A stretch of 64,000 bases of DNA, taken from NCBI GenBank assembly GCA_003330885.1, contig CP030277.1, positions 248,001-312,000 of the forward strand. The letters run 5' to 3'. The DNA comes from Rhodobiaceae bacterium (GTDB lineage Bacteria; Pseudomonadota; Alphaproteobacteria; Parvibaculales; Parvibaculaceae). Under the pieces are notes generated by a model, which was not told the origin of the DNA, made no database searches, and saw only the letters and a list, made by a program, of their open reading frames with translations. The position numbers and the translations under genes are program-made. Every line of letters starts with the position of its first letter. Position 1 is the first letter of the stretch. Positions 1 to 64,000 of this stretch are shown piece after piece.

Positions 1-707
1 TCCCTGGTGGGGCCCTGATCGGTTGCTCTGCAGGCTTTGTAAATGTGCCGCGTATCAAAGGCAGCCACAACGCCATGGCAACGGGCATGATGGCGGCGAA
101 TGCAGCCTTCGAAGCAGTGAAAGATGGCCGTCAGTCAGACGTATTGAGTGCGTATGACGAAGCCTATGTCGGAAGTCATGTCGAGAAAGATCTGAAACGG
201 GTTCGCAATGTGAAGCCGCTCTGGTCCAAGCTGGGCACAATCTTCGGTGTCGGCCTTGGTGGCATCGACATGTGGATGAACCAGCTAGGCATTGGCCTGC
301 CATTCACGCTGAAGCATGGCAAGCCAGATCATGCGGCCACCGAGCCAGCTGATAAACACAAACCAATCGATTATCCGAAGCCGGACGGGAAGATTTCCTT
401 CGACCGTCTCTCGTCGGTCTTCCTGTCGGCAACAAACCACGAAGAAGACCAGCCGGTCCATCTTCGCCTGACAGATGACACGGTGCCGATTGCGCACAAT
501 CTGCCGGTCTTCGATGAGCCTGCTCAGCGCTACTGCCCGGCTGGGGTCTATGAAGTCATGCGGGAAGACGATGGATCTGATCCGCGTTTTGTCATCAATG
601 CGCAAAACTGCGTGCACTGTAAAACATGTGACATCAAGGACCCGACCCAGAACATTAACTGGACCGTGCCTGAAGGCGGTGGCGGGCCCAATTACCCGAA
701 CATGTGA
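1..707 (+). CDS. Electron transfer flavoprotein-ubiquinone oxidoreductase, C-terminal part (5' end outside window)
   Basis: Inner-membrane iron-sulfur flavoprotein that passes electrons from ETF, reduced by acyl-CoA dehydrogenases, to ubiquinone. The frame is open from base 3 and reads through PGGALIGCSAGFVNVPRIKG, a conserved FAD-domain stretch of ETF-QO, so the GTG at 45 is internal and not a start. The C-terminus has the 4Fe-4S motif: one Cys in RYCPAGVYE (codon at 531) and CVHCKTC (codons from 609), the four expected cluster ligands, then the usual GGGGPNYPNM end. About 235 residues are visible of a protein normally near 550. A strong terminator follows at 783-817. It could receive electrons, through ETF, from the acyl-CoA dehydrogenase at 60627-62417. 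Confidence 0.96.
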   Translation, partial: PGGALIGCSAGFVNVPRIKGSHNAMATGMMAANAAFEAVKDGRQSDVLSAYDEAYVGSHVEKDLKRVRNVKPLWSKLGTIFGVGLGGIDMWMNQLGIGLPFTLKHGKPDHAATEPADKHKPIDYPKPDGKISFDRLSSVFLSATNHEEDQPVHLRLTDDTVPIAHNLPVFDEPAQRYCPAGVYEVMREDDGSDPRFVINAQNCVHCKTCDIKDPTQNINWTVPEGGGGPNYPNM

Positions 708-782
708 TCGGGGACGGCCGATTTTGAGGCGATTTATCGCCTTATCAACGGTCTTTAGAAGGCAAAGGCAAAGAAATTGAGG

Positions 783-817
783 TAGGGTCGACCCCTTAAA
801 CGGTCGGCCCTATTTTT
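783..817 (+). terminator. Rho-independent terminator after ETF-QO
   Basis: An 11-bp stem (783-793 with 802-812, one G-T pair, otherwise fully paired) closes an 8-nt loop and is followed directly by five T (813-817). It lies 75 bp after the ETF-QO stop and 37 bp before the next gene. A smaller GGCGA/TCGCC hairpin sits at 728-741 without a T-tract. Confidence 0.8.
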
Positions 818-854
818 CTGAGTCGGCGAGATCAGTGAAGGGTAGAGGCCTTAA

Positions 855-2573
855 GTGGGATTGCGGTTACTGACACGTGGTCTGGGGATTGTTGCGATAG
901 CGGCAATGCTGGGCGCCTGTGCGGGGTCTGGTTTCGGATTGAGCCAGAGAAACCCGGATTCCTTATATGGAAATTATCTGGCAGCGCGTCACGCGGGCAC
1001 CGTCCGCGATATGGATGCAGCAGCGCGATACTACGCTCAGGCACTGTCTGAGGATCCCGGCAACCCGGTGATCGTTGAGCGCGCTTTTCTTTTGTCGGTG
1101 ACAGCAGGGAATGTTTCAGAAGGCCTCAATCTATCATCAGAGATCATTGAGCGTGACTCTGACAATCGGACCGCACGTCTGGTGCGCGCACTTTCCGCCC
1201 TCAAAGCAACTGACTATGACCGCGCCATTAGCGAAATAGATGCGGCGGCACCTGGACCCTTCACAGCCCTTGTCGGAACACTTGCCAAGGCCTGGGCGAT
1301 GGCAGGCAAACAAGAGGCGGAACAGGCATATGCAGCGCTGGACTCATTTCAAGATAGACCAGCGTTTGACCTTTTTCGGATCTTACATGGTGCACTAATT
1401 GCAGATTACCTAGGCGATGTGGCGCGGGCCCGAACCGGTTACGTTGCTGCGCAGGGGGCAAGCGGTGGGGCAAGTCTGCGGATCATCCAGGCTTATGGCC
1501 GGTTTCTAGAAAGACAAGATGACACCGAGCTTGCCCGCGAGGTGTTCAATAATTATGGCCGCTTGGCGCCAGACCATCCGATTGTCACAAATGCCTTGGC
1601 ACGATTGGAGTCAGGTGTGGCCCCAGCGCCTCTGGTTAAAACACCAGCGGAGGGATTGGCAGAAGCTCTCTACGGGTTGGCGTCCGCACTGGCACAGGAA
1701 AGCGGGATTGATATTTCAATTCTGTACACGCAGCTATCGCTTTACCTGCGACCGGATTTTGATGTCGCACGCACTCTGCTCGCAGACCTCTATGAGCGCG
1801 GCGACCGCCTGGAAGACGCGATTGCCGCTTATGGTGGAATCGCACGCACATCTCCACTCTATCAAAACGCTCAGATTCAGATAGCTGTCGATATGGACCG
1901 TCTGGATAGGTCGAAAGAGGCTATTGCACGGCTCCGCACGCTTATTCGTCAGTATCCCGATGCGGTTGAGCCGCTGACGGCGCTCGGCGACATTCTGCGC
2001 GGCCGCAAAGATTATGCAGCGGCCGCAAGTGAATACTCAAAAGCAATTGAGCTCATTGGCGAGCCCAATGAACGGTTCTGGACGGTCTATTACGCCCGCG
2101 GCATGTGCTACGAACGGTTGAAGCTCTGGCCGAGCGCTGAGAAAGATCTCAAGCTGGCGCTTGAACTCTCTGGTGACCATCCGCTTGTGCTGAACTATCT
2201 CGGCTATTCCTGGATAGAGCAGAAAATACATCTGGAAGAGGCCATGGCGATGATCCGCCGGGCAGTTGAGCTGCGGCCCGATGACGGTTACATCGTTGAT
2301 AGTCTTGGCTGGGCCTATTTTAACATTGGTGACTATGAAAATGCTGTCATCCATCTTGAACGCGCCGTTCAATTGCAGCCGGACGATGTCACAATAAATG
2401 ATCATCTCGGTGATGCGTTCTGGCAGGTCGGTCGAAAAATTGAAGCGCGTTTTCAATGGCAACATGCGTTGGAACTTGAGCCGGATGAAGAGCAGGAAGC
2501 GGCGATAAAAGAGAAGCTCAAAAATGGGCTTGAGGACGCAGACGTTGAAATGAGCGCTGACGCAGGGTCCTAA
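855..2573 (+). CDS. TPR-repeat lipoprotein upstream of ispE
   Basis: Predicted secreted lipoprotein of 572 aa with tetratricopeptide repeats. The GTG start gives a short basic N-terminus, a hydrophobic segment (about residues 8-20) and the lipobox LGAC with Cys22, so export and lipidation are likely. Helical TPR units run through most of the chain; the clearest are near residues 415-540 (LGWAYFNIGDYENAVIHLER and neighbours), indicating a protein-protein scaffold. AGAGG lies 7 nt before the GTG. The stop overlaps the ispE start as TAATG, so the two are probably translationally coupled. From memory, this TPR-ispE arrangement is common in alphaproteobacteria. The specific partner is unknown. Confidence 0.85.
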   Translation: MGLRLLTRGLGIVAIAAMLGACAGSGFGLSQRNPDSLYGNYLAARHAGTVRDMDAAARYYAQALSEDPGNPVIVERAFLLSVTAGNVSEGLNLSSEIIERDSDNRTARLVRALSALKATDYDRAISEIDAAAPGPFTALVGTLAKAWAMAGKQEAEQAYAALDSFQDRPAFDLFRILHGALIADYLGDVARARTGYVAAQGASGGASLRIIQAYGRFLERQDDTELAREVFNNYGRLAPDHPIVTNALARLESGVAPAPLVKTPAEGLAEALYGLASALAQESGIDISILYTQLSLYLRPDFDVARTLLADLYERGDRLEDAIAAYGGIARTSPLYQNAQIQIAVDMDRLDRSKEAIARLRTLIRQYPDAVEPLTALGDILRGRKDYAAAASEYSKAIELIGEPNERFWTVYYARGMCYERLKLWPSAEKDLKLALELSGDHPLVLNYLGYSWIEQKIHLEEAMAMIRRAVELRPDDGYIVDSLGWAYFNIGDYENAVIHLERAVQLQPDDVTINDHLGDAFWQVGRKIEARFQWQHALELEPDEEQEAAIKEKLKNGLEDADVEMSADAGS

Positions 2574-3445
2574 TGTCCGCTGGCATTCTTGAAGTCGCCA
2601 ACGCGAAGATAAACCTCTCCCTTGAAGTCAGGGGACGCGAGGAGAGCGGCTACCATCAACTAGAAAGTCTGGTAGTGTTTGCGAGCGTGGCCGACCGCGT
2701 CATCTGTAAAGAAGCAGATACTCTTGGTTTGGAAATTTCAGGTCCATTCGCAAGTCAATTGGCGAATGAGGACAACAATCTCATTCTAAAAGCAGCCCGT
2801 GCGTTTGCAGGGGCGCTCGGACGCGATCCAACAGTGAGATTTGAGTTGGAGAAGAACCTGCCTATTGCTTCGGGTATCGGAGGTGGTTCTGCAGATGCGG
2901 CTGCGGCGCTTCGGGCCATGATGCGGCTGTGGGGCGACCCTCCCGGTTCGATCGAAGGTATCGCGTTACAGTTAGGTGCAGATGTACCTGTGTGCATGAG
3001 AAAACGCCCAAGCTTCATGACCGGCGTGGGCGAAAGTCTCAGGACCATTCGGCGTTTTCCAGAAATTCATGCAGTGCTCGCCAATCCGGGTGTGTCGGTG
3101 TCAACGGCAGACGTATTCCGACGTTTACAGGCAGGCCCCGTTGAAGGGCCAGAGCGTCTGCCTCTGTTGCAAGGTGTGGAGACCCTTGATCGTCTGGTTA
3201 TCTGGCTTGAAGAAAACGGAAATGACCTTGAAGCGCCTGCAACGGCTATTGAGCCAGTGATCAAAACGGTGATCAACGAACTTCAAGAAACTGATGGCTG
3301 TCGTCTTGCGCGCATGAGTGGCAGCGGTGCCACCTGTTTTGCCCTCTATGACAATCCATTCGATTCCTCTGAAGCTGCAGCCGCACTCAAAAAGAAACAT
3401 AATAGTTGGTGGGTGACAGCCACCAAGTTTCTTGGAACTCAATAG
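2573..3445 (+). CDS. ispE: 4-diphosphocytidyl-2-C-methyl-D-erythritol kinase
   Basis: GHMP kinase of the MEP isoprenoid pathway; it phosphorylates the 2-hydroxyl of CDP-methylerythritol with ATP. The 290-aa length is normal. Visible signatures are the N-terminal NAKINLSL with Lys12, GYHQLESL with His28, the glycine-rich ATP loop LPIASGIGGGSADAAAAL (residues 97-113), GADVPVC with the likely catalytic Asp137, and the C-terminal MSGSGATCFALY. Its start overlaps the preceding TPR gene by one base. Its 3' end overlaps the convergent prenyl diphosphate synthase by 7 bp. That neighbour uses isoprenoid units made by this pathway. Confidence 0.96.
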   Translation: MSAGILEVANAKINLSLEVRGREESGYHQLESLVVFASVADRVICKEADTLGLEISGPFASQLANEDNNLILKAARAFAGALGRDPTVRFELEKNLPIASGIGGGSADAAAALRAMMRLWGDPPGSIEGIALQLGADVPVCMRKRPSFMTGVGESLRTIRRFPEIHAVLANPGVSVSTADVFRRLQAGPVEGPERLPLLQGVETLDRLVIWLEENGNDLEAPATAIEPVIKTVINELQETDGCRLARMSGSGATCFALYDNPFDSSEAAAALKKKHNSWWVTATKFLGTQ

Positions 3446-4458
3446 GCGCGACTGATACAGAAATCCACAAGGCCGCTCAACGCGTCACGGCGTTCTGAAG
3501 AGGGAAAGATACCAAGAGCATCACGGGCCATTTCGCCATAGTGGCGAGCGCGTGTAACGGTATCTTCAATCGCCTTGTGGTTGCTCATAATCTCGAACGC
3601 CCGTTCCAGATCACCTTCCTGTTGATCGCCATCCTGCAGCGTTCGACGCCAGAAGGCACGTTCCTCGTCATCGCCTCGGCGAAATGCCAGAACAACAGGC
3701 AGGGTAATCTTGCCTTCCCGGAAATCGTCCCCGACATTCTTGCCCAGCGTCGAAGCTTTTCCGTTGTAGTCGAGAGCATCGTCAACCAGTTGGAATGCGA
3801 TACCCAGGTTGCGGCCATAGGATTCCAGTGCCGCAGCCTGTTCACCATTCTGGCTGGCGACCACTGCACCGATTTCTGTTGCTGCCGCAAAGAGCGCTGC
3901 CGTTTTGGCGCTGATCACTTTGAGGTAGGCGTCTTCTGTTGTGCTCGTGTCTTTCGCGGTGGCCAATTGCATCACCTCGCCCTCAGCGATCACCGAGGCA
4001 GCCTCACTCAAAATTTCCAGAGCGCGAAGAGACTTGGTTTCCACCATCAACTTAAAGGCGCGCCCAAGAAGGAAATCGCCCACCAGAACGCTCGCTTGAT
4101 TGCCCCAGATGAGACGGGCTGTTGTCTGCCCGCGGCGCATATCGCTCTCGTCTACAACATCATCATGAAGCAGCGTTGCGGTATGCATGAACTCAACGGA
4201 TGCCGCCAGGCGTACATGATCGTTGCCTGTATAGCCGCACATGCGCGCGCAGGTGAGCGTGAGCATGGGGCGCAAGCGTTTGCCGCCAGATTCGATCAGA
4301 TGATTGGCAAGCTCGGGGATCATGTCCACATCGGAGCCCATTCGGTCCCGAATAAGCTCGTTTACAGCCTCCATATCTTCAGCGACAAGCCGCTGAAGCG
4401 TCCGAACCGCTTCTTCACTGTTTTTACGCTCACCTTCGAGCGGAACGACAACACCCAA
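3439..4458 (-). CDS. Long-chain polyprenyl diphosphate synthase (octaprenyl/decaprenyl type)
   Basis: Elongates farnesyl diphosphate with IPP units, most likely for the ubiquinone side chain. The 339-aa protein has GGKRLRP (58-64), the first Asp-rich motif DDVVD (99-103) and the second DDALD (226-230). Ala94 is the fifth residue before the first motif; a small residue there is typical of long-chain enzymes and argues against a short-chain FPP/GGPP synthase. Exact chain length cannot be read from sequence; C50 ubiquinone is usual in alphaproteobacteria. It converges on ispE with a 7-bp overlap. Confidence 0.92.
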   Translation of the reverse strand: MGVVVPLEGERKNSEEAVRTLQRLVAEDMEAVNELIRDRMGSDVDMIPELANHLIESGGKRLRPMLTLTCARMCGYTGNDHVRLAASVEFMHTATLLHDDVVDESDMRRGQTTARLIWGNQASVLVGDFLLGRAFKLMVETKSLRALEILSEAASVIAEGEVMQLATAKDTSTTEDAYLKVISAKTAALFAAATEIGAVVASQNGEQAAALESYGRNLGIAFQLVDDALDYNGKASTLGKNVGDDFREGKITLPVVLAFRRGDDEERAFWRRTLQDGDQQEGDLERAFEIMSNHKAIEDTVTRARHYGEMARDALGIFPSSERRDALSGLVDFCISRAY

Positions 4459-4625
4459 CGGGATCCCCAGTTCTCAATTTTGGCCGAGAAAACGGTTCAA
4501 AAGACCCCGTCAAACAGCTCAATTGCCTATACATGTGTCACAATAGGAGCCCAGAGACCGAGCGGCAAGTGCGTCCCAGCGCCGCTCCCCGAAGAGTGAT
4601 AATTGCAGGGCCGAGGAACAAGACA

Positions 4626-4871
4626 TTGAAAGAGCTTCTACGAACAAATGATGTAGTTCTTTTATCCTTCCTGGAGGCACGCCTCAAAGGTGAGGGAATT
4701 GAGCCATTCATCCTGGACATGAACGCCAGCATCGTGGAGGGATCGATTGGTATTTTACCCCGCCGCTTGATGGTTATAGACGAAGACTTTGAACGCGCGG
4801 AGGTCATCGCAAAGATGGCTTTGAAGGAAAACGATGAAGCAATCCGGGAAGAGCCTGGTGCGGCTGGGTGA
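4626..4871 (+). CDS. DUF2007 family small protein
   Basis: Small protein with the DUF2007 pattern: KELLRTNDVVLLSFLEARL, then GIEPFILDMNASIVEGSIG and ILPRRLMVIDEDFERAEVIA. The family is described as a putative signal-transducing protein; no reaction is known. I prefer the TTG at 4626 (81 aa) because CCGAGGA lies about 8 nt upstream and the conserved family sequence begins exactly there. An in-frame ATG at 4533 would add 31 poorly conserved-looking residues. The TGA stop overlaps the next gene's GTG as GTGA (4868-4871), and that gene overlaps the following one as ATGA, so three genes form a tight operon divergent from the prenyl synthase. Confidence 0.8.
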   Translation: MKELLRTNDVVLLSFLEARLKGEGIEPFILDMNASIVEGSIGILPRRLMVIDEDFERAEVIAKMALKENDEAIREEPGAAG

Positions 4872-5551
4872 GTGAGGCACAAGCTGTGACGTGCGCTACA
4901 GAGGAAGTGGTTGTTTTACTTCATGGAATTGGCCGGACAGCCGGATCAATGTCCGTTCCTGCAGCTCGGCTTGCGGAGAAGGGCTACGCGATCAGCAATA
5001 TTGACTATCCTTCTCGTTCCGCGCCGATTGCGAGCTTGGCTGGGCTGATCAATGAGCGCCTCAACGCTGAAAATGTCAGCGCCTGTGCAAAACTCCATTT
5101 TGTCACCCATTCCATGGGCGGATTGATCGTGCGCCAGCTCGTCAAAGATTTTAGGCCATCGAATTTGGGGCGCGTCGTTATGTTGGCGCCGCCCAACCAG
5201 GGAAGTGAAGTCGCGGACTTTTGGGGAAACAATTTTTTGTTCAAAAGGGTCTACGGGCCAGCGGGGCAAGATTTGAGGACGAGGAACAGACGTTTTGGCC
5301 CGGTCGATTTTCCACTTGGGGTCATTGCCGGAACGAAATCCATTGATCCCGTATCCTCCCTTCTGCTGTCCGGTCCCAATGATGGCAAAGTGACTGTGGA
5401 CAGCACAAAGGTTGAGGGCATGACGGATCACATCGTTTTGCCGGTCAACCACACATTCCTCATGCGCGATGCGCGCGTGCTGAAACAGATCGAGACCTTC
5501 TTGGGCGACGGAGCCTTCGCACCAGTGTCGACGGGAGGGCGCGCTCAATGA
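4868..5551 (+). CDS. Alpha/beta hydrolase, lipase/PGAP1-like
   Basis: Putative serine esterase or lipase of 227 aa. The oxyanion-hole segment LLHGIGRT (17-24) is followed by the nucleophile elbow THSMGG with Ser82. Likely Asp and His triad members occur in the NDGKV segment and in PVNHTFLM near the C-terminus. No signal peptide is visible, so it is probably cytoplasmic. The GTG start overlaps the upstream stop by 4 bp, and the 3' end overlaps the methyltransferase start (ATGA, 5548-5551). Substrate unknown; the layout resembles triacylglycerol-lipase-like small hydrolases. Confidence 0.85.
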   Translation: MSEAQAVTCATEEVVVLLHGIGRTAGSMSVPAARLAEKGYAISNIDYPSRSAPIASLAGLINERLNAENVSACAKLHFVTHSMGGLIVRQLVKDFRPSNLGRVVMLAPPNQGSEVADFWGNNFLFKRVYGPAGQDLRTRNRRFGPVDFPLGVIAGTKSIDPVSSLLLSGPNDGKVTVDSTKVEGMTDHIVLPVNHTFLMRDARVLKQIETFLGDGAFAPVSTGGRAQ

Positions 5552-6306
5552 AGGTCACAGACGACGGCTTTTTGGGGGGCAGACTGCAGGTGCTGCAGTC
5601 AGAGAAAGGCTACAGGGCGGGCATTGATGCGGTGATGGTTGCAGCCGCAGTGCCCGCTGTACCAGGAGATAATGTGCTCGATCTCGGAGCGGGCGTTGGT
5701 GTTGCGTCCCTCTGCGTCGCCTCTCGCTGTTTAGACGTGAAAGCGACAGGCCTCGAAATACAGAGTGCCCTGGTCGAGACGGCGCTAGAGAACATCAAAC
5801 GCAACGATCTTGTGCTTCGAGCAAGAATTATCGAGGGATCGATTTCAGAGAAAGCAGCCATCCTCGCAGACAAAGACGTCGCCTATGGCAGCTTCGACCA
5901 TGTGATGACCAATCCGCCTTTCTATGAAGCTGACAAAGTTTGGGGCTCGCCCGACGAAAGCAAAGCGACGGCCCATGCGCTTGAGGATGTTTCGTTGGAG
6001 GAATGGCTACGCGTCACCTGTGCCATGGCAAAACCCAAAGGCACTGTGACCATCATCCATCGGGCAGATGCGCTGCCAGACCTCCTCAAAGGTGTTGAAG
6101 GCAAGCTGGGCGGGCTGGTTGCCTTTCCTCTATGGCCTGGTGCTGGAAAAGAGGCCAGCCGCGTCCTCCTTCAAGGGATCAAAGGCTCGCGGGCGCCTTT
6201 TAAGCTTGCCAAGGGCCTGTTGCTACATGGGGAGGACGGAGGATTTACCCCTGAAGCTGAGGCGATTCTGCGGAATGGTGCGGCCTTGTCCGTCAGTTCT
6301 GCTTGA
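5548..6306 (+). CDS. TrmN6-like adenine-N6 methyltransferase (COG4123)
   Basis: SAM-dependent methyltransferase of 252 aa. Motif I is VLDLGAGVGVASL (43-55) and motif IV is NPPF (122-125), the latter typical of N6-adenine and glutamine methyltransferases. The N-terminal FLGGRLQVLQSEKGYRAGID matches the COG4123 group that contains E. coli TrmN6, which methylates A37 of tRNA1-Val. tRNA modification is therefore the best guess, but the target is inferred from family only. Translationally coupled to the upstream hydrolase by ATGA overlap. Confidence 0.85.
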   Translation: MKVTDDGFLGGRLQVLQSEKGYRAGIDAVMVAAAVPAVPGDNVLDLGAGVGVASLCVASRCLDVKATGLEIQSALVETALENIKRNDLVLRARIIEGSISEKAAILADKDVAYGSFDHVMTNPPFYEADKVWGSPDESKATAHALEDVSLEEWLRVTCAMAKPKGTVTIIHRADALPDLLKGVEGKLGGLVAFPLWPGAGKEASRVLLQGIKGSRAPFKLAKGLLLHGEDGGFTPEAEAILRNGAALSVSSA

Positions 6307-6352
6307 GCACGCCAGAACTTGAGAAAACCTGAAAAAACCTTATGTAAAGCAC

Positions 6353-7234
6353 ATGGTCAAAAAAACACTTATCAACGCTATCCCCCATAAAGGTCTCCGC
6401 GAACGTCTGCTCGACCGGATCGACCCTGATGTCTCCGTTGTTCCCGTGGTCCGCCTCACCGGCGTGATCGCCTCGTCGGGGCCTTTGCGCGACGGTCTTA
6501 ACCTGTCGGGTGTGGCAGGCGATCTCGAAACCGCCTTTAAAACCCGAGACGCCAAAGCCGTTGCCCTGGTCATTAATTCTCCTGGGGGGTCGCCAGTTCA
6601 ATCTTCGTTGATTTTCAAACGCATCAAAGCGCTCTCCGAGGAGCATGAACTGCCGGTCCTGGCATTTGTGGAAGATGTGGCGGCCTCAGGCGGCTACATG
6701 ATTGCCTGCGCGGCAGATGAAATCTTTGCTGACGAGCATTCTGTGGTGGGCTCCATCGGTGTGGTGAGTGCCGGTTTCGGTTTCTCCAAACTGATCGAGA
6801 AGCTGGGCGTTGAGCGCCGCGTTCATACAGCCGGTGAAAGCAAAGCCATGCTGGATCCGTTCAAACCGGAAGACCCGGAAGAGGTCGAACGTCTTGAGGC
6901 ACTTCAGGAGGAAGTCCACAAGGGCTTCAAAGACCTGGTGCGTAAGGCCCGTGGCGACAAGCTGGAGGGTGATGAAAAGCTGCTCTTCTCAGGTGAGTTC
7001 TGGGTCGCGACCCAGGGCATCAAGTATGGGCTTGTGGATGGTATTGGAGACCTCCGGGCCGTCACCCGCGAAAAATATGGTGAAAAGGTTCGTCTGCGTC
7101 TCGTGGGCGGTCCACGTCCCTGGTGGCGCCGCCGCCCGGGCATTGCTGGTGAGCTTCCTAGTGCGGGCAATTTCGCGACGGATTTGCTCGGCGCGGTGGA
7201 AGCCCGTTCCCTTTGGTCTCGTTTCGGGCTTTAA
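6353..7234 (+). CDS. S49 family signal peptide peptidase-like protease (SppA/SohB type)
   Basis: Serine-lysine dyad peptidase of 293 aa. NSPGGSP (75-81) lines the oxyanion region, the nucleophile is Ser112 in VAASGGYMIA, and the general base is probably Lys164 in GESKAMLDP. In the family these proteases cut leftover signal peptides or membrane protein fragments. Unlike classic SppA no N-terminal membrane segment is obvious; the nearby 61-aa membrane protein downstream could supply one, which is speculation. Length fits the single-domain (36K) type. A small G/C hairpin lies just after the stop. Confidence 0.9.
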   Translation: MVKKTLINAIPHKGLRERLLDRIDPDVSVVPVVRLTGVIASSGPLRDGLNLSGVAGDLETAFKTRDAKAVALVINSPGGSPVQSSLIFKRIKALSEEHELPVLAFVEDVAASGGYMIACAADEIFADEHSVVGSIGVVSAGFGFSKLIEKLGVERRVHTAGESKAMLDPFKPEDPEEVERLEALQEEVHKGFKDLVRKARGDKLEGDEKLLFSGEFWVATQGIKYGLVDGIGDLRAVTREKYGEKVRLRLVGGPRPWWRRRPGIAGELPSAGNFATDLLGAVEARSLWSRFGL

Positions 7235-7282
7235 TGCTCCCCGGTCAGCTGGGGGCAGCAGAGACCGACAGATGAGATCGAT

Positions 7283-7468
7283 ATGAACGACATTCTATTC
7301 ACAGGGCTCATTATGGCAGGCGTCTATGGCGTCTCGAAGCTGGTGAAAAAATACCGGGAAAAGGCGCGCGCGCGCATTGAAGAGCAAGCCCAGCCGCAAG
7401 AGCCTCGAAATCTCGGGACGCTCGAGCGAACGCCTGACGGCAGCTTCGCACCCGACCAATCACGCTAA
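7283..7468 (+). CDS. Small single-pass membrane protein, unknown
   Basis: A 61-aa protein with one hydrophobic segment (about residues 4-20, ILFTGLIMAGVYGVSKLV) followed by a very basic stretch (KKYREKARARIEE) and a Pro/Gln-rich polar tail. The positive-inside rule places the C-terminus in the cytoplasm. It lies 48 bp after the S49 peptidase and 46 bp before an SDR, on the same strand. I do not recognise the family. Codon use looks like the neighbours', which supports a real gene. Confidence 0.6.
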   Translation: MNDILFTGLIMAGVYGVSKLVKKYREKARARIEEQAQPQEPRNLGTLERTPDGSFAPDQSR

Positions 7469-7514
7469 GCTGCATCTGCGGCTGAGATCCCAACATTTTA
7501 AGTAAGGAAGCCGC

Positions 7515-8303
7515 ATGTTAGACGATCTGTTTTCGATGAAAGATAAAGTGTGTGTTGTCACCGGCGGCTCCCGCGGGTTGGGACGGGCGATGGCAGAAGC
7601 TTTTCTCCAAGCTGGTGCCTCTCGGATCTACATCACTGCCCGCAAGGCTGAGGCCTGCGAACAGGCTGCGGAGGAGCTCTCAAACGTGAGTGTAAAGGGC
7701 GAATGCATCGCCATCCCCTGTAACTTGAGTGCGACTGAAGAGATTGCACGTTTTGGCGACGCGATCGCGGAACGCGAACAGGCATTGGACGTTCTGGTCA
7801 ACAATGCAGGCACTGCCTGGGAAGCACCGCTGGACCAGTTTCCGGAGAATGGCTGGGACAAGGTGCTGGATCTCAACACCAAGACCCCCTTTTTCCTGAC
7901 ACAGAAGCTCCTGCCGCAGCTGAAAGCTGCAGCGTCTGCCAAAGGAGATGCGTCGGTCATTAACACCGGGTCCATAGCCGGTATTAAGGGCGATAGCTCA
8001 AACACTTTCAGCTATGCGACGTCCAAAGCGGCCGTCCATCAGCTGACACGGAACATGGCTTTTGCACTCGCCGACGACAAAGTGCGGGTGAATGCAATCG
8101 CGCCTGGCCGTTTTCACTCAAAGATGACCGAGGTCTTTGAGAACAACACAGAGCAGTTTGAGGCTGAGAAGCGCGCCATCCCGCTTCACCGCTGGGGTCA
8201 CGATGAAGACATTATGGGGATTGCGTTGCTGCTTGCGAGCCGTGCAGGGGCTTTCATTACCGGCGAGATCATCACCGTGGATGGTGGCACGACGCTGATC
8301 TAG
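7515..8303 (+). CDS. Short-chain dehydrogenase/reductase (SDR)
   Basis: Classical SDR of 262 aa. The cofactor loop is TGGSRGLG (16-23), followed by NNAG (96-99) and the catalytic Ser153-Tyr167-Lys171 set (SYATSK). The C-terminal GEIITVDGGTTLI is typical of FabG-like oligomeric SDRs. A good AAGGAAG ribosome site precedes the ATG. Substrate cannot be assigned; one of six SDR genes in this window. It converges on the HD-GYP gene with a 3-bp gap. Confidence 0.88.
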   Translation: MLDDLFSMKDKVCVVTGGSRGLGRAMAEAFLQAGASRIYITARKAEACEQAAEELSNVSVKGECIAIPCNLSATEEIARFGDAIAEREQALDVLVNNAGTAWEAPLDQFPENGWDKVLDLNTKTPFFLTQKLLPQLKAAASAKGDASVINTGSIAGIKGDSSNTFSYATSKAAVHQLTRNMAFALADDKVRVNAIAPGRFHSKMTEVFENNTEQFEAEKRAIPLHRWGHDEDIMGIALLLASRAGAFITGEIITVDGGTTLI

Positions 8304-8306
8304 CCC

Positions 8307-9824
8307 TTAATGGGTTGTCTCTTCCTGATCGGCAAATTCGCGAGCTACTTGCTGGAAACCCTCTTCGAGCGCCAGGAACGCATCGACCACATCCGGATCG
8401 AAATGGGTTCCACGTCCTTCCAGGATAATGCCCCGCGATTTTTCATGGCTGAAGGCAGGCTTATAGTGCCGCTTGCAGATGAGCGCGTCATAGACATCTG
8501 CCAGAGCCATCAGGCGACCTGACAGGGGTATCTGCCGCCCGCTCAACTGATTGGGGTAGCCGCTGCCGTCCCATTTTTCATGATGGGTCTCGGCAATCTC
8601 CTGCGCCAACCGAAGGAACGACGTGCTGCCCAATCGCTCCTGTGCCGTCGCCAGCGCCTCCGCCCCAATGGTGGCGTGGGTCTTCATGATAACAAACTCA
8701 TCATCGGTGAGCTTACCGGGCTTCAACAAGATCGCGTCAGGGATGCCGACTTTGCCTATGTCATGAAGAGGGGCTGACTTGTAGAGCAGGTCGATAACAT
8801 CATCGGTGAGATATGCTGAGTGAGCCGGGTGTGATTGCAGCTGTTGAGCGAGAAGTTTGACATAACGCTGCGTGCGTAAAATGTGCGCACCGGTCTCATT
8901 GTCTCGCGCTTCCGCCAACGTCGCCATGCCAAGAATGGAGGCGTCCTGCGTGAGAACCACTTCATCGGATTTGACGGACAGCTCCTCAATCATCTGATTG
9001 GTGAGCTCTGCCATGCGGCCAAATTCATCATTGCTGGCCACAGGCACGGAAGTCTTCAGATTACCGTTCATCACCTGACGAAGCGCTTCATTTTCTGCAT
9101 TGAGGTAGAAAGAGAGGTTGCGCGCATAGGCGGTCACAATTTTCGTGGTGCCCAAAATCCCGACACCCACCACAAACGCGATCTCCGTCAGAATGGCGCT
9201 CTTGGCAACCGCAAATCCAGGCTTGCTGTATAGCAGCCAGAACAGGTCTTTCTGCACCACCTGATAGATCACAGCGCCGAGCATCACGAGACAGGCGATA
9301 ACGAAGAAGCTGAGTTTGACGGCAGTGGGAACATAGTCTTTGGGGAGCGTGAGAGACCGGCCGTGGGCCTGGATTTCGCGGGCCACGCGCAGCTCATAGT
9401 TGAGGGCAAGGTCCGCGCCGACGATGAAACCGAAGGTGAGGAAGCCAATGGTCACCTTCAAGGCGCTCTCAAAGGGAAACCCATAAGCGCCATAGTTCAG
9501 CAGCCCGATCATCGCACTCGCGCCCACATAGAGGCTGAAATCGATCATAAAGTGCCCGTACTGGCGCTGCGTTTCTGGTAGGGCCGGCAGCAGGCTGGAT
9601 ATGACGACGGGCCGCACAGCAACCAGCGTCGCCAGCGTTAGTCCAATTGGCCACAGAAGATTAGGGATCGAGAGCTTGTCGATATAGGGACAGACGGCAG
9701 TGCCATATATGGCGAAAAGGGCAAAAGCGACGAAATGCCGGATCAGATTGCCATCCTGATTTAGCAACCCGGCAGTGTCTAGACGGCGGGTGCCGCTGGT
9801 CGGATATGTGGTTTCTGTGCTCAT
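8307..9824 (-). CDS. Membrane HD-GYP domain phosphodiesterase
   Basis: Probable cyclic-di-GMP phosphodiesterase of 505 aa. About six hydrophobic segments occupy residues 29-228, followed by a HAMP-like linker (232-285, with SNDEFGRMAELTNQMIEEL). The HD-GYP domain carries ETGAH (310-314), HDIGKVGIPD (354-363), KTHA (His383), HHEKWDGSGYP (414-424) and DVYDAL (443-448), so metal-binding and GYP residues are intact. No GGDEF or receiver domain is present. It likely senses a membrane or periplasmic cue and lowers c-di-GMP; the signal is unknown. Confidence 0.9.
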   Translation of the reverse strand: MSTETTYPTSGTRRLDTAGLLNQDGNLIRHFVAFALFAIYGTAVCPYIDKLSIPNLLWPIGLTLATLVAVRPVVISSLLPALPETQRQYGHFMIDFSLYVGASAMIGLLNYGAYGFPFESALKVTIGFLTFGFIVGADLALNYELRVAREIQAHGRSLTLPKDYVPTAVKLSFFVIACLVMLGAVIYQVVQKDLFWLLYSKPGFAVAKSAILTEIAFVVGVGILGTTKIVTAYARNLSFYLNAENEALRQVMNGNLKTSVPVASNDEFGRMAELTNQMIEELSVKSDEVVLTQDASILGMATLAEARDNETGAHILRTQRYVKLLAQQLQSHPAHSAYLTDDVIDLLYKSAPLHDIGKVGIPDAILLKPGKLTDDEFVIMKTHATIGAEALATAQERLGSTSFLRLAQEIAETHHEKWDGSGYPNQLSGRQIPLSGRLMALADVYDALICKRHYKPAFSHEKSRGIILEGRGTHFDPDVVDAFLALEEGFQQVAREFADQEETTH

Positions 9825-9915
9825 GGGGGGAGCTTCCCCGTGCAGCTCTTAAAAGGCCCCTAACACAGCCGCCTGTTGGCGAAATTGTGATCGCTGGCTT
9901 TGGAAAGCCCTCAGC

Positions 9916-9944
9916 TTGACCGGGTGAGGCCAGCCCGGTTACCT
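9916..9944 (+). promoter_or_regulatory. Candidate sigma-70 promoter for glyQS
   Basis: CTTGACC (-35 hexamer TTGACC, 9916-9921), a 17-nt spacer and TTACCT (9939-9944) fit the housekeeping alphaproteobacterial pattern moderately. The spacer holds an ACCGGG/CCCGGT inverted repeat. It would leave a leader of roughly 150 nt before glyQ containing two palindromes. Confidence 0.4.
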
Positions 9945-9982
9945 TGCGCCCGCTTTCAGGGTTTTCCTTTAGATTCTGGGGG

Positions 9983-10032
9983 TTAGAGCATTTTCAGCAA
10001 AAGTTGCAGACTTTTGCGGTTCGGAAATGCGG
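9983..10032. repeat. Interspersed palindrome, family 2, copy A
   Basis: Nested inverted repeat: outer arms GCATTTTC (9988-9995) and GGAAATGC (10023-10030), inner arms GCAAAAGT (9997-10004) and ACTTTTGC (10010-10017) around a TGCAG loop. It shares the core AAAAGTTGCAGACTTTT with the copy at 23493-23537 and the TTAGAGCATTT entry with 18945-18994. Similar motifs recur in alphaproteobacterial intergenic DNA. It lies in the glyQ leader. Confidence 0.75.
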
Positions 10033-10048
10033 CACTGCAAGAGATGAA

Positions 10049-10081
10049 GCATTCCCAGGTGAAGTAGCCCAACTTCACCGC
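10049..10081. repeat. Second palindrome in the glyQ leader, diverged family 2 copy
   Basis: GGTGAAGT (10058-10065) and ACTTCACC (10072-10079) pair perfectly around a 6-nt loop, preceded by GCATTCCC. The shape resembles the other family 2 elements with changed bases. It ends 20 bp before the glyQ start, so in RNA it could affect translation initiation. Confidence 0.55.
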
Positions 10082-10101
10082 CATTTTCTGAGAGTTAAGT
10101 C

Positions 10102-11031
10102 ATGTCCAGCCCAGCCGGTTCCGCCGACAAGACCCGGAACACGTCTTTCCAGTCCCTCATTCTGACCCTTCAGAACTATTGGGCAGATTACGGTTGCGTG
10201 ATCCTGCAGCCCTATGATGTGGAAATGGGCGCGGGCACCTTTCATCCTGCCACGACGCTCCGCTCGCTTGGACCAAAGCATTGGAACGCAGCCTATGTGC
10301 AGCCGTCCCGGCGTCCGACAGACGGTCGCTATGGCGACAATCCGAACCGCTTTCAGCACTATTATCAGTTTCAGGTCATGCTGAAGCCAAGCCCGGAGAA
10401 CATTCAGGAACTTTATCTCGAAAGCCTTTATGCGCTCGGGATTGATCCAAAGAATCATGACATCCGTTTTGTGGAAGACGATTGGGAGAGCCCGACGCTC
10501 GGCGCCTGGGGGCTTGGTTGGGAGGTCTGGTGCGATGGCATGGAAGTCTCCCAGTTCACCTATTTCCAGCAGGTCGGCGGATTTGACTGTTCGCCTGTCG
10601 CCGGAGAGCTCACCTATGGGCTCGAGCGCCTCGCCATGTATGTGCAGGGTGTCGACAATGGCTATGAGCTGAACTTCAACGGCCAGGAAGGTGACAAGAA
10701 GGTTACCTATGGCGACGTCTTCCATCAGAACGAAGTCCAGTTCTCCCACTATAACTTCAATGTGGCGAACACGGATGTTCTCTTCCGGCATTTTGAAGAT
10801 GCGGAGAAGGAATGCTCTGCTCTCCTTGAGTATGACCCGCCACTGGCACAGCCCGCCTACGACCAGTGCATCAAGGCAAGCCACGCGTTTAACCTTCTGG
10901 ACGCGCGGGGCGTGATCTCGGTGACCGAACGCCAGGCCTATATTGGTCGCGTGCGCACGCTCGCCAAAGCCTGCTGTGAAGCTTATTTGAAGACACCGCA
11001 AGCCGGTGCCATTGCAGAAGGGGAGGCATAA
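10102..11031 (+). CDS. glyQ: Glycine--tRNA ligase alpha subunit
   Basis: Class II aminoacyl-tRNA synthetase subunit of the bacterial alpha2-beta2 glycyl-tRNA synthetase; it holds the catalytic site for glycyl-adenylate. The 309 aa begin the conserved region with [20 protein letters not shown], followed by [23 protein letters not shown] and GLERLAMY, all hallmark GlyQ sequences. glyS follows after 2 bp, so the two are co-transcribed. The leader holds two palindromes. Confidence 0.98.
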
Positions 11032-11033
11032 TC

Positions 11034-13067
11034 ATGGCCGACCTCCTGCTTGAACTGTTCTCTGAAGAAATCCCGGCCCGCATGCAAAAACGGGCATCGG
11101 AAGACCTGCAAAAACTCATCACCGATGCGCTGGCCAAAGAAGAAGTCTTTGGTGATGGCGCACGAGCTTTTGCAACGCCTCGCCGTTTGACGCTAGCAAT
11201 CTCTGGTCTGCCAGCCCGGCAGCAGGACCGCAAAGAAGAACGCAAAGGTCCCCGTGTTGGCGCGCCTGAAAAAGCCATGGAAGGCTTCTTGAAGTCGACC
11301 GGCCTGACGGTGGAGCAGTGTGAAACCCGGGAAGACAAGAAGGGCGAGTATTATGTCGCCGTTATGGAAAAGACCGGTCGTGGCACAGACGAGCTGATTG
11401 CCGAGATCGTGCCAGATGTGATCCGGAATTTCCCCTGGCCGAAGAGCATGCGTTGGGGCACAGGCACACTGCGCTGGGTGCGCCCGCTTCATTCTATCGT
11501 CTGTACACTGGACGGCGAAGTTGTGCCCTTTGAGATCGATGGCATCAAGTCAGGCGATACGACTTATGGCCATCGTTTCATGGGACCGGAAGCGATTAAG
11601 GTCCGCACCTTCGATGACTATATGGAAAAGCTGGAACGCCAAAAGGTCATGCTCGACCCGGAAGCCCGTGCCGCCCACATTCTCGAAGATGCGAAGAACC
11701 TGGCACATGCCCAGAACCTGGAACTGATCGACGACGAAGCCCTTCTCCACGAAGTGGCAGGCCTTGTGGAATGGCCAACAGCGCTCATGGGCTGCATTGA
11801 TGATGAGTTCATGGAAATCCCACAGGAAGTGCTCACCTCCACCATGCGGGCGAACCAGAAATATCTCGCGCTAAAAGACCCGAAGACCGGGAACTTTGCC
11901 CCACGCTTCATAGTGGTTTCCAACATTGAACCCGCAGATGGCGGTGCGGCCGTCATTAACGGGAATGAGCGCGTGTTGCGTGCCCGTTTTGCTGACGCGC
12001 GTTTCCTCTGGGATCAGGACAAAAAACACACGCTGGAAGATTTCGCGAAGAAGCTTGATCAGGTGGTCTTCCACGCAAAACTTGGAACCGTCGCTGAAAA
12101 GGCTGAGCGCATTGCGGAGCTGGCGGGTGAGCTTGCAAATGTGACGGGCGCTGACAAAGCGAAAGCTGAACTCGCCGGGCGTCTTTCCAAAGCAGACCTC
12201 GTCTCCGGCATGGTCTATGAGTTTCCGGACCTCCAGGGCATCATGGGTCAATATTATGCATTGGCAGATGGTCTGGAGCCGCAAGTCGCCGACGCCATCG
12301 CCCAGCACTATCAGCCGCAGGGCCCGTCAGATGATGTGCCGCAAGGACCTGTCGCACAGGCTGTCGCGCTCGCCGACAAGCTCGACACGCTCGTAGGCTT
12401 CTGGGCGATTGATGAAAAACCAACAGGCTCCAAAGACCCGTTTGCCCTCCGGCGCTCGGCGCTCGGTATTATTCGCATGGTGTTGGAAGCAGAACTGCGA
12501 CTGCCACTCCTTTCTGTTTTTCCAAATTCGGCAGAACAGAATGCGGATCTTCTTTCCTTCTTCGGCGATCGGTTGAAAGTCTATCTCCGCGATAAGGGGG
12601 TCAAACATGACCTGGTGGATGCAGTCTTTGCGCTCCCGGGCCAGGACGACCTATTGCTGATCGTGCGCCGGGTCGAGGCGCTGGCGGATTTCTTGAAGAC
12701 CGACGATGGCGCGAACCTGGCTGCTGGCTATAAGCGGGCGGCCAACATCCTGCGCATCGAAGAGAAGAAGGACAAAGCGACCTTTTCCGGCGCGCCTGAC
12801 GCTTCTTTGTTCGAATCGGACGAGGAAAAGACCCTTGGCGCTGAAATCGATGTCGCCCGCGACGCAGCGGCAAAATCCGTGGCGCAAGAAGATTTCGCCG
12901 GTGCCATGGCAGCACTCGCAAAGTTGCGCGGTCCCGTCGATGCCTTTTTCGAAAAGGTCACGGTGAACGCAGAGGATGACAAGGTCCGCGAAAACCGCTT
13001 AAAGCTCCTCGCAGAAATCAGAACCGCCCTTCACGGTGTGGCCGATTTCTCCAAAATCGAAGGGTGA
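11034..13067 (+). CDS. glyS: Glycine--tRNA ligase beta subunit
   Basis: Beta subunit of tetrameric GlyRS, responsible for tRNA-Gly recognition. The 677 aa start with [16 protein letters not shown], the family's N-terminal signature, and contain [34 protein letters not shown] and [14 protein letters not shown], all typical of GlyS. The C-terminal part resembles a DALR-type anticodon-binding region. Slightly shorter than the E. coli protein (689 aa), within the normal range. Located 2 bp after glyQ and 73 bp before ppdK. Confidence 0.98.
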
Positions 13068-13140
13068 TCTGCCGAGTTTTTTCGCGCATCCTTTGACTTG
13101 ATCTCTTCTGCCTCCTCAATGTGAGGCCAAACGGAAAGCG

Positions 13141-15834
13141 ATGCGCATGACCGGTTCGACGAAGTGGGTGTATGGGTTTGGCGGCGGCAGCGCCGAGGGC
13201 GACGCGAGCTTGCGGGAACTTTTGGGCGGCAAGGGCGCCAATCTCGCAGAAATGGCGAACCTAGGGCTCCCGGTTCCGCCGGGCTTCACCATCACCACAG
13301 AAGTCTGCACAGCTTTCTATAAGAACGATCGTTCCTATCCTGAGGGCATGAAAGCCCAGGTTGAAGCCGCGCTCGCAGAAGTCTCAAAGGTTGTCGGCGC
13401 TGATTTCGGCAAGCCTGAAAATCCTCTGCTCGTATCCGTGCGCTCCGGTGGACGGGCCTCCATGCCCGGCATGATGGACACGGTTCTGAACCTCGGTCTC
13501 AATGATGCGACTGTGGCGGGCCTTGCGGCCAAAGCGAATGACGAGCGCTTTGCCTACGACAGCTATCGCCGCTTCATTCAGATGTATTCCGATGTGGTGT
13601 TGGGCGTAGAGCACCATAATTTCGAGGAAATCCTCGACATCTACAAGGAAGAGAATGAGTACTATCTCGACACAGACCTGGACGCCGCTGACTGGAAAGA
13701 TGTGATTGGTCGCTACAAGGCGCTGGTGGAAGAAGAGCTCGACGAACCCTTCCCACAAGATGTGAACGAGCAGCTCTGGGGTGCGATAGACGCGGTCTTT
13801 GGCTCCTGGCAGAACGCCCGTGCCGCCACCTATCGCCGTCTCCACAACATTCCTGACGAATGGGGCACCGCCGTCAACATTCAGGCCATGGTCTTCGGCA
13901 ATATGGGGGATACGTCGGCGACAGGTGTTGCCTTCACACGGAACCCGTCGACGGGCGACAAAGCCTTCTATGGGGAGTTTCTGGTGAACGCTCAGGGCGA
14001 AGATGTGGTGGCGGGCATTCGTACCCCGCAGCACCTTACAAAACTCGCACGTGAAGAAAGCGGCGAGACCGCGCCGTCCATGGAAGAGGTGATGCCCGGC
14101 GTCTATGGCGAACTGGTTGAGGTCTACAAAAACCTTGAAGGCCATTATCGCGATATGCAGGACCTGGAATTCACTGTCCAGGAAGGCAAGCTTTGGATGC
14201 TGCAAACCCGCAGTGGTAAGCGTACCGCCAAGGCAGCAATCAAGATCGCCGTGGATATGGCCTCAGAAGGTCTTATCACCCAGCAAGAAGCCGTGACCCG
14301 GGTCGACCCCGCCTCGCTCGACCAGTTGCTCCATCCAACGATTGACCCAAATGCAGAACGCGACGTGGTGGCCACCGGCCTGCCCGCATCACCGGGCGCA
14401 GCGTCAGGCGAGATCGTTTTTTCTTCGGAAGAAGCGGGCGCGCTGAAGGCACAAGGCCGCGACGTTGTGCTTGTACGTGTTGAGACAAGTCCAGAAGACA
14501 TTCACGGCATGCACTCAGCAGTGGCAATCCTGACCACACGCGGCGGTATGACGAGCCACGCAGCCGTCGTCGCACGCGGCATGGGCAAGCCATGTGTGTC
14601 AGGGGCGGGTACAGTCAAAATTGACTATGCAGCCGAGATCATGACGAGCCTCGGCGAAAAATTCTCCAAAGGCGATGTGATCACCGTTGATGGTTCAACA
14701 GGGCAGATCATGAAGGGCGCGATGCCCATGTTGCAGCCGGAGCTTTCTGGAGATTTCAACACGTTGATGGGCTGGGCCGACGAAGGCAGGCGTATGACGG
14801 TACGTGCCAATGCGGAAACACCGGATGATGCCCGTGTTGCCCGCGAATTTGGCGCTGAGGGGATCGGTCTGTGCCGCACAGAACACATGTTCTTCTCTGA
14901 CGATCGCATTCTCGCCATGCGCGAGATGATCATCGCCGATGACCAGGCGGGTCGACGCAAAGCCCTCGAAAAAATCCTGCCCATGCAGCGCGAAGATTTC
15001 CGTCAGCTTTTCACGATCATGAGCGGCTTGCCGGTCACGATCCGGCTGCTCGACCCACCTCTGCACGAATTCCTGCCTCATAGTGATGAGGAGATTGCAG
15101 AGGTCGCCGAGGCCGCCGGTCTTTCAGCAGATAAAATGCGTCGCCGCCTGGTCGAGCTTACAGAAGCCAATCCAATGCTCGGCCACCGGGGCTGTCGCTT
15201 AGGGATTACCTATCCCGAGATCTATGAGATGCAGGCGCGCGCGATATTCGAAGCCGCGATCGTCGCCGCGGAAGAAACAGGCGCCGCTGTCATTCCGGAA
15301 GTCATGGTGCCGCTGGTCGCGACCAAGGCGGAGCTTGAATATCTGAAAGAGCGCCTCATTGCCGTGGGCGATTCCGTTTCGGCAGAAAAGAACAAGCCTC
15401 TCGAATATCAGATAGGCACCATGATCGAGCTGCCGAGAGCCGCCCTCCGTGCCGGCGAGATTGCTGACGCTGCCGAATTCTTCTCTTTTGGCACCAACGA
15501 CCTCACCCAGACCACCTACGGCATCAGTCGGGATGATTCGGCCAATTTCCTGAAAGACTATCTGGGCAAGGGCATAGTGCCGGCAGACCCATTTGTCTCG
15601 CTCGACCAGGAAGGGGTAGGGGAATTGGTCCAGATTGCCGCTGAGCGCGGCAGGGCGACGCGCCCGGACATCAAACTGGGTATTTGCGGGGAGCACGGGG
15701 GAGACCCAGCATCCGTGCATTTCTGCGAGGGGGCAGGGCTACATTATGTGTCCTGCTCGCCCTACAGGGTGCCTATCGCCCGTTTGGCAGCAGCCCAGGC
15801 GGCTCAGAAGGTTGCCCAAAAGGCATCCAAGTAA
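13141..15834 (+). CDS. ppdK: Pyruvate, phosphate dikinase
   Basis: Interconverts pyruvate + ATP + Pi and PEP + AMP + PPi. The 897-aa length fits the full three-domain enzyme: N-terminal ATP-grasp half (LLGGKGANLAEM near residue 28; VSVRSGGRASMPGMMDTVLN), central swivelling domain with catalytic His473 in GGMTSHAAVVARG, and a C-terminal PEP/pyruvate barrel with GLCRTEHMFF and catalytic Cys849 in GICGEHGGDP. In alphaproteobacteria ppdK near glyS is frequent. It probably supports gluconeogenesis from pyruvate or acyl-derived carbon. Confidence 0.97.
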   Translation: MRMTGSTKWVYGFGGGSAEGDASLRELLGGKGANLAEMANLGLPVPPGFTITTEVCTAFYKNDRSYPEGMKAQVEAALAEVSKVVGADFGKPENPLLVSVRSGGRASMPGMMDTVLNLGLNDATVAGLAAKANDERFAYDSYRRFIQMYSDVVLGVEHHNFEEILDIYKEENEYYLDTDLDAADWKDVIGRYKALVEEELDEPFPQDVNEQLWGAIDAVFGSWQNARAATYRRLHNIPDEWGTAVNIQAMVFGNMGDTSATGVAFTRNPSTGDKAFYGEFLVNAQGEDVVAGIRTPQHLTKLAREESGETAPSMEEVMPGVYGELVEVYKNLEGHYRDMQDLEFTVQEGKLWMLQTRSGKRTAKAAIKIAVDMASEGLITQQEAVTRVDPASLDQLLHPTIDPNAERDVVATGLPASPGAASGEIVFSSEEAGALKAQGRDVVLVRVETSPEDIHGMHSAVAILTTRGGMTSHAAVVARGMGKPCVSGAGTVKIDYAAEIMTSLGEKFSKGDVITVDGSTGQIMKGAMPMLQPELSGDFNTLMGWADEGRRMTVRANAETPDDARVAREFGAEGIGLCRTEHMFFSDDRILAMREMIIADDQAGRRKALEKILPMQREDFRQLFTIMSGLPVTIRLLDPPLHEFLPHSDEEIAEVAEAAGLSADKMRRRLVELTEANPMLGHRGCRLGITYPEIYEMQARAIFEAAIVAAEETGAAVIPEVMVPLVATKAELEYLKERLIAVGDSVSAEKNKPLEYQIGTMIELPRAALRAGEIADAAEFFSFGTNDLTQTTYGISRDDSANFLKDYLGKGIVPADPFVSLDQEGVGELVQIAAERGRATRPDIKLGICGEHGGDPASVHFCEGAGLHYVSCSPYRVPIARLAAAQAAQKVAQKASK

Positions 15835-16034
15835 CATCTGGCTGAGTCGGTGGAATTAGGCACCGCTTTCTAAAAACACGGGGTGACCAGCTGTCGCACA
15901 TATCTGTGATGGCTTGTGTGATCGGCCCTTTTTTCACCCTGAATTTGAGCCAGACATGATCTGAAAAAGCCAGTGGATTCAGTCACTTCGCAGGCTTGTT
16001 ATGGTAAATATTTCCTCTCACAAGACCGCCGCCG

Positions 16035-16070
16035 TTAACCATGACATGGCTCGTTAAGCTTCTGTTTACC
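16035..16070 (+). promoter_or_regulatory. CtrA-like binding boxes
   Basis: TTAACCAT (16035-16042) matches the CtrA half-site consensus, and TTAA-N7-TTTACC (16054-16070) is one base from the full TTAA-N7-TTAAC consensus. The pair stands about 300 bp before a cell wall hydrolase gene. CtrA control of cell-envelope genes is established in Caulobacter and relatives; its role here is inferred. Confidence 0.4.
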
Positions 16071-16183
16071 AAGGCTGTGATTCCCTATTCCTATTGAAAA
16101 ACAAGCGCTTAGGCTTATCTCGCCTGTGTGGCCGTGGCGTCATTGCCGGACCCAAAAGTTTATGATACTCCCGCGCCAACCTT

Positions 16184-16200
16184 ACTGACGGTTTGTCAGT
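16184..16200. other. Small perfect hairpin upstream of the hydrolase
   Basis: ACTGAC and GTCAGT pair perfectly around a 5-nt loop. There is no T-tract, so it is not a standard terminator; it may be an operator dyad or an RNA element in the leader. Confidence 0.35.
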
Positions 16201-16362
16201 GTGAATCGGGAGTTCCAATGTCTTCGCCTACTAAGTGGCACAGGCATTGCTGAGTAAAAGGGTGACCGCACCCAAAGAGCTAGGGACGGTCAATCTGAGA
16301 CAAGAAGACCAGCAAAGGTATGGGCATGGGGCCCTGACCAGGACAAGAACGGACCAAAAGCG

Positions 16363-17064
16363 ATGAACAAGCTCGCTCAATGGCTCGATATAGGACACTA
16401 CGTCCGGGAACCTGCACATATTGCAGCGGGCCTGGCTGTGTCTGTCGTTCTGGGATCTGTGTTCTGGGCAAACCTTTCGACGGCAACGGTCGATCCGGTT
16501 TCCGGGAGCGATGGAAATCGTCTTGTTCTCTCTAATTTCTCTGACCCCCACCTGCTTGATCGCCCAACACGATTGACCGAGCTTGCGGAGCTCGAACATC
16601 GCGCCGGTGTCGCTGCGACACCTGTCAGAGCGCTCGGGGACCGAGCCCGTCGTTTGGAACAAGAACGCCGGTGTCTTGCCGTAGGCATCTACTTTGAAGC
16701 CCGTGGTGAAAGCCATAGTGGTCAGGTCGCTGTTGCAGACGTCATCATGAACCGTGTTGCGTCAAAAGATTACCCCAACACGATTTGTGGTGTGGTGTTC
16801 CAGGGATCCTATCGGCAGACAGGTTGTCAGTTCTCTTTCACATGTGACGGGGAATCAGATCGACCACGGGATCTGAAGCCGTGGCTGAAGGCACAACGCG
16901 TTGCCAGCACGGTCACCATGCGTGATGACCGTGAGCGCCAGGTAGCTGAGAATGTCCTGCATTACCATGCAGACTATGTGGAGCCGGTTTGGGCATCTCA
17001 CATGTATAAAGTTGCAAAAATTGGCCGCCACATCTTCTACGCTCGGACGCGGTCAAGGTCCTGA
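16363..17064 (+). CDS. SleB-like cell wall hydrolase (Hydrolase_2 family)
   Basis: Predicted peptidoglycan hydrolase of 233 aa. A membrane segment or signal anchor (about residues 24-42) puts the rest in the periplasm. The C-terminal domain (about 104-230) has the family signature CLAVGIYFEARGES, then GQVAVADVIMNRVASKDYPN, TICGVVFQ and CQFSFTCDG. Members related to spore cortex enzyme SleB act on peptidoglycan glycan strands; in non-sporulating alphaproteobacteria a role in wall remodelling at division is assumed. Glu in YFEARGE is the likely catalytic acid. Preceded by a long regulatory region with CtrA-like boxes. Confidence 0.9.
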   Translation: MNKLAQWLDIGHYVREPAHIAAGLAVSVVLGSVFWANLSTATVDPVSGSDGNRLVLSNFSDPHLLDRPTRLTELAELEHRAGVAATPVRALGDRARRLEQERRCLAVGIYFEARGESHSGQVAVADVIMNRVASKDYPNTICGVVFQGSYRQTGCQFSFTCDGESDRPRDLKPWLKAQRVASTVTMRDDRERQVAENVLHYHADYVEPVWASHMYKVAKIGRHIFYARTRSRS

Positions 17065-17140
17065 GCCGTCGGTCTTTCTAAAAAGGCCAGTGTTTCTGCC
17101 GTCTTTTGACGCAGATCAATGATCGAATAGGTCTTCTGCC

Positions 17141-17236
17141 TCAGTCTCGGTAACGATGACGGCGGAGGCGCTTGAAGATTGCATCAGGCAGGTGCTCATC
17201 GGCCGACCACCCCGAGGACCAGCCTTCGACCGTCAT
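17141..17236 (-). CDS. Possible 31-aa small protein after the SDR pair
   Basis: In the 210-bp gap after the SDR at 17275 an ATG at 17236 opens a 31-codon frame ending at 17141 (begins MTVEGWSSGWSADEH, ends KRLRRHRYRD). The C-terminus is strongly basic. GGAAATTGG just upstream is a weak ribosome site. I do not recognise it; it could equally be a chance frame or a gene remnant. Confidence 0.2.
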   Translation of the reverse strand: MTVEGWSSGWSADEHLPDAIFKRLRRHRYRD

Positions 17237-17274
17237 CACCAATTTCCAGATACTGCCAGGTGTTAGCTGGGATC

Positions 17275-18075
17275 TCAGTCGAACCCAGATGATTTCTTGA
17301 TGTTCTTCCGAACATAACCAGGGAACAGGCGCGCGAGCTTATCCATGCGGCTGAGCGATGGACTTCCAAAATAATGAATATCCTCACCATGGGCCGCGCG
17401 CCAGACGATCTTGGCAATGTCTTCCGGTGTATGCGCGATCCCGGTGGCCTTGAAGTTTTCCGTCTGATGTTCCTGATTTTTCACCATCCCTGTATCGACA
17501 TAGGAAGGCAGAACGTCGCTCACATGAATGCCATAGGGTTCAAACTCGATGGAAAACCCTTCTGTCATGGCCCTCACCGCATGCTTTGACGCTGAATACA
17601 CAGTCAGCTCCGGAATACCGTAGACCGCCGACGCAGATGCTGTATTGATAATCCGCGCATCACCGTGCTTGGCAGCGGTGGCCTTTAGCGCATCGAGGCC
17701 AGCAGCAACACCGTTGATGACACCATTCACATTCACATCAACCGTTTTGCGCTGAAGTGCCGGGTCAACCTGGTCAAAGTTTCCCATTTTCAGGATGCCA
17801 GCATTGTTGAACAAGACATCCAACCGTCCCCCGGATACCGCGAGAAACGCCTGTACCGCATCGTTGAACTGCTCAGGGTCAGTTACGTCCAACTCGCCCG
17901 TTGTGACCATAGGAGCACCGTGCACAACACGCAGCTCATCGGCCAGCTGAGCGAGGCCTGCGCCGTCAATGTCAAAGAGACCAACGAACCAGTCTCGCCG
18001 GGCAAAATGGCGGGCAGTGGCGCGCCCGATACCTGCTGCCGCGCCGGTGATAAAAATGCTGCGTGTTTCGCTCAT
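17275..18075 (-). CDS. SDR family oxidoreductase, first of a tandem pair
   Basis: Classical SDR of 266 aa: TGAAAGIG (10-17) cofactor loop, NNAG (90-93), Ser147, Tyr160 and Lys164 (YSASK). The sequence pattern (YGIPELTVYSASKHAVRAMTE) resembles a group of SDRs acting on hydrophobic alcohols or ketones; the substrate is not known. It lies 9 bp after the paralogous SDR at 18085-18909 on the same strand, so the pair is an operon and likely a tandem duplication that has diverged. Confidence 0.88.
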   Translation of the reverse strand: MSETRSIFITGAAAGIGRATARHFARRDWFVGLFDIDGAGLAQLADELRVVHGAPMVTTGELDVTDPEQFNDAVQAFLAVSGGRLDVLFNNAGILKMGNFDQVDPALQRKTVDVNVNGVINGVAAGLDALKATAAKHGDARIINTASASAVYGIPELTVYSASKHAVRAMTEGFSIEFEPYGIHVSDVLPSYVDTGMVKNQEHQTENFKATGIAHTPEDIAKIVWRAAHGEDIHYFGSPSLSRMDKLARLFPGYVRKNIKKSSGFD

Positions 18076-18084
18076 GTTGCGTTC

Positions 18085-18909
18085 CTATTCAGCTGCAGAC
18101 TTTGCTTCTTCGATCGCAGCGCCGATAGGCCCGCCCGATGCGATTCTGTCTCGTGTTCCTTCTGGGTCGAGAGCTGACGCCTTGTCCAGGTCGCCTATCT
18201 CTTCCGGCACAAACCAGTGCAGTCGTTTTGGATCATCATGGTAGGAGGACCAGACAGCTTTCGCGACATCCATTGCGGGAACAAGACGGAACATGCCCTC
18301 AGCGGGTGCGCTCTGTCTTGCTTCATCAGGCAGCAAGGGCGTGTCGATCAGACCGGGAAGTGTATCGGCAACGCGAATGCCAAAGCGGCTGAGTTCGACT
18401 GACAAAGCTTCTGTCAGACCTTTGACTGCATGTTTGGTCGCTGAATAGACGGCGATGCCCGGCATGCCGTAAGTCGCAGATGACGAAGACGTTGTGAAGC
18501 AGAGAGAGTTGGGCGTTGCCTTTAACAGATCAACCGCCAGATGAATGCCATTCAGCACGCCGACCAGATTGACATTGACCACTGCCATGACGTCTTCAAA
18601 CGGCATCTCATCAAAGAAACCGCCTTTGCCGATCCCCGCATTGTTGAAGAGGAGGTCAAGTTTGCCGCCGGTTGCTTCTGCGAATTCCGCCAGTGCCGTC
18701 TCGTAATCTGCCCGGTCGGTGACATCGAGCGAGCGGACAACACAATTTTCGGACCCAAGCTCTTTCTCCAGAGCGGTGAGCCCGTCTTTATTGACGTCAT
18801 AGGCGCCAACAAACCAGCCGCCCTGCGAGAAGAGACGGGCGGTCTCCAATCCCATGCCGCTTGCAGCGCCTGTAATGAAAATCGACTTTCTGTCTCCGGC
18901 CTTTGCCAT
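18085..18909 (-). CDS. SDR family oxidoreductase, second of a tandem pair
   Basis: Classical SDR of 274 aa: TGAASGMG (13-20), NNAG (89-92), Ser142, Tyr155 and Lys159 (YSATK). Similar in layout to the neighbour at 17275 (both have YG(I/M)P before the catalytic Tyr), indicating paralogy. It is the upstream gene of the pair; AGGGAGG precedes the ATG at a good distance. A family 2 palindrome lies about 35 bp upstream. Substrate unknown. Confidence 0.88.
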   Translation of the reverse strand: MAKAGDRKSIFITGAASGMGLETARLFSQGGWFVGAYDVNKDGLTALEKELGSENCVVRSLDVTDRADYETALAEFAEATGGKLDLLFNNAGIGKGGFFDEMPFEDVMAVVNVNLVGVLNGIHLAVDLLKATPNSLCFTTSSSSATYGMPGIAVYSATKHAVKGLTEALSVELSRFGIRVADTLPGLIDTPLLPDEARQSAPAEGMFRLVPAMDVAKAVWSSYHDDPKRLHWFVPEEIGDLDKASALDPEGTRDRIASGGPIGAAIEEAKSAAE

Positions 18910-18944
18910 GAGGGCCTCCCTGATTAAATTTTTGTTGGGTCATC

Positions 18945-18994
18945 TTAGAGCATTTCCAGGCGAAGTGAATTCGGTTCACCGTGAGGAAATGCGG
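18945..18994. repeat. Interspersed palindrome, family 2, copy B
   Basis: Outer arms GCATTTCC (18950-18957) and GGAAATGC (18985-18992) pair almost perfectly; the interior (GGCGAAGTGAATTCGGTTCACC) is diverged from copies A and C but keeps the TTAGAGCATTT entry and a GGTTC-like 3' half. It lies between the SDR pair promoter and the 3' end of the regulator gene. Confidence 0.7.
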
Positions 18995-19083
18995 TGCAAG
19001 AAGTGCGCTTTCGGGGAGAAAGTCGAGATGGGGACAGCGGGCGTGGCCCTCACTCACTAAGTGATCAGCCACGAAGGGTGGAC

Positions 19084-19689
19084 CTAGTCCTTTGGCGTAA
19101 TGATGAATTGGCAGAGCAAGCGACCGTCCCGCTTGCATTCCTCCCGCACGTCTCCCCCTGTGACATCAGCGAAAAAGCGTTCCATCGCAGAACAAACACA
19201 GGGATCTTCTCGTACCGCGCGCCCGAGCGGACAGCTATAGCTGCGTATTGTTATGTGCGTTTCGGTTTCTTCTTTGGATGTGCCTGCCCCGATACCGTCC
19301 AAAAACTGCAAGGCCGCATCGAGACGGGCCTCGAAACTGTCAGACGTATCAGTCTTGACCTCTTGAGCGAGGGAAGAGCCAATCTCGCCCATGAGCTTTT
19401 CGATCTCATGTCTTTCCAGGTAGCTCGGGAGGGTGTTGATCACTTTCTGCAGAAAAGGCTTATAGGCGCCAGAATCGCTATCTTCAGTTCCGGCAACCGC
19501 GCCAAATTCCGTCGGTGGCTTGCCGGCACCGCTGCCCCGTCGCGACTTCCCGTCAACAAGCCCGTCTGCTTCCAACTGCTTGAGCGGGATGATGATGGCA
19601 TTCCGGGTTACACCAAGCCTGTCCGCGAGCTCGTTCACGGTCAAGTTCTGGCGCCGCAGAAGACTAAGGATGGTGTTTTTCGTTTTCAT
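19084..19689 (-). CDS. COG2345/SufR-type HTH regulator with C-terminal cysteines
   Basis: Transcription factor of 201 aa, counted from the ATG at 19689; an upstream ATG at 19806 would add 39 residues read from the AT-rich promoter palindrome and is unlikely. The N-terminal winged helix (TVNELADRLGVTRNAIIIPL, about residues 12-31) is DeoR/ArsR-like. The C-terminus has a cysteine array CPLGRAVREDPCVC followed by EECKRDGRLLCQF, similar to SufR relatives that bind an Fe-S cluster and sense iron or oxidants. It is divergent from a catalase-like peroxidase, and the 42-bp palindrome at 19746-19787 between them is the likely operator. Redox sensing is inferred from family and context. Confidence 0.82.
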   Translation of the reverse strand: MKTKNTILSLLRRQNLTVNELADRLGVTRNAIIIPLKQLEADGLVDGKSRRGSGAGKPPTEFGAVAGTEDSDSGAYKPFLQKVINTLPSYLERHEIEKLMGEIGSSLAQEVKTDTSDSFEARLDAALQFLDGIGAGTSKEETETHITIRSYSCPLGRAVREDPCVCSAMERFFADVTGGDVREECKRDGRLLCQFIITPKD

Positions 19690-19745
19690 GGCACCGGTCT
19701 GGTAGGGGCACCCGAAATATAGCCAAAAACGAACGGATTTCATCA

Positions 19746-19787
19746 TAAGAATAATATAAACAATATTTATTGTTATTAATATTCTTA
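19746..19787. promoter_or_regulatory. 42-bp palindromic operator between regulator and catalase-like gene
   Basis: An inverted repeat with 18 of 21 base pairs complementary: outer arms TAAGAATA (19746-19753) and TATTCTTA (19780-19787), inner arms AACAATA and TATTGTT around the centre 19766/19767. It is the most AT-rich spot in the region, 57 bp from the regulator start and 40 bp from the peroxidase start. Size suggests binding of a dimer or dimer pair covering both divergent promoters. Confidence 0.75.
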
Positions 19788-19826
19788 ATGTGCTAAAAAG
19801 CGGCATCGATCCGAAGGAGACTGATA

Positions 19827-20942
19827 ATGCCTACATTCCAGCACCATGCTTTGAGCAATTACGCGTCAGCCAACCATATCTATCGGGCTCCCTATACTTC
19901 CAAAGCCTCGTTTATGGGGCTCTGTATTGCCTATATGGCCGCTATTCTCATTGGTGGGTGGTCCCTGGTCACAAAGGCGCTCGCAAGTGAGCCGCAAACC
20001 CTTGCGGTGGACGCACCAACTGAAGTCACAGGGGAAGACGCCGTTAATGCGCTAAACGGTGTTTTCGGTCGCCATGCCAAAGAGCGAGGCTCTCATGCCA
20101 AGGGATTCTGCATTGCTGGAGAGTTTGCGCTTTCTGAAGTAGGGGCAAGCTATCTGCGCAACGGTATCCAGCAAAGAGGGCCGGTTTCCGTCGTTGGCCG
20201 ATTTTCAATCGGGGGTGGCAATCCAGCAGCATCAGACAAAGGTCGGTCAGTCAGGGGGCTGGCGGTGAGGATGGAGTTTGAAGACTCCGACATTCTCGAC
20301 CTCGTTATGATCTCTGCGCCGGTCTTCTTTGCGTCCACGCCTCAACAGTTTGTGGAGTTCTTGAAAGTTCGCACAGCAGATCCTGAAACAGGAAACAAAG
20401 ACCCGGAAAAGATTGCGGCGTTCAATAGAGCAAACCCGAACGTCATGGCGCATCTGGATTATGTCTCACAAACTCCGCCGCCGGCGAGCTATGCATCAAC
20501 ACCCTATTTTTCAACACACGCATTTCTCTTTGGCAATGAAGACGGGCCAATGCAGGCTGCACGTTGGCACTTTGAACCTGTTGAAGGATTTAGAGGGCTC
20601 ACCCCAGACCAGGAAAAGGAGTTCCCGGATAGCTTTCTGGAGGACGAGCTGCACGCGCGCCTCGCAAATGGGCCCGTATCTTGGAATGCTTCTCTTCAGC
20701 TTGCGGGAGAAGAGGATGACATTAATGACCCGACGGCTGTTTGGTCAGCGCCTCGTGAGACCTTCATCGAGGTGGGGCGTCTTGATATCTCGCGGACGAT
20801 TGAGCCTGGTGCATCAGATGATTGTACAGGCCAGGTTTTTGATCCGAACAACCTGTCAGAAGGGATACACCCAACTGACGACCCAATTCTTGCAATACGC
20901 CGACCCGCCTATGCCGTGTCCTTTGGACGTCGCGTGCAATAA
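19827..20942 (+). CDS. Catalase-related peroxidase (SrpA-like), membrane-anchored or exported
   Basis: Heme peroxidase of the small catalase-like family, 371 aa. His90 in the HAKG motif fits the distal heme His and R358-x3-Tyr362 near the C-terminus fits the proximal heme ligand motif. SVVGRFSIGGGNP and RGLAVRMEF are further family landmarks. A hydrophobic segment (about 29-48) ending ALAS indicates export to or anchoring facing the periplasm. The AAGGAGA ribosome site is good. Probably removes peroxides or organic peroxides; true catalase activity is not certain. Divergent from and probably controlled by the cysteine-rich regulator. Confidence 0.88.
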   Translation: MPTFQHHALSNYASANHIYRAPYTSKASFMGLCIAYMAAILIGGWSLVTKALASEPQTLAVDAPTEVTGEDAVNALNGVFGRHAKERGSHAKGFCIAGEFALSEVGASYLRNGIQQRGPVSVVGRFSIGGGNPAASDKGRSVRGLAVRMEFEDSDILDLVMISAPVFFASTPQQFVEFLKVRTADPETGNKDPEKIAAFNRANPNVMAHLDYVSQTPPPASYASTPYFSTHAFLFGNEDGPMQAARWHFEPVEGFRGLTPDQEKEFPDSFLEDELHARLANGPVSWNASLQLAGEEDDINDPTAVWSAPRETFIEVGRLDISRTIEPGASDDCTGQVFDPNNLSEGIHPTDDPILAIRRPAYAVSFGRRVQ

Positions 20943-20979
20943 AACGGAGCCGCGGATTGCACCCTGACTCGGTAAAAAC

Positions 20980-21852
20980 TCAGTTGGCCTCGGCTTCATA
21001 GTCGAGGCCGATATCGAGGCAGGGCGCGGAATGGGTGATCCATCCAACGGAAATATAATCAACGCCGGTGGCAGCAACGCTGGCCGCCGTGTCGAGCGTG
21101 ATCCCGCCCGACGCCTCCAGGGCTGCTCGGCCCTGGTTGATTTCCACGGCTTCGCTCAGGACTGCAGGCGGCATATTGTCGAGCAATACAGCCTCAACGC
21201 CAATGTCGAGTGCTTCTTTCAACTGATCCAGCGTATCGACCTCAATCTCAATCCGCACCATGTGCCCGGCTTTTGCCCGTGCGCCATTGATCGCTTCCGC
21301 GATGCCGCCTGCCATGGCGATGTGATTGTCCTTAATCAGGATAGCGTCATAGAGCCCAAAGCGATGGTTGACGCCGCCGCCGGCGCGGACCGCATATTTT
21401 TCGAACGCCCGAAGACCTGGAGTGGTTTTTCGTGTGCAGCAAATGCGCGTGTTCGTGCCGGAAACAGCATCGACAAATTTTCGCGTCGCTGTCGCAATGC
21501 CTGATAGGTGCCCCAGAAAATTAAGAGCGACACGCTCGCCAGTAACGATGGCGCGGGCATTGCCTTCAATGGCGGCAATCACATCCCCCGGCGCAACGAC
21601 GGACCCGTCTGGCGCTTGTACTGAAATTCTAAGGCCCGGGTCCATTTCCCGGAAGGCAGCACGAGCGGCATCAAGGCCGGCAATGCATCCATGTTCGCGG
21701 GCGCGCAGCACAACTTGAGACCGGGTATCTTGAGGCACTGTCGACTGGCTCGTTATGTCGCCGGCATCACCTAAATCTTCGGCAAGCGCCGCTCTGACAG
21801 CAGTTTCGACAATGAGAGAAGGCAGAGGTGTGAGGTCAGAAAGGGTGCTCAC
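20980..21852 (-). CDS. nadC: Nicotinate-nucleotide diphosphorylase (carboxylating), quinolinate phosphoribosyltransferase
   Basis: Third enzyme of de novo NAD synthesis: quinolinate + PRPP to nicotinate mononucleotide + CO2. The 290 aa include AEDLGDAGDITSQSTV, CTRKTTPGLRAFEKYAVRAG (the phosphate- and quinolinate-binding segment), HRFGLYDAILIKDNHI and EIEVDTLDQ. The start codon overlaps the nadB stop by 4 bp, so translation is coupled. Last gene of nadA-nadB-nadC. Confidence 0.97.
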   Translation of the reverse strand: MSTLSDLTPLPSLIVETAVRAALAEDLGDAGDITSQSTVPQDTRSQVVLRAREHGCIAGLDAARAAFREMDPGLRISVQAPDGSVVAPGDVIAAIEGNARAIVTGERVALNFLGHLSGIATATRKFVDAVSGTNTRICCTRKTTPGLRAFEKYAVRAGGGVNHRFGLYDAILIKDNHIAMAGGIAEAINGARAKAGHMVRIEIEVDTLDQLKEALDIGVEAVLLDNMPPAVLSEAVEINQGRAALEASGGITLDTAASVAATGVDYISVGWITHSAPCLDIGLDYEAEAN

Positions 21853-23465
21853 TGAATTTGGCCTCGTTTATGTTGGTAGTTCGGTTTGACGACAACGTCG
21901 CGTGCGAGGGCATCAGCTTCATCCAGCGTGATGAAGGTACGATGTTCCCATGCCGCATCAGCTTGCGGATGGTCAATCCGGAAATGGCCTCCACGACTTT
22001 CTTCCCGCTGAAGAGCCGCGGCTGTAATCAGCTTTGCAGCTGTCATCATATTCACAAGCGCTGGGGAAGACCCTGCGGCTCGTTCAATGCGCACAATCTG
22101 CTGTAGCGCCTGTGTCAGACCCTCGTTGGTTCGGACAACGCCAACATGTTGGGTCATTAGGTTCCTAAGCTCTTGCACAATTGGGACCGCGTGAGACCGG
22201 CGAACACGAAGTGCGGGAATGACCGCTGTCGCCGGCGACCCTGTTTCGACATTTGCAAGTATATCCTCGGCGATGCGCGCGCCAAAAACGACGGCTTCCA
22301 ATAGGGAATTGCTCGCAAGGCGATTGGCACCATGGGCCCCAGTTGAAGCCACTTCGCCGCAGGCCCAAAGACCAGGGAGCGACGAGCGCCCATCCCTGTC
22401 AACGGCTATCCCGCCCATATGGTAGTGCATAGCAGGCGCAACGGGGATCGGCTCTGTCACCGGATCAATTCCCATACGCTGGCAGTTCTGGAAGACCGTT
22501 GGGAAGGCTTTCTCGAAATTGGCTCCAACCGCCTGGCGAGCATCAAGAAAGGCCTTGCCACCTTCGGCAATGACCCGCGCAATCGACCGCGCCACCACGT
22601 CACGTGGCCCAAGTTCTGCGTCTTGGTGGATAGCCTTCATGAAGCGCGTGCCTGTTTCATCAATGAGAGTCGCGCCTGCACCCCGCAAGGCTTCTGTTGC
22701 CAAAGGGGCAGGGTCTTGTGGTCCGGCAATGGCGGTCGGATGAAACTGAACAAATTCAGGGTCGGCGATGACGGCGCCAGCACGGGCAGCCATCGCAAAG
22801 CCGTCGCCGCGAGAGCTCAGCGGGTTGGTTGTGACTTTATAGAGACCACCTGCGCCACCGCTCGCCAGAACAACAGAGCGCGCGCGGAGGAGAAGCGGTG
22901 AAGGTTCGAGGTCGCCTGTGGGTTGCACGAAGACACCGGCAACCTTTCCCTCTTCCATGGCGAGCTCATAAGCCGAGAAGCCTTCAAGAATACGAATGGA
23001 CGGCGTCTTGCGGACAGCTGCGATGAGCGCTTCCATGATCGCATGTCCTGCCCGGTCGCCCTGCACATGCACAATCCGGCTTCTGCTGTGGGCGGCTTCC
23101 AGCCCAACTGTCAGCTTGCCTTCCAGGTCACGGTCAAACGGAACGCCGAGTGAGAGCAAGTCCTGAATGCGCTCGCTCGCTTCCGACGCGATGAGCTGCG
23201 CAATCTCCGGATCAACAATTCCGGCGCCTGCCGCAATTGTGTCGGCTGCATGCTCTTCCGGTGTATCGCCTTCGGAGATAGCGGCAGCAATCCCGCCTTG
23301 TGCCCAGGCAGATGATGCTCCGTCACCGATCGGTGCTGCAGCGAGCACTGTCACTGGGCGTGGGCTCAGCTTCAAAGCAGTGAAAAGGCCGGCAAGACCT
23401 GCGCCAACAATCAGCACGTCGCCCGCATTGACAATATGTCCGCCGGTAAGCGTATGTGTGCTCAT
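21849..23465 (-). CDS. nadB: L-aspartate oxidase
   Basis: FAD enzyme that oxidises L-aspartate to iminoaspartate for NadA. The 538 aa show the FAD loop LIVGAGLAGLFTALKL (about 18-33), SSAWAQGGIAAA, the active-site segment EFVQFHPTAI and LWACGEVASTGAHGANRLAS, all typical of NadB in the fumarate reductase/succinate dehydrogenase flavoprotein family. Overlaps nadC by 4 bp and follows nadA after 82 bp, where a family 2 palindrome sits. Confidence 0.97.
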   Translation of the reverse strand: MSTHTLTGGHIVNAGDVLIVGAGLAGLFTALKLSPRPVTVLAAAPIGDGASSAWAQGGIAAAISEGDTPEEHAADTIAAGAGIVDPEIAQLIASEASERIQDLLSLGVPFDRDLEGKLTVGLEAAHSRSRIVHVQGDRAGHAIMEALIAAVRKTPSIRILEGFSAYELAMEEGKVAGVFVQPTGDLEPSPLLLRARSVVLASGGAGGLYKVTTNPLSSRGDGFAMAARAGAVIADPEFVQFHPTAIAGPQDPAPLATEALRGAGATLIDETGTRFMKAIHQDAELGPRDVVARSIARVIAEGGKAFLDARQAVGANFEKAFPTVFQNCQRMGIDPVTEPIPVAPAMHYHMGGIAVDRDGRSSLPGLWACGEVASTGAHGANRLASNSLLEAVVFGARIAEDILANVETGSPATAVIPALRVRRSHAVPIVQELRNLMTQHVGVVRTNEGLTQALQQIVRIERAAGSSPALVNMMTAAKLITAAALQREESRGGHFRIDHPQADAAWEHRTFITLDEADALARDVVVKPNYQHKRGQIQ

Positions 23466-23492
23466 GTGCCCAGCTCCCGAGTTATTGCCTGG

Positions 23493-23537
23493 AGCGTTTT
23501 CAATAAAAGTTGCAGACTTTTATGGTTCGAAAACGCG
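23493..23537. repeat. Interspersed palindrome, family 2, copy C (inside the nad operon)
   Basis: Outer arms GCGTTTTC (23494-23501) and GAAAACGC (23529-23536), inner arms ATAAAAGT (23503-23510) and ACTTTTAT (23516-23523) around TGCAG. The outer arms carry matched base changes relative to copy A (GC-G-TTTTC with GAAAA-C-GC), so pairing is conserved while sequence changes. Located between nadA and nadB. Confidence 0.78.
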
Positions 23538-23547
23538 GTGAAAAAGA

Positions 23548-24624
23548 TCAGAGCGGCAGGTTGATCATGCGTTCAACTGCGGCGCGTGCGCGCGGTGCGA
23601 TGGCAGGATCCACGACAACTTCATCCTTCATATAGAGAAGGCTTTCGAGGATCTTTGGCAGAGTGATCCGCTTCATGTGCGGGCACAGGTTGCAGGGACG
23701 AATGAAATCCGTGCCTGGCACTTCGGCCGCCACATTGTCGCTCATGGAGCATTCCGTCACCATCATGACCTTGTCGGGATGATTGTCCTTCACCCACTTG
23801 ATCATGCCTGATGTTGAGCCCGAGAAGTCGGCTTCGTCGACAACTTCAGGCGGGCATTCAGGATGCGCGATTATCGACAGGCCAGGATGGGCTTCGCGAT
23901 ATTCCCGAAGCTCTTCCGGTGTAAAGCGCTCATGCACTTCGCAATGACCTGCATAGGTGATGATCTTCACATTGGTCTGGCGCGCGATGTTCTGCGCGAG
24001 ATACTCGTCTGGCAGGCAGAGCACTTCCGGCACGCCAAGACTTTCTACAACTTGCACCGCGTTGGACGAGGTACAGCAAATATCAGTCTCTGCTTTCACA
24101 TCTGCTGATGTGTTGACGTAGGTAACAACAGGTACGCCGGGATATTGTTCCCGCAGACGACGAATATCAGCGCCGGTGATGGACTCCGCGAGCGAACAAC
24201 CGGCTTTTTCATCGGGAATAAGAACCGTCTTCTCCGGGCTCAACAGTTTTGCCGTCTCCGCCATGAAGTGCACGCCGCACTGGACGATGACGTCGGCATC
24301 CGCTTTTGCTGCTTCGCGAGCGAGCTGAAGGCTGTCGCCGACAATGTCGCCCACACAGTGGAAGATTTCCGGTGTCATGTAATTATGCGCAAGGATAACG
24401 GCGTCGCGCTCTTTCTTCAGATCATTGATCGCCTTCACATAAGGCGCAAAGAAAGGCCACTCGACAGAGGGGATAACGTTTTTGACGCGCTCATAGATGG
24501 GCGCCATCTCTTTCGCGAGTCCGGGCGTATATTCCAGCTCCGGCATCTCAAGCGGTTTAAACTTAGGCGGTACCACAGCTGCATTCTTGGGCGCAGCTTG
24601 TTGGACATGAAGATCGGCGGTCAT
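23548..24624 (-). CDS. nadA: Quinolinate synthase
   Basis: 4Fe-4S enzyme condensing iminoaspartate with dihydroxyacetone phosphate to quinolinate. I choose the ATG at 24624 (358 aa) because GGGAGG lies just upstream; an in-frame ATG at 24666 falls inside an operator. Landmarks are [22 protein letters not shown] (Cys116), [38 protein letters not shown] (Cys228), HPECPPEV and the C-terminal CNLCPHMKR (311-319). Cysteines 116, 228 and 311/314 are candidate cluster ligands; which three bind is not settled here. First gene of nadABC under a palindromic operator. Confidence 0.96.
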
Positions 24625-24649
24625 ACTCGCCTCCCTTGATCGACTACAA

Positions 24650-24666
24650 TTACTCAATTTGAGCAT
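24650..24666. promoter_or_regulatory. NadQ-type operator, copy 1 (5' UTR of nadA)
   Basis: TTACTCAATTTGAGCAT is a near-palindrome (core CTCAA-T-TTGAG perfect) 26 bp upstream of the nadA start. It matches the second site at 24710-24726 in the TACTCAA/TTGAGTA pattern. Both sites are flanked by ACTACAATT. Likely bound by the COG4111 regulator encoded at 27525-28568. Confidence 0.65.
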
Positions 24667-24709
24667 AAATAGGGGCTAAAAAGACACCGGCAGAACCGGC
24701 CAATGACTT

Positions 24710-24726
24710 ATACTACAATTGAGTAT
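24710..24726. promoter_or_regulatory. NadQ-type operator, copy 2 (overlaps the nadA core promoter)
   Basis: ATACTACAATTGAGTAT has ATACT/AGTAT arms and an AAT centre. It covers the -10 element and most of the spacer of the nadA promoter, an ideal position for repression. Centre-to-centre distance to copy 1 is 60 bp. Confidence 0.65.
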
Positions 24727-24738
24727 TAGGCCTGTCAA
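24710..24738 (-). promoter_or_regulatory. nadABC sigma-70 promoter
   Basis: On the minus strand TTGACA (24738-24733, exact consensus -35) is followed by a 17-nt spacer and TAGTAT (24715-24710, -10). Transcription would start near 24703, giving a leader of about 80 nt that contains operator copy 1. Confidence 0.65.
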
Positions 24739-24776
24739 GCAAACCAGAGACACAAAATTTCATAGAAAACGGCTGT

Positions 24777-27467
24777 TTACTGGGCTTCTTCAGGCGCAGA
24801 TGAACTTTTTGGCGGAAAAACAAACCGCTGATAGAGCAATCCGATGCCGATCAGGGCACCACCAAATCCGATAAAGGAAATCGCCCGAAGGAAACCGGTA
24901 AGGGCCGCCATGTCGAAGAGGAAGCCTTTGGTCGTGGCCAGCGTAATCACCACCATGCCCGCGAGCCGGAGGTCCCTGCCGCCGCGATAGAAACTGAGTG
25001 CGAAGACACCAAGTCCGATCAAGAGCCAGACGATCGAATAGACGTACCACTCCATGTCGCTCGTGGTCCCACCGGGTAGCATACCGCCCTGAAAGACCTG
25101 GCGGATCTGCAGCGTCGCAAAGGTCAACAGCAGGCCGAGGGTCGCGCCGCCGAACCACAAGCTTGTTTGGCGATCACCGCGCTCTTTGGCGGTGATGCTG
25201 TAGAGGCCGGTGAAAAGAGCGGGTGCGAGGTAGGCAAGCGTCAGCAGATTAAAGAAGAACAGGTCGCCAACAAAGGTTGGGACGAACAGCGGATTTCCGA
25301 AAAGGAGTTGCGCAAGCAAAAGATGCGCAAGGCCCAACCATCGCAATATCTCTCCGGCGTACGTAAGAACACTGCGCCCATGCCGCTGACCCAAACGATA
25401 GTAGAAGAAGGAGAGCGCGAGCCAGGTCAGTGTCTGAATGGCACGTTCGCCAAATTCATACTTCTCAGAGAACAGGTCACCACCGCTGATCCAGTGATGG
25501 ATTTCCAATGAAACAAAAAGCGTAAAGAGAAGCGCGGCACCCGCTTCCAGACATTGCACCACCAGATCATCTTTATGTCGGCGCATCCACGTCGCCGTCA
25601 CCGCCATGGCGGCGGCAGGCAGCGCATAAGCGTAAATCAGGAAGTTGAAGATCGGCGTGGTTGAGATGTCGTAGGACATGAGAGCCGGATTGAAGGTAAG
25701 TCGAAGGGTCACGATTCCAGCAATCAGCAATGCCACCCAACGCAAAAGAGGCAGCGCCAGTGAGGCGTTGATCCAGGCAATGCCCACAAGCAAGAGCGAA
25801 AGCGAGGCAGTGAGCCAGGCATCGCGGAGCACCATGGCAAGGCCCAAAGAGAGAGCAGCCAGTGCGGCGGTCGCATAGGCGCCGACTGCGCCGTCCGATC
25901 CTCGCTCGTGCGCCCGGCAGGTGCTGGCAGTATAGGCAAGCAGGCCGGCAACAAGCCCTGCAACCAGTCCCCACGCCATGCTGGTTTCCATTGCGGTCGA
26001 CCGCCAATAGACAACAGCCAAAAGAACAATGGGAACCGTCCCGGACACAGACGCCCAGAGACCCCTATTGCTGACCTTGGACAGCGCCCAATAGCCGCCG
26101 CCTGCGTAAGCGACAGCAAAGAGGGCCAGGACCCAGGTATAGAATTGAAGCTCCGAAGGTACGCCGGGAGGCGAGAGCGCTCCTCGGCTTGCAGCGTCAC
26201 TCAGCTCAAAGGGAATGGCACCGATAGGCACCCAGAGCAGGAGTGTTAGGACCACAAGGCCAACAGAAATCAGAAGCTCCCGATCAAGCAGGTGAACCCG
26301 GAACGCTGCAACGGCACCGATGGCGCCATAAGCAGCGAGAGAGAGAAGGGCAAGTGTTGCGGTCTCTTCACTATGGACAAAGAGAAGGCTCAAAACCCCG
26401 AACGTCGCAACTGCCGTACCGATTAGAACGCGTCGCCATTGCAGGTCATCTGCATTCTCAATATCGGGTGTGAGCGGCGTGAACATGAAAGCTGCTGTCA
26501 TCAAAGGCAGGTAGAGCGAGAGCATCACCAGATTGTCAGGATGTCCGACGAAGAAAATCGCGATGAGTGACCAGATCGCCGACCCGGCGACCGCCATGAG
26601 GCCAATATACCACCAGGCCCGCAGGCGTACGAGTGCCAGAACCGCGAGGGTCACGAAGGTAAGGTAAGTGAAGAGGATGATGACCGACGGTTCGTCGGAG
26701 GAAACAAGCGCTGGCGTTGCGTAGCTTCCGATCAGCCCAAGGCCACCAAGAATGGGACCATGGACCGCGGCGAGTACCACAGATCCCACTGATATGATCG
26801 CGAGCAATATGAAGACGGCTTCTGGCCCCAGCATGTCGTAGAGCGCATAGGACGCATAGGCTGTTGCAAACGCGATGATGATTCCCACGGAAGTGATGAT
26901 GGGTGGAATGGCAACGCCCGGAAGGTTGGCGATGGCCTGCAATGACGGCGCTCGGCGAAGTTTTTCTCCCAGCACCAACAGGCCTATGGAGAGAAGAGAG
27001 GCCATAAAGATGCGCGCCCCGGGACCGAAATACCCTTCATTGACTGCGTAACGCACCAGGAAAATGCCGCCCAGCGCAAACATCAGCCCGCCCAGCCAGA
27101 CAATCCACCTTGTGCCGATCTTCTGTTCTAGCGAGACAGAGGCCCCCTGATGCGCCACCTGAGCAGCAATAGCGTCCTGTGGTGCGGCGTCAGCGGGTTC
27201 TTCATCTCCCGGCTGGCCCCAGGATCGCGCGCCGGTAGGTGCCGCTACATCCTCAACAGATCCACCTTCGTTCGTTTCGGGAGTGGGTTCTTGCGGCTCG
27301 CTCTCGACAGTCGGTGTTTCCGGGGCGACATCAGCGGACTGCCGTTCCGGCACCTGATGCGATGACGTGAGGACCGCGATTTCTCTTTTGAGCGCGGTGA
27401 TGCGTCCCGCCAAAATAAGATACCCGGCGACAAAGCCAACTGTTAGCAGAAGAACCCAGAGTTCCAT
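24777..27467 (-). CDS. DUF2339 polytopic membrane protein
   Basis: Large membrane protein of 896 aa. After one N-terminal hydrophobic helix (about 3-20) and a long acidic, Pro/Glu-rich region (about 35-110), the LEQKIGTRWIVWLGGLMFAL segment starts a series of more than twenty hydrophobic helices to the C-terminus. LGGIFLVRYAVNEGYFGP is characteristic of DUF2339. Function is unknown in the literature I recall. It sits between nadA and nadQ on the same strand, though no operator of the nad type is visible before it. Confidence 0.85.
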   Translation of the reverse strand: MELWVLLLTVGFVAGYLILAGRITALKREIAVLTSSHQVPERQSADVAPETPTVESEPQEPTPETNEGGSVEDVAAPTGARSWGQPGDEEPADAAPQDAIAAQVAHQGASVSLEQKIGTRWIVWLGGLMFALGGIFLVRYAVNEGYFGPGARIFMASLLSIGLLVLGEKLRRAPSLQAIANLPGVAIPPIITSVGIIIAFATAYASYALYDMLGPEAVFILLAIISVGSVVLAAVHGPILGGLGLIGSYATPALVSSDEPSVIILFTYLTFVTLAVLALVRLRAWWYIGLMAVAGSAIWSLIAIFFVGHPDNLVMLSLYLPLMTAAFMFTPLTPDIENADDLQWRRVLIGTAVATFGVLSLLFVHSEETATLALLSLAAYGAIGAVAAFRVHLLDRELLISVGLVVLTLLLWVPIGAIPFELSDAASRGALSPPGVPSELQFYTWVLALFAVAYAGGGYWALSKVSNRGLWASVSGTVPIVLLAVVYWRSTAMETSMAWGLVAGLVAGLLAYTASTCRAHERGSDGAVGAYATAALAALSLGLAMVLRDAWLTASLSLLLVGIAWINASLALPLLRWVALLIAGIVTLRLTFNPALMSYDISTTPIFNFLIYAYALPAAAMAVTATWMRRHKDDLVVQCLEAGAALLFTLFVSLEIHHWISGGDLFSEKYEFGERAIQTLTWLALSFFYYRLGQRHGRSVLTYAGEILRWLGLAHLLLAQLLFGNPLFVPTFVGDLFFFNLLTLAYLAPALFTGLYSITAKERGDRQTSLWFGGATLGLLLTFATLQIRQVFQGGMLPGGTTSDMEWYVYSIVWLLIGLGVFALSFYRGGRDLRLAGMVVITLATTKGFLFDMAALTGFLRAISFIGFGGALIGIGLLYQRFVFPPKSSSAPEEAQ

Positions 27468-27524
27468 GAGCCATGCTCCAACTCAGCTGAGAGTGGGCGT
27501 CACCCCAGAATAAGATACGCCATC

Positions 27525-28568
27525 TTACGTATTTGCCCGCGTCCGGGAAGGGGCGAGGCGAAGGCCAGGTGCCGGGCGTTCATTGAAGACCTCACGACGG
27601 AACCGGAAAAGCTCCGCAGGGCGTCCTCCGGTATGGGTGCTCATGCGCCCGGTGCGTTCCACAAGTCCCGCTTTTTCCACCAGCCGACGGAAGTTCTGCT
27701 TATGCACATGAAGGCCCAGCAGTGCCTCACTTGTGCGCTGCAATTCGTAAAGCGTGAATGTGTCAGGCATAAGCTCAAATACCACCGGACGATATTTCAG
27801 TTTTGCACGCAGGCGGCTGATGGCCGTCGCAAGGATCCGTCGATGGTCGAACTGCATCGGGACGCCGAGTTGTGGCGTGTTGGCTTCTTCTAGACCTGCT
27901 GCATTGGGGCGTCCGTCTCGCAGGGCTTCGCGCACCAGTCCCGCTTCGTAAAGAAGCTCGTAGCGTTCCAGCACGTTTTCTTCATCCCAAGTTTTTTCAT
28001 CACAAGCGCCGCCGTCAAGGCCGAAGGTGAGCCGTGCCCGGTCCCGGCGCCTGCCGCGCGCCAGCTCATCGCTTTCAGAGCCTTGGGCTTCAGACGCCCA
28101 ATCCTGCAAAAGAGGCAGGATGATTTTGTCCAGGATAGCTGGGCGTCCGTCGCGCCAGTCTTCCCACGGGAAATATTGGTACCAGCTGCGCCAGCTCACA
28201 CCTTCGCGTTCTTCGCCACCGCGGGTAAGGGCGAGGTAGCCGACAGATACAATGTGATCTGTGCCTTCTTCCACTTCGAGTGCATGACGGCCACGGTCTC
28301 CAAACGTGTAGAGCTGCTCCACATAGCCCAGGCCAATCTGCGTCTGTTCCTGCACCCAGGCCCGCAGTCCAATGTCCATGGTCCGATGCGTGAAGGGATC
28401 AAATGGGCCAAAGGGCAGCGCGTCCCAAACATCCTGATCGTTTTTTTCGCCCTTTTCCTGGGGGCGCACCACAACAATCTGAGGGAGGGAGTCAGCAACC
28501 TGAACGATCGCCGCGTTGAGATCGATTACAACGGGATTGGACGGGTTTTTTGGTGGCGCTGGCGCCAT
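27525..28568 (-). CDS. nadQ: NAD biosynthesis regulator, COG4111 (NadQ/NrtR-like)
   Basis: Predicted transcriptional regulator of 347 aa. The N-terminal two thirds (about 13-230) is Nudix-like (IVVVRPQ, LPFGPFDPFTHRTMDIGLRA, YVEQLYTFGDRGR) and the C-terminal part is a winged helix (FELMPDTFTLYELQRTSEAL, NFRRLVEKAGLVERTG, GGRPAELFRFRR), the same architecture as NrtR regulators that sense NAD breakdown products. In alphaproteobacteria COG4111 proteins are proposed regulators of nadABC. The nadA promoter 4 kb away holds two palindromic sites that fit. A TAAGAT/ATCTTA hairpin overlaps the stop codon. Effector and sites are inferred. Confidence 0.85.
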   Translation of the reverse strand: MAPAPPKNPSNPVVIDLNAAIVQVADSLPQIVVVRPQEKGEKNDQDVWDALPFGPFDPFTHRTMDIGLRAWVQEQTQIGLGYVEQLYTFGDRGRHALEVEEGTDHIVSVGYLALTRGGEEREGVSWRSWYQYFPWEDWRDGRPAILDKIILPLLQDWASEAQGSESDELARGRRRDRARLTFGLDGGACDEKTWDEENVLERYELLYEAGLVREALRDGRPNAAGLEEANTPQLGVPMQFDHRRILATAISRLRAKLKYRPVVFELMPDTFTLYELQRTSEALLGLHVHKQNFRRLVEKAGLVERTGRMSTHTGGRPAELFRFRREVFNERPAPGLRLAPSRTRANT

Positions 28569-28619
28569 CGTCAGATGTCTCCGGGAGTTGAGTTATGCGG
28601 CCAGTCTACTTGATTCTAG

Positions 28620-28676
28620 AGCGGGACCAGGAAAAGTGTTCACGGTTTTCCGCCAAAGCTTATGGGCGGGCCCGCT
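28620..28676. repeat. Interspersed palindrome, family 1, single copy
   Basis: Nested inverted repeat: outer AGCGGG (28620-28625) and CCCGCT (28671-28676), inner GGAAAA (28630-28635) and TTTTCC (28646-28651). The core AGGAAAAGTGTT...CGGTTTTCCG is shared with the two tandem units at 34070-34200. Located upstream of nadQ. Similar GGAAAAGTG...GGTTTTCCG elements are common in Rhizobiales genomes, from memory. Confidence 0.72.
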
Positions 28677-28678
28677 CC

Positions 28679-29329
28679 TCATCTAGTGGGTTTGGACGAT
28701 GCGCTGTCCTGTTCGGTGGATTTCAAAAGAGACTTGAAACGCTTGAGAAAAAGAGCCTGTGCCGCCGTCGGATTTAGCGGCTTCAGCTTGATCGGCGCGA
28801 GGCCGCGAGGTCGTCCGAAGATGGCTGCTGCTTCTTCGTCAGAGAAACCGGCTAACTGAGTGGCCTCTAGAAAGGCAGAAACCCGGTCGGCGCGTTTGAT
28901 GAGAGATTCAACCGTCTTGGGCAAATCGGCCGGCAATCCAAAGCGCAGGTGGATGGCGCTCTCCAGCCGGTGCTCAAAGCTCTTATAGTCATAGCCGAGC
29001 GCCGCCTTGAACGGGCTGATCATGTCACCGATGACATATTCCGGCGCGTCATGAAGCAGAGCGGCTAGCCGCCATTTGGCGGGCCATCCAGGACGCAGGC
29101 GATGGCAGAGCTCCTCCACAAGGACACTATGTTCAGCGACAGAAAAGGGCTCATCGCCGATCGTTTGACCGTTCCAGCGCGCCACTCTGGCAAGGCCGTG
29201 GGCAATATCTTCGATCTCAACATCGAAAGGCGAGGGGTCCAGTAGATCAAGCCGCCGCCCGCTCAGCATGCGTTGCCAGGCGCGGGGAGTTTTTGTTTGC
29301 TTGTGGGAAGATTTCTTTGGCGGGGCCAT
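28679..29329 (-). CDS. HD family hydrolase (YfbR-like nucleotidase)
   Basis: Metal-dependent phosphohydrolase of 216 aa. The HD motif is complete: His67 in SVAEHSVLV, His93-Asp94 in ALLHDAPEYVIGD, and a later Asp in IKRADRVSAF. It resembles YfbR/COG1896 enzymes that remove phosphate from deoxynucleotides. It is encoded just upstream of nadQ on the same strand (110-bp gap), a neighbourhood I recall as recurrent in alphaproteobacteria, which hints at a nucleotide or NAD-breakdown substrate, but this is inference. Confidence 0.85.
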   Translation of the reverse strand: MAPPKKSSHKQTKTPRAWQRMLSGRRLDLLDPSPFDVEIEDIAHGLARVARWNGQTIGDEPFSVAEHSVLVEELCHRLRPGWPAKWRLAALLHDAPEYVIGDMISPFKAALGYDYKSFEHRLESAIHLRFGLPADLPKTVESLIKRADRVSAFLEATQLAGFSDEEAAAIFGRPRGLAPIKLKPLNPTAAQALFLKRFKSLLKSTEQDSASSKPTR

Positions 29330-29470
29330 GGGGCGTCCAGGAGTTTGTGGGCGCCAGACCCTAATCTTTCCGACCTATTTTGTCGATGCACCTGAGCATT
29401 GTTGTTGTCACCAGGAGCGCCTAGAGTCTCTCGATAGAACGTCCTGAATAACAAAAACAAAGCTGCAGCC

Positions 29471-31924
29471 GTGCCCTTAGAACCCTTGAGTGCTGATCTT
29501 CTCTATCGTGACTGCGATGTGTCGCAGTTTGAGTTTTCGACGACAGCTGAATTGTCCGATGCCATGGGGCTGGTTGGCCAGGACCGTGCCTTGGAAGCGA
29601 TCCGCTTTGGCACCCGCATGGACAAGAGCGGCTACAATATTTTCGCGCTGGGGCCGCACGGAGCCGGAATGCGGGACGGCGTGATCCGCCACTTGCAATC
29701 CATCGTGGGCAAAAGACCCGTGCCAGGCGATTGGGTCTATGTGAATAATTTTACCGACCCCAACAAACCTGTAGCCCTTCGCACAACGGCTGGTCGGGCG
29801 GAAGCGTTGAGATCAGGTGTTGCAGACCTGATCCAGGACTTGCGGGGATCCATTCCGGCGATCCTTGAAAGCGAAGAATATAAAAAGCGTCTTGCGGCCA
29901 TTGATGCCAATTATACCCAGCATCAAGGTCAGGCGTTTGAAGCTCTTCGCATCAAAGCTGAAGCCAAGAATGTTACCCTCCTATCAACACCTTCCGGTTT
30001 TGCCTTTGCGCCTCAGCGCGAAGGAGAGGTGATGAAGCCCGAGACCTTCAACGAATTGCCGGAGGAGGAGCGGGAGAAAATAAAGGACACAATAGGAGAG
30101 CTCGAGCAGGAGCTGGCCTCAATCTTCCAACATGTACCCGGCTGGGAGAAAGAACGCCGCGCTCAAGTGCATGAGTTGAACCGAGAGGTCGCGACAAATG
30201 CGGTGGGGCGCTCTATTCACGACCTGACCTCCATGTTTGAGGGCAATGAAAAGGTCGCGGCCTGGCTTCGGGAACTCGAAGCTGACCTTGTCGAAAATAT
30301 CGGCCTCTTCACCGCAGAGGAGCGCGAACAACTCGCAGCACCCATGGGCCCCATAGGAGGGGATGTTTTTCGGCGCTACACGGTCAATGTCATCGTCAAT
30401 AATGGGCCGGATGCCGCGCCAGAGCCCACGGCGGGAAACAGCAATGGGGGCTTCATAGGTGGCGGTGCACCTATCATTACAGAGGAGCATCCTGCATTTG
30501 CTAACCTGATCGGCAGGGTCGAGCACATGTCCAATATGGGCGCGTTGGTGACAGACTTCAGTCTCATCAAGGCGGGCTCCCTCCACCGCGCTAATGGTGG
30601 GTACCTGCTTATCGATGCCCTACGCCTTTTGCGAGAGCCGTTGGCGTGGGACGGATTGAAACGGGCGCTCAGAACCCAGCGCATCGTGCTGGAGGCACCG
30701 GGAGACTATTTGAGCCTCGTGAGCACTGTGGCTCTGGAACCGGACCCGATACCGCTAGAGACAAAGGTCATCCTGTTCGGAGATCGGCTGCTCTACTACA
30801 TGCTGGCGGAGAACGACCCAGAATTCCGCGATCTGTTCAAAGTCTCCGCTGATTTTGATGACCAGATCGACAGGGATGGGGACACAGATCTGCTTTATGC
30901 CGAGATGATTGCCACGCTCTGTCGTGAAAACGATCTGTTGCCGCTGACGGCCGCTGCAGTGGGGCGTGTCATTGAAGAAAGCTCTCGTTTTGCAGAAGAC
31001 GCGGAGAAACTCTCACTTGAAGTGGGCAGTATCACCGACCTGATGCAGGAAGCAGATCTTTATGCGCGGGACGATGCGGCAGACGCAATCGACGTTCTCC
31101 ATGTCCAGCAGGCGATAGATGAGCGGGTCCATCGGGCAGACCGGCTGCGGGAGCGCAGCCTCGAAGCGATAACCCGTGATGTGGTGATGATTGACACGGA
31201 AGGGTTTGTCGCCGGCCAGGTCAATGGACTGTCGGTATTAAGCCTGGGCCAGGCAAGCTTTGGCCGCCCGACACGCATCACCGCACGCGCCCGCATGGGG
31301 AAGGGCAACGTGGTCGACATTGAGCGGGAGGTTGATCTGGGGGGCGCGCTTCACTCTAAAGGCGTGCTCATCCTGACGGGCTTTCTGAGCGCACACTTCG
31401 CCATCAACATTCCTCTGTCGCTCACCGCCACGCTAGTGTTTGAGCAGAGTTATGGCGGGGTGGACGGAGATAGTGCATCGGTCGCTGAGCTTGTGGCGCT
31501 GCTTTCTTCGCTGGCGGAGGTTCCGGTTAATCAGGGTCTCGCTGTGACCGGGTCGCTCAATCAGTTGGGGCAAATCCAACCAATAGGCGGTGTGAATGAG
31601 AAGATCGAAGGTTTTTTTGACATTTGCATGCGTCGAGGACTGACGGGGGATCAGGGTGTGATCATTCCTGCCGCCAATGTGAAACATCTCATGTTGCGCC
31701 GTGATGTGGTTGATGCTGTGGAGCGTGGCATGTTCTCCGTCTTTGCAGCTGAAACAATTGAAGATGCTGTGACCATCATGACCGGCGCTCATGCCGGGCA
31801 GCGTGATGAGAATGATGATTTTCCACCCGGCAGTTTGTTTGAGCGGGTTGATCAGAGATTGCTGGAATTTGCTGAAGCACAGGTCGCTTTTGGAAAGGAC
31901 GATAGCGGGGTGACTGCATCATGA
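29471..31924 (+). CDS. Lon-related ATP-dependent protease (LonH/YcbZ-like)
   Basis: Protein of 817 aa with an N-terminal AAA-like part and a C-terminal Lon protease domain. The protease dyad is Ser668 (GGVDGDSAS) and Lys711 (GGVNEKIEGFFD). The P-loop region reads GPHGAGMRDG (61-70) where the Walker A Lys is replaced by Met, so classic ATP binding is doubtful; degenerate P-loops are known in this subgroup. The start is a GTG at 29471. The stop overlaps the first universal stress gene (ATGA), making a stress-type operon with the next three genes. Confidence 0.9.
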   Translation: MPLEPLSADLLYRDCDVSQFEFSTTAELSDAMGLVGQDRALEAIRFGTRMDKSGYNIFALGPHGAGMRDGVIRHLQSIVGKRPVPGDWVYVNNFTDPNKPVALRTTAGRAEALRSGVADLIQDLRGSIPAILESEEYKKRLAAIDANYTQHQGQAFEALRIKAEAKNVTLLSTPSGFAFAPQREGEVMKPETFNELPEEEREKIKDTIGELEQELASIFQHVPGWEKERRAQVHELNREVATNAVGRSIHDLTSMFEGNEKVAAWLRELEADLVENIGLFTAEEREQLAAPMGPIGGDVFRRYTVNVIVNNGPDAAPEPTAGNSNGGFIGGGAPIITEEHPAFANLIGRVEHMSNMGALVTDFSLIKAGSLHRANGGYLLIDALRLLREPLAWDGLKRALRTQRIVLEAPGDYLSLVSTVALEPDPIPLETKVILFGDRLLYYMLAENDPEFRDLFKVSADFDDQIDRDGDTDLLYAEMIATLCRENDLLPLTAAAVGRVIEESSRFAEDAEKLSLEVGSITDLMQEADLYARDDAADAIDVLHVQQAIDERVHRADRLRERSLEAITRDVVMIDTEGFVAGQVNGLSVLSLGQASFGRPTRITARARMGKGNVVDIEREVDLGGALHSKGVLILTGFLSAHFAINIPLSLTATLVFEQSYGGVDGDSASVAELVALLSSLAEVPVNQGLAVTGSLNQLGQIQPIGGVNEKIEGFFDICMRRGLTGDQGVIIPAANVKHLMLRRDVVDAVERGMFSVFAAETIEDAVTIMTGAHAGQRDENDDFPPGSLFERVDQRLLEFAEAQVAFGKDDSGVTAS

Positions 31925-32721
31925 ATACAAAGCCCGAAAAAGACACCGAAGCTGACGGCCACAAGATCCTGATTGAAATCGACTCAGGCGTCCCGCAAGC
32001 CGAAGCCATCTCCTTTGCCAAACGTATGGGAGACCCGATTGGCGCCAAGCTGGTGGGGTGTTTTGTGGAAAATCAGGCGCTGATGGATTTAGCCGAACTG
32101 CCTTTCGCCTCAGAGGTTTCGTTCAGCGGCATTGTAAAACCATTGGAGACAGAGCGCCTGGCGCGCGAATGGGATGCGCAGGCGGGTCAGGCAAAAGCCG
32201 CCTTTGCAGCTGCCGCATCGGAGATAGGCCTTGAATGGTCGTTCGACGTGAAGCGTGGCCGACCCCTTTTTGCGATGCTTGAAAGCGCAAACCAGGAAGA
32301 TGTGCTGGTGATGAATACTGGCAATCATCTGACCTCTCTCAATGACATTCGGCGCGCATTACACACAGCAACGTCTGATGTGCACGCAGACGTCTTGCTC
32401 ACCAGTGCCAGACGGGGAATGGGCGCAGGCGATGCGCCCCTCGTTGTGCTGGATGATATGACCAGCCAGGGGGAGTTTTGTGCCCACGCCGCAGAAGTGC
32501 TCGCGACGCGCGCGGGCATGGCGTGCCTCCCTGTTCGTGGTGCAGACACCAACTTGGCCGATCTTGCCGAAATAGTGCGCCAAATGGGTCCAAGCCTCGT
32601 AGTGGCGAATGCGCGTTCAAAGTTTTTTGAGAAAGACGGGGACGCTACGGCCTTTTCGATGGCGGTTGGCTGCCCTGTTTTGCTTCTTGGATCGGAGCGT
32701 GACTTGCAGAAAACCGAATAG
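31921..32721 (+). CDS. Universal stress protein family protein
   Basis: A 266-aa Usp-fold protein (HKILIEIDSGVPQAEAISFA at the N-terminus, then EDVLVMNTGNH and a second alpha/beta half ending VGCPVLLLGSERDL). The classic G-x2-G-x9-G(S/T) ATP motif is not clear, so it may be a non-ATP-binding Usp. It overlaps the Lon-like gene by 4 bp, so expression is coupled to a protease. Confidence 0.75.
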   Translation: MNTKPEKDTEADGHKILIEIDSGVPQAEAISFAKRMGDPIGAKLVGCFVENQALMDLAELPFASEVSFSGIVKPLETERLAREWDAQAGQAKAAFAAAASEIGLEWSFDVKRGRPLFAMLESANQEDVLVMNTGNHLTSLNDIRRALHTATSDVHADVLLTSARRGMGAGDAPLVVLDDMTSQGEFCAHAAEVLATRAGMACLPVRGADTNLADLAEIVRQMGPSLVVANARSKFFEKDGDATAFSMAVGCPVLLLGSERDLQKTE

Positions 32722-32790
32722 TTTGACGGTTTGATCTGGGTCATAGGGTCTTCGAGGATCTGGTATTAATGTGTGTTCATCAGATGGCAT

Positions 32791-32799
32791 AAAGGAGGT
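32791..32799 (+). promoter_or_regulatory. Near-perfect Shine-Dalgarno site for the second Usp gene
   Basis: AAAGGAGGT, 5 nt before the ATG at 32805, is fully complementary to the 16S rRNA tail. It is among the strongest sites in the window and suggests high translation. Confidence 0.7.
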
Positions 32800-32804
32800 C
32801 GGCA

Positions 32805-33665
32805 ATGCCTATTCGGAAAGTGCTCGTTCCTGTTCATGGAACCGATTCAGATAAACCAGTATTGAACGCAGCCCTGTTGGTGGCGAAAAAATTCGGGGCG
32901 CAGGCCAAGGTTCTGTTTGTACGCCCTGATCCAAGCGAGGCTCTGCCCTACTTGGGCGATGGTGTGTCAGGACAGGTGATTGAAGACCTGCTTCAGGCCG
33001 CCAAAGAAGGGTCGGACGCTGCAGTCGCGGCAGCGAAAGGCAGCATGGAGTCGGAGGCTTCCGCGGCAGGTCTCCCGGTTGTGACTGACACAGGTACTCT
33101 ACCCTCGGCACGGTTCGGAGAAGCGACGGGTCGGCGCGACCTCGTCGTTGCAGAAGAAAGCCGTCTTTCAGATCTTGTCATGTTTTCGGGCTCAGAAATC
33201 GAAGATGGTATTGCAGGCGGGGACGCCCTGGAAGGTGCTCTGATGAGCGCGGACCGTCCGGTTTTGATCGCGCCTAAGTCAGCGGCAACCTCAATCGGTG
33301 ATAACATTCTGGTTGGCTGGGACGGCAGTCTTCAGGCCTCTGCCGCAGTAACGGCAGCCGTTCCGTTTATCGAGAAAGCCAGCAAAGTTACCATTCTCTG
33401 CATTGATGAGGGCGATGATGACGGTGTGCCAAATTCGGTCTTGGAAAACTATCTCGCCCTTCACGGCGCAACGGCAAACTTCCGTTTTGTGAAAGCAGAC
33501 GGACGCGCAGTTGGCGAGATCCTTCTTGAAGAGGCCGCAAGTGCGGGTGCCGATCTGCTCGTGATGGGCGGTTATGGTCACAGCCGTCTTCGTGAGTTTC
33601 TTTTTGGCGGTGCCACGCAACATGTACGAGCTCACACCAGTGTGCCCGTATTGATGGCGCACTAG
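32805..33665 (+). CDS. Universal stress protein, two Usp domains
   Basis: A 286-aa protein with two Usp modules: the first starts RKVLVPVHGTDSDKPVLNAA, the second NILVGWDGSLQASAAVTAAV. The C-terminal module has MGGYGHSRLREFLFGGATQH, matching the G-x2-G-x9-G(S/T) nucleotide motif, so this half probably binds ATP. Domain order and size are like tandem UspE-type proteins. Located 83 bp after the first Usp gene, with a very strong ribosome site. General stress survival is the family role; the trigger is unknown. Confidence 0.92.
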   Translation: MPIRKVLVPVHGTDSDKPVLNAALLVAKKFGAQAKVLFVRPDPSEALPYLGDGVSGQVIEDLLQAAKEGSDAAVAAAKGSMESEASAAGLPVVTDTGTLPSARFGEATGRRDLVVAEESRLSDLVMFSGSEIEDGIAGGDALEGALMSADRPVLIAPKSAATSIGDNILVGWDGSLQASAAVTAAVPFIEKASKVTILCIDEGDDDGVPNSVLENYLALHGATANFRFVKADGRAVGEILLEEAASAGADLLVMGGYGHSRLREFLFGGATQHVRAHTSVPVLMAH

Positions 33666-33703
33666 ATCTTCGAGTTTTTTGTTTTGAAAGAAGGAGGGCA
33701 GGT

Positions 33704-34078
33704 ATGACCCTGTACCGTATTCATATGAATGCTGCCCGCAGCGACGAGTTTCCAGTAGGCAGCGATAAGCACGGCTACGATTTTGTGGCACCCTTGGACG
33801 CTGATGGTCATCTTGATCCAGACGCGTGGAAGGCGCACAAGCAAGATTGTGTTGTCAGACGCTTCAGCAATGGTGAGCCGGATGAGCGAGGGCTCCTTCG
33901 ACATATCGGTCGGGGCTGGACAATTGACTATGATCCAAATACGCCAGAAGGCGATGAGCCCTTCTTTAAGCTTGATAAACACCTGATCAAAATCGGGGAA
34001 TATCTCTCTGTGTTGGAAGATGACGGAGAGATGCGCACCTTTCACATCGTGGCAGTGCAGCCCTTTTTGAAAAAGTAA
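33704..34078 (+). CDS. Conserved hypothetical protein in the stress operon
   Basis: An acidic 124-aa soluble protein starting TLYRIHMNAARSDEFPVGSD, with a middle WKAHKQDCVVRRFSNGEPDE and a C-terminal KIGEYLSVLEDDGEMRTFHI. No catalytic motif, signal or membrane segment is visible. I recall similar proteins (RHGYEFVAPLD, GEYVSIRDxDGxMHTF) near stress genes in Azospirillum and rhizobia, but no function. It has an AAGGAGGG ribosome site and follows the Usp gene by 38 bp. Its stop codon lies inside the first unit of a 58-bp tandem repeat. Confidence 0.75.
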   Translation: MTLYRIHMNAARSDEFPVGSDKHGYDFVAPLDADGHLDPDAWKAHKQDCVVRRFSNGEPDERGLLRHIGRGWTIDYDPNTPEGDEPFFKLDKHLIKIGEYLSVLEDDGEMRTFHIVAVQPFLKK

Positions 34079-34200
34079 GCGCACTCAGGAAAAGTGTTTT
34101 GCGGTTTTCCGTCCGAGGGCGCGCTCAAAAAAGTAAGCGCACTCAGGAAAAGTGTTTTGCGGTTTTCCGTCCGAGGGCGCGCTCAAAAAAGTAAGCGCAC
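34070..34200. repeat. Tandem duplication of a family 1 palindrome, period 58 bp
   Basis: Two complete identical 58-bp units (34075-34132 and 34133-34190) plus the first 10 bases of a third. Each unit is a nested inverted repeat: GCGCACTC with GAGGGCGC (7 of 8 pairs) outside, GGAAAA with TTTTCC inside. The first unit begins in the last codons of the 33704-34078 gene, so the duplication appears to have copied the gene's very end. It fills the space before the convergent KAS III gene. Confidence 0.93.
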
Positions 34201-34227
34201 AGAGAGATCGGGTTGGCGGTGCGATCC

Positions 34228-35361
34228 CTAGGCGCGTTTGCGCACGATCACGCTGCCAGCCGAATACCCCGCACCAAAGCTGCAGATGACGCCGGTATCG
34301 CCCTCTTTGAGGTCGTCGCTATACTTATTGAAAGCGACAATGGATCCAGCGGAGCTGGTGTTCGCATAATCTTTCAGAATGTTCGGCGACTCTTCGACGC
34401 TTGGCTCGCGGCCGAGTACTTTCTTTCCAATAAAGTCGTTCATGCCCTTGTTGGCCTGGTGCAACCACAACCGTTTAAGCGCGGTTGGCTCAAGGCCTTC
34501 ATCGGTCGCATGCTCAATAATGAGCTTTGAGACCATCGGTACAACTTCCTTGAACACTTTGCGGCCTTCTTGAACGAAGAGCTTATCCGCGTCCTGCGCG
34601 GTCTCGGGCGCGGTGCGATTGAGGAACCCAAAATTATTTCGGATATTGTTTGAAAACTGGGTCATCAACCGTGTCCCCAGTACTTCCCACGCGCCATCCG
34701 CTGTGCATGTTTCATCGCGTTCAACAATGATGGCTGTGCACACATCGCCGAAGATGAAATGACTGTCACGATCGCGGAAGTTCAGGTGGCCGGTGCAGAT
34801 TTCAGGATCAACCACCATGACACAGTCGGCGCCGCCGCTGATGACCATGTCGTGTGCTGTCTTCAAACCGAATGTGGCCGAGGAACAGGCAACGTTCATG
34901 TCAAAACCAAAGCCATTGATGCCAAGGAGGTTCTGCACCTCAATGGAGATCGCAGGATAGGCGCGCTGCAGATTTGAACAGGCCACAAGAACGGCGTCGA
35001 TGTCCTCCGGCTTTTTATTAGCACGCACCATCGCTTCTTTGGCAGCAATGACAGACATCTCAGCCAGGATTGATGGCTCATTGTTGGAGCGCTCCGGCAG
35101 GCGCGGGCACATAGTGTCCACATCCAGAATGCCTTCTTTGTTCATCACATAGCGGTTCTCAATGCCGGACGCTTTGTAAATGAACTCGGCGCTGGAGGGG
35201 TTGAGGGCTTCGACATCGCCGCTTTCAATTGCTTGCTTGTTTTCGGTGTTGAACTTCTCAACATATGCATTGAAGGACGCGACGAGTTCCTCGTTGCTGA
35301 TTGAGTTAGGGGGTGTAAATACCCCAGTGCCACTAATGACGACTTTTGCCACGCTTCCCAC
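34228..35361 (-). CDS. Beta-ketoacyl-ACP synthase III (KAS III family)
   Basis: Thiolase-fold condensing enzyme of 377 aa with the intact triad Cys159 (NVACSSATFG), His301 (LWLHQAN) and Asn334 (DYANTSSAGS). It starts fatty acid or polyketide chains by condensing an acyl-CoA with malonyl-ACP. It is about 50 residues longer than E. coli FabH, with an extra N-terminal helical insertion (about 30-60, EKFNTENKQAIESGDVEAL), as in the longer KAS III relatives of Pseudomonas that take medium-chain acyl-CoAs. It may therefore shunt beta-oxidation products into lipid synthesis; this is inference. Monocistronic, divergent from the PNPOx-like gene. Confidence 0.88.
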   Translation of the reverse strand: MGSVAKVVISGTGVFTPPNSISNEELVASFNAYVEKFNTENKQAIESGDVEALNPSSAEFIYKASGIENRYVMNKEGILDVDTMCPRLPERSNNEPSILAEMSVIAAKEAMVRANKKPEDIDAVLVACSNLQRAYPAISIEVQNLLGINGFGFDMNVACSSATFGLKTAHDMVISGGADCVMVVDPEICTGHLNFRDRDSHFIFGDVCTAIIVERDETCTADGAWEVLGTRLMTQFSNNIRNNFGFLNRTAPETAQDADKLFVQEGRKVFKEVVPMVSKLIIEHATDEGLEPTALKRLWLHQANKGMNDFIGKKVLGREPSVEESPNILKDYANTSSAGSIVAFNKYSDDLKEGDTGVICSFGAGYSAGSVIVRKRA

Positions 35362-35520
35362 CCGAAGAGTTTCGCTGCGGAGATTGAGGCCAAGAACGCC
35401 AGGGCGTTGGTCTCAAACCCACCTGCATATATAAATTGCTTTGTTGCCCCAAAAATAGTGCAGCGCGAGCTGGCTGGCTATAGGTTTTGCCAAGCGTTTT
35501 CAGCAAGTGGTTACCGGTCA

Positions 35521-36144
35521 ATGCCCGAACAGACAGACATGCCTGCCCATTATGAAGATCTTGGCTCTGTCCAGACAAGCTGGAGGGAGATGCTGCTAAG
35601 CGCAGTTTCTGAGCGAACCCATCCTTTCAAGAAACCGGTTTTGACAACAATCGGTCTTGGGGGGGAGCCAAAAGCGCGGATCATCATCCTGCGGGATCTG
35701 GATCTTGAGGAACGCTCAATCCGGCTTCACACCGATGCGCGATCCGCTAAAGTTGATGAAATTGGTGGAAACCCCAACGTCATGCTGGCTTTTTACCACC
35801 CGGGGCATGAAATTCAGATTCAGGTCAGTGGCCAAGCGACGGTGCACCTGGACGATGAATATGCCGCCGCAGCCTGGACGGGTGCACCACCTCCCAGCCG
35901 ACGGGCCTATCTCGCGGAGCTTGAGCCAGGGACGCCTTTGCCCGGCCCGGCGTCGGGTCTCCCGGCTGACGTTGAAGGCAAGATCCCTTCGGAAAAAAGG
36001 CTTGAGACAGGCCGGTCAAATTTTGCGGCGATACGGATGGTTTTTGAACAAGTCGATTGGTTATTTTTGTCGCCAAACGGCAACCGACGTGCGCGGTTTA
36101 CATGGGAGGCCGATGGATGGGCCGGCACCTGGTTGGCGCCCTGA
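35521..36144 (+). CDS. Pyridoxamine 5'-phosphate oxidase family flavoprotein
   Basis: FMN-binding split-barrel protein of 207 aa. PVLTTIGLGGEPKARIIILR and SIRLHTDARSAKVDEI match the PNPOx fold and FMN contacts; QVDWLFLSPNGNRRARF precedes the end GWAGTWLAP. Canonical PdxH ends RLAP or RLNP with Arg/His substrate contacts that are not all clear, so it may not be the true PNP oxidase. I start at ATG 35521; the in-frame ATG at 35407 adds 38 residues lacking family features. Confidence 0.78.
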   Translation: MPEQTDMPAHYEDLGSVQTSWREMLLSAVSERTHPFKKPVLTTIGLGGEPKARIIILRDLDLEERSIRLHTDARSAKVDEIGGNPNVMLAFYHPGHEIQIQVSGQATVHLDDEYAAAAWTGAPPPSRRAYLAELEPGTPLPGPASGLPADVEGKIPSEKRLETGRSNFAAIRMVFEQVDWLFLSPNGNRRARFTWEADGWAGTWLAP

Positions 36145-36235
36145 GCATCCTCTCTCTGATTTGCGTCCCACTTTTTTAGTGTAATCGGCGCGAACCACCC
36201 CATATCGCCGGAAACGAAACCGGAGGATGAAGCGC

Positions 36236-36940
36236 ATGGCGACGACGAAAATCTGTCTGATTACAGGTGTAGGTCCTGGAACCGGTGCTGCTCTTGTGAA
36301 GCGCTTTGCGGATGCGGGTTACACAATTGCGATGATTGCGCGCAATGAAGAGCGCCTCAATGACCTCGCAACTAATGTGGCCAATACACACCCGTTTCCC
36401 TGCGATGTGTCTGATGAGCGCGCGCTGAAAGACTGTGTGGGCAAGATACAGTCGGATCTGGGGGCACCAGAAATCGTCATCCACAATGCGGTTGGAGGGG
36501 CGTTCGGGAGTTTCCTCGACGTCGCCCCTAAAACCCTGGAGCTCAACTTCAAAATCAACACGATGGCATTGCTCCACCTAGCCCAATTGACCGTACCAGC
36601 GATGATTGAAAATGGTCATGGCGTCATTTTAGGGACGGGAAACACATCGGCCTATCGGGGCAAGGCGAACTTCGCGGCCTTCGCACCAACAAAAGCGGCC
36701 CAGCGAATACTGCTGGAGAGCATTGCACGTCATGCCGGACCACAAGGCGTGCATGCTGCCTATGTCGCCATCGATGCAGTGATTGATGTTCCCAGAATGC
36801 GGGAAATGTTGCCGGATCAGCCCGACGAGTTTTTCTGTAAGCCGACTGATATCGCCGATGAATGTTACCGGATCGCGCACCAGCCGCGCTCGGCCTGGTC
36901 ATCCGACGTTGTCATCCGGCCCTTCGGCGAAAACTGGTAA
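36236..36940 (+). CDS. SDR-fold protein lacking the catalytic Tyr
   Basis: A 234-aa SDR-like protein with a variant glycine loop TGVGPGTG (10-17) and HNAVGG in place of NNAG. Where YxxxK is expected it reads FAPTK (Phe149, Lys153), so the acid/base Tyr is missing. I prefer ATG 36236 with GGAGG 9 nt upstream; ATG 36227 has no spacing. The rest of the fold looks intact and the frame is undamaged, so it is a conserved atypical SDR and not a pseudogene. Function unknown. It converges on tag with a 6-bp gap. Confidence 0.82.
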   Translation: MATTKICLITGVGPGTGAALVKRFADAGYTIAMIARNEERLNDLATNVANTHPFPCDVSDERALKDCVGKIQSDLGAPEIVIHNAVGGAFGSFLDVAPKTLELNFKINTMALLHLAQLTVPAMIENGHGVILGTGNTSAYRGKANFAAFAPTKAAQRILLESIARHAGPQGVHAAYVAIDAVIDVPRMREMLPDQPDEFFCKPTDIADECYRIAHQPRSAWSSDVVIRPFGENW

Positions 36941-36946
36941 CGGAAA

Positions 36947-37531
36947 CTACCTTTTTGCCAGCGCTGCGCATTCCTTGTGGCGGAAGCAATCAGTCGTGTG
37001 ATCATTCACCATGCCGACAGCTTGTGCGAACGCATATACGATGGTCGGCCCACAAAATTTAAAGCCGCGGGCTTTCAGTTCTTTTGAGAGCTTGGCACTC
37101 ATCGCAGTCTCGGCAGGGACTGATTTCATGGTTTTGAAGCTGTTCTGAACGGGCGTGCCGTCGACGAAGTCCCAAAGGAAGTCGGCAAAGCTTCCCTCTT
37201 TTTCCATGATCGTGAGGTACGCCTTGGCGTTGCCGATGGTCGCTTCAATTTTCCCGCGGTGGCGGATAATGCCTGCATCCTGCAGCAACCGGTCAACTTT
37301 CTTCGGGGTATAGCGCGCGATCTTCTCAGGCACGAAGCCATCAAAGGCTTTCCGGAAATTATCACGCTTTTTCAGGATCGTGATCCATGAGAGCCCGGCT
37401 TGAAATCCATCAAGCTGAAGCTTTTCAAAGAGAGCACGATCATCCCATTCAGGCACGCCCCATTCGTCATCATGATAGGCGACATAAACCGGATCATCAG
37501 CCGCAGGCCATGTACAGCGCGTCTTGCTCAT
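36947..37531 (-). CDS. tag: DNA-3-methyladenine glycosylase I
   Basis: Base-excision repair enzyme that removes 3-methyladenine from alkylated DNA. The 194 aa have CTWPAADDPVYVAYHDDEWG, FEKLQLDGFQAGLSWITILK and the C-terminal HTTDCFRH. The zinc ligands known from E. coli Tag correspond to Cys6, His20, His178 and Cys182. Its start overlaps the ygfZ stop by 4 bp, so ygfZ and tag form an operon. Confidence 0.95.
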   Translation of the reverse strand: MSKTRCTWPAADDPVYVAYHDDEWGVPEWDDRALFEKLQLDGFQAGLSWITILKKRDNFRKAFDGFVPEKIARYTPKKVDRLLQDAGIIRHRGKIEATIGNAKAYLTIMEKEGSFADFLWDFVDGTPVQNSFKTMKSVPAETAMSAKLSKELKARGFKFCGPTIVYAFAQAVGMVNDHTTDCFRHKECAALAKR

Positions 37532-38400
37532 TCTTTCATGCTTCCCATCGCCGTATCAGACAACCAGCCGGGAAGGGAAGGCTCGACGGAAATTTCATCA
37601 GCGGTCAGCGGATCTCCCAGACGATCAAGGCGCAGCAGCGCAAGCCCTTGGGCACCGGCTGAGGAAAGCAGTTCACCCGCCTGGCGCTCGCCCGCCATCA
37701 CTGCCGTGCGAGGCGCAGGCAGGTCCGTGTTTGCGCGCACCGTCACAATGCGTTTTCGAACCTGACCCTTGCGATAGGTGCGCGACGTCACTTCTTGTCC
37801 GACGAAACAGCCTTTCTGGAAATCAATCGCGCCCAGCAAATCAAGATTGGCTTCCATGGGAAAGGTTTTGTCAGCGATCAGGTCTTGGGCACCGGGTACA
37901 GCCAGCGCGATGCGATGGGCATCATATTCATCGGGGGAGCTGATCTTGCCAGCGGCCAAAGCTGCGTCAGCTGCGGCGGCGGGCACTATGAAGCGTTGCC
38001 CTAGAGCGTTAAGCCGAGGGTCATTAAACAGCAGCCCGCCGTGAAACTCATCCCCCAGGCCAGTCTCGCCAGACGTTTCAGTGTCCCAAACGGCTCCCAC
38101 GATCCAGTCTTCGCCCATGCTTGCGAGTGTCACATCTGCGCGCAGCTTGTAAAACATCAGCCGTTTCAATAGCTCTGGCGCGGCGTCTCGGTCGCAGTCG
38201 ACTAGGTAATGTCCGTCCTGTTCGATCACAAAAAAGTCGAACAGGTACTTCCCTTGTGGCGTCTGCAAAAGCGTATAGATGGCCTGAGTTGAAGAAACCT
38301 GATCAAGATTATTGGTCAGCAGATTCTGCAGGAAGTCATGGGCGTCTCCGCCGCCAATCTTACAAACCACCCGGTCGGGCAAGAGGCATATTCTAGTCAA
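37528..38400 (-). CDS. ygfZ: Folate-binding YgfZ/GcvT-family protein
   Basis: Tetrahydrofolate-dependent protein that helps Fe-S cluster assembly and repair (homologue of E. coli YgfZ and mitochondrial Iba57). The signature KGCFVGQE is at residues 196-203 with the cluster-related Cys, and LLTNNLDQ, LQTPQGKYLFDFF match the N-terminal domain. I prefer the TTG at 38400 (290 aa), with AAGGTGG just upstream and family similarity starting there; the in-frame ATG at 38490 gives an arginine-rich extension with no family match. Overlaps tag by 4 bp. Confidence 0.9.
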   Translation of the reverse strand: MTRICLLPDRVVCKIGGGDAHDFLQNLLTNNLDQVSSTQAIYTLLQTPQGKYLFDFFVIEQDGHYLVDCDRDAAPELLKRLMFYKLRADVTLASMGEDWIVGAVWDTETSGETGLGDEFHGGLLFNDPRLNALGQRFIVPAAAADAALAAGKISSPDEYDAHRIALAVPGAQDLIADKTFPMEANLDLLGAIDFQKGCFVGQEVTSRTYRKGQVRKRIVTVRANTDLPAPRTAVMAGERQAGELLSSAGAQGLALLRLDRLGDPLTADEISVEPSLPGWLSDTAMGSMKE

Positions 38401-38568
38401 AGGACCACCTTGTGTTTTTCCATCGAAATGGGGAGCCTTAGATGTAAGTCGCCCATTGCTCCCCCGCAAGCGGAAGCTGGGACGCAACATGCCTTGGCAG
38501 GGCGGGTTGGCCCACCTATAACCGGGAGCAAGCCCTAAGGATCGCAGACCTCAAAGGATAACCATCTC

Positions 38569-39528
38569 ATGCGTCTTCTCTTCATCACCTCAAATCGGAT
38601 CGGGGACGCGATCATGTCCACCGGTGTGCTGGGGCATTTGATGGAGACCCTTGATGAACCGGACATCATGGTGGCCTGTGGTCCCGTTGCCGCGCCTTTG
38701 TTTGCTGGTGCGCCCGGCGTATCAAAAGTCCATGTGATGCGTAAGGAGAAATACTCTCTTCATTGGTGGCGTTTGCTGCGCGCAACGTTTGGAACCCGGT
38801 GGGATGTGGTTGTTGATATTCGCGGGTCGGCAACTGCATATGTTCTTCGCGCGGGGAAACGATTTGTATTGAAGCCGGACCATGTAAAGCCTCGTGTTGA
38901 GCATATTGGCGGGGTGCTAGGGCTCAATCCGCCCCCATCGCCGAGGTTATGGCCAAGTGAGATCACGCGGGCGCGGGCGAAGGCCCTGCTGCCGGAGGGA
39001 GTTCCCATTCTCGCAATAGGGCCAACTGCCAACTGGCCAAAGAAAATGTGGCCGCAGGAGCGTTTTGCAGAGCTTGTGCAGGCAATCACCGGTCCTGGAG
39101 GCCGGTTGGAGGGTGGACACCTTCTCCTGACCGGTGGTCCTGGTGAGCAGGCCCAGGTCAAAGCACTCTATGATTGTGTGCCTCAAGACCGACTGATCGA
39201 CCAGATAGGTGCCGATCTCATTGATACCTATGCGCAATTTGAGCGGGCAGCCCTGTTCGTCGGCAATGATTCAGGCCTCATGCATTTGGCGGCGGCGGCT
39301 GGTATCCCCACACTCGGCCTTTTTGGGCCCACACGGGATGATCTCTATGCGCCATGGGGCGACAATTGCGCCTCTATACGGGGAGGGCGAACCTGTGATG
39401 AGATCACGTCAGATCCGACATATGATTTTGATAGCCCTGACAGTGCCATGACCGACCTGAGTGTCGATCAAGTGGTTAGGGCGGCAAGTGACCTTTTCGA
39501 CAAGGCCACCAACAGACAGGGCCATTAG
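38569..39528 (+). CDS. Glycosyltransferase family 9 (heptosyltransferase-like)
   Basis: GT-B enzyme of 319 aa, likely adding a sugar to LPS core or related glycolipid at the inner membrane. MRLLFITSNRIGDAIMSTGV opens the acceptor domain; the donor domain has GPTANWPKKMWPQERFAEL and FVGNDSGLMHLAAAAG ending LGLFGPT, as in WaaC/WaaF/ADP-heptose enzymes. Donor and acceptor cannot be told from sequence. No other LPS genes are nearby. 27 bp before the dihydroorotase-like gene. Confidence 0.88.
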   Translation: MRLLFITSNRIGDAIMSTGVLGHLMETLDEPDIMVACGPVAAPLFAGAPGVSKVHVMRKEKYSLHWWRLLRATFGTRWDVVVDIRGSATAYVLRAGKRFVLKPDHVKPRVEHIGGVLGLNPPPSPRLWPSEITRARAKALLPEGVPILAIGPTANWPKKMWPQERFAELVQAITGPGGRLEGGHLLLTGGPGEQAQVKALYDCVPQDRLIDQIGADLIDTYAQFERAALFVGNDSGLMHLAAAAGIPTLGLFGPTRDDLYAPWGDNCASIRGGRTCDEITSDPTYDFDSPDSAMTDLSVDQVVRAASDLFDKATNRQGH

Positions 39529-39555
39529 GCCCGACATTCAGGCAAGGAGACCTCT

Positions 39556-40905
39556 GTGTCCGACATCATTCCCAAGACCTTCGACGTCATCTATTCCGGC
39601 GGGACTGTCGTCAATCAGGACGGGACGGGAATAACCGATGTTGGCATTCGGGACGGGCGCATCGCTGCTATTGGTGACCTGTCAAAAGCAGATGCAGGTG
39701 AACGCATTGATGTGACAGGCCTTCATGTACTGCCGGGCGTCATCGATACCCAGGTCCACATGCGTGAGCCTGGCAATGAACACAAGGAAGATCTGGAAGC
39801 TGGTGGCAATGCAGCCGTCTTGGGCGGTGTGACAGCGGTTTTCGAAATGCCCAACACCAAGCCACCGACCACGAATTCTGATGCGCTGGCAGACAAAGTA
39901 AAGCGCGCCCATCACCGGATGCAGTGCGACTACGCCTTCTATGCCGGGGCGACCACCGAGAATGCGGATATCCTTGCGGACCTTGAGCGCGAGCCTGGTT
40001 GCTGCGGTGTCAAAATTTTCATGGGGTCATCAACGGGCAACTTGCTTGTCCCCGACGATGATCATGTGCGCGCTGTACTTCGCGCCATCAACCGTCGCTG
40101 TGCGGTCCATTCAGAAGATGAGTACCGCCTGCGGGAACGCCGTGAACTGGCAGAATTGGACAAGCCTGAAACACATCCGGTCTGGCGCGATGTTCAAACA
40201 GCAGTTCAATGTACCGAACGGTTACTCCGCCTCGCGCGCGAAGAGGGGGCCCGTATCCATGTACTCCACATCACGACAGCAGACGAAATGCCAATCCTTG
40301 CGGCAAACAAGGATATCGCCACGGTTGAGGTAACACCTCAGCATCTGACCTTCGCGGCACCTGATTGCTACCAGGAAATCGGAACACGTGCGCTCATGAA
40401 CCCACCGATCCGCACAGCCGAGCATCGTGCGGGCCTGTGGGCAGGCATTGCAGCAGGCATCGTGGACATCGTCGCAACAGACCATTCCCCTCATACGCTA
40501 GAAGAGAAGGCGCAAGCTTATCCAAAGGCGCCGTCCGGCATGCCCGGCGTGCAGACCTTCGTGCCCGTCATGTTGAACTATGTGAACGAAGGCAAGCTCA
40601 GCCTTGAGCGTTTTGTGGACCTGACATCACACGGTCCAAACCGTGTGTTCGGAACGGCCCGTAAAGGCCGTATCGCTGTTGGCTATGACGCAGACCTCAC
40701 CATTGTCGACATGAAAAAGAGCCGCACCATTGAAGATGACTGGATCGCGTCTGTGTCCAAATGGAGTGCATTCAGCGGCCGCACGATGACCGGTTGGCCC
40801 ATAGGTACAGTGATCCGCGGGCGTCGGGTGATGTGGGACGATGAAATTCTCGGGAAAGCTGGCGGTGAGCCGGTGACCTTCACAGAAGTCCTGCCGCGCG
40901 GCTAA
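39556..40905 (+). CDS. Dihydroorotase-like amidohydrolase
   Basis: Class I dihydroorotase or close relative (allantoinase/hydantoinase superfamily), 449 aa from a GTG start. The fold and most metal sites are present: carbamylated Lys152 in GVKIFMGSSTGN, His184 (VHSED), His237 (VLHIT) and Asp308 in ATDHSPHT. The usual HxH reads Gln66-Val-His68 in DTQVHMREPG, so the first metal His is Gln. I recall the same DTQVHFREPG in other alphaproteobacterial proteins annotated dihydroorotase, so it looks like a lineage variant. Pyrimidine synthesis is plausible but unproven. Confidence 0.82.
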   Translation: MSDIIPKTFDVIYSGGTVVNQDGTGITDVGIRDGRIAAIGDLSKADAGERIDVTGLHVLPGVIDTQVHMREPGNEHKEDLEAGGNAAVLGGVTAVFEMPNTKPPTTNSDALADKVKRAHHRMQCDYAFYAGATTENADILADLEREPGCCGVKIFMGSSTGNLLVPDDDHVRAVLRAINRRCAVHSEDEYRLRERRELAELDKPETHPVWRDVQTAVQCTERLLRLAREEGARIHVLHITTADEMPILAANKDIATVEVTPQHLTFAAPDCYQEIGTRALMNPPIRTAEHRAGLWAGIAAGIVDIVATDHSPHTLEEKAQAYPKAPSGMPGVQTFVPVMLNYVNEGKLSLERFVDLTSHGPNRVFGTARKGRIAVGYDADLTIVDMKKSRTIEDDWIASVSKWSAFSGRTMTGWPIGTVIRGRRVMWDDEILGKAGGEPVTFTEVLPRG

Positions 40906-41327
40906 TCGCCCGTCGATTCTGCGAGCTCCGCGCCAGGACCTAGCGGCTGGCCGTAGGAAAATTCGACAAAGCGCCCGTCCGGGTCTTTGAGCGCACAATA
41001 ATAGCCAACCGGATAGGGGGCCTGGCGGGGCGGCCAGGCAAGCAGGTCTCCACCGCGCGCGGCCACATCATCAACAGCCTGTTTGCTCTCCAAGGCAAAA
41101 CCCAGATGGCTAAAATCCCCGTCTGGCTGCGGCTGAGGTGCACCTTTGTCGATAAGAACCACCACGAACTGGTCCCCTTTGCCGGGTTCGGCAAGCCAGG
41201 CCACATTGGCGCCTTGTGGTTCATCGCGCAGATGCACCGTCTCAAGGCCGCAATAATCCTCATAAAACTGGATAGACCGGTCGAGATCGGCCACATGGAG
41301 GGCGATATGGGTGAAAGCGAGGCGCAT
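40902..41327 (-). CDS. VOC family (glyoxalase/bleomycin resistance-like) protein
   Basis: Single vicinal-oxygen-chelate domain, 141 aa. FTHIALHVADLDRSIQFYED, then FSHLGFALESKQAVDDV and GYYCALKDPDGRFVEFSYG give the paired beta-alpha-beta units; His and Glu (VEFSY) are likely metal ligands. Glyoxalase I-like activity is possible, but substrate is unknown. The 3' end overlaps the convergent dihydroorotase-like gene by 4 bp. Confidence 0.85.
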   Translation of the reverse strand: MRLAFTHIALHVADLDRSIQFYEDYCGLETVHLRDEPQGANVAWLAEPGKGDQFVVVLIDKGAPQPQPDGDFSHLGFALESKQAVDDVAARGGDLLAWPPRQAPYPVGYYCALKDPDGRFVEFSYGQPLGPGAELAESTGD

Positions 41328-41381
41328 GGGAGGAGTTTAGCCCACATTTCTTGGTTTTCGAGCTCCTTTGAGGAGGATTGC

Positions 41382-41453
41382 TTGACCAGACGGCTGTTTT
41401 CAGGTGGGTTGTGCCCAACAAAATCAACAAATGGCAGCGCGGCGGCTCATTGA
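41382..41453 (+). CDS. Possible 23-aa leader peptide before the acuI-like gene
   Basis: AGGAGG (41371-41376) stands 5 nt before a TTG that opens a 23-codon frame (begins LTRRLFSGGLCPTKS) ending TGA at 41453, 39 bp before the next start. The frame runs into the left arm of the hairpin 41437-41468, a layout typical of translation-linked attenuation. It may instead be a chance Shine-Dalgarno. Confidence 0.3.
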   Translation: MTRRLFSGGLCPTKSTNGSAAAH

Positions 41454-41468
41454 GTCAAAAAGCCGCGC
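41437..41468 (+). other. Hairpin in the acuI-like gene leader
   Basis: GCGCGGC (41437-41443) and GCCGCGC (41462-41468) pair perfectly across an 18-nt loop. No T-tract follows. It ends 24 bp before the reductase start. Confidence 0.45.
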
Positions 41469-41491
41469 ACCACATGACATAGGGAATTCTC

Positions 41492-42484
41492 ATGAGTGAC
41501 ACCTTTCGCGCCCTTCAGCTCTCCAAAACCGACGACGGACAAGAGGCCAACCTCGTTGAGTTGACCGAAAATGATCTGATGGACGGTGATGTGACGGTCG
41601 AGGTCACCCACTCAACGATCAATTACAAAGATGGACTTGCCCTCACAGGCGCGGCACCCGTGGTGCGCACTTGGCCAATCATTCCAGGGATCGATTTTGT
41701 CGGCACCGTCACAAAGTCAGAGCATGGCAGCTGGAAAGAGGGCGACAAGGTTATCCTCAACGGTTGGGGCGTGGGTGAAACGCATTTTGGTGGCTATTCC
41801 CAGCGTGCCCGTGTGAAGGGCGACTGGCTGGTCGCACTGCCTGATGGCATTTCGCCCGAACGCGCCATGGCCATTGGTACAGCAGGCTACACCTCCATGC
41901 TCTGTGTACGTGGTTTGGAACGTCAGGGCATCACGCCTGACGCAGGCGATATCGTTGTGACCGGCGCTGCTGGTGGCGTGGGCTCAGTGGCCATTGCGCT
42001 TCTTGCAAAGCTTGGCTACCGCGTCATCGCCTCAACGGGCCGCGCGTCTGAAGCTGACTACCTCAAAGGCTTAGGCGCTGCAGAAATCATCGACCGGGAC
42101 GAACTCTCAGGCGAAGGCCGCCCTCTGGGCAAAGAACGCTGGGCGGGCGCGGTTGATGCTGTCGGCAGCAAGACACTGGCAAATGTGATTGCGCAGACAA
42201 AATATGGTGGTGCGGTGACGGCATGTGGACTGGCACAAGGGCCGGATCTGCCATCATCCGTCATGCCCTTCATTCTGCGTGGTGTGCAACTGATCGGGAT
42301 CGACTCAGTTATGGCTCCCATCGAAAAGCGGCAGGATGCATGGAACCGCCTCGCAACCGATCTCGATATGGCGAAGCTTGATGCCATGACCGAGACCGTG
42401 GGCTTGAGCGGCGTGACGGAGATCGCGCCGAAAATCCTCGCAGGCCAGGTGCGCGGACGCGTCGTCGTTGACGTCAACGCCTAA
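41492..42484 (+). CDS. MDR family NADPH oxidoreductase, AcuI/YhdH-like
   Basis: Zinc-free medium-chain reductase of 330 aa. [40 protein letters not shown] and [20 protein letters not shown] (nucleotide-binding Rossmann part) match the AcuI group, which reduces toxic acryloyl-CoA to propionyl-CoA with NADPH. True substrate here is unknown. It begins a five-gene same-strand run with a CoA ligase, exporter, dioxygenase and ThDP enzyme. Confidence 0.86.
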
Positions 42485-42522
42485 GCCAAACTGCATTCAA
42501 ATTGCTTTGAGGAGGAAGCCTA

Positions 42523-44385
42523 ATGGATATGCCAGCTGAGACTCTGCCCCCATATCGGCACGTGAACTATGCCGAGCGTCGCGTCGAAATTGACGAGCGC
42601 CCGGATGGCAGCATCGTATTGCGCAATCCCCATCCTGTGGGCGATCCTGCCTCCAATCTGATTGAGCCTTTACGCAAATGGGCGGTTGAACGCCCCAACC
42701 ATGTGTGGCTCGGCAAACGCCTTGCGCCGAGTAAGGGACAACAATTTGGTGATTGGGAAACGGTCACCTATGCCCAGGCCAATGACCGTGTGAATGCGTT
42801 GGCGGCGGGCATGCTGGCGCAAGGGCTCTCCCAAGATGCGCCACTCATGATCCTCTCTGGCAATTCCATTGAGCATGCGCTCATGACCTATGGTGCGATA
42901 TTGGCAGGCGCTCCCGCAGTGCCTGTGTCGCCGTCCTACTCGCTCATGAGTTCTGATCACGAGAAGCTGAAATATGTGGTCGACCTCATTCAGCCGAAGA
43001 TGATCTTTGTGCAGGATTCAAGGCCATTTGAAGGTGCGCTTGCCGCCCTTGATCTCACTGGCATTCCTGTCGTGGCCTGTGAAGGTCCGTGTGACATCAC
43101 CTATGCAGAGTTGGTCGCGACAGAGCCAACAGCGGCCGTCGAAGAAAGCTATGCCGGGCTCCACTGGGATATGGTGTCGAAATATCTCTTCACGTCGGGT
43201 TCCACCGGCATGCCTAAGGCGGTCATCACCACCCATCGCATGATGTGTATGAACTCCGTGATGGGCGAAAATCTCATCATCAAGGACGAAGATGAAGAGC
43301 CTCCAGTGTTGCTCAACTGGTTACCCTGGAATCATTGCTTTGGTGGGAATGCGGTTCTGAACAATCTGCTGACGTCAGGTGGTACGCTTTATATCGATGG
43401 CGGTCGCCCCGTGCCAGGTGGCTTTGAAGAAACGCTTCAGAACCTTCGCGAAATTGCGCCAACAACCTATTCCAACGTTCCGGCGGCCTATGGGCTTTTG
43501 ATTTCAGCACTTGAGGAAGATGATGCGCTTGCGAAAAACTTCTTCTCACGGGTGAAGTTTCTGTCCTATGGCGGCGCAGCGCTGGCGCAGGACCTCTATG
43601 ACCGTCTTCAGAAAGTCTCCATCCGCACCATTGGCGAACGCATGATCTTGTCGTCGGGCTATGGCGCGACAGAGACCGCCCCGACCATCATGAATGTTCA
43701 CTGGGCGACAGAGCGGATGGGACTTCTGGGTCTGCCGCTCCCAGGCATCGAAATCAAGCTGGTGCCCACTGGCTCCAAGAGCGAAGTGCGTGTGAAGGGC
43801 GACTGCATCACCACGGGTTACTACAAAAATCCAGAAAAGACAGCAGACGCTTACGACGAAGAAGGCTTCTATAAGCTTGGCGATGCGGCAAAATTTGTTG
43901 ATCCGGAAAACCCTGCAGAAGGTCTGGTATTTGACGGCCGTGTGGTCGAGGACTTTAAGCTGTCTACAGGCACATGGGTGAGCGCAGGGCGTTTGCGGGT
44001 GCAAGCCGTCGGCAGTTCAAACGGCATTTTGCACGACGCACTGGTTGCCGGCCTGGACAAAGCCTATATCGGCATCTTGGGCTTCCCCAATCTGGCTGCA
44101 TGTCAGGCCTGCGCAGGCGAGGGAGATTTGCCTGTCGAAGAATTGGTCCGGCATCCAAAGGTTCTGGAAACCTTGGCGGAGGGATTGCGCGCGCATAACC
44201 AGGAAAATCCGGGCTCCAGCACGCGCATCAAACGGGCGCTTCTGATGGTGGAATCACCGAGCGTCGACAAGGGTGAACTCACCGACAAGGGTTACATCAA
44301 CCAATCAACCGCCTTGGCGCGCCGAGATGATCTGGTGAAAAAACTCTATGTGGAAACACCCGGCAATGATGTGGTTGTGCTCTAA
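42523..44385 (+). CDS. Feruloyl-CoA synthase-like acid--CoA ligase
   Basis: Adenylate-forming ligase of 620 aa. The AMP-binding motif YLFTSGSTGMPKAVI carries TSGSTG at 224-229, with WLPWNHCFGGN, SSGYGATETAP and FDGRVVEDFKL following. The N-terminal YRHVNYAERRVEIDERPDGS and long length match feruloyl-CoA synthases, which activate hydroxycinnamic acids to CoA esters. No hydratase-lyase (ech) or vanillin dehydrogenase (vdh) lies nearby, so a different aryl or other acid is possible. A strong GAGGAGG ribosome site precedes it. Confidence 0.83.
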   Translation: MDMPAETLPPYRHVNYAERRVEIDERPDGSIVLRNPHPVGDPASNLIEPLRKWAVERPNHVWLGKRLAPSKGQQFGDWETVTYAQANDRVNALAAGMLAQGLSQDAPLMILSGNSIEHALMTYGAILAGAPAVPVSPSYSLMSSDHEKLKYVVDLIQPKMIFVQDSRPFEGALAALDLTGIPVVACEGPCDITYAELVATEPTAAVEESYAGLHWDMVSKYLFTSGSTGMPKAVITTHRMMCMNSVMGENLIIKDEDEEPPVLLNWLPWNHCFGGNAVLNNLLTSGGTLYIDGGRPVPGGFEETLQNLREIAPTTYSNVPAAYGLLISALEEDDALAKNFFSRVKFLSYGGAALAQDLYDRLQKVSIRTIGERMILSSGYGATETAPTIMNVHWATERMGLLGLPLPGIEIKLVPTGSKSEVRVKGDCITTGYYKNPEKTADAYDEEGFYKLGDAAKFVDPENPAEGLVFDGRVVEDFKLSTGTWVSAGRLRVQAVGSSNGILHDALVAGLDKAYIGILGFPNLAACQACAGEGDLPVEELVRHPKVLETLAEGLRAHNQENPGSSTRIKRALLMVESPSVDKGELTDKGYINQSTALARRDDLVKKLYVETPGNDVVVL

Positions 44386-44410
44386 GCACTACGGACTGGC
44401 GTAAGGCCTC

Positions 44411-45043
44411 ATGGATATTTTGGTCCTCATATTGAGCGGGCTTTTGATCGGTGTTGCCGTGGCAGCGCCCATCGGCCCGGTCAATCTGATCTGCATACGC
44501 CGGACATTGAAATACGGCATGCTGAACGGGTTTGCGTCTGGCGCGGGCGCGGCAGTGGGCGACGGCGTGTTTGCGATCGTCGCTGCATTTGGCGTGACGG
44601 CGGTGATCAGCTTCGTGGCGGCCTATTCCGGCTGGTTGCAGCTGGTGGGTGGGGTCTTTCTGCTGGGACTTGGCGTTCGCACCTGGTTTGACCACCCGCA
44701 CCTGGACGACAAGTTACCGGACGGGAGTCTTGGTGATCTACTACCCGTGATTTCCGTGACGTTTTTTCTCACCATCACCAATCCGGCGACCATGTTGGGC
44801 TTTATTGCGATATTTGGCGGTGTGGCTGACTTCACCATCGGTACGGAAGACTATATGCGCGCAAGCATTCTCGTTGCTTCTGTGATTGGGGGGTCAGTTT
44901 TGTGGTGGGCGGCAATCACCGGCTTTGTCTCTCTGTTTCGCGACCGCATGACCGACACGGGACTGGCTCTTCTGAATAAAATCTCGGCAGTGATCATCGT
45001 GTTGTTTGGGACGGGTATTCTTGGGCGCCTTCTACTATCGTGA
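44411..45043 (+). CDS. LysE/RhtB family exporter
   Basis: Inner-membrane protein of 210 aa with about six hydrophobic helices. The start ILVLILSGLLIGVAVAAPIG and GPVNLICIRRTLKYG match the LysE superfamily motif G-x3-P-GP. Members export amino acids or related small metabolites. The substrate is unknown; its place between a CoA ligase and a dioxygenase suggests export of an acid or amino-acid-like intermediate. Confidence 0.88.
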   Translation: MDILVLILSGLLIGVAVAAPIGPVNLICIRRTLKYGMLNGFASGAGAAVGDGVFAIVAAFGVTAVISFVAAYSGWLQLVGGVFLLGLGVRTWFDHPHLDDKLPDGSLGDLLPVISVTFFLTITNPATMLGFIAIFGGVADFTIGTEDYMRASILVASVIGGSVLWWAAITGFVSLFRDRMTDTGLALLNKISAVIIVLFGTGILGRLLLS

Positions 45044-45096
45044 TCTAAATGATTGCCGACGATTAAGGTGCGCACATTTGGTGCAGGGAGGACAGA

Positions 45097-46098
45097 ATGT
45101 CAGACATGCAACAGGGCTTTCGCTCCTTTGGAGAACAGGCACTTCATTATTTTGATCGCCCCCACGAAGCCATCACCACGTCTGAGATCGCCAGCCCCGC
45201 AGCCTGGATCGGTCGTGATCTACCTCCTTTAGAAGAGATGGCTTACGTCCTGAGCCAGGGCGAAATTGCTGAGATTGAGGCCGCGATAGCGGTCGCCAGG
45301 GCGAGTGGCAAAGCGCACCGGGACCTTCTAGCGAACGACTTTCCTCTGCCCTCGCTGGCACCACGTATTCGCGAGTGGCGGGACGCTGTCGGCGAGGGGG
45401 TGGGATTTCAGGTCGTGCGCGGCGTGCCGGTTGAGCTTTGGTCACGGGATGATGCTGAGCTTTTCTTCTGGTGTCTTGGCCTGCATCTTGGACGACCCGG
45501 CGGACAAAATCCGCAGGGCGATCTCCTGGGGCATGTGACAGACACAAATGCCTCAAAGACTGATCCCATGGTTCGGCTCTATCAGACATCAGCGAACATC
45601 GATTACCATTGTGATGCCGCTGATGTAGTGGGCCTTCTTTGTCTTAAGAAAGCGAAGTCCGGTGGTCAGAGTCGGATTGTCAGTTCCGTCACGGTCTTCA
45701 ATGAACTGGTGAAACGACGGCCGTCCCTGGTGGCCCGCTTGTTTGAGCCGTTCCAACTGGATTCGCGGGGTGAGACCAAGGGAGATGCACCGGGCAGCAT
45801 TCCCATCACACCCTGCTGCCATGCCGGTGGCAAGTTGAGAACATTCTATCATTCGGATTATTTTCGTTCTGCTGTGCGTCACCCGGAAGTACTGCCATTT
45901 ACAGAAGACGAGCAGGCACTGCTCGACACTTATGAGCAGATCGCGGCAGAACCTGGCCTCTACCTGGATATGGATTTGCAGCCCGGCGACATTCAACTCT
46001 TGTCAAACCATACAAACCTTCACGCTCGTACAGACTATGAAGACCATGAGGATCCTGCCGAGCGACGGCATCTGCTGAGACTTTGGCTGTCTCTCTAG
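45097..46098 (+). CDS. TauD/TfdA family Fe(II)/2-oxoglutarate dioxygenase
   Basis: Cupin-fold dioxygenase of 333 aa. The iron facial triad is likely His171 and Asp173 (DYHCDAAD) with His309 (NHTNLHARTDY); Arg324 or neighbours (ERRHLLRLW) would bind 2-oxoglutarate. GFQVVRGVPVELWSRDD is typical of the TfdA/CAS-like group. Substrate unknown. A GAGG ribosome site lies upstream. Part of the five-gene run. Confidence 0.87.
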   Translation: MSDMQQGFRSFGEQALHYFDRPHEAITTSEIASPAAWIGRDLPPLEEMAYVLSQGEIAEIEAAIAVARASGKAHRDLLANDFPLPSLAPRIREWRDAVGEGVGFQVVRGVPVELWSRDDAELFFWCLGLHLGRPGGQNPQGDLLGHVTDTNASKTDPMVRLYQTSANIDYHCDAADVVGLLCLKKAKSGGQSRIVSSVTVFNELVKRRPSLVARLFEPFQLDSRGETKGDAPGSIPITPCCHAGGKLRTFYHSDYFRSAVRHPEVLPFTEDEQALLDTYEQIAAEPGLYLDMDLQPGDIQLLSNHTNLHARTDYEDHEDPAERRHLLRLWLSL

Positions 46099-46188
46099 CG
46101 CGAGTAGGCGTGATCTGTGTATCATTGATAAAAATGGCCGGACGCGTGATGTGATCTACCGGCGCGAAAACTCTCAGGGAGAAAATCC

Positions 46189-47733
46189 ATGAATGGTGCG
46201 GAAAGCCTTGTTCGTACGCTTGTTGATAGTGGCGTCGACGTCTGCTTCACAAATCCAGGCACATCGGAAATGCACTTTGTGGCAGCACTCGACAAAGTTG
46301 AGGGCATGCGGGCAATTTTGGCGCTCTTTGAAGGCGTTGTAACAGGGGCGGCTGACGGATATGGCCGGATGGCGGAAAAGCCAGCGGCAACATTGCTCCA
46401 TCTGGGGCCTGGCCTCGCAAACGGCCTGGCGAACCTTCACAATGCCCGCCGAGCGGACACGCCTCTGGTCAATATTGTAGGCGACCACGCCACCTATCAC
46501 GCCCAGTATGACGCACCACTCGCCTCTGACCTGAAGGGGTTCGCCTCTCCCGTGTCAGGTTGGTATCACTCTTCGCCGTCGCCTAAGACAGCTGCAGCAG
46601 ATGGTGCGCGGGCAGTGCAGGCCGCCATGTCTGCGCCCGGCCAGATTGCCACCTTGGTTCTGCCGGCAGATACCGCCTGGCTTGAGGCGGAAGGACCTTC
46701 ACCGGCGCTCGACATTGTAGGGCCCGCCGCTGTTGAAGGCGCCGCAGTTGATCGCATTGCCGCACTGCTGAAAAACGGGAAGAAGACCGCGATCCTGATC
46801 CGGGGGGCTGCCCTTAAAGAAGGCGGTCTTCTGGCCGCTGGGCGGATTGCTGCCAAAACCGGTGCGCGGATCATGTGCGATACCTTTACCGCACGCATAC
46901 AACGCGGCGCAGGGCGGGTCATGGTGGACCGTCTGCCTTACTTCTCCGAACAGATTGAAGAAGATCTGGCTGGAACCGAGCAGCTCGTCCTTGTGGGAGC
47001 CAAGCCGCCTGTCTCCTTCTTCGCTTATCCCGGCAAAGCCAGCTGGATGACGCCGGAAGGCTGTGAGATCAATATACTGGCCCATCCTCATGAAGACGGG
47101 ACGGGGGCCTTGGAAGCGTTGGCGGAAGCCCTTGGTGCACCAGCCGAACCGATCAATGTCGCCAAGCTTGAACTGCCAGACCTGCCGACCGGGAAGCTCG
47201 ACAGCTTCACCGCTGGACAGGTGGTCGCGCACTACCTGCCGGAAGGCGCCATTGTTTCTGATGAAGCAGCGACAAGCGGCATCGGGCCAGCGATCTACAC
47301 AGCGACCGCAGCACCCCATGATCATCTCTCACTTACAGGTGGGGCAATTGGGCAAGGCCTGCCGGTTGCAACCGGCGCGGCCGTTGCCTGCCCGGACCGC
47401 AAGGTTGTGTGTCTGCACGGGGATGGCGGCGCCATGTACACGCTTCAGTCCCTCTGGACCCAGGCACGCGAAAAGTTGGACGTCACAACGGTGATTTTCG
47501 CGAACCGGTCCTATGCGATCCTCAATGTAGAGCTGATGCGTGTGGGTGCCGAGAACCCAGGGCCCAAGGCTCTCTCAATGCTCGACCTTCACAATCCTGA
47601 GTTGGATTGGGTGCAGCTGGGCCAGGGCATGGGGGTTAACTCCATGCGGGCGGAAACCGCTGAAGAATTTGCGGAACAATTTGCGGCTTGTATGAGAGAA
47701 AAGGGCCCGCATCTCATCGAAGCGGTGATCTAA
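46189..47733 (+). CDS. Thiamine diphosphate-dependent enzyme (acetolactate synthase large subunit-like)
   Basis: ThDP enzyme of 514 aa. Catalytic Glu48 sits in ALFEGVVTGAADGYGRM, and the ThDP-Mg motif starts GDGGAMYTLQSLWTQ (from Gly411) and reaches the Asn in FANRSYAIL. The length is shorter than typical AHAS large subunits (about 560-590 aa), and no small regulatory subunit follows, so it may be a benzoylformate decarboxylase- or oxalyl-CoA-type enzyme. Last gene of the run; a strong terminator follows. Confidence 0.85.
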   Translation: MNGAESLVRTLVDSGVDVCFTNPGTSEMHFVAALDKVEGMRAILALFEGVVTGAADGYGRMAEKPAATLLHLGPGLANGLANLHNARRADTPLVNIVGDHATYHAQYDAPLASDLKGFASPVSGWYHSSPSPKTAAADGARAVQAAMSAPGQIATLVLPADTAWLEAEGPSPALDIVGPAAVEGAAVDRIAALLKNGKKTAILIRGAALKEGGLLAAGRIAAKTGARIMCDTFTARIQRGAGRVMVDRLPYFSEQIEEDLAGTEQLVLVGAKPPVSFFAYPGKASWMTPEGCEINILAHPHEDGTGALEALAEALGAPAEPINVAKLELPDLPTGKLDSFTAGQVVAHYLPEGAIVSDEAATSGIGPAIYTATAAPHDHLSLTGGAIGQGLPVATGAAVACPDRKVVCLHGDGGAMYTLQSLWTQAREKLDVTTVIFANRSYAILNVELMRVGAENPGPKALSMLDLHNPELDWVQLGQGMGVNSMRAETAEEFAEQFAACMREKGPHLIEAVI

Positions 47734-47755
47734 CCAAAGCAGATCTTAGACACAC

Positions 47756-47792
47756 AAAACGGCGCTCCGCGGATCAGCGAAGCGCCGTTTTT
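47756..47792. terminator. Bidirectional Rho-independent terminator
   Basis: AAAACGGCGCT (47756-47766) pairs perfectly over 11 bp with AGCGCCGTTTT (47781-47791) around a 14-nt loop; T-runs occur on both strands. It stands 23 bp after the ThDP enzyme stop and 16 bp after the convergent gene end at 47808, so it serves both. Confidence 0.88.
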
Positions 47793-47807
47793 GTTGGGTC
47801 GGTAGCC

Positions 47808-48104
47808 TTAGTGGCGGGTCTGGTTGAGCGTGAACTCACCCTGCTGGACACGAGCCTTCATGCCCTCAGCCATTTCGCTCACCGCTTCTTCGCCATAAGT
47901 TTCTACCATGTCGCTGAACGCTGCGAAGATGGCGGTGCTGGCGAGAACATCCGGGTTTACGCCTTCGGCGAGCGCATCGTCCCAGGCGTCCAGAAATATC
48001 TGAAGAGCAATACGGCGCTGCTCGTCGTCATCTGGAAGGGGGAACTCGAATTCTTCATCTTCGTGAAGGAGATCGTCGGCAGCAGTGTCGCGAGAGTCGG
48101 CCAT
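47808..48104 (-). CDS. Small acidic conserved hypothetical protein
   Basis: A very acidic 98-aa protein from ATG 48104 (in-frame ATG 48209 is less likely). Begins MADSRDTAADDLLHEDEEFE and continues IALQIFLDAWDDALAEGVNP, then MVETYGEEAVSEMAEGMKAR. No membrane segment or known motif. I recall similar alphaproteobacterial proteins of unknown role. It ends 16 bp from the shared terminator. Confidence 0.65.
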   Translation of the reverse strand: MADSRDTAADDLLHEDEEFEFPLPDDDEQRRIALQIFLDAWDDALAEGVNPDVLASTAIFAAFSDMVETYGEEAVSEMAEGMKARVQQGEFTLNQTRH

Positions 48105-48293
48105 ATCAGGCGGCGGCCTTTCTTGAAACAGGCAGCTTTTAGTGCCGCCTTTTAGGAACATGTTGTGCGCTGTCCCGAATTGGAACAGAGCGTGGGTTCC
48201 TTTTAACACATATCGCCGCTTTGTCCCGCTACAAGTTGGGCCAAAGGTTAATGTCAGACTGAAAAATCCGAGAAATTCTTAGGCAGATGGCGG

Positions 48294-48674
48294 TCAGCCG
48301 CGGGTTCTGGCAGCCAACCGTTGTGCGAGGCCAGAGCCTTCATCGAGGAAGCGGGCGGCGTCTGTTCGTGCCTGTCCCGTGCACCTTGGATAGGCGAGCC
48401 GGTGCTGGTGATAGGCCCGGTTGAAGCGGGCCACCATCAATTCTTTCATGTCGGTTGAGGGCTTCTCATGGCGCAACAGGTCCTGCATTTTGGAGCGCCA
48501 GAGCTGCCCTTCATTGGCATTGCACACCTCACGGAGATGATGCACGGCGCCCAGGATCTCAGCCAGGCGGACCATTTCTCCTTCGCTGGCGCCGCTTCGG
48601 GTCTCCCCGTTGGCGCTTCCCGCAAAAGCAAGAGACACCATCAAAAGGGCGGCCAGCCCCATAGCAGGACGCAT
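48294..48674 (-). CDS. TIGR02301 family secreted protein
   Basis: A 126-aa protein (from ATG 48674) with a signal peptide (MGLAALLMVSLAFAGSANG) and the TIGR02301 pattern: LAEILGAVHHLREVCNANEG, LWRSKMQDLLRH and CTGQARTDAARFLDEG. The two Cys in the mature part may form a disulfide in the periplasm. Role unknown. In-frame starts at 48743-48800 exist and could lengthen the N-terminus. Confidence 0.82.
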   Translation of the reverse strand: MRPAMGLAALLMVSLAFAGSANGETRSGASEGEMVRLAEILGAVHHLREVCNANEGQLWRSKMQDLLRHEKPSTDMKELMVARFNRAYHQHRLAYPRCTGQARTDAARFLDEGSGLAQRLAARTRG

Positions 48675-48854
48675 CAGCTGTTTTGTCCCAATCTGGGACA
48701 GGTCAACCAGGCGTTGCTGTCGATTTCGCACATAATCCAACATCATGGACGAGGAACTGCAGGAAACGCGCCGGAACCCGGGCATGAATAAGGCCCGCAC
48801 GTTTCCGCCCAGGCCTTATTCAAATCGACGGTCGTCTGTCCTGACGGAGTGAGG

Positions 48855-49637
48855 TCAGAACATCGAGTACCCACCATCAATGATCATGGTCGTGCCTGTT
48901 GTGTAAGTTGAGGCGTCGCTCGCAAGATAGACAGCCATTCCGCCAAAATCTTCCGGCTCACCCCAGCGGCGGATCGGCACGCGCGGGATCACTTTTTCAG
49001 CGAACGCGGGGGCGGCCTGAGCCTGAGACGTCATGTCTGTGGCAATCCAGCCCGGGAGGATGGCATTCGCTCGAATGTTGTAGCGGCCATATTCCGATGC
49101 ACAGGCTTTGATCATGGAAATGACACCGCCCTTCGTTGCGGCATAGGCCTGGTTACGGGCCGCCCCTTCAATCGCTGCAAGGCTTGCAATGCCCACAAGG
49201 GACCCGCCCTTGTCGCCGTCTTTGGACCGCTCGACCATGTGCCGTGCAGATTCACGCAAGGTCCAAAACACACCATCCAAATTGACCGCAAGGACCTTCC
49301 TATAAACTTCAGTCGTCATGTCGACGAAAGAAGGTGATCCGAAGCCAATCCCAGCATTGGCGACAACGGTGTCGATGCGGCCGAGCTCTGCGACAGTCGC
49401 CTCGACGCCGTCAATCACTTCCTGCTCGTTGGAAACATCGACGCGGCGCACGGCGACTTTTGTTCCGTGCGCTTTGAGTGCTTCAGCTGCCTTGGCGTTC
49501 TTCTCTTCATTCGTGCCCCAGATAGCCACGTCCGCGCCGCTTGCCGCCATGGCTTCCGCCATGCCAAGGCCAATGCCGCCATTGCCGCCTGTCACGAGGG
49601 CAACTTTGCCCGTCAGGTCAAAAGGTTTGTAAGTCAT
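48855..49637 (-). CDS. SDR family oxidoreductase, FabG-like
   Basis: A 260-aa classical SDR. TGGNGGIGLGMAEAM is the cofactor loop, VVANAGIG replaces NNAG, and AYAATKGG holds the catalytic Tyr-x3-Lys. The C-terminal YTTGTTMIIDGGYSMF is the tetramer-forming end common to FabG-like enzymes. Substrate unknown; no operon partner. Confidence 0.88.
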   Translation of the reverse strand: MTYKPFDLTGKVALVTGGNGGIGLGMAEAMAASGADVAIWGTNEEKNAKAAEALKAHGTKVAVRRVDVSNEQEVIDGVEATVAELGRIDTVVANAGIGFGSPSFVDMTTEVYRKVLAVNLDGVFWTLRESARHMVERSKDGDKGGSLVGIASLAAIEGAARNQAYAATKGGVISMIKACASEYGRYNIRANAILPGWIATDMTSQAQAAPAFAEKVIPRVPIRRWGEPEDFGGMAVYLASDASTYTTGTTMIIDGGYSMF

Positions 49638-49745
49638 GATCGTCTCCCCAGAGTCTCTCTTCTTAGTGATATTTGTTGGGGAGACTATAGCACCGACGCG
49701 CGCCAGAACGAGTGTCCTTTGGATGTTGAATGCAGCGGCCTATGG

Positions 49746-50390
49746 CTAGTCAAAAAGCGCATCAATTTCGGCTTGAGACGCAGCGTCATCCTGCGCACTG
49801 AGCGGCGCAGGAGCTTCGGTTTCGGGCGAGGCGGTTTCTGGCATTGCTTCTTCATCATCGATTTCTGAGAGCAGCGTATCGATTTCATCCTGGCCGGAGG
49901 TCTCGACACGTCCGTGGATCACGGCGCTTGCGACATCGACAAAGCGTTGAAGCTTTGTCGTCACCCGTGAGACAAGCAGATGCATTTTTTCTGCGTCACC
50001 CAGTTCCGAGGACGCACTCAGGCCCTTCAATGCGGCAATGACCGTGGCATCCATTTGCTGAACCAACTGATCGAAAGGCTCCCGGTAGCGCCGCGGGGCA
50101 TTTTCATAAGCGAATATGGCGAGCGCCTTGTTCTGAAAGCTGGAATCCTCGAAATGGTCCTCATAGCTCTTTGGCTTCCATTCAAGCGCGTCTTCAAGGC
50201 AATCGGGCATGTCGGCAACGAGTTCCAGCAGCATGACGATCTCGTTGAAATGGTTGAGATAGTCAGTGGCCAGCAGCGTATCTTCATTGATATTTTTGCC
50301 CTGGACGAGAAGACGCAGCGTGCGCGGAAAGCCAATGCCACCCGCTGGACGCTCCATATCATCCCGGAATGTTTCTACGTCCGTCGCCAT
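49746..50390 (-). CDS. Protein with FliM-like SQxEID motifs (possible CheY-binding, CheZ-like layout)
   Basis: A 214-aa soluble protein. Residues 1-160 are helical (FPRTLRLLVQGKNINEDTLL; REPFDQLVQQMDATVIAALK). An acidic Glu/Pro/Ala-rich linker follows (about 175-203). Two short motifs stand out: SGQDEIDTLL (165-174) and SQAEIDALF (205-213). The second repeats the SQAEIDAL of the E. coli FliM N-terminus, the segment that binds phospho-CheY. The layout helices, flexible linker, C-terminal peptide is also that of CheZ. No chemotaxis gene is near. Function is inferred only. Confidence 0.6.
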   Translation of the reverse strand: MATDVETFRDDMERPAGGIGFPRTLRLLVQGKNINEDTLLATDYLNHFNEIVMLLELVADMPDCLEDALEWKPKSYEDHFEDSSFQNKALAIFAYENAPRRYREPFDQLVQQMDATVIAALKGLSASSELGDAEKMHLLVSRVTTKLQRFVDVASAVIHGRVETSGQDEIDTLLSEIDDEEAMPETASPETEAPAPLSAQDDAASQAEIDALFD

Positions 50391-50544
50391 CTTGCCTCTG
50401 CATATCTCCGACCTGCAGCAATGCAGCCGAAAACCGCCAACCCCAGAGACCTAAAATAGGGATGAGATCTTGATATTTGGTTGTCTTGAAAATGGCAAAA
50501 AACTGCCAAATACCGCCAAAAACCAGCGTTGTGGGCGATTTTTC

Positions 50545-51348
50545 TTAGCTTCTGGCTCTCTGGAGAAGTGCGGCCAGGCCATTGGCACCAAGAAAGAGCA
50601 AGAGCGCTGCGACAACGATTGACGGACCCGAAGCCGTATCAAAGGAGAACGACCCCCCGAGCCCAAGTGCAACCGAGCATACGCCAGCAAGGGCGGCCAG
50701 GACCGCCATCTGTTCCGGTGTCGAGGAGAAACGCCGCGCCGCTGCCGCCGGGATGATCAACAGCGCGGTGATGAGCAGGACTCCGACGACCTGCATCGCA
50801 AGGGCAACGACGACCGCAAGCAAGAGACTGAAGAGGAGTCGAATGGTAAGTGGATGAATGCCGTCGGCTTGGGCAAGCTCTGGTTCCACAGTTACCGCCA
50901 GAAGCTTTCGCCAGATGGCGAGCAGTCCGGCAAGGACCACACCTGCACCGAGGTAGATTAAGACGACATCGTTCCAGGAAAGCGCCAGAACATCTCCAAA
51001 GAGATAGCCCATAAGGTCAATGCGTAAGTGGTCCAAAAAGCCGAGCGCGACCAGGCCGAGCGCGAGCGCAGAGTGGGCCAGCAGTCCGAGGACTGTATCT
51101 GCTGCAAAGCGTTGCTGTTTCTGAAGAAAGGTAAAGGCGACCGCAAGTACTGCCCCAGCGACCAGCACGCCGAGTGCTGGCTCGATGGAAAGCAGGAACC
51201 CCAACGCGACGCCAAGCAGCGCCGAATGCGCAAGGGCGTCGCCGAAATAGGCCATGCGTCTCCAGACGACAAAGCACCCCAGCGGACCAGCAATCAGCGC
51301 CACGCCGATGCCACCCAAGAGAGCACGCAGAAAAAATTCTTCAAACAT
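50545..51348 (-). CDS. znuB: Metal (zinc/manganese) ABC transporter permease
   Basis: Inner-membrane permease of a ZnuABC-type importer, 267 aa from ATG 51348 (preceded by GGGAGGGGGAG). About eight hydrophobic helices; GDALAHSALLGVALGFLL and VVGVLLITALLIIPAAAARR are family markers. It overlaps znuC by 8 bp. A short GGCA/TGCC hairpin follows the stop. Metal type is not provable from sequence; the ATPase's His-rich tail favours zinc. Residues upstream of 51348 to an in-frame ATG at 51393 lie inside znuC. Confidence 0.9.
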   Translation of the reverse strand: MFEEFFLRALLGGIGVALIAGPLGCFVVWRRMAYFGDALAHSALLGVALGFLLSIEPALGVLVAGAVLAVAFTFLQKQQRFAADTVLGLLAHSALALGLVALGFLDHLRIDLMGYLFGDVLALSWNDVVLIYLGAGVVLAGLLAIWRKLLAVTVEPELAQADGIHPLTIRLLFSLLLAVVVALAMQVVGVLLITALLIIPAAAARRFSSTPEQMAVLAALAGVCSVALGLGGSFSFDTASGPSIVVAALLLFLGANGLAALLQRARS

Positions 51349-52117
51349 GGGGCTCCCCCTCCCCATGCACATGACCGGAAACATCATGGACATGGTCGTG
51401 ATGGTGTTTGAATACAGCTAGTGACTCCGCATGGCCCGGGCCAAACAGGGCGACATAGGCAGGATCGCTCGTCACCGCTTCTGGCGCGCCTTCGCAGCAG
51501 ACATGGCCATTCACGCAAATAACGCGGTCAGAAGCTGCCATCACCACATGCAGATCATGAGAGATGAGCAGGATTGCGCACCCTCTTTCCTGCCTGATCG
51601 TGGCGAGCAGGTCGTAGAGCGCGCTCTGGCCAGCAAAATCAATTCCGCTGGTGGGCTCATCCAGGATCAGGAGATCTGGTGACCCTAGAAGGGCGCGGGC
51701 AAGTAGAACACGTTGATACTCACCACCAGAAAGCTCAGCAGCTTGACGGTCGAGCAGGTGTTCAGCGCCAACTTCCCTTAAGCTCTGGCTCATCTCGTCA
51801 TCATCATAAGAGCGGGTGAGGGACAGGAGACGGCGCACGGTGAGCGGAAGGGCTGCCTCAATCTGCATGCGCTGAGGGACATACCCAATCCGTGCGCCTT
51901 CATCGGCGCTGACCCTGCCTGACGAGGGTTTCAAAATCCCAAGAAGGGTGCGGGCAAGAGTGGTCTTTCCCGCCCCATTCGGCCCAATAAGGGTGAGAAT
52001 TTCGCCCCGGTTTACTTGAAGGTCCACATGCGTAAGGACTTCCCGGCCGCCAAGGCGGACCGAAACGTCGCTAAGTTCAATCAAGGTGGGACTGCTCATG
52101 GGTTCCAGCATGGTCAT
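51341..52117 (-). CDS. znuC: Metal ABC transporter ATP-binding protein with His-rich tail
   Basis: ATPase of the importer, 258 aa. Walker A GPNGAGKTT (45-53), signature LSGGEYQRVLLARAL, Walker B LLILDEPTSGID and the H-loop SHDLHVV are all intact. The C-terminal tail is His/Asp/Glu-rich (HHHDHVHDVSGHVHGEGEPH), a usual zinc-binding feature of ZnuC. No ZnuA or Zur gene is in the window. Start may be 52117 or the in-frame ATG 52099. Divergent from the rhodanese gene. Confidence 0.92.
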   Translation of the reverse strand: MTMLEPMSSPTLIELSDVSVRLGGREVLTHVDLQVNRGEILTLIGPNGAGKTTLARTLLGILKPSSGRVSADEGARIGYVPQRMQIEAALPLTVRRLLSLTRSYDDDEMSQSLREVGAEHLLDRQAAELSGGEYQRVLLARALLGSPDLLILDEPTSGIDFAGQSALYDLLATIRQERGCAILLISHDLHVVMAASDRVICVNGHVCCEGAPEAVTSDPAYVALFGPGHAESLAVFKHHHDHVHDVSGHVHGEGEPHV

Positions 52118-52124
52118 GGAAAAC

Positions 52125-52156
52125 GGCGCACCCTATCTCATCAAGATAGCCGGTGC
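52125..52156. other. Imperfect hairpin between znuC and the rhodanese gene
   Basis: CTATCT (52132-52137) and AGATAG (52144-52149) pair around a short loop, with a flanking GGC..CACC / GGTGCC extension interrupted by bulges. It is just upstream of znuC, on its leader if transcribed leftward. It is not a match to the Zur box I know (AT-rich GTTATAATATAAC). Confidence 0.35.
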
Positions 52157-52239
52157 CAGCAGCATCAATCTCGCGGTGGTTGCTCGACACGTGATACAAT
52201 GCGCCACGAACAATTGCCTGGTTGAAGAGGATCTTGCTC

Positions 52240-52632
52240 ATGCCCACCATACTGGAGCTCGTCGCTGCGGCGGAAACCCAAATTGACTGTTTGAGCGTGG
52301 ACGACGTCAAAGCCTTGTATGAGGACCCGCATGTCACTGTGATTGATGTCCGGGACATCCGTGAAATCTGGCGTGAAGGGCGCATTCCAGGCGCTTATCA
52401 CATGCCACGTGGCATGACCGAATTCTGGGTGGACGAAACAAGCCCCTATTTCAAAGACATTTTTAAAGCAGAAGGCCAGCGTTTTATCTTCTACTGCAAC
52501 AAAGGCTGGCGGTCGGCTCTTGCAGGCAAAGCTGCCCATGACGTTGGGCTTAAAAACGTTGCGCATATGCGGGGTGGTTTCACCGCCTGGGCCGACGCAG
52601 GAAACCCTGCTGAAGCTGTAGAAAAGAAATAG
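52240..52632 (+). CDS. Rhodanese-like sulfurtransferase domain protein
   Basis: A 130-aa single rhodanese domain. HVTVIDVRDIREIWREGRIP and GAYHMPRG define the fold; the active loop FIFYCNKGWRSALAG has the catalytic Cys86. It likely moves sulfane sulfur or acts as a thiol carrier. ATG 52240 has GAAGAGG upstream; the TTG at 52222 overlaps that site. It is 7 bp before the HMCES-like gene. Confidence 0.88.
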   Translation: MPTILELVAAAETQIDCLSVDDVKALYEDPHVTVIDVRDIREIWREGRIPGAYHMPRGMTEFWVDETSPYFKDIFKAEGQRFIFYCNKGWRSALAGKAAHDVGLKNVAHMRGGFTAWADAGNPAEAVEKK

Positions 52633-52639
52633 TAATCTG

Positions 52640-53377
52640 ATGTGCGGGCGGTACAAAATCGAACGGTCACCGGAAGAGCTGCGGGCCTTCTTCGACTTCG
52701 AAGAGCATCCGAACTTTCCGCCGCGGTACAATATCGCACCGACACAACCCGTGCCTATCGTTCGGCTGGTCGCAGGCAAGCGACATTTCCAGCTGGTGAG
52801 GTGGGGGTTGGTGCCTTCCTGGATGAAGGAGATGCCAAAGTCCGTTCTGATAAATGCCCGGGCGGAAACAATTGACGAGAAACCTTCGTTCCGAGGCGGC
52901 TTCCGGCACCGGCGGTGTCTCATTCCCACAGACGGGTTTTATGAATGGCAGGCGCGCGAGGGGCGTCCAAAGCAGCCCCACCTTATTCAGCGTAGCGATG
53001 GCGCGCCTTTCGCGATGGCAGGCATATGGGACGATTGGATGAGCGCCGACGGGTCAGAGCTGGAAACCTGTGCGGTGGTCACGACGGCGGCAAATGACCG
53101 CCTGTCGCCTGTCCATCATCGCATGCCGGTCATATTGGACCCTAAAGACTGGGATGCTTGGTTGGACAATAAGGGGACGTCCGCAAAGGAGGCCGCGGAG
53201 CTTCTAAGGGCTGCGCCTGACGATGTGATGGAGGCAGTTCCTGTGAGCCCACGGGTGAACAAGATTTCTCATGATGATGCGGGACTGACACAAATCGTTG
53301 ATCCCGATGCGGATCAGGCAATACCAGACAGCTCAAAACAGGCCCCGCCTGAGGATGATCAACTCAGTCTCCTCTGA
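52640..53377 (+). CDS. HMCES/YedK family SRAP protein
   Basis: SOS response-associated protein of 245 aa that crosslinks to abasic sites in single-stranded DNA through Cys2. The start MCGRYKI exposes Cys2 after Met removal, and NARAETIDEKPSFR, RCLIPTDGFYEW and HHRMPVIL carry the conserved Asn, Glu and His. The C-terminal extension is Asp/Ser/Pro-rich. Cotranscribed with the rhodanese gene (7-bp gap). No LexA box seen upstream. Confidence 0.93.
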   Translation: MCGRYKIERSPEELRAFFDFEEHPNFPPRYNIAPTQPVPIVRLVAGKRHFQLVRWGLVPSWMKEMPKSVLINARAETIDEKPSFRGGFRHRRCLIPTDGFYEWQAREGRPKQPHLIQRSDGAPFAMAGIWDDWMSADGSELETCAVVTTAANDRLSPVHHRMPVILDPKDWDAWLDNKGTSAKEAAELLRAAPDDVMEAVPVSPRVNKISHDDAGLTQIVDPDADQAIPDSSKQAPPEDDQLSLL

Positions 53378-53432
53378 GCATGCAAAGCCGCTTAGAAAAT
53401 ATGGCTATTCGGGGTGGAACAGGTCTAATTGG

Positions 53433-53460
53433 CGCTGGGGAAGAAATCTCCGTCCCAGCG
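53433..53460 (+). other. Perfect hairpin after the HMCES-like gene
   Basis: CGCTGGG (53433-53439) and CCCAGCG (53454-53460) pair perfectly around 14 nt. No T-tract; it could be a weak terminator of the upstream pair or part of the next gene's leader. Confidence 0.4.
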
Positions 53461-53513
53461 ATTCCGCTTGAAAACCAAGTGCTGTATACTATGTATCCGA
53501 CTCTGGAGACGTC

Positions 53514-54920
53514 ATGGCAGCCGACATTGTTATTCTCGCCGTTCTCATCCTTTTGAATGGCTTTTTCTCCCTGTCTGAGATGGCAATTGTGTCATCCAGG
53601 CGGCAGCGCCTGCTTGGCCTTTTGACAAGGCAGCAAGAGGCCGGGAAAAGCAGTACCGGCGGTATTGAACTCGCGATCTCGCTGAATCAGGACCCAAGCC
53701 GATTCCTTTCTGCTGTGCAGATCGGCATCACGCTGGTTGGCGTTTTTGCGGGTGCTTTTGGTGGCGCCACGTTGGCTGCCCCCTTGGGCGAAGTTATTGG
53801 TGAGTGGGAACTGCTGGCCGAATATGGCGAGCCCATCGCGTTCGCCCTCGTTGTCATCATCATCACTTATTTCTCGCTGATCATTGGCGAGCTTGTGCCA
53901 AAGCGTGTTGCCCTGTCCAACCCGGAGCGGATTGCGATCAAAATCGCCCGCCCGATGGTGGCGGTGACCCGCGCGCTTTCGCCCGCTGTGACGCTGCTGT
54001 CTTACTCAACCGAATCTGTTCTGAAAGCTTATGGCGCAACGGGTCAGGACGTGGTTGAGGTGACGGAAGAAGAAATCAAGCATCTGGTGGAAGAGGGCGT
54101 TGCCACCGGCGCTGTTGAGAGCGTGGAGCGCGACATTGTGAATCGCGTGCTCGGGCTGGGTGATACCCGAGTTGGTGAGGTAATGCGCCCTCGCACCCAA
54201 TTGGTCTGGCTTGATACGGACGCAAGTTTTGCAGAAAACATGGCGCTCATTCGCGCGAACGAAAACCAGCGCTACCCGGTACGTAAAGGCGCCGACGGAC
54301 CAACTGTCGGCATGGTGCGTATGGAGGATCTGTTCTCGAACATTGAAAAGGCGACCAACGAGGCCCTGTTTGCGCGCATGACGCCGCCTCTCTACGTGCC
54401 GCGTACCTCGACCGTTTTGAAAGCACTCAGCCTGCTTCAGGCTGAGAACAAATTCATGTGCTTCATTGTCGATGAATATGGGGACATTGTCGGCACATTG
54501 ACGATGGCCGAAATTTTCTTTGCCATGGTGGGCGATACATCTGCCAATGCCTCTGACAACAATACTGCCATCGTACAGCGGGAAGACGGCTCCTATCTTG
54601 TGGATGGGGTTGTGTCCGTTGACGAAGTGAAGCGTCTCCTGATGCTCACAAGCCTGCCCGGCGACAATACCGGTGATGTGAACACACTTGCTGGCGTTAT
54701 GCTGCATTGGTTTGAGCGCTTGCCGACAGAGGGTGATTATTTCGCCTGGAATGGCTACCGTTTTGAAGTGGCTGATATGGATGGGCCGCGGGTTGATAAG
54801 ATTCTGATCGTGCCTGCGCAAAACCTGCCGATTGGCGATTTTCTCTCCGGCGGTGCAGATGGTGCGCCATCTGCCGATAGTTCCTTGCTTTTGAAGGAAG
54901 CGGACGCCGCCAAAGCGTGA
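53514..54920 (+). CDS. CNNM/CBS-domain transporter-associated protein (HlyC/CorC-like)
   Basis: A 468-aa membrane protein. The N-terminal DUF21 region (about 1-190) has four hydrophobic helices (NGFFSLSEMAIVSSRRQR; FLSAVQIGITLVGVFAGAFG). Paired CBS domains follow (about 200-330, VMRPRTQLVWLDTDASFAEN; YVPRTSTVLKALSLLQ) and a CorC_HlyC domain ends the chain. Such proteins are thought to control magnesium or cobalt transport, with CBS binding adenosyl nucleotides. A terminator overlaps the stop. Confidence 0.9.
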   Translation: MAADIVILAVLILLNGFFSLSEMAIVSSRRQRLLGLLTRQQEAGKSSTGGIELAISLNQDPSRFLSAVQIGITLVGVFAGAFGGATLAAPLGEVIGEWELLAEYGEPIAFALVVIIITYFSLIIGELVPKRVALSNPERIAIKIARPMVAVTRALSPAVTLLSYSTESVLKAYGATGQDVVEVTEEEIKHLVEEGVATGAVESVERDIVNRVLGLGDTRVGEVMRPRTQLVWLDTDASFAENMALIRANENQRYPVRKGADGPTVGMVRMEDLFSNIEKATNEALFARMTPPLYVPRTSTVLKALSLLQAENKFMCFIVDEYGDIVGTLTMAEIFFAMVGDTSANASDNNTAIVQREDGSYLVDGVVSVDEVKRLLMLTSLPGDNTGDVNTLAGVMLHWFERLPTEGDYFAWNGYRFEVADMDGPRVDKILIVPAQNLPIGDFLSGGADGAPSADSSLLLKEADAAKA

Positions 54921-54944
54921 GCGCGTTAGACGCTCACGACTTTT
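54916..54944. terminator. Terminator at the CNNM/FAD-oxidase convergence
   Basis: CGTGAGCG (54916-54923) and CGCTCACG (54931-54938) form a perfect 8-bp stem around a 7-nt loop, then AC and TTTT. The stem includes the CNNM stop codon. On the other strand it lies in the last codons of the oxidase gene. Confidence 0.6.
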
Positions 54945-56341
54945 CCTGGATTGAGAATGCCTTTTGGATCAAGCGTGCGCTTGAGCGTGCGCATGAGATC
55001 CAATTCAACATCTGATTTGAGCGCCGCCATCTCATCCCGCTTGAGCTGACCAATGCCGTGCTCAGCGCTGATCGACCCATCAAGGTCAAGCGCGATCCCG
55101 TGAACGATCCGGTTGAAATGGGTCCATTGAGCCAGGAAAGCTTCTGTCTCCATGGCTTTGGGTTGACTCAGATTGAAGTGAATATTGCCGTCGCCCAGAT
55201 GGCCGAAGGGGACTGGCCGAATGTTCGGCAGTTCGGATTGAACAGCTTCTATTGCGCGTTCCAGGAAGCGGGTGATGTTTGAAATCGGCACAGACACATC
55301 ATGCTTGATGCTGCCGCCTTCATGGCGCTGAGCATCTGACATGGCTTCGCGAACCTGCCAGAACTCCGCCCTTTGAGTGTCTGATTGAGCAACAACCGCA
55401 TCTGAGACCAATGCCCGTTCAATCGCGCCGGCGAGAGAGGTTTCGAGCAACGCATTGAGCTCATCGCCATTGCTGCCGGATGAGAGTTCCACAAGCACAT
55501 ACCAGGGCGAGGGAGCGCTGAGGGGGTCTCGGGCACCCGGCACGTGGGTGCAGACCATCTCAATGCCGATGCGCGGCATGAGTTCGAAACTGGTGATGGC
55601 GCCGCCGCTCTCAGCTTCGACATGCCGGAGAAGCGAAACAGCCGCCGCTGGCGTAGGGACTGCAGCGATTGCTGTTGCGTGCGACTTTGGCGCAGGAAAA
55701 AGCTTCAACACAGCGCCGGTAATAATGCCGAGCGTGCCCTCTGAGCCTAAGAAAATCTGTTTGAGGTCGTAGCCCGTATTGTCTTTGCGCAAACCGCGCA
55801 TGCCATCCCAGATACGCCCATCTGCCAGCACGATTTCCAGACCCAAAACCAGGTCGCGCGCATTGCCATAGTGAAGCACCGCTGTCCCGCCTGCATTGGT
55901 GGCGAGGTTCCCGCCGATCTGGCAGGTACCCTCGGACGCAAGGCTAAGAGGAAAAAGACGAGAGGCTGACGCTGCCGCTTCCTGCGCTGCCGCAAGTGTC
56001 ACGCCGGCATCAACGCTCAGCGTATTGTTCTCTACGTCGAGGGATCGCACACTATTGATGCGGCTCAGGTTGAGGATAACGGCCTTGCCGCTCTGATCAG
56101 GCGTTTGCCCGCCCACAAGGCCTGTATTGCCGCCCTGCGGTACTACAATGGTGTCCGTCTCATGAGCTAGCTTCATGACAGCGGCGACTTCCTCCGTAGA
56201 ACCTGGCCGCACCATGGCGGCTGCCTTGCCAAAATAAAGGCCTCGGCGCTCTTCAAGGTAAGGCGCCATGTCGTCTGCATCTGTAGTCACAGCGTTGGCG
56301 CCAACAATCGCGCGGACCTGTGCAAGAAACTCTGTACTCAT
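54926..56341 (-). CDS. FAD-linked oxidase, GlcD/D-2-hydroxyacid dehydrogenase type
   Basis: A 471-aa flavoprotein of the VAO/PCMH family. VPQGGNTGLVGGQTP is the FAD-binding P-loop, with SRINSVRSLDVENNTLSVDA; FGHLGDGNIHFNLSQP and SAEHGIGQLKRDEM match the C-terminal cap. Oxidises a D-2-hydroxy acid such as lactate, glycolate or 2-hydroxyglutarate; which one is unknown. I start at ATG 56341; upstream ATGs at 56548 lie inside the next gene. It follows the serine hydrolase with a 1-bp gap. Confidence 0.88.
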   Translation of the reverse strand: MSTEFLAQVRAIVGANAVTTDADDMAPYLEERRGLYFGKAAAMVRPGSTEEVAAVMKLAHETDTIVVPQGGNTGLVGGQTPDQSGKAVILNLSRINSVRSLDVENNTLSVDAGVTLAAAQEAAASASRLFPLSLASEGTCQIGGNLATNAGGTAVLHYGNARDLVLGLEIVLADGRIWDGMRGLRKDNTGYDLKQIFLGSEGTLGIITGAVLKLFPAPKSHATAIAAVPTPAAAVSLLRHVEAESGGAITSFELMPRIGIEMVCTHVPGARDPLSAPSPWYVLVELSSGSNGDELNALLETSLAGAIERALVSDAVVAQSDTQRAEFWQVREAMSDAQRHEGGSIKHDVSVPISNITRFLERAIEAVQSELPNIRPVPFGHLGDGNIHFNLSQPKAMETEAFLAQWTHFNRIVHGIALDLDGSISAEHGIGQLKRDEMAALKSDVELDLMRTLKRTLDPKGILNPGKVVSV

Positions 56342-56342
56342 A

Positions 56343-57725
56343 TCAGTCGCCCACCCGCGTGAAAGCGCGAGCGCCTGAATAGAGGTAGTGCGGCCGACCC
56401 TTGGCATCCGGCTCCAGGAAGTTGAAATTGACCGACTGCGACATGCCTGGGTTGGTGCCCACAAAGCGCCCTGCGCCAACAGATTGGAGCTCAATGTCTG
56501 CGCCGCCACCAATGACCCCGTAATTGGCGCTCGGTTGGATCGCCACATAGAGAGTGCCCTCTTTCAGCGTTACACGAGCCGTCTCGCTGGTCTTGGCATA
56601 TGTGCCGAGATAGGGGCCAAGCTGATCGCCCGTGTCTACGGGTATGGGTTTTGCCGGGGGGGCAACACCCGCGGTAGCCGTGAATATTCGCGTGAGAAGT
56701 GTCTGCGCCAACCCTTTGCCATCACCCCCATTGGTAAGGAGAACGACAACAGTGCCGCTCTTGGGGTGAATGCGCAGGAAGGCTGCCTGACCGATGGTCG
56801 AGCCGTCATGGCCAAACACATCATACCCATCAGTTCCCCACTGCCAGAGAAAGGCGCCAAGACCCATCCCGTCAAGCGAGCCGCCGGCCGGGCAGGCGCA
56901 GTGGGGGCGTGTGACGAGAGCGGTGCTCTCCTCTGAAATCAGTTGATGGCCGTTCGGCGCTGTACCTGCGGCCAACAATGTCCGCCCAAAGGTCACGATG
57001 TCTCTTGCAGGTGCCATTGGCGTTGAACCAGCAGGCGCATTTGATTGAGCAAGATAAGCGATGGGTGAAACCATCAGGCCTTTGCCAGGCGTTCCCAGAT
57101 GACCAATTGCCGTTCGGTGCCGCATGGCTTGCTCGGGCAGTGTCGAAAAGGCGGGGGTGCCGATGTTTTTCACAATGCGGGTCCGCATCGCCTTGTCCCA
57201 GGTAAGGCCAGTGACTTTTTCGATCACCCGGCCCGCAATGACAAAGCCAACATTGCAATAAGCAAACATGTGCCCTAGCGGTGAAAGGTTTGGCACCTCT
57301 CCTAACAAGGAGACAAATTTCTCGATCCTGTCTTCGCCGCGTCCGGCATCGACAAAATAATCACCATCAATCCCGCTGGTATGGGTGAGGAGATGACGAA
57401 GGGTAACTTTCGCTGTTGCCTCAGCATCCGCTACTTTGAAATCCGGCAGCCATTTGCGGATCGGCTCATCAAGACTGAGCAAGCCCTCTTCCACCAATTG
57501 CAGCACCAGCACCGTGGTGTAGAGCTTGGTGATGGACCCGATCTGGAAGAGCGTATCTGTCGTGGCCTCAACGCCTGTATTGAGATTGACCAGCCCGGCT
57601 GCTGCTTCAGAAAGCGCTCCATCATGCCAGACTGCGATGGCGGCTCCAGGAACATGGAAGCGTTCAATAAGCTCTGGCAAATCGTCCAGATCTAGTTGGG
57701 GGCTTTGGGTCTCGGCAACGGACAT
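56343..57725 (-). CDS. Serine hydrolase, beta-lactamase class C/EstB family
   Basis: A 460-aa penicillin-binding-fold enzyme. Catalytic Ser64 and Lys67 lie in GSITKLYT, and the second motif YCN is Tyr155-Cys-Asn157; the third box is HDGST in place of KTG. A C-terminal beta-barrel-like region (about 350-460) resembles the lipocalin-type domain of D-aminopeptidase relatives. No signal peptide, so cytosolic esterase or peptidase activity is more likely than antibiotic resistance. Upstream of and nearly touching the FAD-oxidase gene. Confidence 0.87.
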   Translation of the reverse strand: MSVAETQSPQLDLDDLPELIERFHVPGAAIAVWHDGALSEAAAGLVNLNTGVEATTDTLFQIGSITKLYTTVLVLQLVEEGLLSLDEPIRKWLPDFKVADAEATAKVTLRHLLTHTSGIDGDYFVDAGRGEDRIEKFVSLLGEVPNLSPLGHMFAYCNVGFVIAGRVIEKVTGLTWDKAMRTRIVKNIGTPAFSTLPEQAMRHRTAIGHLGTPGKGLMVSPIAYLAQSNAPAGSTPMAPARDIVTFGRTLLAAGTAPNGHQLISEESTALVTRPHCACPAGGSLDGMGLGAFLWQWGTDGYDVFGHDGSTIGQAAFLRIHPKSGTVVVLLTNGGDGKGLAQTLLTRIFTATAGVAPPAKPIPVDTGDQLGPYLGTYAKTSETARVTLKEGTLYVAIQPSANYGVIGGGADIELQSVGAGRFVGTNPGMSQSVNFNFLEPDAKGRPHYLYSGARAFTRVGD

Positions 57726-57830
57726 GTGGTTTGGATACTCCTCTGGGCGCTCTCACTTTAGCAGACGTGCAAGCTTTGTGGCGGAAATACAAGCTTGGCC
57801 GGGAGGGGGCGGCCAAGTAGGCTCTCACCC

Positions 57831-58697
57831 ATGATTGACACGATTGACCACATTAGCATCGCCGTGCGGGACCTTGGCACCGCCAAATCCACCTATACAC
57901 GTATTCTGGGGCGCGAACCGTCCTGGGAGGGAGAGCATCCGGGACTTGGCTCTTCAAATCTCATCTATCGTCTCAGAAACACCTATCTGGAGTTTGTGGC
58001 CGCGACCGGCGAGGGCCAATTCGCAGACATGATCCGCACAAAACTGGACGATGAGGGCGAGGGGCTGATGGGGCTCGTCTTTGGCACCGTGAATGCAGAC
58101 ACCTGTGTCCGTCACCTGAAAGCAGCGGGCCTCAATCCAACAGATCCCATTCCAGGCGGCGCAAAAGACGCGGAAGGGAATGAACGCTCCTGGCGGAATG
58201 TCATGCTGGCGCCAGAGGAGACCGGCGGCCTCTTCGTGTTTGTTATTGAGCAGGCAGACCGGCTTGCGATCCCCTTGTCCCCAACTGCTGAGGGTGTAAA
58301 CGGACGCGCCGCAGTGGATGCAGTGGACCATGTGGTGGTCAACACGCCGAGGCCCGATGAGCTCATCGCCTTCTTTGAGGGGCAATTGGGTTTGCGTCTT
58401 GCGCTCGACCATACGATTGAAAAATGGGGCGTGCGGCAACTCTTCTTCCGTGTGGGCAATGTCACGCTTGAAGTTGTGACCCCGACCGCAAAGGATGAAG
58501 TGCCGGAGAAAGACAGTCTTTGGGGCATTGCCTATCGCGCACCGGACTTGGCCCTCATGCAGGAGCGCCTCACCAAAACAGGGGTGGCTGTTTCAGAAGT
58601 GCGAACTGGCCGGAAGAAGGGAACGCTTGTGGCAACGGTGAAGCCGGAGACCCACGGCATCCCGACCTTGTTGATTGGGCAAGATCCGGCTGCTTAA
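57831..58697 (+). CDS. Two-domain VOC protein (methylmalonyl-CoA epimerase-like/HPPD-like)
   Basis: A 288-aa protein from ATG 57831 with two vicinal-oxygen-chelate modules. The first starts IDTIDHISIAVRDLGTAKST; the second VDAVDHVVVNTPRPDELIA. Each keeps a metal His, and LEVVTPTAKDEVPEKD supplies a candidate Glu. Similar proteins are called VOC family or lactoylglutathione lyase-like. Substrate unknown. The 3' end overlaps tsaC by 4 bp on the opposite strand. Confidence 0.82.
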   Translation: MIDTIDHISIAVRDLGTAKSTYTRILGREPSWEGEHPGLGSSNLIYRLRNTYLEFVAATGEGQFADMIRTKLDDEGEGLMGLVFGTVNADTCVRHLKAAGLNPTDPIPGGAKDAEGNERSWRNVMLAPEETGGLFVFVIEQADRLAIPLSPTAEGVNGRAAVDAVDHVVVNTPRPDELIAFFEGQLGLRLALDHTIEKWGVRQLFFRVGNVTLEVVTPTAKDEVPEKDSLWGIAYRAPDLALMQERLTKTGVAVSEVRTGRKKGTLVATVKPETHGIPTLLIGQDPAA

Positions 58698-59659
58698 TCC
58701 CGAGGTGCCGCCGCTCTTGCCAGCCGGTCATTGATCGCTTCACCAAGCCCGTCCATAGGGATAGGGCTGACAGCGAGACTTTTACCGCCTGCTTCTGCGT
58801 CGAGCTTCCGCAGCATGGAGAAGAGCTTGGCAGCGGCCTCGCTTACGTCGCCAGCGGGGCTGAGGTTGAGTGCGCAATCCACGTCCCCAAAGCCGAGGAG
58901 CACTTCATCCTCACCGCATTCTGTTGCGTTAAGACGAAGCGACGCGTTGGGCGCATAGTGGCTCGCGAGCATGCCGGGAGATGAGCGTCCTTCTTCGCCG
59001 CCCGGCGCGTCTGGATCTGCCAAGGGCTTGCCCAGAACCGCTTCAATCTCGGCACGTGGAATGGCACCAGGCCGAAGCAGCGTTGGCGGACCATCTTTCG
59101 GGAGACCGACCACTGTCGACTCAAGCCCCAGGCTGCACGGGCCCCCATCAACAACAAAGGACAGAGCCTCTTCTCTTCCCAGTCCCTCTATCACATGGAG
59201 CGCTTCAGTCGGGCTCAAGCGTCCTGATGGGTTGGCGGAAGGGGCTGCAAGCGGTCGCGCGACGGCCTCCAGCAATCGTTGCGCAACATCATGTGCCGGC
59301 ACCCGGAGTGCCACGGTATCGAGCCCGGCACTAACCAGGAGAGATAAAGGACAGTCTGCGGAGCGCGGCACGACGAGGGTTAGCCCGCCCGGCCAAAAAT
59401 GCGTCGCGAGTAAGTATCCCACATCATCAATCTCCGCATAGGTCTCTGCTTCTGCGAGATCTTTCACATGGACAATCAGCGGGTTGAAAGTCGGGCGTTT
59501 TTTCGTCGCAAAGATCGCTGCCACCGCCTGATCATTGGTCGCGTCGGCACCCAGCCCATAAACAGTTTCTGTCGGAAACGCGACAAGCGTGCCAGCGCGT
59601 AAAGCACTCGCTGCGCGGTTGAGATTTTCGGCTTCAGGGGTCAATAACTCAGTTGGCAC
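58694..59659 (-). CDS. tsaC: L-threonylcarbamoyladenylate synthase, Sua5 length
   Basis: First step of tRNA t6A37 synthesis: threonine, bicarbonate and ATP to threonylcarbamoyl-AMP. The YrdC domain (about 1-200) shows GTLVAFPTETVYGLGADA, KKRPTFNPLIVHV and APSANPSGRLSPTEALHV. The C-terminal part to 321 aa is the Sua5 extension (SSPGMLASHYAP). GTG start. It overlaps the upstream SDR by 11 bp, indicating coupling. Confidence 0.95.
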   Translation of the reverse strand: MPTELLTPEAENLNRAASALRAGTLVAFPTETVYGLGADATNDQAVAAIFATKKRPTFNPLIVHVKDLAEAETYAEIDDVGYLLATHFWPGGLTLVVPRSADCPLSLLVSAGLDTVALRVPAHDVAQRLLEAVARPLAAPSANPSGRLSPTEALHVIEGLGREEALSFVVDGGPCSLGLESTVVGLPKDGPPTLLRPGAIPRAEIEAVLGKPLADPDAPGGEEGRSSPGMLASHYAPNASLRLNATECGEDEVLLGFGDVDCALNLSPAGDVSEAAAKLFSMLRKLDAEAGGKSLAVSPIPMDGLGEAINDRLARAAAPRD

Positions 59660-60470
59660 GAGGACCTGCGTTCCGTTGATTGCGCGCCATCAGTTTGCGC
59701 ACAGGGACTTGCGGGAGCAACCGCGCGAGCAATGCTACAAACCGGTTCATACGTCCGTTGATGTAAACAGGCTTGCCCGCCATGACAGCATCATAGGCTT
59801 GCCGCGCGACAGTCATAGATTCCATCCAGAGGACATTGGGCATCTTGGAGACTTCGCTTCGGTTGCCGGCCACATCATGGAATTCAGAATAGGTGAAGCC
59901 AGGGCAAAGCGCGGTCACGTACACATTGTCATTTAGATATTCAAGCGAAAGGCTCTCCGACATTTTGATCAGAAAGCTTTTTGAAGCAGCGTAAAGCGTA
60001 CCCCCAGCAGCTCCTGGCAGGTGACCCGCAAGGGACGACACATTGATGATCCGGCCATAGCCGCGCTCGGCCATGCCGGGCGCGAAGCGGTGGCAGAATT
60101 CAGCGACAGACGTCACCATAACCTGAATAAGGTCCGCCTGGTCTTGCCACTGACTGTCTTTGTACATTCCGGTCACGGTGTAGCCCGCATTGTTGACGAG
60201 CGCGTCAATGCTAATGCCGGCGGCGGCGAGACGGTTCTCAATCTTCTTCCCTGCACCGGGATCAGTCAGATCCATCGCAATGATATGAGAAGACGTGTTG
60301 AACTTACCTCTCACTTCCTGGGCAAGCGCCTGAAGCCGCTCATCCCGACGGGCGATGAGCACAAGATCAAATCCGTTCTCTGCAAACACAAGGGCGAGGT
60401 CACGGCCAATCCCGGCGGATGCGCCTGTTATGAGAGCAGTTCGGCGGTCATTTGAGCTGTTTTGGGGCAT
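59649..60470 (-). CDS. SDR family oxidoreductase upstream of tsaC
   Basis: A 273-aa SDR of the COG0300 type. ALITGASAGIGRDLA is the cofactor loop, VNNAGYTV follows, and LYAASKSFL holds Tyr-x3-Lys. The C-terminus (RMNRFVALLARLLPQVPVRK) is basic and partly hydrophobic, hinting at membrane association seen in related lipid SDRs. Its end overlaps tsaC by 11 bp. Substrate unknown. Confidence 0.87.
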   Translation of the reverse strand: MPQNSSNDRRTALITGASAGIGRDLALVFAENGFDLVLIARRDERLQALAQEVRGKFNTSSHIIAMDLTDPGAGKKIENRLAAAGISIDALVNNAGYTVTGMYKDSQWQDQADLIQVMVTSVAEFCHRFAPGMAERGYGRIINVSSLAGHLPGAAGGTLYAASKSFLIKMSESLSLEYLNDNVYVTALCPGFTYSEFHDVAGNRSEVSKMPNVLWMESMTVARQAYDAVMAGKPVYINGRMNRFVALLARLLPQVPVRKLMARNQRNAGPRAN

Positions 60471-60626
60471 GATTAATTGAGGAAATTGTCAGTAATCGGT
60501 TTTGAGGCTGGACGGCATCGTCTTTTACACCATTTTCTGGTTCAGGCGGTTCGCCTTCACAAGAGAATACAGTAAAAGGTGGCAATTCCCTTGAGACGCC
60601 ACCCGAGCTAGCTACCGGAGAGACAG

Positions 60627-62417
60627 ATGATCTATCGCCCCCCCGTCCAGGACATGGCATTTACCCTTAAATCCCTCGCAGGGCTGGACAAGTTGCAGGC
60701 GTCAGGGGCCTTTCCCGACCTGAGTGATGATCTGATTGATGCGGTGCTTGAGGAAGCTTCCAAGCTTGCGAGTGATGTGATTGCCCCCATCAACACTGCC
60801 GGTGACCAGACACATCCAGTGCTGACCGACAACGGCGTTGTGACCTCGCCAGGCTACGCCGATGCCTACAAGCAGTGGGTAGAGGGGGGATGGGGGTCCA
60901 TTTTGGGAAGTCCGGAGTTTGGCGGTCAGGGCCTTCCGGTTGTGCTCGCAGCCGCCCTTCAGGAAATGTGGAATGCGGGCAGCATGGGTTTTGGACTCTG
61001 TCCGCTTTTGTCACAAGGCATTGTTGAAGCGCTGACGGCTCACGGCACGGATGAGCAGAAGGCAACCTACCTGCCGAAATTGGTTTCTGGTGAATGGACA
61101 GGCACGATGAACCTGACAGAGCCTCAGGCAGGGTCGGATCTGAATGCACTGAAAGCAAAGGCAGAACCGCAAGGCGACGGAACCTATTTGGTCACTGGCA
61201 CCAAGATTTTTATCACCTACGGTGATCACGACTTTACTGACAATATCATTCACCTGGTTCTGGCCCGCTTGCCCGATGCGCCAGCAGGCACCCGTGGTAT
61301 TTCGCTTTTCTTGGTTCCAAAGGTTCTCGTCAATGAGGATGGATCGCTAGGCGCGCGCAACGATGCCAAATGCATTGGGCTGGAAGAAAAGCTCGGCATT
61401 CATGGAAGCCCCACCTGCGTCATGTCGTTTGGCGAAGAGGGCGGTGCTGTCGGTTATCTGGTTGGTCAGGAAAACAAGGGCCTCGCCTGCATGTTCACCA
61501 TGATGAACAACGCCCGGTTGTTCGTTGGCATTCAGGGCGTGGCGGTTGCGGAGCGCGCTTATCAGCAGGCGCTGGCTTACGCATTGGACCGTAAACAGGG
61601 CCGACCTGATGGCATGGAAATTCCAGCAGGTGAGATGGGCGCCATTATCGGCCATCCTGATGTCCGCCGTAATTTGATGACCATGAAATCGCTCACAGAA
61701 GCATCACGCGCCATTTGTTATGCCAACGCGGTTGCAATCGACACCGCCCATGCCGGCACAGACGATGCGGCGAAAGCAGCAGGGCAAGCCCGTGCAGATC
61801 TGCTGACACCCATCGCCAAAGCGTGGAGCACGGACATAGGTGTCGAAGTTGCCTCCATCGGTCTGCAGATCCATGGCGGCATGGGCTTTGTCGAAGAGAC
61901 CGGTGCCGCTCAACACTATCGTGATGCGCGCATCGCGCCGATCTATGAAGGTACAAACGGCATTCAGGCCATTGATCTTGTCTCCCGCAAGCTGCCGCTT
62001 GGCGATGGAGAAGTCGTCAAAGCCTATCTTGGAGAAATCCGGGAAACTGCAGAAAGCGCTGCCGCTCACAATGATGCTGATTTGAACATTGCAGGACATG
62101 CTCTGGCAGATGCGTTGGATGCATTGGAAGAAGCAACGGAGTGGATGCTGGAGACCGGCAAAAGCAACGTGCAGGACTGCCTGGCTGGTGCCACACCTTA
62201 CGCCAGGCTTTTCGGCAATGTTGCCGGCGGGCACTATCTCGCTAAGGCGGCGCTCGCCGCTGTCGAGAGCCCTGACGATTCGTATCTCGCGGCAAAAAAG
62301 GCGACCGCTCGCTTCTTTGCAGAAAATACCCTGCCCACATGCGCAGGACTTGTGACTCCGGCGACGGCAGGGGCGGCCTCGCTTTTCACGCTGGATGAGC
62401 AACAATTGGGCGCTTGA
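60627..62417 (+). CDS. Acyl-CoA dehydrogenase, long form with C-terminal domain
   Basis: FAD enzyme of 596 aa that makes the 2,3-double bond in acyl-CoA. MNLTEPQAGSDLNALKAKAE and KIFITYGDHDFTDNI contact FAD; catalytic Glu441 lies in IYEGTNGIQAIDLVSRKL. The extra C-terminal domain gives the size of DmdC/AidB-like long ACADs; DmdC (methylmercaptopropionyl-CoA) is an alternative call. Electrons would pass to ETF and the ETF-QO seen at the window's left end. Divergent from the SDR-tsaC pair. Confidence 0.92.
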   Translation: MIYRPPVQDMAFTLKSLAGLDKLQASGAFPDLSDDLIDAVLEEASKLASDVIAPINTAGDQTHPVLTDNGVVTSPGYADAYKQWVEGGWGSILGSPEFGGQGLPVVLAAALQEMWNAGSMGFGLCPLLSQGIVEALTAHGTDEQKATYLPKLVSGEWTGTMNLTEPQAGSDLNALKAKAEPQGDGTYLVTGTKIFITYGDHDFTDNIIHLVLARLPDAPAGTRGISLFLVPKVLVNEDGSLGARNDAKCIGLEEKLGIHGSPTCVMSFGEEGGAVGYLVGQENKGLACMFTMMNNARLFVGIQGVAVAERAYQQALAYALDRKQGRPDGMEIPAGEMGAIIGHPDVRRNLMTMKSLTEASRAICYANAVAIDTAHAGTDDAAKAAGQARADLLTPIAKAWSTDIGVEVASIGLQIHGGMGFVEETGAAQHYRDARIAPIYEGTNGIQAIDLVSRKLPLGDGEVVKAYLGEIRETAESAAAHNDADLNIAGHALADALDALEEATEWMLETGKSNVQDCLAGATPYARLFGNVAGGHYLAKAALAAVESPDDSYLAAKKATARFFAENTLPTCAGLVTPATAGAASLFTLDEQQLGA

Positions 62418-62494
62418 ACCGGCGTTCCACCGTTTGACCTCTGCTCTGACACTCGGCACACTCCGCCCAACAGTAATTTTGGGAACAAATTCCT

Positions 62495-63556
62495 ATGAGT
62501 GATGTGTCTTTAGCCGATGTTGATGAGAAGGGTCTCAGCTACCCGATCGAGGGAATTCCCGAAGCAGGGGAAATTCGCGAAGTTGCACCTGGCATCTACT
62601 GGGTGCGGATGACGCTCCCCTTTGCGCTTGATCACATCAACCTCTGGCTTATTGATGACAAAGACGGCTGGGTTGTCGTCGACACAGGCGTCAATGACGA
62701 TGCGACCAAGGCATCCTGGCGCGAAATCTTCACACAGAAGCTCGGTGGCAAACCGGTGAAAAGGGTGATCGTCACACACCTGCATCCTGATCATGTGGGT
62801 CTTGCTGGCTGGATCACGCGCAAGTTCGACGTCACCCTCGAAATGTCACGTACCGACTACCTCATGTGTCGGACGCTGGTGGCTGATACCGGCAAAGAAG
62901 CGCCTCAAGACGCATTGGACTTTTACCGTGCCGCTGGCTTCTCTCAAAAAGGCGTAGAAGGCTATGCCAAGCGCTTCGGCGGATTTGGGGAGCGGGTATC
63001 GCGCATGCCAGACGTTTTCAAACGCCTGAAGGAGGGCGACAAGCTTACAATCGGCGGTCGTGAGTGGCGCGTGATTGTGGGCTCTGGCCACGCCCCCGAA
63101 CATGTTTGTCTCTTCTGCGAGGAGCTGAACGTTCTGATCTCAGGCGATCAGGTGCTGCCGCGCATTTCTTCCAATGTGAGCTTGCACCCAACAGAGGCCC
63201 ACGCAGATCCACTGCAGGAATGGATCGACAGCTGCAAGAAGCTGAAGGCGGCCCTGCCTGAAGATGCCTTCGTGCTGCCCGCCCACAATGAACCCTTTTA
63301 TGGGCTCCATAAGCGCCTCGACGCGCTGGTGGATGGCCACGAAGACGGGCTTGCGAAACTTCTGGAGATGCTCGCGGAACCAAAGCGCGCCATTGATGTG
63401 TTTCCCGCTCTCTTTAAGCGGAAGATTGGGCCCGACGTGTTTTTTATGGCGACAGGCGAAAGCCTGGCACACCTGTCATGTCTTGTGGCGCGCGGAGACG
63501 CAACCGTGAGCCGCGATGACAAGGGTGTGGACTGGTACGTCCGAAGCGGCGCTTGA
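62495..63556 (+). CDS. MBL-fold metallo-hydrolase
   Basis: A 353-aa metallo-beta-lactamase-fold enzyme. The zinc motif THLHPDHVG (HLHPDH at 95-100) is complete, with VIVGSGHAPEHVCLF and ISGDQVLPRISSNV supplying further His and Asp. The C-terminal helical extension (EWIDSCKKLKAALPEDAFVL; LDALVDGHEDGLAKLLEMLA) is typical of LACTB2-like members. Thioesterase or lactonase activity possible. 77 bp after the acyl-CoA dehydrogenase on the same strand, suggesting acyl-CoA metabolism. Confidence 0.87.
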   Translation: MSDVSLADVDEKGLSYPIEGIPEAGEIREVAPGIYWVRMTLPFALDHINLWLIDDKDGWVVVDTGVNDDATKASWREIFTQKLGGKPVKRVIVTHLHPDHVGLAGWITRKFDVTLEMSRTDYLMCRTLVADTGKEAPQDALDFYRAAGFSQKGVEGYAKRFGGFGERVSRMPDVFKRLKEGDKLTIGGREWRVIVGSGHAPEHVCLFCEELNVLISGDQVLPRISSNVSLHPTEAHADPLQEWIDSCKKLKAALPEDAFVLPAHNEPFYGLHKRLDALVDGHEDGLAKLLEMLAEPKRAIDVFPALFKRKIGPDVFFMATGESLAHLSCLVARGDATVSRDDKGVDWYVRSGA

Positions 63557-63587
63557 ACCGACCCTCAAGTCACGCGACACTTATGGC

Positions 63588-64000
63588 ATGACGACACTTC
63601 TGCTCAGCCATGACGCGTGCCTGGATCATCAGACATCTGTGGGACATCCCGAAAGCCCGGCCCGGCTGCGCGCCGTGTTGGACGCACTGAGCGATCCCGG
63701 GTTTGATGCGCTCCAGCGGGAAGAGGCACCAAGAGCAACAGTTGAAGACATAGCGCGCGTGCATCCCCGCGCTCATGTCGAAGATCTGTTGGCGAGCATG
63801 CCGACAAAGGGCATTGCGCACATCGATGCAGATACCGTCATGTCGCCAGGCTCCGGGGAAGCAGCGCTGAGAGCTGCCGGTGCTGTCTGCAGGGCAGTAG
63901 ACGCGGTTGTATCCGGCCAGGCGCAGAATGCGTTTTGTGCTGCTCGCCCACCCGGTCACCATGCAGAGCCGCAAACGCCGATGGGCTTCTGTCTCTTCAA
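63588..64000 (+). CDS. Histone deacetylase family protein, N-terminal part (continues past window)
   Basis: Start of a HDAC/acetoin-utilisation/acetylpolyamine amidohydrolase family gene; 137 codons visible, no stop. TTLLLSHDACLDHQTSVGHP and ESPARLRAVLDAL open the fold, and ARPPGHHAEPQTPMGFCLF carries the catalytic His124-His125 pair. Zinc ligands lie beyond the window edge. Substrate (acetylpolyamine or acetyl-lysine) unknown. It starts 31 bp after the MBL-fold gene. Confidence 0.9.
   Translation, partial: MTTLLLSHDACLDHQTSVGHPESPARLRAVLDALSDPGFDALQREEAPRATVEDIARVHPRAHVEDLLASMPTKGIAHIDADTVMSPGSGEAALRAAGAVCRAVDAVVSGQAQNAFCAARPPGHHAEPQTPMGFCLF

Follow-up and report, generated by a model that had tools for sequence, protein, structure and literature searches.

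A divergent pair of genes in the 64-kb window (the whole stretch of DNA analysed here, taken from a one-contig 3.86-Mb genome) probably constitutes a horizontally mobile two-gene redox switch, in which an oxidant would release a repressor carrying a cysteine-bound cofactor and so derepress an exported peroxidase. We place the probability of this reading at roughly 0.6; its repression, dimer binding, cofactor and signal are what we infer. Comparative sequence data support the regulator-peroxidase pairing as a real conserved unit, which spans alpha-, beta- and gammaproteobacteria (16 paired loci, including the window). They likewise support the palindrome between the two genes as a conserved operator that is confined to loci with the regulator. 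No account of the pair turned up in open-access papers, most subscription journals lying outside the search. Judged from sequence, the novelty lies in the new target and new operator of a SufR-like regulator and in its extra cysteines.

Layout of the gene pair and identity of the peroxidase

The regulator and peroxidase genes are divergently oriented with the palindrome between them (Table 1), and their neighbours in the window are SDR genes, nadC, nadB and nadA. The regulator ORF, divergent peroxidase, cysteine array, heme motifs and palindrome described in the first-pass annotation were all present, but the palindrome has 17 and not 18 matching pairs out of 21. The automatically called ORF of the regulator, 240 aa long from a start at 19806, reads through the palindrome. 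ATG 19689, giving the 201-aa protein, is the likely start because relatives begin there (MSTKxDIL...).

Table 1 Features of the regulator-peroxidase locus (window coordinates; paired and unpaired loci are peroxidase loci with and without the regulator).
Feature	Position	Strand	Basis or remarks
Regulator gene	19084..19689	-	201 aa; HTH family matches, relatives, invariant Cys, predicted fold
Catalase-related heme peroxidase gene (SrpA / PDB 3e4w type), predicted	19827..20942	+	371 aa; Shine-Dalgarno AAGGAG before ATG 19827
42-bp imperfect palindrome	19746..19787	no strand	17/21 pairs
Predicted 24-bp operator core TATAAACAATATTTATTGTTATTA, consensus TNATRACAATNNNNATTGTYATTA	19755..19778	no strand	Present in 16/16 paired loci, 0/65 unpaired
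Inferred peroxidase promoter	19770..19799	+	-35 TTGTTA inside operator, 18 bp, weak -10 TAAAAA
Inferred regulator promoter	19716..19743	-	-10 TATATT within GGCTATA(A/G/T)T element of most relatives
Inserted cassette, approximate extent	19050..20965	no strand	SDR gene and nadC adjacent in six sister genomes

The peroxidase is predicted to be a catalase-related heme enzyme of the SrpA type, a short form of PF00199 (109 bits, cut-off 25), and is the sole PF00199 protein of the genome. Its nearest solved structure is 3e4w (E = 3e-37) and it is 35% identical to SrpA of Synechococcus 7942, with which it shares the short catalase core, the distal His and the proximal Tyr. These motifs (H90 in SHAKG; R358-x3-Y362) aligned to relatives and catalases. 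SrpA differs in its setting on a Synechococcus 7942 plasmid, where it lies beside a carbonic anhydrase and an Rrf2-family regulator, with no regulator of the window type. A hydrophobic, export-like N-terminal segment (~29-43, then ALASE) was found in the window's enzyme and in 15 of the 16 paired peroxidases overall, the exception being that of Pseudomonas PDM04. The first description of a catalase-family peroxidase with heme motifs and an export segment holds, and the enzyme is probably exported.

Occurrence and insertion of the pair

Searching 84,980 species genomes with an alignment of three peroxidase sequences returned 80 loci; as the search was entered through the peroxidase, regulator counts cover peroxidase loci only. 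A window-type regulator (phmmer 1e-43 to 1e-65) was present at 15 of the 80, always immediately upstream and divergent, and a profile of the regulator subfamily recovered exactly these 15 loci and none of the other 65. They belong to Pelagibius, Kiloniellaceae, a Rhizobiaceae-group bacterium, Pseudomonas, Dyella, Luteibacter, Pandoraea, Ralstonia, Burkholderia and Paraburkholderia. The first-pass annotation had pointed to related genomes as the place to look for the same gene pair and palindrome; the two genes do co-occur there (15/80 related peroxidase loci), and these 15 further loci and the window share one site (16/16). Cytochrome b561, considered as a common neighbour, was rejected: it occurred at 1/65 unpaired loci, although some relatives within the class have it.

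Whole-genome searches of 40 family, 385 class and 398 phylum genomes found no close regulator beyond the window's own. A regulator-only query gave no match against genome contigs and, against plasmids, a single remote copy in Gemmatirosa (33% identical). This nearest unpaired relative retains four of the five cysteines, C164 being the one missing, and no peroxidase occurs in the 12.6 kb of plasmid around it. The Gemmatirosa gene (L053, 5862-6603) adjoins GTP cyclohydrolase-like and CxxCH heme-protein-like ORFs and has its own GTCAA...TTGAC inverted repeat upstream.

In six sister genomes, all from this genus, nadC directly adjoins the SDR gene that flanks the pair in the window, and the pair is absent, indicating that the window holds a ~1.9-kb insertion consisting just of the pair. 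With one inserted cassette and one operator site in the genome, the unit is self-contained, as had been proposed. Next to the insertion site lie two neighbouring SDR genes that both belong to the NCBIfam family PRK08267 (17275-18909). A short inverted-repeat element, GAGCATTTCC...GGAAATGC (18948-18992), also adjoins the cassette and is absent at the same place in the sister genomes; one further copy, with 3 mismatches, was found in the genome (C1:882272).

A conserved operator between the two genes

The palindrome at 19746-19787 tops all palindromes with 21-bp arms in the window, and its score was reached in ~4/3000 Markov shuffles of its own AT-rich core. On window evidence alone, this made it only a fair operator candidate. 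Palindrome statistics taken locus by locus were weak (p 0-0.95), since AT-rich regions make palindromes cheaply, and it was the cross-locus comparison that settled the question. The pattern TNATRACAAT-N4-ATTGTYATTA, with fixed spacing, was present in all 16 paired intergenic regions (window plus 15), each site matching 16-20 of the 20 specified positions. No more than 13 positions matched in any of the 65 peroxidase loci without the regulator, and no more than 15 at any of the 756,391 other positions in these loci. This consensus was derived from the same 16 sites; a matrix that left the window out gives the fairer figure, scoring the window site at 30.2 bits versus 8.5 bits for the best of the 65 unpaired loci. 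Across the whole 3.86-Mb genome, the pattern occurred once when up to 3 mismatches were allowed. Because the 15 related regulators are only 40-52% identical to that of the window, the operator appears to have been kept for function and not as neighbourhood sequence.

In several operators (e.g. L060 4720-4770, L114 4880-4920), ACAAT is repeated once more on each side at ~9 bp, outside the 24-bp core, an arrangement that would fit two dimers. The outer repeat of the window operator is AGAAT/ATTCT, ~12 bp away. Another strong palindrome (47753) has the look of an ordinary terminator and was set aside.

Cysteine array and candidate cofactor

The regulator consists of an N-terminal winged helix (~1-70) and a C-terminal cysteine-rich domain. 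The C-x10-C-x-C array plus two later cysteines noted previously corresponds to C153-x10-C164-x-C166, C185 and C193, and all five residues are invariant in 16/16 paired proteins. Beyond these 16, the broader set of COG2345-like proteins from the class likewise keeps C153, C166 and C193 without exception. Their spacing (C153-x12-C166-x26-C193) follows the C-x12-C-x27-C of SufR, the second gap being one residue shorter. In the SufR protein Rv1460, C203-x12-C216-x27-C244 is needed for function whereas C242 is not (PMC6034842). The invariance of the triad in the class, together with the Rv1460 ligand spacing, favours an Fe-S cluster in the regulator, which is plausible from its sequence. C164 and C185, lying outside the three-cysteine SufR site, count against the Fe-S model.

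The likeness to SufR (COG2345; cyanobacterial sll0088, Mtb Rv1460) extends to the combination of a winged helix with a C-terminal cysteine domain, the C-x12-C-x26/27-C spacing and an inverted-repeat operator with CAA/TTG half-sites and a local target. All 16 paired regulators matched the SufR model TIGR02702, albeit weakly (best 2e-14), the window's protein scoring 34.4 bits versus a cut-off of 178.8. The differences are that the predicted target here is a peroxidase and not suf, no suf genes occurring in 14-26 kb near the pair; that the operator is CAA-N6-TTG, where SufR has CAAC-N6-GTTG (CAA-N8-TTG), with no CAAC within 19690-19826; and that C164 and C185 are two extra invariant cysteines. 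The SufR-type label given at first can thus be kept for the spacing of the Fe-S triad but not for family identity, in view of the score, the other operator and the lack of nearby suf genes.

The same repressor and operator could instead carry a different sensor, either a metal-free thiol switch (a disulfide of C164/C166 with C185/C193) or a zinc-thiolate switch resembling MsvR, which we regard as a serious though less likely alternative. In MsvR, an HTH regulator of methanogens, DNA binding depends on the redox state of cysteines in a V4R domain; MaMsvR, which has C232-x7-C240, represses in a redox-dependent way, and the Mth msvR gene faces away from an operon for oxidative stress (PMC3729527). 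The last two cysteines here share this spacing (C185-x7-C193), as the gene pair shares the divergent position beside an oxidative-stress gene. The AlphaFold model of the regulator (mean pLDDT 82, poor at 156-161, between cysteines) shows a winged helix and a C-terminal domain that resembles BcsD, TRAPP subunits and the sensor domain of DmpR (Z ~11, low confidence at 156-161) and may be V4R/TRAPP-like; sequence searches of solved structures matched the HTH part only. In addition, the C-x10-C-x-C array with C185, invariant in 16 proteins, exceeds the needs of an Fe-S site. A thiol or zinc sensor is, however, harder to reconcile with the SufR triad spacing, identical in the first gap and a residue shorter in the second, and with family matches, as every member hits the SufR model and V4R (PF02830) was matched by none of the 16 in Pfam at E <= 0.01. 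MsvR further differs in being archaeal and in having another operator and target.

Predicted promoters and mode of action

Promoter calls are pattern matches and not mapped starts. At several beta- and gammaproteobacterial loci, TTGTCA within the right half-site and a TAGACT or TAGAAT 17-18 bp further on make a good -35/-10 pair for the peroxidase; the window's counterpart, TTGTTA-18-TAAAAA, is weaker. In most loci of these classes the operator half-site is likely to be the -35 hexamer (TTGTCA) of the peroxidase promoter. On the other strand, the majority of loci carry GGCTATA(A/G/T)T at a distance of 29-39 bp from the operator, probably as the regulator's own -10. Since the operator overlaps the predicted peroxidase -35, bound protein would block polymerase and the regulator would act as a repressor, in line with the original proposal, which this overlap supports by pattern match and comparison. 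A regulator that activates the peroxidase and/or mainly controls its own gene is improbable. The operator does sit between both promoters, with the regulator -10 at the distance given above in most loci, but a half-site that serves as -35 at normal 17-18 bp spacing would leave polymerase blocked in ordinary sigma-70 promoters, and repression is what has been found for the SufR homologues studied (PMC6034842, PMC13421787).

In the oxidant-released repressor that we prefer, a regulator dimer with its cysteine-bound cofactor would occupy the inverted repeat RACAAT-N4-ATTGTY in the unstressed cell. The cofactor would most likely be an Fe-S cluster bound by C153, C166 and C193, possibly with the aid of C185. 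So bound, the regulator would cover the -35 of the peroxidase promoter and keep the peroxidase off. An oxidant (peroxide or organic hydroperoxide) would then destroy the cluster or oxidise thiols, taking the regulator off the operator, and the exported catalase-like heme peroxidase would be made. Sensing of iron loss would induce an iron enzyme in iron starvation, so the signal, if a cluster is present, should be an oxidant. Several features speak against such a switch: the weak -10 of the window's own peroxidase (TAAAAA), the poor model around 156-161, the absence of C164 from the Gemmatirosa relative, and a sensor that is cytoplasmic whereas 15/16 peroxidases look exported. An ordinary SufR-type regulator of Fe-S assembly, placed next to a peroxidase by chance, would account for the distant SufR similarity, but is highly improbable given the score far under the SufR cut-off, the missing suf genes (14-26 kb) and CAAC-N6-GTTG site, the position of the genome's one operator between these two genes and the pairing in 15 further genomes.

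Probable mobility, possible partner exchange and the likely signal

On a quick tree, paired peroxidases occurred at about three separated places, with four pairing changes of which at least three are forced by supported branches. This scatter suggests that the link to the regulator was made or kept repeatedly. In the clade next to the window's peroxidase group (Roseobacter/Roseibium relatives), an OhrR-type MarR regulator lies beside or near the peroxidase at 7/8 loci, and also in G366. These loci resemble the window in the position of the regulator, its dedicated local role and the related peroxidases, but their regulator belongs to an unrelated family, marked by the N-terminal Cys that OhrR proteins conserve (LCFAxY), and they are without the window-type operator. 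As related peroxidases recruit unrelated redox sensors, we infer by analogy that peroxide or organic hydroperoxide is also the signal of the window regulator.

More broadly, we see about even odds that these proteins form a hitherto undescribed family of repressors dedicated to peroxide sensing. Having branched off from SufR, with five cysteines in a V4R/TRAPP-like sensor, the family would have left Fe-S biogenesis and would be spreading, together with its own operator, as a two-gene cassette that controls catalase-like peroxidases in competition with OhrR. The COG2345/SufR-like group, large and mostly uncharacterised, gains a concrete predicted target outside suf, and with the operator resolved to single bases across 16 genomes, binding and cofactor become directly testable. 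A putative control circuit is also assigned to catalase-related peroxidases, on whose regulation we found little in the open-access literature, whilst the swap with OhrR next to related peroxidases lets a multi-cysteine sensor be compared, in a natural setting, with a single-thiol peroxide sensor on related outputs.

Further arrangements were observed at individual loci. In Pseudomonas sp. PDM04 (L112, 4136-5882), the window-type regulator, with an operator palindrome that is long and nearly perfect, is paired with a peroxidase of another clade that lacks an export signal, which suggests partner exchange. At three loci, an OhrR-type regulator is divergent from a catalase-like gene and a second catalase-like gene follows ~70-150 bp downstream (L084, L107) or further downstream (L094), possibly placing two catalase-like genes under one peroxide sensor.
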